Shown in pieces: positions 1 to 38,148 of a stretch of DNA of 38,148 nucleotides. How positions within the stretch are numbered: position 1 is the first letter of the stretch; every line of letters starts with the position of its first letter. Origin of the DNA: Oscillospiraceae bacterium. Lineage in GTDB: Bacteria > Bacillota > Clostridia > Oscillospirales > CAG-272. Location of the stretch: the NCBI GenBank assembly GCA_015063725.1, contig SVTP01000025.1:1-38148 (forward strand). The letters run 5' to 3'. Below the pieces are notes generated by a model. The model did not search any database. It had not been told where the DNA came from and saw only the letters and a list, made by a program, of their open reading frames with translations. Made by a program: the position numbers and the translations under genes.

Positions 1-1
1 T

Positions 2-56
2 CCAAATATGTTTTTTAGTTTTGACTGGCAGGTCTCTTCTATTATAACATATTTGG
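2..56. repeat. 11-bp perfect inverted repeat at the window edge
   Basis: Positions 2-12 (CCAAATATGTT) are the exact reverse complement of 46-56, separated by 33 bases. No U-run follows, so it is not an obvious terminator. It lies downstream of whatever gene precedes the window, and its role is unknown. Confidence 0.5.
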
Positions 57-87
57 AGGATTTCCTCTCACCGGTTAACCTCTTTTG

Positions 88-114
88 AACCCCGCCACTA
101 TGGCGGGGTTTTCG
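88..114 (+). terminator. Rho-independent terminator of an upstream gene outside the window
   Basis: A 9-bp GC-rich stem (88-96 with 102-110, AACCCCGCC / GGCGGGGTT) with a 5-base loop is followed by TTCGTTTT. It would end a plus-strand transcript entering from the left. The A-rich left flank is too short for a good terminator in the other direction. Confidence 0.65.
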
Positions 115-120
115 TTTTGC

Positions 121-320
121 AAAAAAGTGCGCCAACCGAAGCCGGCGCACCGAAAAACGCAAACTCCAATTGTTGCTACACAAAAACAAATTGATGGGAT
201 GCTCTCCTAACCAACTCGCGGAATTTGCGGTTTTGCAAATTTTGATGAGTTGGTGGGGATGGGGACAAAGCCCTCTACAAAAATAGAGAGCTATCCCGTA
301 AATATTTGTTTTTGTGTAGC
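121..320 (-). ncRNA. Structured small RNA, copy 1 of a two-copy family
   Basis: A transcript of about 200 nt is predicted from the promoter at 327-355 to the U-run at 126-121. The 5' end (320-304) pairs perfectly over 17 bp with 191-175. Inside that, 297-286 pairs with 206-196 (one bulge), then 254-247 with 217-210, then a hairpin 241-235 / 228-222. The hairpin carries the motif AAAACCGCAAAT (234-223). A single-stranded linker with GTTTGCGTTTTT (164-153) leads to the terminator hairpin 150-144 / 133-127. Copy 2 at 6116-6347 has the same layout, unrelated stem sequences and an almost identical tail. No reading frame with a ribosome binding site is evident. The class was not recognised. Confidence 0.72.
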
Positions 321-326
321 ATATTC

Positions 327-355
327 ATTATAGCACGTTTGGTAAAGTTTGTAAA
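327..355 (-). promoter_or_regulatory. Sigma-A promoter of the copy 1 small RNA
   Basis: On the minus strand, TTTACA (355-350), a 17-bp spacer and TATAAT (332-327). The predicted start, about 320, is exactly the first base of the outer RNA stem. Confidence 0.75.
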
Positions 356-437
356 CCCTTTTTTCAAATTTTTTAAAGGAGCGACAAAAAAACTCGCCGC
401 ACACATTTGTGTACGGCGAGAGGGATGTTATGGAGTA

Positions 438-2633
438 TCAGCGTTTTTTGCGCTTGTAAAGGAATACCATTGCGGGGATGAGCAAGCAGAGCGGCAGAAC
501 GAATGCCAACAGAACGACCAAAACGGTAACACCGTTTGTGCCAATGCTCAAGCTGTAGGTGGAGATCAGCGTTGAGGGAACGGTGATGCCTTGGTAGGTG
601 TTGCTTGTCATCCAATTTGCGGCATCCTCAATGAGGACAAAGTTTCCGCCCTTCGAAAGGGAGTATCCCAGGGCGGTTGCCGAATCGGGGGATGCGAGCC
701 ACAACAGTGTTCCGTCACCCTTTTGTGCAACGGCTGCGGTGACGTATTTCTCGCCGGTTTCTTCTCCTTCTTCGCCGTTATCGTAAATAACGATCAAAGA
801 TCCCGTTGTTTCTCCCGCATACAGGAGTGGCAACACCGTCACACCCTCGGGGGGCGTCTCGGCAATTTTGATGGCATGTGCCGTTATAACGGTAAACAGA
901 CCGTCAAAATTCTTGGTGATATCGTGGGCGGCGATGTGAGAATAGAAGTAATCGGAACGACTAATAGAACAGCTATAGTCCGTATCCGATTCGCACACGA
1001 TGTTCCTATCAGCCATCACGTCAAGCCCGAATTCACGTGTTACGCTATGCAAATTAGGCATATTGGCGTAGTAACAGGAGGTGATGAGAAAGACCTTTCC
1101 GCCTTTTGCAAGATAGCTCGAAAGCGCGGCGGCTTCTGCCTCGGTAAGATCGGTTTGCGGGGTGTGCAAAATGAGCAGGTCGCAGTCATCGCCAATATCG
1201 AGCGGCGAGGCGATATTTTCAAAATAGTAGCCGCCGGCTATCAGGTGAGCAGAAAGCGAGGCATCCATTGCATCCGCAGAGCCAAAGATCTTGGCGGTGG
1301 GGGCATCATCGGATGCGACGTAATGAATAGCGTTTGTCAATCTTGCGCAACCGTCAAAATACGCTACCGTTGTTTGCGCGTTGTAAAGCTGCGCGCCATA
1401 GGCAACGGCTTGCTCGCCGTACTCTCCATAGCTTTGCGTTTGCAGGTAATTGGCATACGCGCTCAAAAGATAAGCATATTGCAAGGCGGAGAAGGTCATC
1501 TGCAGGTCGGCGTTATAGTAATAATAAAGATCGTTTTGGTCAAGCAGCATGTGACGCTTATTCGATGCGACAATAAAGCTTTGGTCGCTCAAGCCCGTAG
1601 CACCGTAACGCTCCAAAACGGCGGTCTCTTTTGCCGTATTGACAATCTTGACCTCTAAATGAGGAGATAGCTCGGCAAGGTCATAAAGGAAATACTGCAT
1701 GTCGGTATCCGCGCTTTTTTTGCCACCGTCCACAAGATAATAAATGGTTACGTTATCCGAAAGCGTTTTGAGGTAGTCCTTGGTCGCGGCAACGATCGAA
1801 AAGGTCTCGGACTTGTTGACCGCAGGGTTGAGAAGTCGCTCAGGAACAAGAGAGGCACCCATGCTTACAAGGAGAGCCAACACAAGCAGGACGGATGCCA
1901 GAACGGTAGCGGTGCGGCGGCGCTTGGGGAGTGTGAAGTCACCGCGTCTGCGCTTGCACAAAAGTGTGCCGACCGTCAAAAGGAGCGCAATTCCAAAAAG
2001 GAGCGAGCAGAGGTCGGCAATGGGAAAACGTCCATACGTAAAGGCATAAAAGAGCCCGATGGGGTTGATTGCCGTCAGGAGTGCAAGGGGCGTCTCCCCC
2101 AAAGGCAACAGACTGATCAGGAAATGAAAAAGATAGAATGCCACCGACGGGATATAGGCGCATACTGCACCCACACGCACGTTTTTGATAGCAGCAAGAA
2201 TGGCTTGCACCGCCAAGAGAAGCAGGGATATGAGCAGAACGCAGCCAAAAATCGAGGTGTAAACACTGCCCACGGGAATGTTGCCAAAGGCGGAGAGCAG
2301 AGCGGGCAGGAGCGCCAGCTCCAACAAAGGGATCACGCATACGGTCAGGGCTGCCAAAAAGCGACCGACGGTAATGGCGAGGGGGGAGATGCCTGTTGCA
2401 AAATAGCAATCCTCAAAATGGGTGTGTTTTTGTCTGCGGTCGGCAAAAATTTGAAAGAGGGGGAGTACGATCAAAAAGACCGGTGTCAGATATACGGGGA
2501 TGAATTGCAATCCGCCCATGGGGGCAAGGATTGCTGTGCAAACGCCCACAGCTGCCAAAAGGATCGCTAATAGGATGTAGGTCAACCGAGTGCGAAAATA
2601 GAGCTTTAATTCCTTACGGTAAACAGAAAACAT
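438..2633 (-). CDS. ABC-2 permease fused to a GldG-like domain
   Basis: A 731-residue membrane subunit of an ABC-2 type exporter. The first ~230 residues hold about six hydrophobic segments typical of the GldF/ABC-2 permease. A seventh follows near residue 245. Then comes a ~440-residue extracytoplasmic region resembling the GldG/ABC auxiliary domain (e.g. DLLILHTPQTDL and a GGKVFLITS strand). A final membrane helix near 700-725 ends in a basic tail. This mirrors GldF and GldG joined in one chain. The ATG overlaps the stop of the ATPase gene (TGATG), so the two are translationally coupled. The substrate cannot be read from the sequence. Gliding motility is not implied, since GldFG homologues are common in non-gliding bacteria. 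Confidence 0.8.
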   Translation of the reverse strand: MFSVYRKELKLYFRTRLTYILLAILLAAVGVCTAILAPMGGLQFIPVYLTPVFLIVLPLFQIFADRRQKHTHFEDCYFATGISPLAITVGRFLAALTVCVIPLLELALLPALLSAFGNIPVGSVYTSIFGCVLLISLLLLAVQAILAAIKNVRVGAVCAYIPSVAFYLFHFLISLLPLGETPLALLTAINPIGLFYAFTYGRFPIADLCSLLFGIALLLTVGTLLCKRRRGDFTLPKRRRTATVLASVLLVLALLVSMGASLVPERLLNPAVNKSETFSIVAATKDYLKTLSDNVTIYYLVDGGKKSADTDMQYFLYDLAELSPHLEVKIVNTAKETAVLERYGATGLSDQSFIVASNKRHMLLDQNDLYYYYNADLQMTFSALQYAYLLSAYANYLQTQSYGEYGEQAVAYGAQLYNAQTTVAYFDGCARLTNAIHYVASDDAPTAKIFGSADAMDASLSAHLIAGGYYFENIASPLDIGDDCDLLILHTPQTDLTEAEAAALSSYLAKGGKVFLITSCYYANMPNLHSVTREFGLDVMADRNIVCESDTDYSCSISRSDYFYSHIAAHDITKNFDGLFTVITAHAIKIAETPPEGVTVLPLLYAGETTGSLIVIYDNGEEGEETGEKYVTAAVAQKGDGTLLWLASPDSATALGYSLSKGGNFVLIEDAANWMTSNTYQGITVPSTLISTYSLSIGTNGVTVLVVLLAFVLPLCLLIPAMVFLYKRKKR

Positions 2634-3433
2634 CAGTTTTTGCCCTCCTTTTCGTCACCTTCCAGCACCTCATAGTCACCGCTTTTCTCGGTCAGCATAC
2701 TCCAACGGGTGCGTTTGCGCGGTTTGGCTGCTTTGGGGGCAGAAGCATCGGGCGCGGTGACGGAATACTCCGCCAAAAGCTCCTCGGCTGTAGCAGGGGC
2801 AATGGCTTCCAGGGCTCCGTCCTGCAGAACGATGATCTCGTCGCACATCTCGCACAAGTCCCCGAGGGATGGCGTGCAGAGAAAGATCGTGTACGTGTCG
2901 CTAAAATACTTGATCAAGTCGCGCATCTTTTGCGCATCCTTGGGGATAAGCCCCGAGAGGGGAGAGGAGAGTATCAAAATTTCGGGATTACCCAAAAGGG
3001 TCTGCAAAAGGCAAAGAATGCGTCCCTCACCATGCGAAAGATTGGCTATCAAACGGTCTTTTTTGTCGGCAAGGTCGGCAAGCTCCAGCAGCTCATGCGC
3101 GCGGCGGAGCGTTTTGTCATAGGAGAGCGCACGCAGGTCGGCAACAGACATCAAATATTCAATTGGAGTTAATTCGCCGTCGGGGAGTAGGTCGGGTGGG
3201 AGATAGCCAATGCCGCGACGTGCCTGACGGGCTTCGCGATGCAGGTCAAAGCCGCCTGCCAAAATCACACCGTCCGTGGGGGTGCGCGCGCCCGACATCA
3301 GGGAGCAAAGAGCAACGGCATCTGCATAGTGCGACGAAAAAACGCCATACGTCTTGCCGTTTGGCAAACGAAAGCTGACGTCCTTTACCGCACCTGCACC
3401 GCAAGCGCCCCAAACCGATTTCAATTCTAACAA
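2633..3433 (-). CDS. Degenerate ABC transporter ATP-binding subunit (GldA-like)
   Basis: A 266-residue ABC ATPase-fold protein, partner of the permease it overlaps. The fold is recognisable (opening LELKSVWG, TDGVILAGGFDL, IGYLPPD Q-loop area, GNPEILIL, IIVLQDG), but the catalytic motifs are gone. The P-loop place (about residues 31-42) reads VFSSHYADAV with no GK[ST]. The signature is LSHGE (132-136). Walker B is ILILSS where DE is expected (152-157). The H-loop is CTP instead of TH (186-188). A basic then acidic C-terminal tail follows. I chose TTG 3433 because GGAGGG lies 7 bases upstream; an earlier TTG at 3448 has no ribosome binding site. Either it is a pseudo-ATPase that still regulates the permease, or it is a decaying gene; the open frame favours the first. 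Confidence 0.75.
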   Translation of the reverse strand: MLELKSVWGACGAGAVKDVSFRLPNGKTYGVFSSHYADAVALCSLMSGARTPTDGVILAGGFDLHREARQARRGIGYLPPDLLPDGELTPIEYLMSVADLRALSYDKTLRRAHELLELADLADKKDRLIANLSHGEGRILCLLQTLLGNPEILILSSPLSGLIPKDAQKMRDLIKYFSDTYTIFLCTPSLGDLCEMCDEIIVLQDGALEAIAPATAEELLAEYSVTAPDASAPKAAKPRKRTRWSMLTEKSGDYEVLEGDEKEGKN

Positions 3434-3574
3434 AGTCACGCCCTCCAATCAAAGAGTTCTTTACCCTATATATTACACCAATTTTGTGTCTTGCATTTGA
3501 CTGCATTATGACTTTTTTATGACCTGATGAAAAAAGCTCCTTTGTCAAAAACGCTTCTTTTTTGTCAAAAAGAC

Positions 3575-3603
3575 TTTACAAAGGAAAAAAAGAGTGATAT
3601 AAT
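3575..3603 (+). promoter_or_regulatory. Sigma-A promoter of the YD-repeat lipoprotein gene
   Basis: TTTACA (3575-3580), 17 bp, TATAAT (3598-3603), with a start expected near 3610. AAAGGAG sits just before the ATG at 3645. Confidence 0.75.
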
Positions 3604-3644
3604 GAGCCTATACATCATTTTTTGACATTAAAGGAGAAAAACGT

Positions 3645-4637
3645 ATGAAAAAGACAATGAAGCGTATGTTGGTGCTCTTTTTTGCGTTGTTGATCTGTGT
3701 GCTCTTCGCTTCGTGCGATAATAAAAAGCAGGAGGGAGAACAAGATGCCACCGGATCGAGTAATAACGACATTCAAACGACAGATGAAACCTCGGGGGAG
3801 CCGGATGAAAATGTAGAGCAGTCCAAAGGCACCCGCTTTTTGCCTGTTAACGTGAGTTGCAGACAATGGTACGGAGACAATGCTGAAGACAGTTTTTATA
3901 CGAATATTGCTATTTTTTATGACGAATCAAACCGCCTCAAACAGAAAGAACTTTTATTTTTCGATGACGAAATAAATATTAGTGGCACAAAGGATTATAT
4001 TTATGACGAAAAAGGGAATTTAATTGAAGAAAGTTACGTCGATTCTGAGGGTGGGAGCTACACCAATGAATATATTTACGACACAAATGGAAATATAATT
4101 AAAATAGTTTATGCCAGCCCTGTAGAAGAAACTATTACTGAGTACACCTATGATGATAGGGGAAATGTAATCAAAGAAGTTTTTACGGATTCTAATGGGG
4201 CAACCTGCAGTCGCGAATATACTTATGATATGGAAGGAAATGTAACACAAGAGATTTATGAAGATTTTACTGCCCTTTCTCCTGTGTTAGGTGTATGGAG
4301 TTATATTTACGATGAAACGGGTAATATGACGAAAAGGATTTGGGCAGATCTTGACGGAAATGTTATTAAGAGCTATCATTATTCCTACGATACAGATGGT
4401 CACTTAGTCAAATATATTTGCGAGACATCCGATGGCGTTGTTGAGGAAATGGCGGATTATGGCTATGGCACAAGCGGTACTTTATCAGGGGCCTTTTTTA
4501 CTTTTTCTAACGGTTGTAGAGAACGAATAAAAATAAAATTTGAGCTCTTTGAATTGCTGTACGAAATGACTGACGAGGAATATCAGAATTTTATTATGGA
4601 TTTAATCAACGCTTGCCGTCCCTCCACATGGGAATAA
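3645..4637 (+). CDS. Lipoprotein with RHS/YD-type repeats
   Basis: A 330-residue exported lipoprotein. A basic N-terminus and hydrophobic stretch end in FASC, making Cys24 the lipidation site, followed by an acidic, Ser/Thr-rich linker. From about residue 100 to 270 there are five or six degenerate units of the type YDxxGNxxxExxxDSxGxxxxxxYxY, as in the YD repeats of RHS proteins. RHS repeats normally build a large shell around a toxin; here there are few and no toxin domain, so this is a small extracellular beta-repeat protein of unknown function. The gene is clearly more AT-rich than its neighbours, suggesting transfer. It is monocistronic, with its own promoter and a strong terminator. Confidence 0.72.
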   Translation: MKKTMKRMLVLFFALLICVLFASCDNKKQEGEQDATGSSNNDIQTTDETSGEPDENVEQSKGTRFLPVNVSCRQWYGDNAEDSFYTNIAIFYDESNRLKQKELLFFDDEINISGTKDYIYDEKGNLIEESYVDSEGGSYTNEYIYDTNGNIIKIVYASPVEETITEYTYDDRGNVIKEVFTDSNGATCSREYTYDMEGNVTQEIYEDFTALSPVLGVWSYIYDETGNMTKRIWADLDGNVIKSYHYSYDTDGHLVKYICETSDGVVEEMADYGYGTSGTLSGAFFTFSNGCRERIKIKFELFELLYEMTDEEYQNFIMDLINACRPSTWE

Positions 4638-4640
4638 GAA

Positions 4641-4669
4641 AAGCGAGCCGCAACTGCGGCTCGCTTTTT
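4641..4669 (+). terminator. Rho-independent terminator after the YD-repeat lipoprotein
   Basis: Stem AAGCGAGCCGCA (4641-4652) with TGCGGCTCGCTT (4655-4666) then a T-run. A near copy follows the unrelated gene ending at 8221. Confidence 0.85.
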
Positions 4670-4673
4670 CTAT

Positions 4674-4748
4674 CTCTCCCCAAACGCGCGCAAGCGCGCA
4701 CGCCCCCGATGGCACGGAATAACCGTTGCCGTCGGGGGCGTGTGTTTT
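4674..4748. repeat. GC-rich palindromic repeat, copy A
   Basis: It contains the short palindrome GCGCGCAAGCGCGC (within 4685-4702). Next comes a long hairpin: CACGCCCCCGATGGCACGG (from 4699) against CCGTTGCCGTCGGGGGCGTG (to about 4742). A second copy with the same order and a different loop lies at 8278-8352. It may also end the minus-strand gene stopping at 4759, but no good U-run follows. Confidence 0.75.
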
Positions 4749-4758
4749 TTATTTGCGC

Positions 4759-5934
4759 TTAAATCACCGCCAGCAAGCGGTCGGTTGCCGCCGCGGCGTA
4801 TTCTTCTAATTTGCCGATGTCGCGCAGATAGAACAAAATCGTATAACGGTCGCGCATAACGAGCGCGCGATGGATGCCGCTGATGATCTCCTCGCGGTTG
4901 GTGACCGTTGGCGGAACCTTCATTTTGATGCAAAATTCCTCTACGGCATCAAAATAGGGAATATAGCGCCCGATCAATTCCTTGAGGTGCGCGTCGTCGG
5001 TTTCTTCCAGGAGCATCTTATACACGATCGCAATCAGACGCGTGGCTTCGCAGACCTCCAAGCCGTGCAGATGTGGGGGACGTCCGTTCTCAACGTCGAA
5101 CAATTCCCATGCGTGTGCCACAATGTGCTCAGATCCCGAAGCAGGTCGGGAGTTGCCCGTATACGCCATGCCAAGACCTGTTACAAGAAAGCCCTCCATC
5201 ACGTTTTTTACGCATACGGGGTCGCGATTTGCAAGCAGATAGCCGTTTTCCAAGCACTTGTTGGTGGCATCGAGGACGTCGGCGGCAATCTTTTGGCAAA
5301 AATATTCGCCGCTGTAATCGCGCGCAAGCTCCCAATCAAGCAGCCCCGTGTATTTGCCAAACATGTCGCCAATGCCAGCCAGCATCATTTCCCAAGGGGC
5401 ATCTTTGAGGACGTCGAGGTCACCAATGATGTATTTTGGGGTGGTCGCCTGAACGGTCGTTTTGGTCCCGTCGTGCAAAAAGGGAGAGCCCGCCGAGGCG
5501 TAGCCGTCCATCGAGGGGGCGGTCCCTACCACCGCGTAGGGCAAATTGAGGCGGAAAGAAGCAAGACGGCAGGAGTCATTGATGGTTCCCGAGCCGACCG
5601 CCAAAATGAGATCGGGCAACAGGGAATACGCAAAAATGTTGGGTTTTGCCGCAATGTCCTGCGCGTTGAGGATGATCTCGCCGAGCGTGGTAGCATCGGG
5701 GAGAACAACGTCGCGGTCGATGACGTGAGCGGTATAGAGCATACCGTTCTCTCTTAAAATCTGTTCCACGCGAGCACCTGCCGCACGATAGGTGTTTTTG
5801 TCGGCAACCAGATAAACGCGGTGATAATCCTTGAGAATTTGCGGAATGTGCGCAATCGCACCTGCACAAATGTCATAACCCTCCAAGGGCGCACGATGCT
5901 TCTTTTGCGCACACGTGCAAGCAAATTCGATCAT
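4759..5934 (-). CDS. egsA: sn-glycerol-1-phosphate dehydrogenase (AraM/EgsA type)
   Basis: A 391-residue member of the iron-alcohol-dehydrogenase/glycerol dehydrogenase fold that reduces dihydroxyacetone phosphate to sn-glycerol-1-phosphate with NAD(P)H. Visible signatures are the nucleotide-binding GSGTINDSCRLAS, the GTAPSMDGYAS segment typical of G1P dehydrogenases, and SGSEHIVAH plus PPHLHGLEV, which supply metal-binding histidines. Length fits the bacterial AraM group. ATG 5934 is chosen because AAAGGGGA precedes it and the upstream extension contains the promoter. It is monocistronic. A heptaprenylglyceryl phosphate synthase (PcrB), the expected partner, is not in the window. Confidence 0.85.
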   Translation of the reverse strand: MIEFACTCAQKKHRAPLEGYDICAGAIAHIPQILKDYHRVYLVADKNTYRAAGARVEQILRENGMLYTAHVIDRDVVLPDATTLGEIILNAQDIAAKPNIFAYSLLPDLILAVGSGTINDSCRLASFRLNLPYAVVGTAPSMDGYASAGSPFLHDGTKTTVQATTPKYIIGDLDVLKDAPWEMMLAGIGDMFGKYTGLLDWELARDYSGEYFCQKIAADVLDATNKCLENGYLLANRDPVCVKNVMEGFLVTGLGMAYTGNSRPASGSEHIVAHAWELFDVENGRPPHLHGLEVCEATRLIAIVYKMLLEETDDAHLKELIGRYIPYFDAVEEFCIKMKVPPTVTNREEIISGIHRALVMRDRYTILFYLRDIGKLEEYAAAATDRLLAVI

Positions 5935-5982
5935 AATAAGTCCCCTTTCTTGAATTTTGATAGGGTATTGGATACTGCTTGC

Positions 5983-6011
5983 ATTATACATTAAATTTTT
6001 AAAAAAGTCAA
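5983..6011 (-). promoter_or_regulatory. Sigma-A promoter of the G1P dehydrogenase gene
   Basis: On the minus strand, TTGACT (6011-6006), 17 bp, TATAAT (5988-5983), leaving a leader of about 45 bases. Confidence 0.75.
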
Positions 6012-6027
6012 GAGTCTTTCCAAAAAT

Positions 6028-6046
6028 CCGCGCGCAAGCGCGCACG
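6028..6046. repeat. 19-bp GC palindrome, left copy flanking the AT-rich island
   Basis: CCGCGCGCAAGCGCGCACG is identical to 8289-8307 and nearly identical to 4685-4702. It can form a 5-bp hairpin with a CAAG loop. Here it stands alone, without the adjoining long hairpin. Confidence 0.7.
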
Positions 6047-6080
6047 AGGGGACGGAGGAGGGGATTTTTGCAAAAAGGGC

Positions 6081-6109
6081 TTTACAAACAAAGAAAGTTG
6101 TGATATAAT
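6081..6109 (+). promoter_or_regulatory. Sigma-A promoter of the copy 2 small RNA
   Basis: TTTACA (6081-6086), 17 bp, TATAAT (6104-6109). The predicted start, about 6116, immediately precedes the outer stem of the RNA. Confidence 0.75.
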
Positions 6110-6115
6110 GACTAT

Positions 6116-6347
6116 GCCAAACAAATTTCATAAAAGCTGTCATAGGGATATTTATCTCTTTTTATAGGGGATACTATACCTTTTTTCGGCGTATACTAAA
6201 TCAGTGCTATGGATTTTGGTAAAACCGCAAATCCCTTCAGTGCTGATTTGATACGTCGAAATATCCGTATGATTTGCTTGAAATTTGTTTGGCGACAATT
6301 GGGGTTTGCGTTTTTCGGTGCGCTGACTTCGGTTGGCGCACTTTTTG
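6116..6347 (+). ncRNA. Structured small RNA, copy 2 of a two-copy family
   Basis: About 232 nt from the consensus promoter to a terminator. The outer stem 6117-6130 / 6279-6292 is 14 perfect bp. Stem two, 6140-6153 / 6259-6272, has 13 of 14 paired. There is a side hairpin 6163-6167 / 6174-6178. Stem three is 6190-6194 / 6251-6255 plus 6198-6208 / 6239-6249 (11 bp, two G-U). The inner hairpin 6211-6216 / 6229-6234 holds AAAACCGCAAAT (6221-6232). The linker carries GTTTGCGTTTTT (6304-6315), followed by the terminator 6318-6323 / 6336-6341 with five T. The tail matches copy 1 almost base for base. It may act in trans, or as a leader/attenuator for the gene at 6429, though copy 1 has no such gene in view. 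Confidence 0.75.
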
Positions 6348-6428
6348 TTTTTCGGGGGTATTTGCCTATGCAAAATTGAAGTTTTATCATCTATCTTATA
6401 CATGTATCAAATTAAGGAGAAATGAAAA

Positions 6429-7307
6429 ATGGGTGAACAAGTAAAAGAATTTGAAACAATAAACACTGAACTAAATCACGAAAGCGCAGGCCGAAAAGGT
6501 ATTTATAAAAAAAACAAACTTATTCTTATAATTAGCGCAACATTGATAGCAATAATCTTATTTGTGGTACTTCTTATTGCAGTTATTATCCCCACTTCTA
6601 AAGCAAACGCTTATATAGAAAAATTGGATACTTGGGTCTCGCTTATGAATTTCGAAGGTGTTTCCAAAGAAGAGAGAGAAAGTACTGCGTTTAAAAATAA
6701 GATTAAAGATTTACACGAGGAACTTGGATTCTCTTTTAGTAACCGAGTAGAAAAAATTCCTATGGACGCACTTAGGAAATACATTTTAACTAATGATGTC
6801 GATAGATTATTAACAGCAACAATGAATGCCAACAACTACGATTATCATAATGCCTTATGGGTTGTGTATGAAACTGTTTACGAATTGTATCCCGAAAAAT
6901 TCACAAAAGTAATTTTAGACGAGAATGCTACCTCGGGATATTATATTGATAATCCAACAGAAAACCCCGGCGAAACGCGAGAAGTCGAGAGCGAGCGCAA
7001 AGGATACACGGATTTATATAAGATAACTCATTACGGTGACTTTGCCGTACTAGAAGAAACAAGATGGGGATATAATGACGGCAAATTAGGTTGGGAGAAC
7101 GGAGTCTTCTATGATGAACCAGGTTATTGGTTCCAACGCACCTATATAGATGTTTATTATAAAGGAAAGCATTTTTGGACGATATATGACTCATTATCAG
7201 AGGTGCAAGGTGTTATGTTTTATGAAACCGACACCCATTTTTGCAAGCTTTACTATCGCGAAGGACATCTGACAAATGGTGGTTACTCTAAAAAAGATAC
7301 CAATTAA
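6429..7307 (+). CDS. Single-pass membrane protein of unknown function
   Basis: A 292-residue protein I do not recognise. A polar cytoplasmic N-terminus (~28 residues) and basic RKGIYKKNK precede one membrane helix (about 30-53), then a ~240-residue outer domain. The first part is charged and probably helical; the second is rich in Tyr/Trp and looks like beta strands. AAGGAGA lies well placed before the ATG. The gene is strikingly AT-rich with A/T-ending codons, unlike the surrounding housekeeping genes, and is followed 38 bases later by another membrane protein gene, probably co-transcribed. It directly follows the copy 2 small RNA. Confidence 0.65.
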   Translation: MGEQVKEFETINTELNHESAGRKGIYKKNKLILIISATLIAIILFVVLLIAVIIPTSKANAYIEKLDTWVSLMNFEGVSKEERESTAFKNKIKDLHEELGFSFSNRVEKIPMDALRKYILTNDVDRLLTATMNANNYDYHNALWVVYETVYELYPEKFTKVILDENATSGYYIDNPTENPGETREVESERKGYTDLYKITHYGDFAVLEETRWGYNDGKLGWENGVFYDEPGYWFQRTYIDVYYKGKHFWTIYDSLSEVQGVMFYETDTHFCKLYYREGHLTNGGYSKKDTN

Positions 7308-7345
7308 TAACAAAACGAATTATCAATTATTTAGGGAGAAGGAAA

Positions 7346-8221
7346 ATGAATGATTTTACAATAATATTACTGTGTATTGCTTGCCCGCTTGTAATTTGTG
7401 CTTTAGTAGGTGTTGAAATATATTTTATTACCCGATACACAAGAAAAACGGCAATACTAAACCAAATAAGGACAAGTGCAGATAAATACTTCAAACACAT
7501 ATTTGAGCATTACGTTGAGATGGTTGCTCCCGCTATCCTCTACGGAACCCCTATTGAGATAGCAATAAAAAACAATTCTATTTATCTAATAAACGATGGT
7601 AAATTCTTTGCTATAAATATTGATGATTTTACATCAATTACATACAAAAACGGGAAATACATTTTTAGGTTAACAAATTTAGCCATCGCAAATACGAAGG
7701 TTTTTGCCATAAAATGTGACGATGATAGACTACTCAAACATCTGAACATCGCAATGCCCGATTCGCAAGAAGAAACTACGAACCCCAAATCAATAAAAGA
7801 GTTTTTATCTACATCAACCAATAGATTTGTACTTGTTGGTATTGTTTATGCTATATTCTTTATAATATTTGCTTTGACCGGAAATGCATTATATTACGTA
7901 ATAATGACAGTTCTATTTGCGGCAGGTCTAACTATTTATATCGTGCATCACTATGTTACAAATTTAAAAACTTTAACAGAAGGTACTAAATCGGAAATAC
8001 TCGAAAAGAGAGAAAAACAAAAACTGTTTTACGGTAAGGTTATAGCAGTATGTCTTGGCATCGTTATTGTAATAACATTACTTTGTGCAATTCCTACTAA
8101 CAATAATAACGATGATTATGACCCATATGAGTGCTTTTGGTGTAATGGTACCGGAATGGCTGAAGATGCATATGGAAAATTACATTATTGTTCTCATTGT
8201 CACGGTTCGGGTAGACAATAG
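7346..8221 (+). CDS. Multi-pass membrane protein ending in a DnaJ-type zinc finger
   Basis: A 291-residue protein. One N-terminal helix (about 4-26) is followed by a ~120-residue soluble region that may be a PH-like strand domain (FFAINIDDFTSITYKNGKYIFRL). Two helices lie near 155-195 and a fourth near 230-252. The last ~30 residues carry CFWCNGTG and CSHCHGSG, two CxxCxGxG motifs as in the zinc centre of DnaJ. One such pair could bind one zinc ion. AT-rich like the gene before it, with GGGAGAAGG ahead of the ATG. Function unknown; no chaperone or J domain is present. Confidence 0.65.
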   Translation: MNDFTIILLCIACPLVICALVGVEIYFITRYTRKTAILNQIRTSADKYFKHIFEHYVEMVAPAILYGTPIEIAIKNNSIYLINDGKFFAINIDDFTSITYKNGKYIFRLTNLAIANTKVFAIKCDDDRLLKHLNIAMPDSQEETTNPKSIKEFLSTSTNRFVLVGIVYAIFFIIFALTGNALYYVIMTVLFAAGLTIYIVHHYVTNLKTLTEGTKSEILEKREKQKLFYGKVIAVCLGIVIVITLLCAIPTNNNNDDYDPYECFWCNGTGMAEDAYGKLHYCSHCHGSGRQ

Positions 8222-8248
8222 CATAATCAATGTGATTGCAAAAAAATC

Positions 8249-8275
8249 GCGAGCCGTTTTTGCGGCTCGCTTTTT
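8249..8275 (+). terminator. Rho-independent terminator after the zinc-finger membrane protein
   Basis: GCGAGCCG (8249-8256) pairs with CGGCTCGC (8263-8270), followed by TTTTT. It shares stem sequence with the terminator at 4641-4669. Confidence 0.85.
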
Positions 8276-8277
8276 AT

Positions 8278-8352
8278 CCTCTCCCAAACCGCGCGCAAGC
8301 GCGCACGCCCCCGATGGTACGGTGTTGAGCCGTTGCCGTCGGGGGCGTGTGA
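8278..8352. repeat. GC-rich palindromic repeat, copy B
   Basis: Same order as 4674-4748: CTCTCCC, the GCGCGCAAGCGCGC palindrome (8289-8307), then the long hairpin with CCCCCGATGGTACGG against CCGTTGCCGTCGGGGG. The loop differs (TGTTGAG versus AATAA) while the arms are conserved. Confidence 0.75.
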
Positions 8353-8370
8353 GTTGTTTAAGTTTTTGGG

Positions 8371-8418
8371 AAAGGGGTGCGGGGAAAGCCCCTTTTTTCA
8401 AAAAGGGTTTTCCCCGCA
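8371..8418. repeat. REP-like long hairpin, copy 1
   Basis: TGCGGGGAAAGCCCC(T)6 (8378-8398) is nearly complementary to (A)5GGGTTTTCCCCGCA (8400-8418), preceded by AAAGGGG. A related element lies at 17741-17806. Standing 21 bases beyond the stop at 8439, it could also terminate the minus-strand operon. Confidence 0.65.
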
Positions 8419-8438
8419 TTCTTTATCAAAATCTTTAA

Positions 8439-9437
8439 TTACTTAGAAGCTTCCTCAATAGCTACTGCTACTGCTACCGTCATTCCAACCATGGGGTTAT
8501 TGCCGGCACCGATCAGTCCCATCATCTCTACGTGAGCGGGAACGGAGGAGGAGCCTGCAAACTGTGCATCAGAGTGCATACGGCCCATGGTGTCGGTCAT
8601 GCCGTAAGAGGAAGGACCTGCTGCCATGTTGTCGGGGTGGAGAGTACGGCCTGTGCCGCCGCCGGATGCTACGGAGAAGTAGCTAACACCGTTCTCCTGG
8701 CACCACTTCTTGTAGGTACCTGCAACGGGATGTTGGAATCTGGTGGGGTTGGTGGAGTTACCGGTAATGGAAACGCCTACGTTCTCCAGCTTCATGATAG
8801 CAACGCCCTCGGGAACATTGTCGGATCCATAGCACTTAACGTCAGCGCGGGGACCGTTGGAGAATGCCTTTTCTTCGAGTACGCTTACGGTCTCGGAGTA
8901 AGGATCAAAGGAGGTCTTTACATAGGTAAAGCCGTTGATGCGGGAGATGATGTATGCTGCATCCTTGCCCAGACCGTTCAGAATAACGCGCAGGGGCTTG
9001 TTGCGAACCTTGTTTGCGTTGAGCGCGATCTTAATAGCACCCTCTGCAGCTGCAAAGGACTCGTGACCGGCGAGGAAGCAGAAGCACTCGGTCTCCTCAG
9101 AGAGGAGCATCTTGCCCAGGTTACCGTGGCCAAGACCTACCTTGCGGTTTTCAGCAACGGAGCCGGGAATGCAGAAGCTCTGCAGACCGATACCGATAGC
9201 GGCAGCGGCGTCAGCAGCCTTGGTGCAGCCCTTCTTAATTGCGATAGCTGCGCCTACAACGTATGCCCACTTTGCGTTCTCAAAGCAGATGGGCTGAGTC
9301 TCTTCAACGATCTTGTAAGGATCAATGCCGTAGCTGTCGCAAATTTCCTTGCACTCGTCAATAGAGTTGATACCGTATTCCTTCAATGCGGCGAGGATCT
9401 TCGCCTCGCGTCTTTCATAACCTTCAAATTTTGCCAT
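8439..9437 (-). CDS. GGGtGRT family protein
   Basis: A 332-residue cytoplasmic protein of the family named for its motif, here SGGGTGRTLHPDNMAAGPSS near residue 265, followed by a glycine/methionine-rich C-terminus (GLIGAGNNPMVGM). Other segments are ENAKWAYVVGAA, GSVAENRKVGLGHGNLGKMLL and CFCFLAGHESFAAAEG. The family is widespread in Clostridia. Its biochemical role is, to my knowledge, not established. It nearly always stands beside a NifU-like scaffold gene, as here 18 bases upstream, so a role with Fe-S or a similar cofactor is a reasonable inference. AAGGAGG precedes the ATG. Last gene of the pduL operon. Confidence 0.85.
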   Translation of the reverse strand: MAKFEGYERREAKILAALKEYGINSIDECKEICDSYGIDPYKIVEETQPICFENAKWAYVVGAAIAIKKGCTKAADAAAAIGIGLQSFCIPGSVAENRKVGLGHGNLGKMLLSEETECFCFLAGHESFAAAEGAIKIALNANKVRNKPLRVILNGLGKDAAYIISRINGFTYVKTSFDPYSETVSVLEEKAFSNGPRADVKCYGSDNVPEGVAIMKLENVGVSITGNSTNPTRFQHPVAGTYKKWCQENGVSYFSVASGGGTGRTLHPDNMAAGPSSYGMTDTMGRMHSDAQFAGSSSVPAHVEMMGLIGAGNNPMVGMTVAVAVAIEEASK

Positions 9438-9455
9438 GATACATACCCTCCTTGA

Positions 9456-10172
9456 TTATTCCTTACGGGGGTCAATGTACTTTGCAGCATCATTGAATCT
9501 ACCGTATGTGCCTTTAGCCTTTTCGTAAGCTTCGTTGGGCTCCATGCCCTTCTTGATCATGTCGGTCATCTTGCCAAGAGAAACGAACTCATAGCCGATA
9601 ACCTCGTTGTTCTCGTCCAGAGCCATACGAGTGCAGTAGCCCTCGGTCATCTCAAGGTAACGAACGCCCTTTTCCTTGGTGCCGTACATGGTACCAACCA
9701 TGCTTCTTTCGCCCTTACCGAGGTCTTCCATACCTGCGCCGATAACAAGACCGCCCTCAGAGAATGCGGATTGGCTACGGCCGTAAACGATTTGCAGGAA
9801 CAGCTCTCTCATAGCGGTATTGATAGCGTCGCAAACGAGGTCGGTGTTCAGAGCCTCCAGAAGAGTCTTGCCGGGCAGGATCTCTGCAGCCATAGCTGCG
9901 GAGTGCGTCATACCGGAGCAGCCGATGGTCTCAACGAGTGCTTCCTCGATGATGCCGTTCTTAACGTTGAGGGAGAGCTTGCATGCGCCCTGTTGGGGTG
10001 CGCACCAGCCCACACCATGGGTGTATGCGGAAATGTCGGTGATCTGCTTTGCCTGAATCCACTTGCCCTCTTCGGGAATGGGAGCAGGACCGTGATCGCA
10101 GCCTTTTTTCACTACGCACATATGTTGAACCTCAAGGCTCTGTGCGTAAGGATAATTACTTACGTTGCTCAT
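9456..10172 (-). CDS. NifU/IscU-like iron-sulfur scaffold protein
   Basis: A 238-residue protein with the IscU/NifU N-terminal fold. Cys57 (GWCAPQQGAC, with Cys64) and Cys85 (TIGCSGMTHSAAMAAE), then GKTLLEAL and Cys114, resemble the scaffold's three-cysteine arrangement. An extra N-terminal stretch holds Cys19 and Cys25, and a C-terminal ~100 residues has no counterpart in IscU. It is therefore probably a specialised scaffold for the GGGtGRT protein encoded just downstream rather than the general SUF/ISC scaffold. AAGGAGA stands before the ATG. Confidence 0.8.
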   Translation of the reverse strand: MSNVSNYPYAQSLEVQHMCVVKKGCDHGPAPIPEEGKWIQAKQITDISAYTHGVGWCAPQQGACKLSLNVKNGIIEEALVETIGCSGMTHSAAMAAEILPGKTLLEALNTDLVCDAINTAMRELFLQIVYGRSQSAFSEGGLVIGAGMEDLGKGERSMVGTMYGTKEKGVRYLEMTEGYCTRMALDENNEVIGYEFVSLGKMTDMIKKGMEPNEAYEKAKGTYGRFNDAAKYIDPRKE

Positions 10173-10213
10173 TTTGATATATCTCCTTTTTTATAATTGA
10201 CTTTTTTGCGCGG

Positions 10214-10828
10214 TCAGGATAAAAGGGGCAGGATCGCCTCGCAGTAAAGACCGCCGATAAACTGTGCACCTGCCGCGTTGGGGTGAACGCCATCGTCGGA
10301 GTAGTGCATGGGGGTGGGTGCCGTGGGCAGAGCCGCGGCAAATTTTTCATCCAAGGGCAAATATGCGTCGGCATATTCGTCTGCCAAGCGGCGCACGATC
10401 GCAGCGATGCGCTCCACCTCGTCTCGCCAATCCTCCTTGTCCGCAGAAGGGAGCAGGAAAGGGCAGAGGATGAGGATCTTTGCGTGCGTCTCATGGCGAA
10501 TGCGCTCCAGCATTGCGCGAACGTTCGCTTCAAATTGCTCGTCTGTCATCTCACGGCCGTGCGAGTGGCGGTGCCAGACGTCGTTGATGCCAATGAGGAT
10601 CGAGATCACGTCGGGATCGATATCAATGATATCGGTCTGCGTGCGTGCCAGGATATCATCGGAGCGGTTGCCGCTGATGCCGAGGTCAATGAATTCAAAG
10701 GACGTATCGGGCTTTGCCGCCTCGATCAAGGGAGCGGCATATTTTGCATACCCCTGTCCGAGATCGTGGATGTTTGCGCGATTTCTGTTCGCATCGGTGA
10801 TGCTGTCACCTTGAAAAAGAATTTTCAT
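10214..10828 (-). CDS. SGNH/GDSL-type hydrolase
   Basis: A 204-residue cytoplasmic esterase-fold protein. All four SGNH blocks are visible: GDSIT near residue 9 (nucleophile Ser), LGISGNRSDD (Gly), IGINDVW (Asn) and DDGVHPNAAG near the end (Asp and His). The intact set predicts activity on an ester or acyl substrate, which the sequence does not identify. No signal peptide. It lies 18 bases after pduL and 41 before the scaffold gene, so it is probably in the same operon; its ribosome binding site is weak, so translation may depend on coupling. Confidence 0.85.
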   Translation of the reverse strand: MKILFQGDSITDANRNRANIHDLGQGYAKYAAPLIEAAKPDTSFEFIDLGISGNRSDDILARTQTDIIDIDPDVISILIGINDVWHRHSHGREMTDEQFEANVRAMLERIRHETHAKILILCPFLLPSADKEDWRDEVERIAAIVRRLADEYADAYLPLDEKFAAALPTAPTPMHYSDDGVHPNAAGAQFIGGLYCEAILPLLS

Positions 10829-10846
10829 AAGTATTGATGAAGGAAA

Positions 10847-11425
10847 TTAGGCGATAACCTCGCCGTAAACGGTGCCGAATGCGCAAGCTGCGTTGCACTC
10901 ATCGGTGTCGATGTGCATAGCAAGTGCAAACTTGGGGCTAACACGGCAAACAACGTCGTCAAAGATGAGGGGACGAGCGGTGTCAAGGCGAACCTTAACG
11001 ATCTGCTTATCGGTGACGCCGATCTTCTCTGCATCTTCGGGGGTCATGTGGATGTGTCTCTTTGCAATGATAACGCCCTCGGTGATCTCCACCTCACCTG
11101 CAGGACCTACCATCTTCAGGCCGGGAGTGCCGGCAACGTCGCCGCTCTCGCGAACGGGAACGTCCTTCAGACCGAGCACGCGAGCATCGGAGAAGGAAAG
11201 CTCAACTTGGTTAGCAGGTCTTGTAGGGCCAAGAACGCTAACAGCGAGGGTTTTGCCGTTGGGGCCAACGAGAGTGATCTTCTCATTGCCTGCGGCATAT
11301 TGACCGGGTTGGCTGAGCTCTTTTTTAACGGTGAGCTCTGCACCCTTGCCGTAAAGAATTTCAACTGCCTCTGCAGTCAGGTGAATGTGGCGCGCGGACG
11401 TTTCAATCAGGATCTTGTTTTCCAT
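10847..11425 (-). CDS. pduL: PduL-type phosphate acyltransferase
   Basis: A 192-residue enzyme exchanging CoA for phosphate on short acyl groups (propanoyl- or acetyl-CoA to acyl phosphate). The two-barrel PduL pattern is clear: RHIHLT (His13, His15) and KRHIHMTP (His124, His126) plus AMHIDTDECNAA (His171) supply the zinc-binding histidines. The N-terminus starts directly at IETSARHIHL, with no encapsulation peptide, and no microcompartment shell genes are nearby. It is therefore likely a cytosolic phosphotransacetylase for acetate formation. First gene of a four-gene operon from the promoter at 11505-11533. Confidence 0.9.
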   Translation of the reverse strand: MENKILIETSARHIHLTAEAVEILYGKGAELTVKKELSQPGQYAAGNEKITLVGPNGKTLAVSVLGPTRPANQVELSFSDARVLGLKDVPVRESGDVAGTPGLKMVGPAGEVEITEGVIIAKRHIHMTPEDAEKIGVTDKQIVKVRLDTARPLIFDDVVCRVSPKFALAMHIDTDECNAACAFGTVYGEVIA

Positions 11426-11504
11426 AATTTCGAAAGCCTTTCTTTTTTCACTATTTTAATATTCTGTGTGGTCCATAAAAGCCCACAATAATCCATACTA
11501 CATT

Positions 11505-11533
11505 ATTATATCACAAAAAAAGACACTTGTAAA
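11505..11533 (-). promoter_or_regulatory. Sigma-A promoter of the pduL operon
   Basis: On the minus strand, TTTACA (11533-11528), 17 bp, TATAAT (11510-11505), giving a leader of about 75 bases before the pduL ATG. Confidence 0.75.
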
Positions 11534-11625
11534 GATAATTTTTTAACAATTGTTGCGTAATAAATCAAAAAATATTGGATATGATAATCAAAAATGCGCC
11601 AAAAACGCACACACGGGGGCAAAAA

Positions 11626-12351
11626 ATGCAAGAAAAAGAAAAAAATACAAATGTGAAAAAAGATCGCGAGGAAGCGCGACAAATACAGCTTGAAAACATT
11701 GAAATGAGCGGGGGCAGCGTTGCCGAAAATGCGCGCGAGCGCTTTCAATGCATCTCTATTGTTGGACAGATCGAGGGGCACTACGTTCTGCCCGAAGGAC
11801 AAAAGGCGACCAAATACGAGCAGATCATCCCGCTCCTTGTTTCTATTGAGGAAAGCGACGACGTGGACGGATTGCTCATTATTCTCAATACCATGGGTGG
11901 TGACGTAGAGGCAGGGCTCGCGCTTGCCGAGATGATCGCATCTATGACAAAACCCACCGTCTCGCTCGTTCTCGGCGGCGGTCACTCCATCGGCGTGCCG
12001 CTTGCCACCGCCGCACGGCGCAGCTTTATTGTGCCGAGCGCCACAATGACCATTCATCCCGTACGCATCAGTGGCATGGTGGTGGGCGTGCCGCAATCCT
12101 TTCGGTATATGAGCGAGATGCAAAAGCGGATCGTTCATTTTATTTGTTCACATTCAAGGGCGAGCGCCGAGGTCGTGCAGGAGCTGATGATGCGCCCCGA
12201 CCAGATCGCCACCGACTGTGGCTCTATCATTGAAGGACGAGAGGCGGTAGAATACGGCATCATTGACGAGGTGGGAGGACTTGATACCGCTCTTGCTTGC
12301 CTGCGTTCTCTTTGCCAAAAATACCGAAAAAAGGATAAAAATCTAAAATAA
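11626..12351 (+). CDS. tepA: ClpP-class serine protease, TepA type
   Basis: A 241-residue protein close in length and sequence pattern to Bacillus TepA/YmfB, a cytoplasmic ClpP-fold protease. The oxyanion segment NTMGGDVEAG, nucleophile Ser121 in GGGHSIG, His144 in MTIHPVR and an acidic candidate Asp197 before EAVEYGIIDEVGG complete the triad. I chose ATG 11626, 6 bases after GGGGG; TTG 11575 and ATG 11581 upstream lack a ribosome binding site and would add a basic extension. The first ~27 residues are highly charged. TepA has been linked to protein export and spore-protein turnover; no sporulation gene is near. Confidence 0.82.
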   Translation: MQEKEKNTNVKKDREEARQIQLENIEMSGGSVAENARERFQCISIVGQIEGHYVLPEGQKATKYEQIIPLLVSIEESDDVDGLLIILNTMGGDVEAGLALAEMIASMTKPTVSLVLGGGHSIGVPLATAARRSFIVPSATMTIHPVRISGMVVGVPQSFRYMSEMQKRIVHFICSHSRASAEVVQELMMRPDQIATDCGSIIEGREAVEYGIIDEVGGLDTALACLRSLCQKYRKKDKNLK

Positions 12352-12429
12352 GAATTATTCTTATTATAGAAAACCTAAAGAAAGATTGCAGAAAAGAGCA
12401 AAAAAGCCAATGGAAATTTCATAAAGGTA

Positions 12430-12458
12430 TTGAAACTGCTTCTTTATTATGATATAAT
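12430..12458 (+). promoter_or_regulatory. Sigma-A promoter of the exonuclease-thiI-aspS operon
   Basis: TTGAAA (12430-12435), 17 bp, TATAAT (12453-12458). The start near 12465 gives an untranslated leader of about 174 bases. Confidence 0.78.
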
Positions 12459-12480
12459 AACTATATCTGTGTTTTATTCA

Positions 12481-12626
12481 GGCCGATTGTAAGCAAACTA
12501 TTGCCGCACACCGAGGAGTGTGCCAGCGACACCGAAGAGCTCACAGCAAAAATGAGCAAAACCGTCACTGAAACCGGCATCCGCTGCCCATTGCGCAGGC
12601 GTGTATGCGGCGGGTACAGGACGGTA
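12481..12626 (+). promoter_or_regulatory. Structured 5' leader RNA, possible riboswitch-type element
   Basis: Three hairpins fill the leader. H1 is GCACAC / GTGTGC (12506-12511 / 12518-12523). H2 is GCTCA / TGAGC (12539-12543 / 12553-12557). H3 is long: 12562-12566 and 12568-12570 pair with 12620-12624 and 12617-12619, then 12573-12575 / 12613-12615, 12581-12584 / 12607-12610 and 12586-12588 / 12598-12600. H3 ends one base before AAGGAGG (12626-12632), so its folding could govern ribosome access. I recognise no known riboswitch class in it. Confidence 0.5.
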
Positions 12627-12638
12627 AGGAGGATTTTT

Positions 12639-13721
12639 TTGAAGACCGATATGAAATTGCGCTCCGGCGCAACCATTCCGCACCTCTCTCCCATCGAAGC
12701 GGAGAGAAAAAACTATCTCACACGCGATATTCTCAACCGCATGCACCTGATGCCGGTTGGAGATCCTGCCGCCTTTCTTGAAAACGAGGATGGCAGCATT
12801 ACATACTTTTTTGATCCCGGCCGTGTGACCGAGGCTCCCCCCGAGCTCTGGTATGCTCCCACACAAAAAAGCGAGACGATGATACTTGAGAGCGGACTTG
12901 AAATTGCCCGTATGAGCACAAAACGTGCCGCTGCCTGCGGTTTTTACACCGTTGAACGCCTCTCGCAAATGAATTACGACGTTATTGAGGAGCCCGTTGC
13001 TTACACGTTGCGCAGCGACAAGAGCGTTATTTACTTTTACGATAAAAAAACCGCTATCCGCCGCCCTCTGATGTGTGTGCATTGCGGCAAGGACGTGCGC
13101 TACCGTCGCAAGCTTTGCAAAGCATGCTTTGCCGAGGATCTTGCTTTGCGCCGCGCCGAGGGAGATCTGCATCGCGCCGAGCATTATCACATGAAGCGCG
13201 AGCGTGTCCTGTTCTTCGATTTAGAGCTTACAGGCGTGTATACGCATGACGAAATTCTCTCTATTTCCATCACCGACGGCAACGGCAAGATCGTGATGGA
13301 CACGCTTGTCAAGCCCGACCACAAAAAGAAGTGGAAGCAGACCGAGAAAATACACGGCATCACCCCCGAAATGGTTGCAGATGCACCGCATCTCGGTGAT
13401 CTTGTTCCCGAGATCAAGCGCATCTTCGCTGCCGCCGACGTGCTCATCGCATACGGCGTTTCCACCGACTACAGTCACATCAAATACATCTATGAAACCG
13501 AGGCAGAACGCGAGGCGTTACACGAAAAAACGCGTTGCGCGTCCATCGAATTCGTGCGTTTTCAGTCCGAGCACTATCCCGATCTTGTGCACGCGTCCCT
13601 GAGCGATGCTATGGCGCTGTTGGAGATCGAATGGGACGGCGTTGCGCATACGTCTATCGCAGATACCATTGGATGCGCCAAGGTTTGGGAAAAGCTGTTC
13701 CCCAACTATTATGAGGATTGA
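12639..13721 (+). CDS. DEDDh exonuclease with zinc ribbon and extra N-terminal domain
   Basis: About 360 residues. The C-terminal half (from ~190) is a DnaQ/RNase T-type 3'-5' exonuclease with all metal residues: FFDLELTG (Asp, Glu), VSTDYSHI (Asp) and HTSIADT (His, Asp). It is preceded by a four-cysteine zinc ribbon (Cys146, 149, 160, 163). The N-terminal ~140 residues are an uncharacterised domain with a YFYDKKTAIRR segment. The start is TTG 12639, 6 bases after AAGGAGG; the nearby ATG 12651 is too far from it, and an upstream in-frame TTG would read through the structured leader. Nuclease activity on DNA or RNA is likely; which one is not decidable. First gene of the operon with DUF2007 and thiI. 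Confidence 0.8.
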   Translation: MKTDMKLRSGATIPHLSPIEAERKNYLTRDILNRMHLMPVGDPAAFLENEDGSITYFFDPGRVTEAPPELWYAPTQKSETMILESGLEIARMSTKRAAACGFYTVERLSQMNYDVIEEPVAYTLRSDKSVIYFYDKKTAIRRPLMCVHCGKDVRYRRKLCKACFAEDLALRRAEGDLHRAEHYHMKRERVLFFDLELTGVYTHDEILSISITDGNGKIVMDTLVKPDHKKKWKQTEKIHGITPEMVADAPHLGDLVPEIKRIFAAADVLIAYGVSTDYSHIKYIYETEAEREALHEKTRCASIEFVRFQSEHYPDLVHASLSDAMALLEIEWDGVAHTSIADTIGCAKVWEKLFPNYYED

Positions 13722-13731
13722 GGTATAGGTT

Positions 13732-14037
13732 ATGGATCAAATTTTTGGTTTGGATCACCCCGCAAAGGCGGATAAGGATGCGACGCTCCTGACCACCACG
13801 CACGACGACGTGGAAAAGAGCATTATCTGCGGCATTCTCGAGGAAGAAAAGATCCCGTTCCTTGTCAAGGACCGCGGAGCCGGCGAGGCAGTTCGCGTTG
13901 TGACGGGATATTCAATGTACGGTTGCGATATCTACGTTCCCACCGCGCTTTTGGAAAAGGCAAATGCGCTCTTGGATGACTATCGCAACGGCGAGCCCAT
14001 CCTTGACGACGATGAAATTGTAGAAGAGGACGATTGA
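13732..14037 (+). CDS. DUF2007-type small protein
   Basis: A 101-residue acidic protein. TLLTTTHDDVEKSIICGILEEEKIPFLVKDRG and DIYVPTALLEKANALLDD match the DUF2007 fold (putative signal-transducing protein related to PII-like folds), in which a short alpha-beta domain is built around inherited or bound ligands. The actual ligand is unknown. It sits 10 bases after the exonuclease gene and 7 before thiI, so all three are co-transcribed. Confidence 0.75.
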   Translation: MDQIFGLDHPAKADKDATLLTTTHDDVEKSIICGILEEEKIPFLVKDRGAGEAVRVVTGYSMYGCDIYVPTALLEKANALLDDYRNGEPILDDDEIVEEDD

Positions 14038-14044
14038 AGAGCGT

Positions 14045-15223
14045 ATGAAAGAAATTTTACTTTGTAAGCTTGGTGAGATCGTGCTCAAGGGCGCGAACCG
14101 CCGCTATTTTGAAGATACCCTTTGTCGCAATCTGCGCCACCGTGCAAAGCATTTCGGCAATTTTGAAATCAAAAGCTCACAGAGCACCATCACCATCACA
14201 CCGCAGGATGATTTTTGCGACGTTGACGGACTGTTTGAAAACATCCAAACGGTATTCGGCATTGTAGCCATCAGCCGTTGCGCGGTTTGTGAAAAAACGA
14301 TGGAAGCCATCGAGCGCACGGTCAGAGATTACGTTCCGCAATTTCTGGTTGGCAAAAAGACCTTTAAGGTGGTTGCCAAGCGCTCGGACAAGAAGTTTGT
14401 GCTTGATTCTATGGAGATCGCACGTGAGGTGGGCGGCTATGTTTTGTCTGCTGTTCGCGGCATCAAGGTAGACGTCAAAAACCCCGAGATCGTGGTACAG
14501 GTAGAGATCCGCGAGCATTCCGCATTCATTCACGCGGGGCAATTCAAGGGCGCGGGCGGTATGCCCGTGGGGACCAACGGCAAGGCACTCTTGCTTTTGT
14601 CGGGCGGCATCGATTCTCCCGTTGCGGGCTACATGATCGCAAAACGCGGTGTTCAAATTGAAGCCGTACACTTTGAATCCTTCCCATATACCAGCGAGAT
14701 GGCACGAGAAAAGGTGCTCGAGCTGGCGCGCGAGGTCTCGCAATATGCAGGCACGTTTGGCGTGCGCATCGTCTCCCTGACCAAAATTCAGGAGCTGCTC
14801 GTCAAAAACTGCGAGGAGGATTACTTCACGCTCATCCTGCGCCGCTATATGATGGCGATCGCCGACCGTATCGCACACGATATCGGCTGCGGCGCCTTGA
14901 TCACAGGCGAGAGCCTCGGTCAGGTCGCATCGCAAACCATGCAGGCAATCGGCGTTACCGATCCGATGTCCACGCTCCCCGTGTTCCGCCCCTGCATTGG
15001 TATGGACAAAGAGGAGATCGTGCAGATCGCACGCAAGATCGGCACGTTTGAGACTTCTATTCAGCCTTATGAGGATTGCTGCACCGTCTTCACCCCCAAG
15101 CATCCCAGAACCAAGCCTGAGCTTGCCAAGGTGGAGGAGCAGCAGAGAAGATTGGATTTTGATGCCCTTGTGCAAGAGGCACTCGACGGGGCATACGTTG
15201 AATACATCCGTCCCGAGTTTTAA
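14045..15223 (+). CDS. thiI: tRNA 4-thiouridine synthetase ThiI
   Basis: 392 residues. An N-terminal ferredoxin-like/THUMP RNA-binding region (about 1-165) precedes a PP-loop ATPase domain with LLLSGGIDSPVAGYM (near 184-198), which adenylates U8 of tRNA before sulfur transfer. TGESLGQVASQT and DCCTVFTPKHP are typical ThiI segments; the two cysteines of the latter may take part in sulfur transfer. The C-terminal rhodanese domain of the E. coli enzyme is absent, as is usual in Firmicutes. A dedicated cysteine desulfurase (NifZ/IscS-like) often precedes thiI but is not here. Confidence 0.95.
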   Translation: MKEILLCKLGEIVLKGANRRYFEDTLCRNLRHRAKHFGNFEIKSSQSTITITPQDDFCDVDGLFENIQTVFGIVAISRCAVCEKTMEAIERTVRDYVPQFLVGKKTFKVVAKRSDKKFVLDSMEIAREVGGYVLSAVRGIKVDVKNPEIVVQVEIREHSAFIHAGQFKGAGGMPVGTNGKALLLLSGGIDSPVAGYMIAKRGVQIEAVHFESFPYTSEMAREKVLELAREVSQYAGTFGVRIVSLTKIQELLVKNCEEDYFTLILRRYMMAIADRIAHDIGCGALITGESLGQVASQTMQAIGVTDPMSTLPVFRPCIGMDKEEIVQIARKIGTFETSIQPYEDCCTVFTPKHPRTKPELAKVEEQQRRLDFDALVQEALDGAYVEYIRPEF

Positions 15224-15249
15224 TCGGCGGAGGAATTTAGGAGAAAGCT

Positions 15250-15813
15250 ATGGAACAAAAATACTACCGTATGACCATTGCAGGGTGTGAAAGAGACTTG
15301 CCCCTGTGCCCCCTGAATGATGACATGATGATCGCTGCCTTCGTTATTTTCGGAGACCCCGAGCTCACCACCGCATGTGCCGATGCACTGCTCAAAAAAG
15401 CACCTACATACGATTACCTCATCACCGCCGAGGCAAAGGGCATTCCGCTCGTTCACGAGATGGCACGCCTTGCAGGCAACCAACGCTACATGCTGGCGCG
15501 CAAGTCGCCCAAGCTTTATATGACAGGTGTTACCGAGGTCAACGTACGCTCCATCACCACCGACCATCCCCAAAAGCTTTACCTCGATACGGCTGATGCC
15601 GAACTGATGAAGGGCAAACGCATCCTGATTGTGGATGACGTTGTTTCCCTTGGCGATTCCTTGCATGCACTTGAGGAGCTTGTAAAGGCTGCAGGCGGCG
15701 AAATTTGCGGACGTATGACCATTTTGGCAGAAGGAAATGCCAAAAACAGAGACGATTTGATTTATCTTGATGAGCTCCCGCTGTTTGATAAAAACGGCAA
15801 CGTGCTCAAATAA
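15250..15813 (+). CDS. Adenine-phosphoribosyltransferase-like protein
   Basis: A 187-residue type I phosphoribosyltransferase fold. TAEAKGIPLVHEMA corresponds to the EA(R/K)G loop of APRT, and ILIVDDVVSLGDSLHALEEL to the PRPP loop. In the PRPP loop the usual TGGT is LGDS, so phosphate binding may be altered. The C-terminal part (MTILAEGNAKNRDDLIYLDELPLF) resembles regulatory APRT relatives. It could be an active salvage enzyme, or a PRPP or nucleotide sensor. AGGAGA precedes the ATG; it lies between thiI and aspS with short gaps. Confidence 0.75.
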   Translation: MEQKYYRMTIAGCERDLPLCPLNDDMMIAAFVIFGDPELTTACADALLKKAPTYDYLITAEAKGIPLVHEMARLAGNQRYMLARKSPKLYMTGVTEVNVRSITTDHPQKLYLDTADAELMKGKRILIVDDVVSLGDSLHALEELVKAAGGEICGRMTILAEGNAKNRDDLIYLDELPLFDKNGNVLK

Positions 15814-15825
15814 AGGAGTGATATT

Positions 15826-17616
15826 ATGGCAGAATTGATGACTGCAAACGACAGACGTACCCACTATTGCGGTACCGTCCGTGAGAGCGATATTGGCAAA
15901 CAGGTATGTGTTATGGGTTGGGTGCAAAAGCAACGCGACCTTGGCAACCTCATCTTCATTGACCTGCGCGACCGCACAGGTATCGTTCAGCTCGCTTTTG
16001 ACGACAAGAGCGAAAAAGAGATTTTTGACAAAGCATTCGGCATTCGTGCAGAGTACGTTCTCGCGGCGCACGGCACTGTCCGTCCTCGCGGCGAGGGGGC
16101 TGTCAACCCCAATTTGCCCACTGGCGCGGTTGAAATTTTTGTCACCGAGCTCAAAATTCTCTCTGCTGCACAAACCCCTCCCTTTGAGGTGAGCGACAGC
16201 AAAAAAGTAAACGACGAAACGGCACTCAAGTTCCGTTATCTTGATCTGCGCCGTCCTTCCTTGCAGCGCAACATTATGATGCGCCATCAAATCGCAAAGG
16301 TTGCACGCGACTACTACTACGAAAACGGCTTTTTGGAAATTGAAACACCTATGATGATCAAGTCCACCCCCGAGGGTGCGCGTGACTATCTCGTTCCCAG
16401 CCGTATCCACAAGGGCAGCTTCTATGCGCTGCCGCAATCTCCCCAGCTCTACAAGCAGCTGCTGATGCTGTCCGGCTACGATCGCTACATCCAACTCGCG
16501 CGTTGCTTCCGCGATGAGGACCTGCGTGCCGACCGTCAACCCGAGTTTACCCAGATCGACCTGGAAATGTCCTTTGCAACGCAAGAGGACATCATGGCAA
16601 TGAACGAAGGTTTTATCAAGCGCGTATTCAAGGAAGTGCTGAACGTGGATATTCCCACACCCCTGCCGCGCATCACCTTTGCCGATGCCATGAACCGTTA
16701 CGGCTCGGATAAGCCCGATACCCGTTTTGGTATGGAGATCCAAGACCTCTCCGAGGTTGTAAAGAACTGCGGCTTTGGCGTATTCACGTCTGCAATTGAG
16801 GCAGGCGGTTCTGTTCGCGCAATCGTGGCAAAGAACGCAGCTACAACTCTTACCCGTAAAGAAATTGACAAGCTCACCGAGCACGCAAGAGGCATTGGTG
16901 CCAAGGGCTTGGCATATATCCGTTGGGCAGACGAGGTCCCCAACTGCTCCTTTGCAAAGTTCCTCACTCCCGAGGAGCTGCAGGCAATCCTTGAGGCAGG
17001 TCAAATGGAGCAGGGCGACGTTATGCTCATCGTAGCCGACAAAAACAAGGTTACACTCCCCACGCTGGGCGCGCTCCGCAACATCCTTGGCAAAAAGCTC
17101 GACCTCATTCCCGAGGGTGCGTTCAATTTCCTGTGGGTTGTTGAGTTCCCGTTCTTCGAGTGGAACGAGGAGACCAATCACTGGGATGCTATGCACCATC
17201 CCTTTACCATGCCCCTGCAAGAATGTCTTGAGTATCTGGAAAGTGACCCAGGCAAGGTTCGCGCTGAGTGCTACGATATGGTTCTCAACGGCACCGAGCT
17301 GCTCTCCGGTTCTATCCGTATTACCGACTGGCAGCTGCAAGAAAGAATGTTCAAGGTGCTCGGTCTTACCCCCGAGGATATTCAAAAGAAGTTTGGCTTC
17401 TTGGTTGACGCATACAAATACGGTGCACCTCCTCACGGCGGCTCCGGTATGGGACTTGACCGCCTTGCTATGGTTATGTCCGGCGCTGACTCCTTGCGTG
17501 ACGTTGTTGCCTTCCCGAAGGTACAAAACGCAAGCGAATTGATGTCGCAATGTCCCACTCCCGTATCCGCTGCCGACCTCGCAGTCCTTGGCATTGCGGT
17601 TACCGAGGAAGAATAA
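15826..17616 (+). CDS. aspS: Aspartyl-tRNA synthetase
   Basis: 596 residues, full bacterial length. The N-terminal OB-fold anticodon-binding domain (GWVQKQRDLGNLIFIDLRDRTG) is followed by the class II core, with FLEIETPMMIKSTPEGARDY, ALPQSPQLYKQLLM, RCFRDEDLRADRQPEFTQIDLE (motif 2) and GSGMGLDRLAMVM (motif 3), and the inserted GAD domain near 290-410. It attaches aspartate to tRNA-Asp. Bacteria lacking AsnRS often use a non-discriminating form; this cannot be decided from the window. AAAGGAG precedes the ATG. Confidence 0.97.
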   Translation: MAELMTANDRRTHYCGTVRESDIGKQVCVMGWVQKQRDLGNLIFIDLRDRTGIVQLAFDDKSEKEIFDKAFGIRAEYVLAAHGTVRPRGEGAVNPNLPTGAVEIFVTELKILSAAQTPPFEVSDSKKVNDETALKFRYLDLRRPSLQRNIMMRHQIAKVARDYYYENGFLEIETPMMIKSTPEGARDYLVPSRIHKGSFYALPQSPQLYKQLLMLSGYDRYIQLARCFRDEDLRADRQPEFTQIDLEMSFATQEDIMAMNEGFIKRVFKEVLNVDIPTPLPRITFADAMNRYGSDKPDTRFGMEIQDLSEVVKNCGFGVFTSAIEAGGSVRAIVAKNAATTLTRKEIDKLTEHARGIGAKGLAYIRWADEVPNCSFAKFLTPEELQAILEAGQMEQGDVMLIVADKNKVTLPTLGALRNILGKKLDLIPEGAFNFLWVVEFPFFEWNEETNHWDAMHHPFTMPLQECLEYLESDPGKVRAECYDMVLNGTELLSGSIRITDWQLQERMFKVLGLTPEDIQKKFGFLVDAYKYGAPPHGGSGMGLDRLAMVMSGADSLRDVVAFPKVQNASELMSQCPTPVSAADLAVLGIAVTEEE

Positions 17617-17634
17617 AAAGATTGATTTTTGCAC

Positions 17635-17672
17635 ATACGGTGCGCGTTTTCATAGGATTACGCGCACCGTAT
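17635..17672 (+). terminator. Hairpin after aspS, possible weak terminator
   Basis: A perfect 12-bp stem ATACGGTGCGCG (17635-17646) / CGCGCACCGTAT (17661-17672) with a 14-base loop. No T-run follows, so it may only slow polymerase or protect the message end. Confidence 0.5.
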
Positions 17673-17740
17673 CAGCCCAATTATATGTCTGTTTGTGTGT
17701 CACGCACCCAAATATTCCTTTTTGTTTAGAGCGTTTTTTG

Positions 17741-17806
17741 AAAGGAGATGGGGGTGCGGGGGAAGAGGAAAACTTTTTCGCAAAAAAGTTTTCCTCTTCC
17801 CCCGCG
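17741..17806. repeat. REP-like long hairpin, copy 2
   Basis: GCGGGGGAAGAGGAAAAC(T)5 (17756-17778) is complementary to its counterpart ending CTTCCCCCGC (17782-17805) around a 3-base turn, preceded by AAAGGAGATGGGGGT. It shares layout and the GGGGTGCGGGG entry with 8371-8418. It ends 15 bases before the start codon of the U32 peptidase gene. Confidence 0.72.
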
Positions 17807-17820
17807 TCCTCAACTACATT

Positions 17821-19137
17821 ATGCCTGAATTACTTTCCCCTGCCGGGAATTTTGAAAAACTGAAAGCTGCGATCCTTTATGGAGCGGACGCCGTTTACTG
17901 TGCAGGACAGATGTTCGGCATGCGTGCGGCGGCTGACAACTTTACCGTTGAAGAGCTGCACGAGGCTGCCGCATACGTCCACGCGCGCGGCAAAAAGATC
18001 TATCTCACCGTCAACACCATGCCCCACGTTCAAGAGTACGAGGCACTGCGCCGCTTTTTGACGGACATCAAGGACGCGGGCATTGACGCGATGATCGTTG
18101 CCGACCTTGGCGTTATGGCGACCATCCGCGAGATCCTTCCCGCAATGGAGATCCATGTCTCCACACAAACCAGCATTGTCAGTCCTGCTTCTGCCAAAGC
18201 GTGGGCGGCTATGGGCGCCAAGAGATTGGTGCTCGCGCGCGAATTGACAATGGACGAGATCCGTGCCATTCGCCGAGAGCTCCCCGAAGAAATCGAACTT
18301 GAAGCCTTTATTCACGGCTCCATGTGCGTCTCTTATAGCGGACGCTGCCTGCTTGCCAACGCCTTTAACGGGCGCGACGGCAACCGTGGCACTTGCTCGC
18401 AGCCCTGCCGTTGGAATTATGCACTTGTAGAAGAAAAGCGCCCCAACGATCTCTTTCCCATCGAGCAGCAAGAAAACGTCGGCACATTCATCATGTCCTC
18501 TAAGGATATGTGCATGATCGAGCATATTCCCGAATTGATGGAAAGCGGCGTTGCGTCCTTTAAAATCGAGGGACGCATGAAGAGTGCTTACTATACGGCA
18601 GTGGTGACAAACGCGTACCGTATGGCAATTGACGAATATCAAAAAGATCCCACGTCCTATCAATTCCACCCCGAATGGCTGGAAGAATTGGAAAGCGTTT
18701 CGCACCGCGAGTACGGCACAGGCTTCTATTTTGACGATCCTATGGTCAATCCCCAGCTCGTCAGCACCTGTGGCTACATCCGCGAAAAGGCATATTTCTC
18801 CACCGCTGTTGAATACGATGAGAGTGAAGCACAAGCCATTATAGCAAGCGGCGTCGAGATGGAGAACGGGGAGGGCAAGCTCTACCGCTTCATCCAACGA
18901 AACAAGGTGTCGGCAGGCGAGGGCGCAGAGGTCATCTCGCCCGGCAAGATCGGTCGCGGCTTTGCCGTTAGTGAGCTTTACGCACCCGACGGCAGCGCGC
19001 TGGAATCCACGCCGCACCCCTCGATGATCTATTGGTGTCGCGTACCCTTCGAGGTGTGCGAGGGCGACATTATGCGCGCCGCAACCGGTCGCGGTCTTGA
19101 GGTGCGCGCAAAGGATCGTCTCAAGGGCGAATGCTAA
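17821..19137 (+). CDS. U32 family peptidase / RlhA-TrhP-like protein
   Basis: 438 residues. MPELLSPAGNFEKLKAAILYGADAVY is the classic U32 opening. AFIHGSMCVSYSGRCLLAN, GNRGTCSQPCRWNYAL and SSKDMCMIEHIPELMESGVASFKIEGRMKSAYY carry the conserved cysteines and family signature. Members include collagenase-type peptidases and the prephenate-dependent tRNA/rRNA hydroxylation proteins TrhP and RlhA; the YegQ-like pattern and translation-related neighbours favour RNA hydroxylation. The ATG at 17821 fits the family start, but no clear ribosome binding site precedes it because the REP-like hairpin occupies that place; AAAGGAG occurs only before the hairpin (17741-17747). Confidence 0.85.
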   Translation: MPELLSPAGNFEKLKAAILYGADAVYCAGQMFGMRAAADNFTVEELHEAAAYVHARGKKIYLTVNTMPHVQEYEALRRFLTDIKDAGIDAMIVADLGVMATIREILPAMEIHVSTQTSIVSPASAKAWAAMGAKRLVLARELTMDEIRAIRRELPEEIELEAFIHGSMCVSYSGRCLLANAFNGRDGNRGTCSQPCRWNYALVEEKRPNDLFPIEQQENVGTFIMSSKDMCMIEHIPELMESGVASFKIEGRMKSAYYTAVVTNAYRMAIDEYQKDPTSYQFHPEWLEELESVSHREYGTGFYFDDPMVNPQLVSTCGYIREKAYFSTAVEYDESEAQAIIASGVEMENGEGKLYRFIQRNKVSAGEGAEVISPGKIGRGFAVSELYAPDGSALESTPHPSMIYWCRVPFEVCEGDIMRAATGRGLEVRAKDRLKGEC

Positions 19138-19164
19138 AGCGATATCGCAAAATTTGGAGTACGT

Positions 19165-20052
19165 ATGATCGTTTTTGAACTGCTGAAAGCAATTTTATAC
19201 GGCATTGTCGAAGGTATTACCGAGTGGCTGCCCATCAGCTCTACGGGGCATTTGATCCTTCTTGAGGATTGGCTCCCATTTGCGTTTGTGTCCGATCCCG
19301 TCTTTCTTGCTGAGTTTTGGGAAATGTTCGGGGTGGTTATTCAACTTGGCGCCATTCTTGCCGTTGTTGTTCTGTATTGGTCGCGCCTCGTCCCGTTTGG
19401 AAAGGGCAAGACCGCGGACACAAAACGCACCACCTGGCGGCTTTGGGGCAGAGTGCTGATTGCAAGCCTGCCCGCCGCTTTTGTGGGTATTGTCATCGAT
19501 AAGATTTTAGAAAAAGCCACGGGCAAGGACATTGACGGTTGGTTTTACAATTCGATTGTAGTTGCCATAGCGCTCATCATTTACGGATTCGCCTTTATCG
19601 TTATTGAAAAGAAAAACGTGCAAAAAACGCCGCACATGGCGCAAGTTGAGGATATCTCTATCAAAAACGCGCTTGCAATCGGTGCGTTTCAGGCGCTTTC
19701 CATCATTCCCGGAACCTCGCGCTCGGGCTCTACCATTCTCGGCTCTATGCTCGTTGGCATCTCGCGTACCGCGGCGGCGGAGTTCTCCTTCTTCATGGCA
19801 ATTCCCGTTATGCTTGGTGCAAGCGGCATCAAGGCACTCGGCTTCCTCTCTTACGTCAGCGAGAGTAGCGTCAGCGTTCCCGCAATGGCGTGGGTAGTGC
19901 TCCTTGTCGGTTGTCTCGTTTCCTTTATTGTTTCTATGGCGGCTATCCGCTTTTTGATGGACTTTGTCAAAAAGTATAGCTTTGCGCCCTTTGGCATCTA
20001 TCGCATAGCGTTGGGTATTCTCGTTTTGATTCTAGGACTTATCAGAGGTTGA
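19165..20052 (+). CDS. uppP: Undecaprenyl-diphosphatase
   Basis: A 295-residue polytopic membrane enzyme that removes a phosphate from undecaprenyl diphosphate, recycling the lipid carrier for peptidoglycan and wall polymers. EGITEWLPISSTGHL near residue 15-30 and PGTSRSGSTILGSMLVGISR near 180-200 are the two active-site motifs of the BacA/UppP family; about eight hydrophobic segments are seen. TTGGAG precedes the ATG. It is 28 bases after the U32 gene and 2 before rnmV, so probably operonic with both. Confidence 0.95.
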   Translation: MIVFELLKAILYGIVEGITEWLPISSTGHLILLEDWLPFAFVSDPVFLAEFWEMFGVVIQLGAILAVVVLYWSRLVPFGKGKTADTKRTTWRLWGRVLIASLPAAFVGIVIDKILEKATGKDIDGWFYNSIVVAIALIIYGFAFIVIEKKNVQKTPHMAQVEDISIKNALAIGAFQALSIIPGTSRSGSTILGSMLVGISRTAAAEFSFFMAIPVMLGASGIKALGFLSYVSESSVSVPAMAWVVLLVGCLVSFIVSMAAIRFLMDFVKKYSFAPFGIYRIALGILVLILGLIRG

Positions 20053-20053
20053 T

Positions 20054-20659
20054 ATGAAAGAACGTTTAAAAATCCCATATCCCGTTATCGTGGAGGGGAG
20101 ATATGACAAATTGCGACTGGAAAGCGTGATTGAGGGGCATATCATTCCCACCGACGGTTTTGGGATCTTTCGAAAAGAAGAAAAGACCTCGATGCTGCGC
20201 GCGCTTGCAGAGAAGACGCCGCTGATCGTCCTGACCGACAGTGACGGTGCAGGCAAACTGATCCGCTCTCACATCACCTCGGTTTTGCCTCCCGAGCGCG
20301 TAATTCAGCTATACGTACCGCGCATTTCGGGCAAAGAAAAGCGCAAAAGTGAGGCATCAGCCGAGGGGATCCTTGGTGTTGAGGGAATGGAGCGCGAGCT
20401 GCTTTACAAGCTTTTGGAGCCTTATGCCGATGCCGAAGCGGTGGCAAGCCGCATGGCAGAAAACCCGCTTTCCAAAACCGACCTCTACGAGGACGGTCTT
20501 ACGGGCGGTGCGGGAAGTCGCGAGAAGCGGAACGCACTTTGCATTCGTCTCGGTCTCCCTGTGGGAATGACTCCCAATGCGCTCTTGGCGGCTTTGCGTG
20601 TGCTTTGTACCTATGCCGAATATTGCGCCCTTGTTGGGAGAGATGAGGTGACAAAATGA
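20054..20659 (+). CDS. rnmV: Ribonuclease M5
   Basis: A 201-residue Toprim-domain endonuclease that matures the 5S rRNA precursor in Firmicutes. The Toprim acidic residues are visible in VIVEGRYDKLRLES (Glu) and IVLTDSDGAGKLIR (DxD). The C-terminal half (KRKSEASAEGILGVEGMERELLYKLLEPY) matches the M5 pattern, with its EGILGVEG segment. It usually neighbours ksgA; here it follows uppP and overlaps the next gene by four bases. Confidence 0.88.
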   Translation: MKERLKIPYPVIVEGRYDKLRLESVIEGHIIPTDGFGIFRKEEKTSMLRALAEKTPLIVLTDSDGAGKLIRSHITSVLPPERVIQLYVPRISGKEKRKSEASAEGILGVEGMERELLYKLLEPYADAEAVASRMAENPLSKTDLYEDGLTGGAGSREKRNALCIRLGLPVGMTPNALLAALRVLCTYAEYCALVGRDEVTK

Positions 20660-20889
20660 AAAAAGAGATCAGACCGATAAAGAGCGATATTTCGGGCATT
20701 TACCGTCACTACAAGGGCGGCATGTACCGCGTCATCTGCTTAGCGCATCACTCCGAAACGCTTGAGGACATGGTGGTTTATGAACCTTTGGACGGAAAAA
20801 CCGGCTTTTGGGTTCGCCCCGCCTCGATGTGGAACGAGACCGTTATGGTAGACGGTGTCCCGAAAAAGCGATTTGAAAAAGTAGAATAA
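20656..20889 (+). CDS. DUF1653 small protein
   Basis: 77 residues, with GIYRHYKGGMYRVICLAHHSETLEDMVVYEPLDGKTGFWVRPASMW, the core of the DUF1653 family (a small SH3-like barrel of unknown function). The ATGA overlap with rnmV implies translational coupling. A strong terminator follows directly. Confidence 0.85.
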   Translation: MKKEIRPIKSDISGIYRHYKGGMYRVICLAHHSETLEDMVVYEPLDGKTGFWVRPASMWNETVMVDGVPKKRFEKVE

Positions 20890-20898
20890 ACAAGAAAA

Positions 20899-20936
20899 CA
20901 CGCCCCGAGCAAAAGGAAGCTCGGGGCGTGCTTTTT
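20899..20936 (+). terminator. Rho-independent terminator of the long plus-strand operon
   Basis: 12-bp stem CACGCCCCGAGC (20899-20910) / GCTCGGGGCGTG (20919-20930), then CTTTTTG. Confidence 0.88.
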
Positions 20937-21022
20937 GTTCCGTTTTTTGGTATGCCGCGCGGTGGATAATTTCGCCTCAAAATGCCCAAAATAGCGATAT
21001 GCTATGCAAAAACGGAGGTTTT

Positions 21023-21769
21023 ATGGAAGATTTTAAGCTCTACGGTGTTCGAATTGACAACCTGACAAAGGATGAGGCGGTGCATCGCTCGCTTTGCAAC
21101 ACAGGCGAGCCCTGCGTGGTCTTTACTCCCAATGCCCTGATGCTGGAGAGGTGTCGCAGAGATGCCGCACTTGCCGAGCTGCTCAATTGCGCCTCTCTTT
21201 CCCTTGCAGACGGGGCAGGAGTGGTGATGGCGGCAGAAAAGATGGGCACGCCACTCGTGGGGCGTGTGGCAGGCATTGATTTTGGTGCCGAGCTTCTCTC
21301 TCGTGCCGAGCGTGCGGGCTTGCGTGTCTTTTTGCTTGGCGGCGGTGAGGGAGTAGCAGAGCGCGCCGCTCAAAGCTTAATCAAAAAACACCCCCGTTTG
21401 TGCATTTGCGGCACAACGTGGGGGTATTTTGATCGGGAGGGGGAAGAGAATCGGCACATCATCTCGCACATTCGTGCTTGCCGTCCCGATCTTCTGTTTG
21501 TGTGTATGGGGTTCCCTGTGCAGGAGCGGTGGGTGATGGACAATCTGCAGCACCTGACCGATATTCGCGTCATTGCCTGCCTTGGCGGCAGCCTTGACGT
21601 TTGGGCAGGGGATATTCGTCGCGCACCTGCGTGGATGTCACGCGCCCGGATGGAGTGGCTGTGGCGGATGTTGCGTCAGCCAAAACGGCTTGCACGCCTG
21701 CCCGAGATTGTCTCCTTTTTGTGGCACGTGCCGCAAAAAGAAGAGATCAAAGCGCAAAATTCTCTGTGA
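21023..21769 (+). CDS. tagA: WecB/TagA/CpsF-family glycosyltransferase
   Basis: A 248-residue GT26 enzyme that transfers a HexNAc (typically ManNAc) onto an undecaprenyl-linked sugar in wall teichoic acid or related polymer synthesis. Family markers are VFTPNALMLERC, LADGAGVVMAAEKMG, VFLLGGGEGVAERAA and LLFVCMGFPVQERWV, with a basic C-terminal tail that could anchor it to the membrane. ATG 21023 follows GGAGG closely; an earlier in-frame ATG at 20999 lacks a site. Its last 23 bases overlap the DUF523 gene from the other strand. Confidence 0.88.
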   Translation: MEDFKLYGVRIDNLTKDEAVHRSLCNTGEPCVVFTPNALMLERCRRDAALAELLNCASLSLADGAGVVMAAEKMGTPLVGRVAGIDFGAELLSRAERAGLRVFLLGGGEGVAERAAQSLIKKHPRLCICGTTWGYFDREGEENRHIISHIRACRPDLLFVCMGFPVQERWVMDNLQHLTDIRVIACLGGSLDVWAGDIRRAPAWMSRARMEWLWRMLRQPKRLARLPEIVSFLWHVPQKEEIKAQNSL

Positions 21770-22184
21770 TCTCGCTCTCGCCCAGCACGCGGATGCCGTT
21801 TTGCTTGAGGAGTTGAGTAGTAATGCCATCCCCCTTTACAAGACCGCCGTCAAACGATCCGTTGTGAATCAAGCCGCTCCCACAGGAGGGGCTTTTTTCT
21901 TTCAAAATTGCAACCGTGCATGCATTTTCGCGGGCAATTTCAAGGGCTTTTTGCGCGCCGCGGTTGTAGTTTTCGGTCACGTCGCGGCCGTCCTTCATCA
22001 AAACGCGCTCGCCGCAAATCTCGGAGGGAGTACGCGGAGTGGGAAGTCCGCCCATGACCTCGGGGCAGATGGGAATGAGGTTGTATGTATTCTTAAGGGC
22101 GATCACACGCTCACAGGGCTTGCTTTTGCCGTCATAGCGGCAGGGCTCGCCCAAAAGGCAAGCGCTTACCAATATGTTCTTCAT
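21747..22184 (-). CDS. DUF523 protein
   Basis: 145 residues. ILVSACLLGEPCRYDG, ICPEVMGGLPTPRTPSE and LKEKSPSCGSGLI are the cysteine-containing signature of DUF523, an uncharacterised family with a possible metal or cluster site (Cys9, Cys15, a central Cys and the SPSCG Cys). It is the last gene of a minus-strand operon, 4 bases after rarA. Its end runs 23 bases into the opposing glycosyltransferase gene. Confidence 0.88.
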   Translation of the reverse strand: MKNILVSACLLGEPCRYDGKSKPCERVIALKNTYNLIPICPEVMGGLPTPRTPSEICGERVLMKDGRDVTENYNRGAQKALEIARENACTVAILKEKSPSCGSGLIHNGSFDGGLVKGDGITTQLLKQNGIRVLGESEITENFAL

Positions 22185-22188
22185 AAAA

Positions 22189-23403
22189 TCATCCTTTTAT
22201 CTTTTTCCAATAGTCAGCCGCGGCTTGCTCGTTTTTGTTCTCTCCCGGGCGATAAAAGACTGAGCCGACAAGATCATCGGGCAAGTACTGCTGCTCTACA
22301 TGGTGGTTGGGGTAACTGTGCGGATATTTGTATCCTTTGAAGAGCGGACTTTGCAAATGTCGCGGAACGTCAACGCCTTTGCCCGCCTGTACAGCCTCTG
22401 CGGCGGCGTGAACGGCGGACTCTGCCGAGTTGGACTTGGGAGCAGTGGCAAGCAGGAGCGTTGCGTTTGCAAGCGGAATTTGCGCCTCTGGCATGCCGAG
22501 TTCCTTTGCCGATTCGCAGCAGGAGCGTACGACCGATGCCGCCAAGGGGTAGGCAAGACCGATATCCTCGGATGCGATGACCTGCAGCCTGCGGCAGACT
22601 GCAAGAAGCTCGCCCGAAAGGAGCGCCTTGGCAAGGTAGAACACTGCGGCATCGGGGTCGGAGCCGCGAATGGATTTTTGCAGGCAGGAGAGCAGATCGT
22701 AGTGCGTATCGTCATTAAAATTGCCAACGGATGTGTCAAAGCTGTCTACGTGCTCGCGCAAAATTTCATCGTCGGCAGTGTGGTAGGCGTTCTCAAAAAG
22801 CACCACCGCGTGGCGGACGTCACCGCGCGCCGCGTGCCCGATATAATCGCAAATTTCATCCGAAATGCACTTACGTGCGCTATTTTCTTCGTTCAAATAG
22901 TCCAGTGCGCGACGCAAAACGGGGCGCATATCGGTGGCAGAGACTCCCTTGAACTCAAACAGAGAGGAACGCGAAAGGATCGCGTTGTAAACAAAAAAGT
23001 GCGGGTTTTCGGTGGTGGATGCAATCAGCGTGATGCGACCGTCCTCAATGTATTCCAAAAGGGATTGTTGCTGCTTACGGTTGAAATATTGGATCTCATC
23101 CAGATAGAGCAAAACGCCGTTTGAGCCAAAAAGATTGCCGGTCTCTTCAATAATGGCTTTTACATCCGCAAGAGATGCCGAGGTTGCGTTGAGTTTGTGA
23201 AAATTCATGCCCGAAAGCTTTGCAATAATACCGGCGGCTGTGGTCTTGCCTGTGCCGGGAGGGCCGTAAAAGATCATATTTGTAATGCGTCCCCCCGCAA
23301 GCATACGGCGAATGACGCCGCGCTCCCCAAACAAATGCTCCTGACCGACAATGCCGTCAAGATCGGTGGGGCGCAAAAGGTCGGCAAGTTGTGCGTGTTT
23401 CAT
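22189..23403 (-). CDS. rarA: Replication-associated recombination protein A (MgsA/RarA)
   Basis: A 404-residue AAA+ ATPase of the clamp-loader family acting at stalled forks with SSB. Walker A is GPPGTGKT (47-54), Walker B LLYLDEIQ near 99-106, sensor 1 ASTTENP, and the arginine-finger area is SRSSLFEF. The C-terminal tetramerisation domain holds PLANATLLLATAPKSNSA and the YPHSYPNHHVEQQYLPD motif. Its ATGA overlap with the glycosyltransferase fusion upstream couples it to a wall-polymer gene with no obvious functional link. Confidence 0.95.
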   Translation of the reverse strand: MKHAQLADLLRPTDLDGIVGQEHLFGERGVIRRMLAGGRITNMIFYGPPGTGKTTAAGIIAKLSGMNFHKLNATSASLADVKAIIEETGNLFGSNGVLLYLDEIQYFNRKQQQSLLEYIEDGRITLIASTTENPHFFVYNAILSRSSLFEFKGVSATDMRPVLRRALDYLNEENSARKCISDEICDYIGHAARGDVRHAVVLFENAYHTADDEILREHVDSFDTSVGNFNDDTHYDLLSCLQKSIRGSDPDAAVFYLAKALLSGELLAVCRRLQVIASEDIGLAYPLAASVVRSCCESAKELGMPEAQIPLANATLLLATAPKSNSAESAVHAAAEAVQAGKGVDVPRHLQSPLFKGYKYPHSYPNHHVEQQYLPDDLVGSVFYRPGENKNEQAAADYWKKIKG

Positions 23404-25607
23404 ATCCTGTCCTCGCTTTTTTTGAAATACCTATCCTTATTATAAACCATCAGGGCGATATTTGCAAGGTCTTTTTGCGCATTTTTTTGCAAATCGCAAA
23501 AGGCGGTGGCAATCAAGGGGCGCCGAGCGTCTCCTTTTGCGCAAAGGGTTTGACAAACCTCTACCAAAGCCGCCACCGTCATCTCCTCGGGCAAGAGACA
23601 TTCTTGGGCAGCGAGTCGGCAAAAGGACGGGATCTTTTGGTCGCTTGCGGTGGGGATCCCAACGGCGGGCAAAGCGACTGTGGTTGCCAAAATCAGACCG
23701 TGCAGGCGCATCGAGATCAAAAGCTGTGCACCACGCAAAATGGCGGTAATATCGGATGCTTCGTCTGCAAACATCACCCGCCCGCCAAGCAGCTCTGCAG
23801 CACCTGCGTTGATGGGAATATCGGACTCATCAAGCGGCAAAAAGATGGGGAGCAGATCCTCTTCTCGGCAAAGCATCCGCAAGGCGGCAATCACAGTTCT
23901 GTGACTGTCCGATGTGTGCTTTCCTGACTTGAGCGAAACGCACAGATACCGTCGGTTTTGCTCCACGTCTATCCGTTTTAGCAGGGTGTACGTGCGAAAA
24001 ACAGGTGGAATGGGCAAGAGAAGTGCCATATCCGCACCCAAATGGAGCTTTGCGGAATCCAGCTTTTGCATCTGCAAAAACCGCAGAGAATCCTCGTCAC
24101 GCAAACTGATATACGTGCACCGTGCGAGCGTTTTTTGAGTGGCTTGCCGCGCCCTTCTACCGCGCAAGGGTCCGATCCCTGCAGCAAAAAGGATGGGGAG
24201 AGCGCCGCATAGCTTTGCCAGACGGAGCATACACAGGTAGTAATAAAGCGATAGCTTTCCCGTCAGGTTTTGCAAAAGCGATCCGCCACCGCACAAAAAA
24301 GCGTCCGACAAAAGAAAAACGTGAGCGAGGGAGAATGGATTTTTCCGATCGTAGCACTTCACGCCAAAGCGGCGCGCATCCCTGAGGGGATGCTTCGTTA
24401 GTGCAAAGATACGCATATCGGGGTAGTGGCGGCGCGTATATTCAATAAAGGCTTGCAAAATAGCATCATCCCCCAGATTGCCGCATCCAAAATATCCACC
24501 GATAACAAGCGTTCCGCGCAAGGGAACGTGGAGGCTTTTTTGATACACGTCCAGCGTTTTGTGACAAACGGATGCAGAATCATAGCATTTTTCCAAGAGT
24601 TTTCGGCACGCCGATGCGTTCTCAAGGCAAAGGGCTGGGGAGCCTGCAAGCAGCAAAATGTCATCCCGTAAGCGCTCAGCAGTCGGCTTTTGCGAGCCGC
24701 GCGCACAAAAGTTAGAGAGAGACTCCTGCCAAAAATTCTCCCCGGACAAAATGCCGCCGTACCCCTCGTTGCCGCAAAGGATAACAGAGCAACCGCACGC
24801 GGCAGCTTCGAGCGCCGCACGGGAGACACCCACAAAGAGATCTTGCTCTTGAAAAAGGGATGGCATATCCTGTACCGTGCCGCAAACAGAAATGCAAGAA
24901 AAGCCCAACGTGTGGTTGATTTTTGTAGCACGTTTTGCAATTTCGGGCATTTTTTTGCCGCCACCCGCTATGGTGATGCAAAGATTGGGGATGCTTTTTG
25001 CCAAAGTCGGTGCAATCTCGCAAAGCAGCTCCGCACCGCGCGAGCAGTCCGCATCCAGGCGGCTGGCAAACAGAATGCGAAATGCGTTGCGCGGCTCGTG
25101 GTGTTCGTGAGAGTGAAATTCGGAAAGGTCAATGCCGTTTGGGATCACGCAGATGCGCTGCATAGGAATGCCATATACGGTGTGCAAATACGTGCGCAGA
25201 TCCTCACTGACGGCAATGCTTCGCTCCCCCCATTTCGAAAAGAGGCGGCGCAACAGTCCTGCGCGAAATTTTGCGTGCACGGTCACGATCTCGGCGCACC
25301 CCAATCGCCCGACGCCATGAATTAAGAGCGCCGGGACTCGCGCGTGCGCGTGCGCGATGTCAAAGCCCTCTTGCTTGATCAAATTTCGTATTTTTTGGCG
25401 CAAAATCAACCAACGTATAGGCGAATGTGTCCCCAAGGGCATGGATGTGTGTGCAATTCTCAAGTCTTTTAACCGCTCGGCAATGGCTCCGCCCGACGAT
25501 GCTACAGTCACTGCGTGCCCTTCCTCTGAAAGCTTTTGTGCAAGAAGGGCGATGTGTGTTTCCGCACCGCCAATATCGAGCCTGTCTGTCAAAATCAAAA
25601 TTTTCAT
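23400..25607 (-). CDS. csaB: GT4 glycosyltransferase fused to CsaB-type pyruvyl transferase
   Basis: 735 residues in two modules. Residues 1 to ~365 are a GT-B/GT4 glycosyltransferase (TDRLDIGGAETHIALLA, HAHARVPALLIH, NGIDLSEF, and a donor-binding SRAALEAAACGCSVI segment in place of the usual EGxPxxxxE). Residues ~372-700 are a polysaccharide pyruvyl transferase (GGYFGCGNLGDDAIL, LCGGGSLLQNLTG, ISMRLHGLILA), the CsaB family that pyruvylates wall polymers to hold S-layer SLH domains. No secretion signal. ATG 25607 is chosen, 6 bases after GAGGG; an ATG at 25613 abuts that site. Overlaps rarA by four bases. Confidence 0.87.
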   Translation of the reverse strand: MKILILTDRLDIGGAETHIALLAQKLSEEGHAVTVASSGGAIAERLKDLRIAHTSMPLGTHSPIRWLILRQKIRNLIKQEGFDIAHAHARVPALLIHGVGRLGCAEIVTVHAKFRAGLLRRLFSKWGERSIAVSEDLRTYLHTVYGIPMQRICVIPNGIDLSEFHSHEHHEPRNAFRILFASRLDADCSRGAELLCEIAPTLAKSIPNLCITIAGGGKKMPEIAKRATKINHTLGFSCISVCGTVQDMPSLFQEQDLFVGVSRAALEAAACGCSVILCGNEGYGGILSGENFWQESLSNFCARGSQKPTAERLRDDILLLAGSPALCLENASACRKLLEKCYDSASVCHKTLDVYQKSLHVPLRGTLVIGGYFGCGNLGDDAILQAFIEYTRRHYPDMRIFALTKHPLRDARRFGVKCYDRKNPFSLAHVFLLSDAFLCGGGSLLQNLTGKLSLYYYLCMLRLAKLCGALPILFAAGIGPLRGRRARQATQKTLARCTYISLRDEDSLRFLQMQKLDSAKLHLGADMALLLPIPPVFRTYTLLKRIDVEQNRRYLCVSLKSGKHTSDSHRTVIAALRMLCREEDLLPIFLPLDESDIPINAGAAELLGGRVMFADEASDITAILRGAQLLISMRLHGLILATTVALPAVGIPTASDQKIPSFCRLAAQECLLPEEMTVAALVEVCQTLCAKGDARRPLIATAFCDLQKNAQKDLANIALMVYNKDRYFKKSEDRI

Positions 25608-25653
25608 TAGCATCCCTCACTTTTTTGTTAGTTTTTCCATTGGAGGTGACTTT

Positions 25654-25695
25654 ATGCATTCCTTGCAAGGAGTGCGCGCCGAGGCAAAAAGGTAA
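25654..25695 (+). other. Candidate 13-codon micro-ORF with palindrome in the 25608-25794 intergenic region
   Basis: ATG 25654 follows a consensus GGAGGTGA (25642-25649) at 4 bases and runs 13 codons (MHSLQGVRAEAKR). No promoter was found just upstream on this strand, and the bases 25657-25676 form a near-perfect 20-bp palindrome, GCATTCCTTG / CAAGGAGTGC, which could instead be an operator for the divergent genes. The remaining 25696-25794 shows only A/T-rich sequence. Confidence 0.25.
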
Positions 25696-25794
25696 AACCC
25701 AAAAATAAAATCCAAAATATGGTGAAATTGCGTACATAGGTGCGTTTTTCTGCAAAAAAACTTTGAGGCGAGTGAATTTTTTTGGCAAAACGTG

Positions 25795-25823
25795 TTGACA
25801 ATCCCAATTTATCGTGTTATAAT
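25795..25823 (+). promoter_or_regulatory. Sigma-A promoter of the large Ig-like membrane protein gene
   Basis: TTGACA (25795-25800), 17 bp, TATAAT (25818-25823), the strongest promoter in the window. The ~85-base leader holds a very GC-rich run (25842-25862) able to pair with GCCGC near 25874. Confidence 0.8.
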
Positions 25824-25913
25824 GTTATATAAATAATAAAAGCACGCGGCGCGGCGCGCGTACGTAAGGGCATGCCGCAAATGCGAATTTCTTTTATGGA
25901 AAGGTGTTATGAT

Positions 25914-28900
25914 ATGAAACATCAACAAACACAGCTTGCAAGCAAGCGCAATTTCATCCGACTCATGGTCGTGGCTGTGATGCTCGTACTGATGGTTTGT
26001 TGCACGGCTCTTTGGGTCAGCGCAACAAATGAGACGGTCGTTTTCGACCTCAAAGGTGCAGGCTTTACGTTCACAGAAGATGGCGACTATTGGACGAAGG
26101 AGTACGATGGCAAAATCGACATTACGGGCGTTACCGTTAACGGAGTAGCGGCTACATCCGCCAAACTTGACGATGCCAACGTAATCGAAGGGTTCAACCT
26201 TCTTACCGTTGTCTACGACGGTAAAACGGCAGTAATCCCCGTAAAGATTACTCCCGCAGTGCTTACATGGAATGACGGCATCAAGGGTACAGCCGAGGTA
26301 GAGTACAACATTACCGGCGCGTACACCAATTGCCCCGTAGAGATTAGTGATCTCGAGAGCGCACTGAACACCGAAAAGGTAGTAGGCGATGATGTGGTTA
26401 ACATCAGCGGATACACGGTTTCCTTCAATTACGCAGGTCTTGGCTCCACCACGGCATACGCAAACGTAACACTCAGCGACGACAACTACACCGTTGTTCC
26501 TCTGCTTGTTGACGTTACTGTAGTACCCGCAAAGATTACCAACGACCTTAGTTGGAGTAACGATCCCGCAATCTTCACCTATGGTGATGCAAAGTTGCTC
26601 GAGCTCAATGCATTTGGCAACGGTGGCATCCCCATGAATGTTTTGGTTAAGGTTGGCGAAGAGTGGTTGACCTTGGCAGACGCTTTTGGAGAGAACGGTC
26701 TGGCAGCCGGCACATACGAGCTGGGCATCGAATCCGAAAGCCCCTATTACACTGCCGAGGGCGTTACCGTTAATAAGACGCTCACTATCAACAAGGCAGT
26801 TTACAATGTTGTTCTCAAGGACGGCGAATTTGTAGACAACGGTGGACTCTCCAATCCCGATGCAAGCATTGGCTACGGTCTGGTTGTTGAGGGCAAGGAC
26901 GGCGCAATCATCCCCGAGTGGGTTCTTTCCGCCATCACCTATACCTACACCGACGCTAACGGCAACGTAACAAAGAAGGTTACAAAGCCCGGCATTTACA
27001 CCGTTAAGGCAATTATGCCCACGCTTGACAATGCAGTGGTAAAAATTGAAGATGCTACCGCTACTATGACGGTTATCAGCATCTATGAGGTTGTTGCTAC
27101 TCCCGATGGCGCTATCGTTATCATCGGCGAGGGTGGTATCTCCACAAGCGTTGTTGCAGAGGTAACCGTTCCCAAGAAGATCGCACGCGCTGCGCTTCGC
27201 GGTTTGGATGCATACAAGGCATACACCCTCACCATCACCGGTGCAGGCGACCAGGTTTACAGCGTTCGTATTCCTGTTTCTCAGGATCTCATCGGCGAAA
27301 ACCTGCTCCCCCTTACCACCGCTGATCTTTACATCTACAATCCTGCTACAGGCACCAAAGAGGCTGCCAACACCAAGTACAACGTAACCCTGAGCGAGGA
27401 CGGTCGCTACTATATTATTGAAGGCTACGTTTCCAACGGCGAAATCACCTTCCTGATCGCTCCCGAGTACGATACTCCTTTCTGGGCATCCGCAATCGGT
27501 GTTGCTCTGATCGTTCTTGTAGCACTCATCCTGATCATCGGTGTTCCGATGTTCATCGGTATGATGCTGATCCGTCTTGAAAGAAGCGGCAGAAATCCCA
27601 TTATCTCTGTTGAAACCAAGGGCAACGTTCCCGCACTTCAACCCGTCATTATTCCCGACAAGCTCGGTGATGTCGATGAAATTGTTGAGAGCGGCTTGGA
27701 CGATATGGCTGATGCTCTGTTCCAGGAAGTTCCCGCAGAGGAAGAAGAATATGACGTTGACGCTACCGAGGCTACTGCCGAGGCGATGGCACAGTTCCAG
27801 AAAGAACTGGCAGAGTTTGACGTTGCTGCATACGAGGCAGCTCAAATGGCAAATGCAGAAGCAATTGCATTTGAATTGGCAGATAAACTGATTGGCGAAC
27901 TCAAAGATCAAGTTCCTGCTGCTACTACAGACGTTTCCGACGAGGTTAAACAAACCGTTGCCGAGCTGATGGCTGAAAACTTCAACGAATCTGCCGATGC
28001 AACCGATGCAATCGCCCTCATCACCGAGGAAGAGGTTGTAGAAGAAGTTGCAGAGGAAGAGCCCGCCCCCGAGGTTGAGGAAGTTGTTGAAGAGGTCGTT
28101 GAGGAAGTTGCTCCTGAAATCGTTGAAGAAGAAATCGTTCCCGAGGTTGTAGAAGAAGCACCTGTTGAAGAGAACGAGAACGAAGACTCTGACGATGACG
28201 ACGATAACGATAGCTTTGGCGGATTTGGTTCTATGCCTCTCGATTACATCGACGCAATTGCCGAGGCTGAGCGCTATGCCGAAATGCTCGAGCAAGAAAG
28301 CCGCGGTGAGGTTCAACTCGTAACCCGTTACCGTCGCAGCTACCTGTCTCGCCTGGCACAGTCTCAGGGCAGCATCCAAGATTACTACAACGTAATCAAG
28401 AACCTCCTGCTCTCCTACAAGGGTGTTAAGAGCCGCATCAGCTGGAACTTCGAGTCCTTCAATGTTGGCAGAACTCCTCTTGCTAAGTTCAATGCAAAAA
28501 CACGTACACTTTACGTTTACATCGCACTCAGCCCTGAAGAGCTGGTTGACACCAAGTACAACTTCTCGGATATGTCCGAAAAGAAGAAGTACGCAGCTGT
28601 TCCCGTACTGCTCAAGGTCAAGGGTGACCGTAAGTTCAAGCACGCTCTTGAGCTGATCACCATGCTGTGCGAAGAAAAGCTCCAACTGCCCAAGAAGAAG
28701 ACCTTTGTTGAGGAAGATTACAGAATGCCTTTCAAGACCACTGAAGAGTTGGTTAACGAAGGTATCATCAAAAAGCTGGTTGCAGCTATCCCCCTGACCG
28801 CTCCCACCACGGAAGCAGTTGAGGAAGCTCCTGTTGAAGCAGTTGTCGAAGAAGCAGTCGCTGAAGAAGCAGTTGCTGAAGAGGCAGTTGTCGAAGAAGC

Positions 28901-29252
28901 AGTCGCTGAAGAAGCAGTCGCTGAAGAAGTAGTCGCTGAAGAAGTAGTTGCTGAAGAAGTAGTTGCTGAAGAGGCAGTTGCCGAAGAAGTTGCAGGCGAC
29001 TTTATCGAAGAAGAGCCCGTTGAGGTAGAACTTGTTGGCGAAACCTTTATTCCCCAAGCAGCCGCAAAGGAAGCTCCCGCAGAGGAAGCTGTTGTCGAAG
29101 AGGTAGTTGAAGAAGCTCCTGTCGAGGCAGAAGAGACCGAAGAAGCTCCCGTAGTGGATCAAACTCCCGAAGAAGATCCCGTAGAGATCGTGCTCGGCGA
29201 GGAAGAAGCTGCTCAAGAAGAAGCGGTTGAGAAAACCAACGAAAACGCTTAA
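25914..29252 (+). CDS. Membrane-anchored Ig-like protein with acidic, repetitive cytoplasmic half
   Basis: 1112 residues. A first membrane segment or signal peptide (about 17-37, ending VSA) precedes ~480 extracellular residues of beta-sandwich/MBG-like modules (IDITGVTVNGVAAT, YGDAKLLELNA, YTAEGVTVNKTLTI). A second helix (about 522-553) is followed by a cytoplasmic part. This has an acidic Glu/Ala/Val region, a compact domain at ~773-959 (SRLAQSQGSIQDYYNVIKNLLLSYKGVKSRISWNFESF, FNAKTRTLYVYIAL), and a tandem EEAVA/EEVVA array (979-1027). I recall the compact domain from other Clostridia and Mollicutes proteins of unknown function. ATG 25914 follows AAAGGTG. Codon use in this gene is strongly biased and C-rich, suggesting high expression. 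Confidence 0.75.
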   Translation: MKHQQTQLASKRNFIRLMVVAVMLVLMVCCTALWVSATNETVVFDLKGAGFTFTEDGDYWTKEYDGKIDITGVTVNGVAATSAKLDDANVIEGFNLLTVVYDGKTAVIPVKITPAVLTWNDGIKGTAEVEYNITGAYTNCPVEISDLESALNTEKVVGDDVVNISGYTVSFNYAGLGSTTAYANVTLSDDNYTVVPLLVDVTVVPAKITNDLSWSNDPAIFTYGDAKLLELNAFGNGGIPMNVLVKVGEEWLTLADAFGENGLAAGTYELGIESESPYYTAEGVTVNKTLTINKAVYNVVLKDGEFVDNGGLSNPDASIGYGLVVEGKDGAIIPEWVLSAITYTYTDANGNVTKKVTKPGIYTVKAIMPTLDNAVVKIEDATATMTVISIYEVVATPDGAIVIIGEGGISTSVVAEVTVPKKIARAALRGLDAYKAYTLTITGAGDQVYSVRIPVSQDLIGENLLPLTTADLYIYNPATGTKEAANTKYNVTLSEDGRYYIIEGYVSNGEITFLIAPEYDTPFWASAIGVALIVLVALILIIGVPMFIGMMLIRLERSGRNPIISVETKGNVPALQPVIIPDKLGDVDEIVESGLDDMADALFQEVPAEEEEYDVDATEATAEAMAQFQKELAEFDVAAYEAAQMANAEAIAFELADKLIGELKDQVPAATTDVSDEVKQTVAELMAENFNESADATDAIALITEEEVVEEVAEEEPAPEVEEVVEEVVEEVAPEIVEEEIVPEVVEEAPVEENENEDSDDDDDNDSFGGFGSMPLDYIDAIAEAERYAEMLEQESRGEVQLVTRYRRSYLSRLAQSQGSIQDYYNVIKNLLLSYKGVKSRISWNFESFNVGRTPLAKFNAKTRTLYVYIALSPEELVDTKYNFSDMSEKKKYAAVPVLLKVKGDRKFKHALELITMLCEEKLQLPKKKTFVEEDYRMPFKTTEELVNEGIIKKLVAAIPLTAPTTEAVEEAPVEAVVEEAVAEEAVAEEAVVEEAVAEEAVAEEVVAEEVVAEEVVAEEAVAEEVAGDFIEEEPVEVELVGETFIPQAAAKEAPAEEAVVEEVVEEAPVEAEETEEAPVVDQTPEEDPVEIVLGEEEAAQEEAVEKTNENA
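28848..28994 (+). repeat. 15-bp tandem repeat encoding EEAVA/EEVVA
   Basis: Nine full units of GAAGAAG(C/T)AGT(C/T)GCT and a partial tenth, in frame. Units differ mainly at third positions and at one Ala/Val position, indicating expansion followed by drift. Unit gain or loss keeps the frame, so length can vary without breaking the gene. Confidence 0.9.
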
Positions 29253-29271
29253 TTTTACGCAATTTCATAAG

Positions 29272-29346
29272 CTGTGTCACTAAGACACAGGGCAGCGCCG
29301 GTAAGAGGGTCAGACTCCATTGAAACTTTTACCGGCGTTTGCTTTT
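29272..29346 (+). terminator. Tandem hairpins after the Ig-like protein gene, probable terminator
   Basis: Hairpin one is CTGTGTC / GACACAG (29272-29278 / 29284-29290). Hairpin two is CGCCGGTAAGAG / CTTTTACCGGCG (29296-29307 / 29326-29337, one G-U) with an 18-base loop, then TTTGCTTTT. The interrupted T-run is modest, so a structured leader for the next gene is an alternative. Confidence 0.55.
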
Positions 29347-29399
29347 AAAAATTCGTGCATCATTTTGAGCCGCCGTGTGGCGGCGGAATGGAGATTAAA

Positions 29400-32117
29400 A
29401 TGAAAGCTTATCGAATCATCGCACTGCTTTTGGCATTGTCATTTTGCCTTGGTATGGCGGCATGTAACCCTTCCCAAAAGGAAGAAGAACCAACCACCCC
29501 TCCTCAGGAAACCACAACCGCACCCACGGTATCTGATCCCACTCCCCCAACAGTTGCCACACTGCACTATGCAGAGTTGGCAGGTGTTACCGAAGCGACT
29601 TTGAAGGCAGATGTTGCAAAAGCGTTGCAAATTCCCGAGGGGACGGCTATTGACGTGAGTGGAACATATGATCTTTCCACATCCGGCAAATACACGCTTA
29701 CCTGCAAATGGGAAAGCGGAGAGGGCGAGGTATCCGTTTGGGTATATGCCAACTTTGTAAACGTTACCGTTGACGGACGAGTGTATGACGGAGACACGGT
29801 TTCTCTCAATTATCAAAAGGCAGTAGCGTCCCAAAACTTTACCACGTGCATCACACTTACCGATAGCCTTGGTAATGCGCTCACCTTTGTTAAGGGCGAC
29901 AGATCCATGGACTTTGAGGATAAAGACGGTCTTTACGTGGTCTATTACAAAGCCACCGACGCCGCAGGACAAACCTTTACCGTTCGCGTGCTTTATGACG
30001 TTACCTATGAGCATTCCATCACCGTAGCAAACGGTGCTGCACTCACCTTTGAGGAGAGTGCAACCTTTGCCGCTGATTTTGACGGCGCTACCGATGTTTG
30101 GCTTGAGAATGCCAACGGCAAAATCGATCCCGCACTCTATGAGATTCAAGAGGGCACTATCGTTTTGAAGAATGCATATTACAAAGATATGGTTGGCAAA
30201 ATGTCTGCCGTTAAGGTATGCTCTGAGAACGGCATCGCGTACTTCTATATCACCGTATATGATAGCGCGGGGTACGAAGAATACCTCAAGCACCGTCTTG
30301 AGTCGCTGATCACTTATTCGTCTCTCCACGCAAATTTCCAGTGGACAAATGAGGCTCCCGAGGGGATCACGTTTGATTACGGTTACCGATACACCAAAAA
30401 AGCAGGTCCCAAGGTCGACGAAACCGCACTCGCCTTCCACACGCTTGGCAAATACGGTACTCTCTCCTTTGACCTCTTTGTCAAAGATTCTTACAACGCT
30501 GCCGGCAACAAAGATCTGGAGTTCCAAATTGTGGGCGGTTCCAAATTTGTATCTGTTGTGGATGCCGACGGAAAGTCGCTCCCCATCGTTGATAAAAACG
30601 ATAAGCCCCACGTGGTGCTCACAACCGGCAAGACTTATCACATCGTTTTGGATATTAACGAGGCGCTCCTTCCCAAGTTCTACATTTGGGGCGGCAGAAC
30701 CGTTGATCTCTACTACTACAACTTTGAACTTGGCGAACCCGCATACACATATGTAATTGATAATGCCCAAAAGAGCATTGTTTGCTATAAGGGTGAGACA
30801 GAATATGGCTACTTTGCTTGGCCTACTGTAACACGGCTGGATGGCAACCGTTTGATGGCAGTTTCTTCCGGTATGCGCCGAGCGCACATCGACATTGAAG
30901 GCAAGCTTGTTGGCTGGTTCTCCGAGGACGAGGGAAAGACCTGGAGTGAGCCTTTCGTATTGGCAGACACCTTGCTTGATGACCGCGATGCAGGTGTTGT
31001 TTATTGGAACGGCAAGATCATCGTTTCCTGGTTCTGTGCATCCAAGGTCTACTACATCAACAACAATGCAAGCGCATACGGCACTTGGGCAGATGGTATT
31101 GATGATGAATACGATACTCGCTATATGGGCGGCAACTACATCATCAGTGAGGACGGCGGCAAGACTTGGAGCGAGATCTACAGTATGCCTGAGGGCATGT
31201 TCACGCCTCACGGTCTGATCGTCAATCCCGACGGTGGCTTGACCTCTGTCGGCTACCTCAAATATGATAAGGTAAACAAAAAGTGGGGCAGTGGCATTGC
31301 TGTGAGAACCACAACGGGTGAAATGGACGAAAACGGTTTCGTCTGGTCCGATGCCATCGTTATTGCTGATCCCGCAACGCAATTCGCGTGGGATTTCCAA
31401 GAACCCTATGGCATCTATAACGATGACGGTGTTCTGATCGTTGTGATGCGTGCTGATGAAGGCTTGTATCAGTGTGAGCTTTACCCCAACGCAACCGAGT
31501 TTACCGCTTGGCGCAAGATCGCAATGGTGCAAGAAGCACCTGCGCACATGTTCCGCCACAGCAGCGGCGTTTTGGTTATGACCTACGGTTACCGCGGCAT
31601 TTACTACGATAACAGCAACTATGGCGGCAAGGCGTACGCACCCAACAAAAACAATGACGTTATGGGCATTCGTGCAAGAGTCAGCTACAATGGCGGCATG
31701 ACATGGTCCACCGAGTATATTCTTACCACCGACGGTGAAATTACCGACCTCGGATACAGCTCTTCCGTTGAGCTTTCCGATGGCAAGATCCTGACTGTAT
31801 TCTATCAAAGAGGTGCGTCTGAAACCAAAGCATCCATCTATCAGGTGGTTTGGGAGCTCCCCGAGAGATACGAGGGTGAGGTCACTCTGACCTTTGTGGG
31901 CGGTGAAGCGATGAACGGCAAGACCGATAACGGCGACGGCCTCTTTATTACCAGCATTACGGGCAACGTAGGGGAGACCATCGTTCTTCCCGAGGATCCC
32001 AAAAAGACAGGATACACCTTTGAGGGTTGGTGTCTTGATTATGCGGGAACCATGCCGTTTACGGGCGAGACCTATGAAAAGAGCCTCACTCTGTACGCAA
32101 AGTGGACAAAGAACTGA
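29400..32117 (+). CDS. Sialidase-like surface lipoprotein with C-terminal B-repeat
   Basis: 905 residues. The signal peptide ends GMAAC (lipidated Cys22), followed by a Pro/Thr/Glu linker. Ig-like modules and a jelly-roll-like region (about 60-450) lead to a six-bladed propeller with Asp-boxes SEDEGKTWS (~508), SEDGGKTWS (~583) and SYNGGMTWS (~761). A Listeria-Bacteroides/InlB B-repeat ends the chain (TGYTFEGW...LYAKW). The propeller opens YFAWPTVTRLDGNRLMAVSSGMRR, where true sialidases have an FRIP arginine, so the substrate is probably not a standard sialoside. ATG 29400 follows GGAG at 7 bases; a GCCGCC / GGCGGC hairpin lies just before that site. Confidence 0.78.
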   Translation: MKAYRIIALLLALSFCLGMAACNPSQKEEEPTTPPQETTTAPTVSDPTPPTVATLHYAELAGVTEATLKADVAKALQIPEGTAIDVSGTYDLSTSGKYTLTCKWESGEGEVSVWVYANFVNVTVDGRVYDGDTVSLNYQKAVASQNFTTCITLTDSLGNALTFVKGDRSMDFEDKDGLYVVYYKATDAAGQTFTVRVLYDVTYEHSITVANGAALTFEESATFAADFDGATDVWLENANGKIDPALYEIQEGTIVLKNAYYKDMVGKMSAVKVCSENGIAYFYITVYDSAGYEEYLKHRLESLITYSSLHANFQWTNEAPEGITFDYGYRYTKKAGPKVDETALAFHTLGKYGTLSFDLFVKDSYNAAGNKDLEFQIVGGSKFVSVVDADGKSLPIVDKNDKPHVVLTTGKTYHIVLDINEALLPKFYIWGGRTVDLYYYNFELGEPAYTYVIDNAQKSIVCYKGETEYGYFAWPTVTRLDGNRLMAVSSGMRRAHIDIEGKLVGWFSEDEGKTWSEPFVLADTLLDDRDAGVVYWNGKIIVSWFCASKVYYINNNASAYGTWADGIDDEYDTRYMGGNYIISEDGGKTWSEIYSMPEGMFTPHGLIVNPDGGLTSVGYLKYDKVNKKWGSGIAVRTTTGEMDENGFVWSDAIVIADPATQFAWDFQEPYGIYNDDGVLIVVMRADEGLYQCELYPNATEFTAWRKIAMVQEAPAHMFRHSSGVLVMTYGYRGIYYDNSNYGGKAYAPNKNNDVMGIRARVSYNGGMTWSTEYILTTDGEITDLGYSSSVELSDGKILTVFYQRGASETKASIYQVVWELPERYEGEVTLTFVGGEAMNGKTDNGDGLFITSITGNVGETIVLPEDPKKTGYTFEGWCLDYAGTMPFTGETYEKSLTLYAKWTKN

Positions 32118-32134
32118 TCAACCAATCAAAAAAG

Positions 32135-32168
32135 GAGAGGCAAGCGTGCTTGCCTCTCTGCTTTTTTT
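32135..32168 (+). terminator. Rho-independent terminator after the sialidase-like gene
   Basis: 11-bp stem GAGAGGCAAGC (32135-32145) / GCTTGCCTCTC (32148-32158) with a T-run. Confidence 0.85.
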
Positions 32169-32188
32169 ATCCTTTTTTCAAAAAAGTA

Positions 32189-32217
32189 TTTACAAAAATT
32201 GTTTTATTGTGTATAAT
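32189..32217 (+). promoter_or_regulatory. Sigma-A promoter of cysE-tmk
   Basis: TTTACA (32189-32194), 17 bp, TATAAT (32212-32217), with a start about 25 bases before the cysE ATG. Confidence 0.78.
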
Positions 32218-32249
32218 AATAAATAGAGATCATCCAAAAAGAGGCGTTT

Positions 32250-32978
32250 ATGAAAAAACAAAACCTACTTCGCCGTGTGGCGGGGGGCATCCAAGCGGCT
32301 GAACGCTCGGTTGCACGCGCCATTGATAGCACGCAAAAGGAATTCAAGGAGACCGTTCAGGCGGTGCGCGAACGCGACCCGGCTGCGCGAAGCACGGCAG
32401 AGATCCTGCTTTTGTACTCAGGGGTTCACGCTATTATGGCACATCGCTTGGCGCACAATCTGCAAAAGAATAAGCATTATTTTGCCGCACGTGCAGTCAG
32501 CCAAACGGCAAGGCATCTTACGGGTATCGAAATTCACCCCGGTGCCACCATTGGCAAAAACTTTTTCATCGACCACGGCTCGGGCGTTGTCATCGGTGAG
32601 ACCACCGAGATCGGCGACAACTGCACGCTCTATCAGGGCGTGACGCTTGGCGGTACGGGTAAGGACGTTGGCAAACGTCACCCCACGCTTGGCAACAACG
32701 TTATGGTTGGCGCGGGTGCCAAGGTGCTCGGCCCCCTCAAGGTGGGGGATAACAGCAAGATTGCGGCAAATGCGGTCGTTCTTCACGAGGTGCCCGAAAA
32801 CTGCACTGCGGTCGGCATTCCCGCAAAGGTCGTACGCCGCGGCGGTGTCAAGATCCAGAATGAGCAGCTCGACCACGTCCACATTCCCGACCCCGTAGCA
32901 CAGGAATTTGCGCGCATGGAGCGCACCATTGAAGAATTGCGCGCCGAGATAGCAGACCTCAAGGAAAAGCAGAAATAA
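32250..32978 (+). CDS. cysE: Serine O-acetyltransferase
   Basis: A 242-residue enzyme making O-acetylserine from serine and acetyl-CoA, the first step of cysteine synthesis. The left-handed beta-helix shows hexapeptide repeats and the active-site segment [31 protein letters not shown]. The helical N-terminal part has [22 protein letters not shown]-terminal coiled tail ([24 protein letters not shown]) is longer than in short CysE forms and may alter oligomer or CysK contact. No cysK is adjacent. tmk follows 14 bases later. No leader regulator (T-box, S-box) fits in the short 5' region. Confidence 0.95.
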
Positions 32979-32992
32979 AGGAGTAAATAAAG

Positions 32993-33625
32993 ATGGAAGC
33001 AAAACGCGGAAGATTTATCGTGTTTGAAGGAATAGACGGTGCAGGCAAGACTACGCAGATCGAGCTTTTGGCAAAGCATTTGCGCGCGTGCGGCAGAGCG
33101 GTCTATTGCACGGCAGAGCCGACCGAGTCGGTCAGCGGCGGACTTTTGCGCGATGCCTTGTCGGGCGTTTCCCGTCGCACGGTGTGCGAAATGGCGGCAA
33201 TGTTCGTCTTTGACCGCATCCACCACAATGTTAACCCCGTCAACGGTATTCAAAAAATGCTTGCCGATGGCTTTGATGTTATCTGCGACCGTTACTACTA
33301 TTCTTCCATGGCATATCAGGGTAGCGGAACCGATCCCGAGTGGGTTGGCAACATGAACCTTGGTTGCCCCGAGATCATGCGCCCCGACGTTTGCATCTTC
33401 CTTGACCTCACCCCCGCGCAGAGCATGGAGCGCATCAATCGTGGACGTGCCACGCAAGAGATCTACGAAAACGAAGAAAAGCTCACGCAGGTGCGCAACC
33501 AATTCTATCGCGTGTTTGAACAGTTGCGCGAACGCGACAACATTCAAATTGTGGATGCCTACCGCTCGGTTGAGGAGATCCACAACGATATTGCAAAACT
33601 GACAGACCAAATTTTAAAAATATAA
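32993..33625 (+). CDS. tmk: Thymidylate kinase
   Basis: A 210-residue P-loop kinase phosphorylating dTMP to dTDP. The P-loop is FEGIDGAGKTTQ (about 10-21), the substrate/LID region includes DRYYYSSMAYQG, and the Arg-bearing helix follows EPTES. Full length. Usually near holB, which is absent here. AAAGGAG precedes the ATG; it is operonic with cysE and followed by a tiny membrane peptide gene. Confidence 0.93.
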   Translation: MEAKRGRFIVFEGIDGAGKTTQIELLAKHLRACGRAVYCTAEPTESVSGGLLRDALSGVSRRTVCEMAAMFVFDRIHHNVNPVNGIQKMLADGFDVICDRYYYSSMAYQGSGTDPEWVGNMNLGCPEIMRPDVCIFLDLTPAQSMERINRGRATQEIYENEEKLTQVRNQFYRVFEQLRERDNIQIVDAYRSVEEIHNDIAKLTDQILKI

Positions 33626-33652
33626 AATTTTATAAAGGAAAGGAATACCATT

Positions 33653-33763
33653 ATGAAATCTGTAAAAGCACAAAACACCACCAATTTTGTTACGAGCCTG
33701 CTTTGCGTTGCAACCCTGATCGCGATCCCCGTTGCCAAGGTTGTATACTACATCAAAAAGTGA
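33653..33763 (+). CDS. 36-residue single-helix membrane peptide
   Basis: MKSVKAQNTTNFVTSLLCVA opens a 36-residue peptide with one hydrophobic helix (about 13-33) and a basic KK end. AAAGGAAAGG precedes the ATG at a normal distance, and a strong terminator follows 11 bases after the stop, so it looks like a real last gene of the cysE-tmk operon. It has no cleavage or export motif that would suggest a pheromone, and few charges that would suggest a toxin. Function unknown. Confidence 0.6.
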   Translation: MKSVKAQNTTNFVTSLLCVATLIAIPVAKVVYYIKK

Positions 33764-33774
33764 TGATCAAACAG

Positions 33775-33805
33775 AAAAAAGGACGAGATATTCTCGTCCT
33801 TTTTT
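33775..33805. terminator. Bidirectional Rho-independent terminator
   Basis: A 14-bp stem (33775-33788 / 33792-33805) with an A-run on the left and a T-run on the right serves both the tmk operon and the convergent proS gene, which stops at 33823. Confidence 0.88.
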
Positions 33806-33822
33806 CTTTGCTTTGTTAGATT

Positions 33823-35265
33823 TTAATATTGACGTCCCCAAATAACCATGTGCTTGGCAGGTTTGCCGCAGCAAACGCAGGTATCAGCAAGGTGATCCTC
33901 AACAAAGGGGATGCAGCGCGATTTTACGCCGCCGGTGACGTCCTTGAGCTTTTCCTCGCACTCGGTCTCGCCACACCACATTGCCTTAATATAGCCTTCT
34001 TTGCTCTTGGCGGTGTCAAGGAATTCCTCATAGGTGCGCGCCTCATAGGTGCGGTTGGTTCTGTTCTCCAGTGCGCGGTTGTAAAGCTCCTCGTGAACCT
34101 TCTGCAGTGCCTTTTCAACTTCTTCAACGAGGTTGTCAAGGGATACAAAGGTCTTCTCACGCGTTACGCGGCTAACGAGCACGCAGGAGTTGTTTTCGAT
34201 GTCACGGGGACCGATTTCAAGGCGGAGCGGAACACCCTTCATCTCATACTGTGCAAACTTCCAGCCCGTGGAGTTGTCGCTGTCGTCGAGCTTGACGCGC
34301 AGCGTCTTGGAAAGCTCTGCTTTGATCTCGGCTGCCTTTTCCAGAACGCCTTCTTTGTGTTGCGCTACGGGAACGATCACCACCTGAATGGGGGCTACGC
34401 GAGGGGGAAGGATCAGACCGTTGTCGTCACCGTGTGTCATAATAATGGCACCGATGGAACGGGTAGAAACGCCCCAGGATGTTTGATGGGGATACTTGAG
34501 CGTGTTGTCACGCGCGGTGAACTTGATGTCAAACGCCTTTGCAAAGCCGTCACCAAAGTAGTGGGTGGTGCCGCCTTGCAGAGCAACACCGTTGTGCATC
34601 ATAGGCTCAATGGTGTAGGTCTCCTCAGCACCTGCAAACTTTTCCTTTTCGGTCTTTCTGCCGGTGTAAGCGGGGATAGCAAGAGCCTCTGCATAAAAGT
34701 CCTCGTAAACCTTGAGCATTTGCAGGGTTTCCTGTCTTGCCTCTTCCTCGGTCTCGTGCATAGTGTGGCCCTCTTGCCAGAGGAACTCAGCGGTGCGCAG
34801 GAAGGGACGGGTAGTCTTTTCCCAACGAACCACGTTGCACCATTGGTTGTAGAGCTTGGGCAGGTCGCGGTAGGATTGAATGATATTGCGAAAATGCTCG
34901 CAGAAGAGCGTCTCCGACGTGGGGCGAACGATCAATCTCTCGGGGAGCTGATTCTGACCGCCGATGGTAACGATCGCGCACTCGGGAGCAAAGCCCTCTA
35001 CGTGATCCTTTTCTTTTTGCAAAAGGGATTCGGGAATGAACATAGGCATATAAACGTTCTCGTGACCCAGCGCCTTAAAACGCGCGTCGAGATCCTTTTG
35101 AATGTTCTCCCAAATTGCGTAGCCGTAAGGGCGGAAGATCATGCAGCCCTTAACGCCCGAGTAGTCAGCGAGCTCGGCTTTTTTCACTACGTCTGTGTAC
35201 CATTGACCAAAATCGACGTCCATCGACGTGATCTGATCAACCATTTTTTCATTGTTTTTTGCCAT
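33823..35265 (-). CDS. proS: Prolyl-tRNA synthetase, archaeal/eukaryotic-like type
   Basis: 480 residues. A class II core with [25 protein letters not shown] and [24 protein letters not shown] (motif 2), and [30 protein letters not shown] (motif 3), then the anticodon-binding domain. The C-terminal zinc-like domain ([18 protein letters not shown]) ends in GRQY, where the terminal Tyr is typical. It lacks the ~180-residue editing insertion of bacterial ProS, so Ala-tRNA-Pro editing would need a separate protein. ATG 35265 is chosen, 6-10 bases after GAGGT; the upstream extension is the leader, which has a small CTCTC / GAGAG hairpin. Confidence 0.95.
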
Positions 35266-35321
35266 AATACAAAACCTCACAGTGAACTCTCTAAAAGAGA
35301 GCATAATTTTACATTGTAATC

Positions 35322-35350
35322 ATTATACCGCAAGAATGGGGAAAAGTCAA
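35322..35350 (-). promoter_or_regulatory. Sigma-A promoter of proS
   Basis: On the minus strand, TTGACT (35350-35345), 17 bp, TATAAT (35327-35322). Confidence 0.75.
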
Positions 35351-35411
35351 GAGATTTTTGATGGGTGACTTATTTTTTTACATCTTGAAATAAAAAAATC
35401 TCCCACTGCTA

Positions 35412-35440
35412 TTGTCTTTTGGCAAAAAATGTGCTACAAT
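35412..35440 (+). promoter_or_regulatory. Sigma-A promoter of the M13 peptidase gene
   Basis: TTGTCT (35412-35417), 17 bp, TACAAT (35435-35440), with a leader of about 48 bases. Confidence 0.68.
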
Positions 35441-35494
35441 AGAGGAAAGCAAACAAAAATGCTTCCAAATCGCAATGATAAGGAGATACACACT

Positions 35495-37393
35495 ATGGAA
35501 AACATTAGAATTCAAGATGACCTTTATATGCACGTCAATCAAGAAACGTTAGATAAACTCGTTATTCCCGATGATAAGCCCTGCGCAGGCGGCTTTATGG
35601 AGCTTGCCGACGGCGTTGAAAAAATCATGATGGACGAGTTTGAAACCATGACTGCAAATAAGTCCTATCCCAACGAGTACCTCAAGCGCGCTTGTGAGCT
35701 TTATGCCATCATTAAGGATGCAGACCGCAAAGCCGCACATGGCATCACGCCCGCACTTAAGGTTCTCGCTACCCTTGACGAACTCAAAACAGTTGAAGAT
35801 TTCAGCCGTCTCTACAAAACGCTCTCTCAAAAGAGCATTCCCACGCCCATCAACATTGGCGTTGAGACCGATATGAAGAACACCAAGAGACACCTCGTTT
35901 ACATCCAAGGCCCGAGCGTGATCCTCCCCGATGCTTCCTACTACAAGCCCGAAATGGCAGCGCAAAAGGAGCAGATCCTTGGCATTTGGACCAACGTTGC
36001 CAAAATGGTCATGGCACAAACCGATCTCGCCCCCGAGGATCAGGAAAAGTACGTTGCCGACGCTCTCGCATTTGACGCGATCCTTGGTTCTCTTGTTAAG
36101 ACCAGCGAGGAGTGGTCGAGATACGTAGAAATGTATAACCCCATGGAAGAGGGCAAGGTAGCCGAAATGCTTTCCACCCTTGACTTTGGTGCTATTCTCT
36201 GCGATCTCTTTGGTCACGTTCCTGCAACGGTCGTTGTTACCGAGCCTCGCTTCTTTGGAGCATTTGCAGCCGTTTTCAATGCCGAAAACCTTGAGCTTTA
36301 CAAGCACTGGGCATACGTTACGGGGCTCCTCAAGGCATGCAACTTCCTCTCCGAGGAGCTGCGTGACATGGGCGGCATGTATATGCGTGCGCTCACCGGT
36401 GTTGCAAAAATGCAATCCATCGAAAAGTTTGCTTACAACCTCGCATCGGGTATGTATTCCGAGCCCGTAGGCATTTATTACGGTGATAAATATTTCGGTC
36501 AAGAAGCAAAGAAGGATATCACCGAGATCGTTTACCAGATCATCGACACCTACAAGGCACGCATCAAGACCAATGACATCCTTGGTGAGGAGACCAAAGA
36601 GAAGGCAATTCTCAAGCTCTCCACAATGGGCGTAAAGATGGGTTATCCCGATAAGGTAAGAGCCATTTATGATAAGCTCGTGTTCAACCCCGAGGATTCG
36701 TTGCTTGATATCTTCCTCTCTCTTAAAGCAATTCAAGAGGAGGACATCCTCTCCAAGCTCGACCAGCCCACCGATCCCACCAAGTGGGCAATGCCCGGCC
36801 ACATGGTCAACGCTTGCTACGATCCTTTCGTAAATGACATCACCTTCCCCGCAGCTATCCTGCAAGCACCTTTCTATTCTCTCAAGCAAACCAGAAGCGA
36901 AAACCTCGGCGGTATTGGCGGCGTTATCGGTCACGAGATTTCTCACGCATTCGATAGCAACGGCGCAAAGTGCGACGAAAACGGCAACATCAACGACTGG
37001 TGGACAGAGGACGACTTTAAGAGATTTGAAGCCAAGGTTCAACAGATGATCGAGCAATTCGACGGCATCGAACTGCCTTGGGGCAAGGTCAACGGCGCGT
37101 TCATCGTCAGCGAAAACATGGCAGATAACGGCGGTATGTCGGTCACTCTTGATATTATGTCGAGAACCGAAGGCGCTTCCTACGAGGAGTATTTCGCTAA
37201 CTGGGCAAGAGTCTGGTGCGAAAAGGCAAGACCGGAATACCTGCAAATGCTGCTCTCCGTCGACGTTCACGGCCCTTGCATGCTGCGTGCAAACATGCCC
37301 CCCAGAAACTTCCCTGAGTGGTACAAGACCTTTGACGTAAAGGATACCGACCAAATGTATCTTGCGCCCGAAAAGCGTATCGTTATTTGGTAA
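35495..37393 (+). CDS. pepO: M13 family zinc metallopeptidase (PepO type)
   Basis: A 632-residue neprilysin-like oligopeptidase. The zinc site is HEISH (His480, Glu481, His484) with Glu540 in ENMAD, whose Asp544 completes the family motif. MVNACYDPFVNDITFPAAILQAPFY is the substrate-binding stretch, and the chain ends MYLAPEKRIVIW as expected for a complete M13 enzyme. There is no signal peptide or anchor, so like lactobacillal PepO it should act on peptides in the cytoplasm. ATG 35495 follows AAGGAG. Monocistronic. Confidence 0.93.
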   Translation: MENIRIQDDLYMHVNQETLDKLVIPDDKPCAGGFMELADGVEKIMMDEFETMTANKSYPNEYLKRACELYAIIKDADRKAAHGITPALKVLATLDELKTVEDFSRLYKTLSQKSIPTPINIGVETDMKNTKRHLVYIQGPSVILPDASYYKPEMAAQKEQILGIWTNVAKMVMAQTDLAPEDQEKYVADALAFDAILGSLVKTSEEWSRYVEMYNPMEEGKVAEMLSTLDFGAILCDLFGHVPATVVVTEPRFFGAFAAVFNAENLELYKHWAYVTGLLKACNFLSEELRDMGGMYMRALTGVAKMQSIEKFAYNLASGMYSEPVGIYYGDKYFGQEAKKDITEIVYQIIDTYKARIKTNDILGEETKEKAILKLSTMGVKMGYPDKVRAIYDKLVFNPEDSLLDIFLSLKAIQEEDILSKLDQPTDPTKWAMPGHMVNACYDPFVNDITFPAAILQAPFYSLKQTRSENLGGIGGVIGHEISHAFDSNGAKCDENGNINDWWTEDDFKRFEAKVQQMIEQFDGIELPWGKVNGAFIVSENMADNGGMSVTLDIMSRTEGASYEEYFANWARVWCEKARPEYLQMLLSVDVHGPCMLRANMPPRNFPEWYKTFDVKDTDQMYLAPEKRIVIW

Positions 37394-37407
37394 TCATACA
37401 AAAAAGC

Positions 37408-37438
37408 AAGGTCGGCGACTTCCGTCGCCGACCTTTTT
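37408..37438 (+). terminator. Rho-independent terminator after the M13 peptidase gene
   Basis: 12-bp stem AAGGTCGGCGAC (37408-37419) / GTCGCCGACCTT (37424-37435), TTCC loop and T-run. Confidence 0.88.
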
Positions 37439-37453
37439 GATAGAGAGGTTGTT

Positions 37454-37942
37454 ATGGTAATTCGAAAAACGACTGAAGCGGACCTTGCCCGCATTGCAGA
37501 GATCTACGAGAACGCCAAGTGCTTTATGCGCGAGACGGGAAACCCCAACCAATGGAACCAAGGAACTCCCAACATCGACACCGCGCGCGCGGATATGGAG
37601 CGCGGCGTAGGATACGTAGTCGTTGAGGATGACGAAATTGTTGCCACGTTTATGTTCACGCTGGATGGAGAACCCACCTATGCAAAAATTTACGAGGGCG
37701 AATGGCTAAACGATGCCCCGTATGGCGTTATTCACCGCATTGCGGTAGCCGAGCAGGGCAGGGGAATCATCGGTTTTTGCATTGACCAATGCTTCTTGCG
37801 TTGTCAAAACCTGCGTATCGACACCCACCGCGATAACCTGCCAATGCAACGCGCCCTGCAAAAACGCGGCTTTCAATATTGCGGCATCATCTATCTTGAG
37901 AATGGCGACGAGCGGTTGGCGTATCATAAGATCATTCCATAA
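37454..37942 (+). CDS. GNAT family N-acetyltransferase
   Basis: 162 residues, single GNAT domain. RKTTEADLARIAEIYENAK opens the fold, and VIHRIAVAEQGRGIIGFCIDQC is the acetyl-CoA pyrophosphate loop (Q/RxxGxG type). IDTHRDNLPMQRALQKRGFQYCGII matches the C-terminal strand and the usual neighbour of the catalytic Tyr. The acceptor is not predictable. It is preceded by GAGG and only 15 bases from the terminator of the previous gene; no separate promoter was seen. Confidence 0.82.
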   Translation: MVIRKTTEADLARIAEIYENAKCFMRETGNPNQWNQGTPNIDTARADMERGVGYVVVEDDEIVATFMFTLDGEPTYAKIYEGEWLNDAPYGVIHRIAVAEQGRGIIGFCIDQCFLRCQNLRIDTHRDNLPMQRALQKRGFQYCGIIYLENGDERLAYHKIIP

Positions 37943-37975
37943 AACAATATTTTTTCATTTGACCGCAAAAAATAC

Positions 37976-38004
37976 TTGACATCAAGGATAAAGTATGATA
38001 AAAT
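37976..38004 (+). promoter_or_regulatory. Promoter of the tRNA-Ala gene
   Basis: TTGACA (37976-37981), 17 bp, TAAAAT (37999-38004), about 19 bases before the mature 5' end. Confidence 0.78.
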
Positions 38005-38022
38005 AACTGTGTTCTATGGAAC

Positions 38023-38098
38023 GGGGCGTTAGCGCAGTTGGGAGCGCACAACACTGGCAGTGTTGGGGTCACGGGTTCGAATCCCGTACGCTCCACCA
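38023..38098 (+). tRNA. tRNA-Ala, anticodon GGC
   Basis: A complete 76-base cloverleaf. The acceptor stem 38023-38029 / 38088-38094 includes the G3-U70 alanine identity pair (38025, 38092). D stem GCGC / GCGC, anticodon stem CAACA / TGTTG around CTGGCAG (anticodon 38056-38058), T arm ACGGG TTCGAAT CCCGT. CCA is encoded. Reads GCC and GCU codons. Confidence 0.97.
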
Positions 38099-38102
38099 AA
38101 TT

Positions 38103-38134
38103 AAGTGGACGGCATTATTGCTGTCCACTTTTAA
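38103..38134 (+). terminator. Terminator after tRNA-Ala
   Basis: 11-bp stem AAGTGGACGGC (38103-38113) / GCTGTCCACTT (38120-38130, one G-U) then TTAAT, so the gene is probably monocistronic. Confidence 0.75.
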
Positions 38135-38148
38135 TATTTCAGGGCAAA

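Follow-up and report, generated by a model that had tools for sequence, protein, structure and literature searches.

Positions 6081-6347 of the 38,148-nt stretch of Oscillospiraceae DNA analysed here (contig SVTP01000025.1; the whole stretch is referred to as the window) are read by us, at roughly even odds (about 0.5), as a portable promoter-leader-terminator module that works as a cis-acting transcription-attenuation switch. Inside it, window 6116-6346 is confirmed as a structured RNA served by a promoter and an intrinsic terminator of its own. It belongs to an apparently undescribed RNA family that is multi-copy in gut Clostridia. The RNA is usually not a stand-alone unit, the order being promoter, RNA, terminator and then a gene, and the leader RNAs probably help to decide the transcription of this adjoining, otherwise unrelated and often surface-protein gene. 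The evidence is sequence-level and consists of the architecture, the covariation of the closing stem P1 and of a pseudoknot, the position relative to genes, the copy number and a lipoprotein bias among the downstream products.

The RNA (copy 2; all its elements lie on the plus strand) had been noticed in a sequence-only reading as a structured RNA between a consensus promoter and a Rho-independent terminator, and both signals were recovered: the promoter at 6081-6109 (TTTACA-17-TATAAT) has 11/12 matches and an extended TG, and the terminator at 6316-6347 consists of a hairpin (6317-6342) followed by a U-run. P1 closes the RNA directly behind the promoter, with its 5' arm at 6116-6130 and its 3' arm at 6279-6293, both placed by predicted fold and covariation; the middle and upper nested stems of the sequence-only reading also reappeared in place in the predicted fold. 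Above P1 follow, in order, P2/P3 (5' arm approximately 6139-6150, predicted fold with covariation for P3; 3' arm approximately 6259-6272, predicted fold), a U-rich one-sided bulge at 6151-6186 that could serve as a hinge, the hypervariable stem P4 (5' arm 6187-6207, 3' arm 6240-6258) and the apical loop. The apical part holds strand A of the hairpin P5 (6211-6219) and strand B (6221-6235), a possible partner either of A, in P5, or of strand C (GGGGTTTGCGTTTTT, 6301-6315, located by helix scan and covariation), with which 14/15 of its positions can pair here. The predicted fold has an energy of -95.5 kcal/mol (z = -10.07), and none of 200 shuffles was as stable.

Copy 1 lies on the minus strand of the window at 121-320, behind a TTTACA-17-TATAAT promoter at 327-355, and comprises P1 (304-320/175-191), strand B (220-234), strand C (153-167) and a terminator (121-152); its predicted fold (121-323, minus) has a z of -9.35. 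The earlier proposal that the stems of both copies follow the same order stands for P1 and the apical part, but the middle region of copy 1 is predicted to fold unlike that of copy 2. Comparison bore out that the tails of the two copies are almost the same, and the P1 changes between them are compensated (GCCAAACAAA/TTTGTTTGGC vs GCTACACAAA/TTTGTGTAGC), in line with the view that pairing is kept despite sequence change. The source genome holds a third copy on contig C16 and a shorter, diverged one on contig C38; with the short-form model (E ≤ 0.001) five matches were obtained there, three of them to the long copies, one to the C38 copy and a weak one on C14.

Two copies alone are a thin basis for such a view, to which the covariation among 26 homologues adds support. 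A helix scan of their alignment returned a second strong helix of 15 columns, joining strand B (AAAANCGCAAATTCC) to strand C (GGAGTTTGCGTTTTT); as C is located between P1 and the terminator, the B-C helix is an H-type pseudoknot between loop and tail, a feature absent from the sequence-only reading. In this long-form alignment (A4; 26/29 sequences, with L028, L034 and L038 omitted as short or degenerate), both sides had changed in 10/15 pairs of P1, 7/8 of P3 and 5/15 of the pseudoknot, and the joint covariation score of the three helices was 0.344, compared to 0.168 after shuffling (0/500 as high) and at most 0.113 for slid versions; the reading as a real, structured and covarying RNA is thereby supported. 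The short form (alignment A6; 20/21 short-form loci, L238 with its apparently broken terminator being omitted) scored 0.386 vs 0.188 when shuffled (0/500), with both sides changed in 8/14 pairs of P1 and in 2/9 and 3/5 pairs of the pseudoknot. Among the 168 copies with a readable strand C, all 15 positions of B and C paired in 118 and at least 14 in 152, whereas shuffled cores reached at least 14 in 3/168. Within the source genome, copies 1 and 2 pair at 14/15 positions and the C16 copy at 15/15, as does the C38 copy, which has the most divergent strands. Taken as comparative evidence, these data firmly support a long-range B-C pseudoknot. Alignment A7, which held reverse-strand matches of the palindromic rod, was not used, and alignment A8, whose rows were drawn from 100/117 loci found by the exact tail pattern, was not used to judge the pseudoknot because this pattern leaves strand C near-invariant. 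The shuffled controls for the B-C pairing and for the -10 box count were single-base shuffles.

Upstream of P1, 153/173 copies have a -10 box with no more than one mismatch (53/173 for shuffled upstream sequences), and a hairpin of -8 kcal/mol or better occupies the terminator site in 166/175. At least 150 nt of downstream sequence were available for 166/175 distinct copies; an ORF with a ribosome-binding-like site begins no more than 60 nt from the U-run in 128/166 of these and no more than 120 nt from it in 142/166 (median 25 nt; two copies too close to a contig edge were left out of the downstream-ORF listing). When restricted to ORFs of at least 100 aa, this count was 99/159 copies, compared to 26/158 other terminator-like sites and 367/3943 random sites. 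Since the ORF starts so near the U-run that no room is left for a second promoter, the gene is presumably reached by read-through. In the case of copy 2 the distance from the U-run to the ATG at 6429 is 82 nt, longer than the median, and the gene (6429-7307, plus strand) encodes a 292-aa protein with an N-terminal membrane segment; no significant family was assigned to it, the sole match at E ≤ 0.1 being ETRAMP (E = 0.042), below the cut-off.

The completeness of the promoter-to-terminator unit would also suit a small RNA acting in trans, with its 3' end at the terminator and only incidental expression of the gene behind it. Copy 1, for which no ORF was found in the 120 nt left before the contig end, and some tandem copies are not directly followed by a gene, and 24/166 copies lack an ORF within 120 nt, some being the first in tandem arrays. 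These copies, like the long gap of copy 2, also weigh against the attenuation-switch reading. We regard the trans-acting explanation as decidedly unlikely, as ORF starts are far commoner after the terminator than at control sites and the leader is repeatedly accompanied by the same gene families. The free small RNA of the sequence-only reading is likewise not what the wider family suggests: the usual site directly before a gene, the own promoter and the many copies per genome together point to a leader-type module. At L153 (554-1295), L043 (1455-1981) and L048 (2158-2674), two or three units stand in tandem with no full-size gene in between.

P5, in which strand A pairs with strand B, excludes the pseudoknot, as both use the same strand B. 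Its covariation score in the 26 sequences was reached in 3/500 shuffles; among 110 copies, in an alignment fitted to a P5-containing model, the score was reached in 0/500 shuffles and the count of pairs changed on both sides in 26/500. No covariation support for P5 was obtained in the short form, where its score was reached in 204/500 shuffles. On these comparative data, a switch from one of the two folds to the other is plausible but falls short of proof. A device fixed at low expression, in which a constant small fraction leaks past the terminator, no signal is sensed and the main role of the knotted 5' RNA is to stabilise the message, would account for the strong terminators, the sealed 5' end and the lack of any sign of an overlapping antiterminator, and by analogy its layout would resemble type III toxin-antitoxin dosage control. 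A constant leak needs no competing helix, so the covariation support on 110 copies for a helix competing for strand B speaks against this explanation, which we consider unlikely.

According to the attenuation-switch reading, the RNA would start at P1 and form a long rod, whose apical strand B would pair either with strand A in P5 or with strand C in the 15-position H-type pseudoknot. The terminator stands directly behind C and would be followed, as a rule, by the ribosome-binding site of the gene. The choice between P5 and pseudoknot would fall as the polymerase moves through C and the terminator, setting read-through in cis in answer to a putative signal. As output, the pseudoknot emerging just upstream of the terminator could alter termination, or a putative factor could bind to it. 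The switching of the two folds, the regulated read-through and the signal are steps that we infer. As expected of a cis-acting attenuator leader, the RNA is situated in the 5' region on the same strand and directly upstream of the gene, has an intrinsic terminator between its structured domain and the gene, and shows a conserved covarying fold. An overlapping antiterminator was not found when own and swapped leaders were compared: neither the terminator arms nor the RBS region paired better with their own than with swapped leaders (absolute z ≤ 1.5), giving no sign of antitermination or RBS sequestration in a test of low power, as z was only -2.2 even for the real B-C pairing. LoaP-dependent antitermination was rejected as a candidate, with 0/10 genomes over the NF033641 cut-off; each of the ten had one sub-cut-off match, as did 11/14 control genomes.

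Pseudoknot riboswitches with terminator platforms include preQ1, SAM-II, fluoride and ZTP, and in type III toxin-antitoxin loci such as ToxIN a promoter is followed by a pseudoknotted RNA, a terminator and a gene reached by read-through. Judged by layout and by analogy, the module may work like the former or like the attenuated read-through of the latter. With the riboswitches it shares the 5' leader, the H-type pseudoknot and the intrinsic terminator followed by RBS and gene; in contrast to them, it has no Rfam match and no overlapping antiterminator was found, while one leader design serves many unrelated genes and each copy has its own conserved promoter. With ToxIN-type loci it shares the order of promoter, pseudoknotted RNA, terminator and a gene probably reached by read-through, whereas the proteins encoded behind it vary widely, with lipoproteins and membrane proteins frequent among them, and no toxin family was present among the 25/50 Pfam families listed (114/141 proteins). 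The leader was therefore not filed as a riboswitch, no antiterminator having been found, nor, given the lack of a toxin family among those listed, as a type III toxin-antitoxin.

A broader proposal, possible although we hold it to be rather doubtful, is that of a self-contained switch class, i.e., a portable Clostridia module whose hairpin-or-pseudoknot choice sets the read-through into accessory genes, dozens of them, unrelated and biased towards the envelope. If true, a large regulon would be governed by a single RNA design that needs no classical antiterminator, and the pseudoknot would perhaps act on RNA polymerase, which may represent a way of controlling a terminator that dispenses with an overlapping antiterminator. 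Should the leader reading be right, gut Clostridia would control many surface and accessory genes by one knotted RNA module, and the leader would provide a handle on a regulon whose genes are not connected by protein annotation.

Of the 146 downstream proteins, 78 are singletons and the rest form clusters with at most 18 members. By pattern and hydropathy calls of our own script, 38/112 downstream proteins of at least 100 aa were lipoprotein-like (24/413 background ORFs) and 84/112 had a membrane or export segment (170/413). Family scans covered 114/141 downstream proteins, with 25/50 Pfam and 25/274 NCBIfam families listed; the largest Pfam family, SHOCT, accounted for 7/114 proteins and was followed by DUF6809 and zinc ribbons, while PADLOC returned five families with one member each. 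The gene groups that recur behind the leader in different genomes are a cysteine-rich small protein (11), an SLOG-like group (7) and a loose, mostly exported cluster (18). The small cysteine-rich proteins (CLGNGEQGFECCCDECDYYLLCFPEFD; 11/146) were observed at loci L043, L048, L051, L087, L111, L117, L126, L127, L134, and L143.

Different genes stand behind RNAs whose identity to copy 2 along their length is 76-81%, and such diverse cargo behind similar RNAs, the tandem arrays and the presence of the RNA next to pgk in some and not other genomes of the genus would fit a mobile cassette, i.e., a cargo-carrying mobile unit whose end is recognised through the RNA-forming DNA and for which transcription control comes second. 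The P1 arms, however, change together and are not fixed like terminal repeats. The comparison made for this explanation covered the pgk neighbourhood only, where 3/30 loci had a tail-like match and the neighbourhoods differ in general; at one of these three pgk loci there is a homologous gene (42.6% over 108 aa), a point in favour of inheritance, and we see little chance that the cassette explanation is right.

In a comparison of seven close copies, the arms of P4 were 0.40 and 0.39 identical and the other elements 0.66-1.00 identical. P4 (window 6187-6207/6240-6258) appears almost wholly replaced between otherwise very similar copies. An antisense comparison of P4 with the first 300 nt downstream (147 copies) gave no complementarity beyond chance, the longest complementary run being 7.09 for own vs 6.98 for swapped sequences. 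Stem replacement or a locus-specific identity element are offered only as ideas.

A DNA search gave matches in 57/118 genomes, including the source genome. The long-form covariance model (R1) had matches in 124/394 genomes of the order (70/168 genera) and the short-form model (R2) in 95/391 genomes of the class (56/223 genera), while in the phylum sample only the source genome matched among 398 at the stricter E ≤ 1e-5; the genomes without a match include at least 14 from the same class. As these many-genome searches scored 6-8 candidates each under strict filters, the genome counts are lower bounds; ten genomes searched in depth had 5 to 27 matches each. The exact tail pattern occurred in at least 117 stretches of named genomes, and the titles among the matches listed were uncultured Clostridia, Oscillospiraceae, Clostridiales, Ruminococcaceae, Ruminococcus, Firmicutes or plain 'bacterium', on account of which the homologues are labelled Clostridia; many of the matches listed came from ruminant gut. 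In viral DNA, two exact patterns of the RNA hit 0 and 1 stretches, and a plasmid search with one short-form query gave no match. Partial matches to the RNA were noted in three unverified faecal 'Bacteriophage sp.' scaffolds (L293, L294, and MT835503.1).

The failure of the sequence-only reading to assign the RNA to a known class was borne out against Rfam 15, where no family reached its gathering score on copy 2 or on 20 long-form loci. In E-value mode nothing overlapped copy 2 and sub-threshold matches alone touched copy 1, while 16/21 short-form loci yielded one sub-threshold match, mir-3149 (26.9 bits vs a cut-off of 100). A loose likeness to 6S RNA had also been suggested, and a 6S-like RNA acting as an open-promoter mimic that binds RNA polymerase would agree with the long rod of about 200 nt and its large asymmetric internal loop. 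The 6S model RF00013, however, gave no match on window 1-6450 at E ≤ 10, and the many copies sited before genes also argue against this explanation, which is extremely improbable in our judgement. The only 6S match of the source genome at E ≤ 10 is a separate, weak candidate on contig C33 (12339-12556, minus strand; L013), probably its true 6S RNA, with 43.3 bits vs a cut-off of 46.4.

No published description was found in Rfam 15 and open-licence papers, a scope that leaves the major RNA-motif catalogues outside. Structured-RNA candidates from the human microbiome, 508 of them directly upstream of genes, were reported in PMC8040213, and fragments of the pseudoknot leader family could be among them; the available passages of that paper contain no description of the architecture. 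The open-licence papers covered also include PMC11109978 and PMC8632094.

Two further genes on the plus strand of the window were recorded. At 3575-4637, an RHS-repeat lipoprotein-like gene follows a TTTACA-17-TATAAT promoter without a leader RNA between them. At 7346-8221, next after the gene of copy 2, lies the gene of a membrane protein with a terminal CxxCxGxG-like motif and a weak DnaJ-centre match (E = 0.018).
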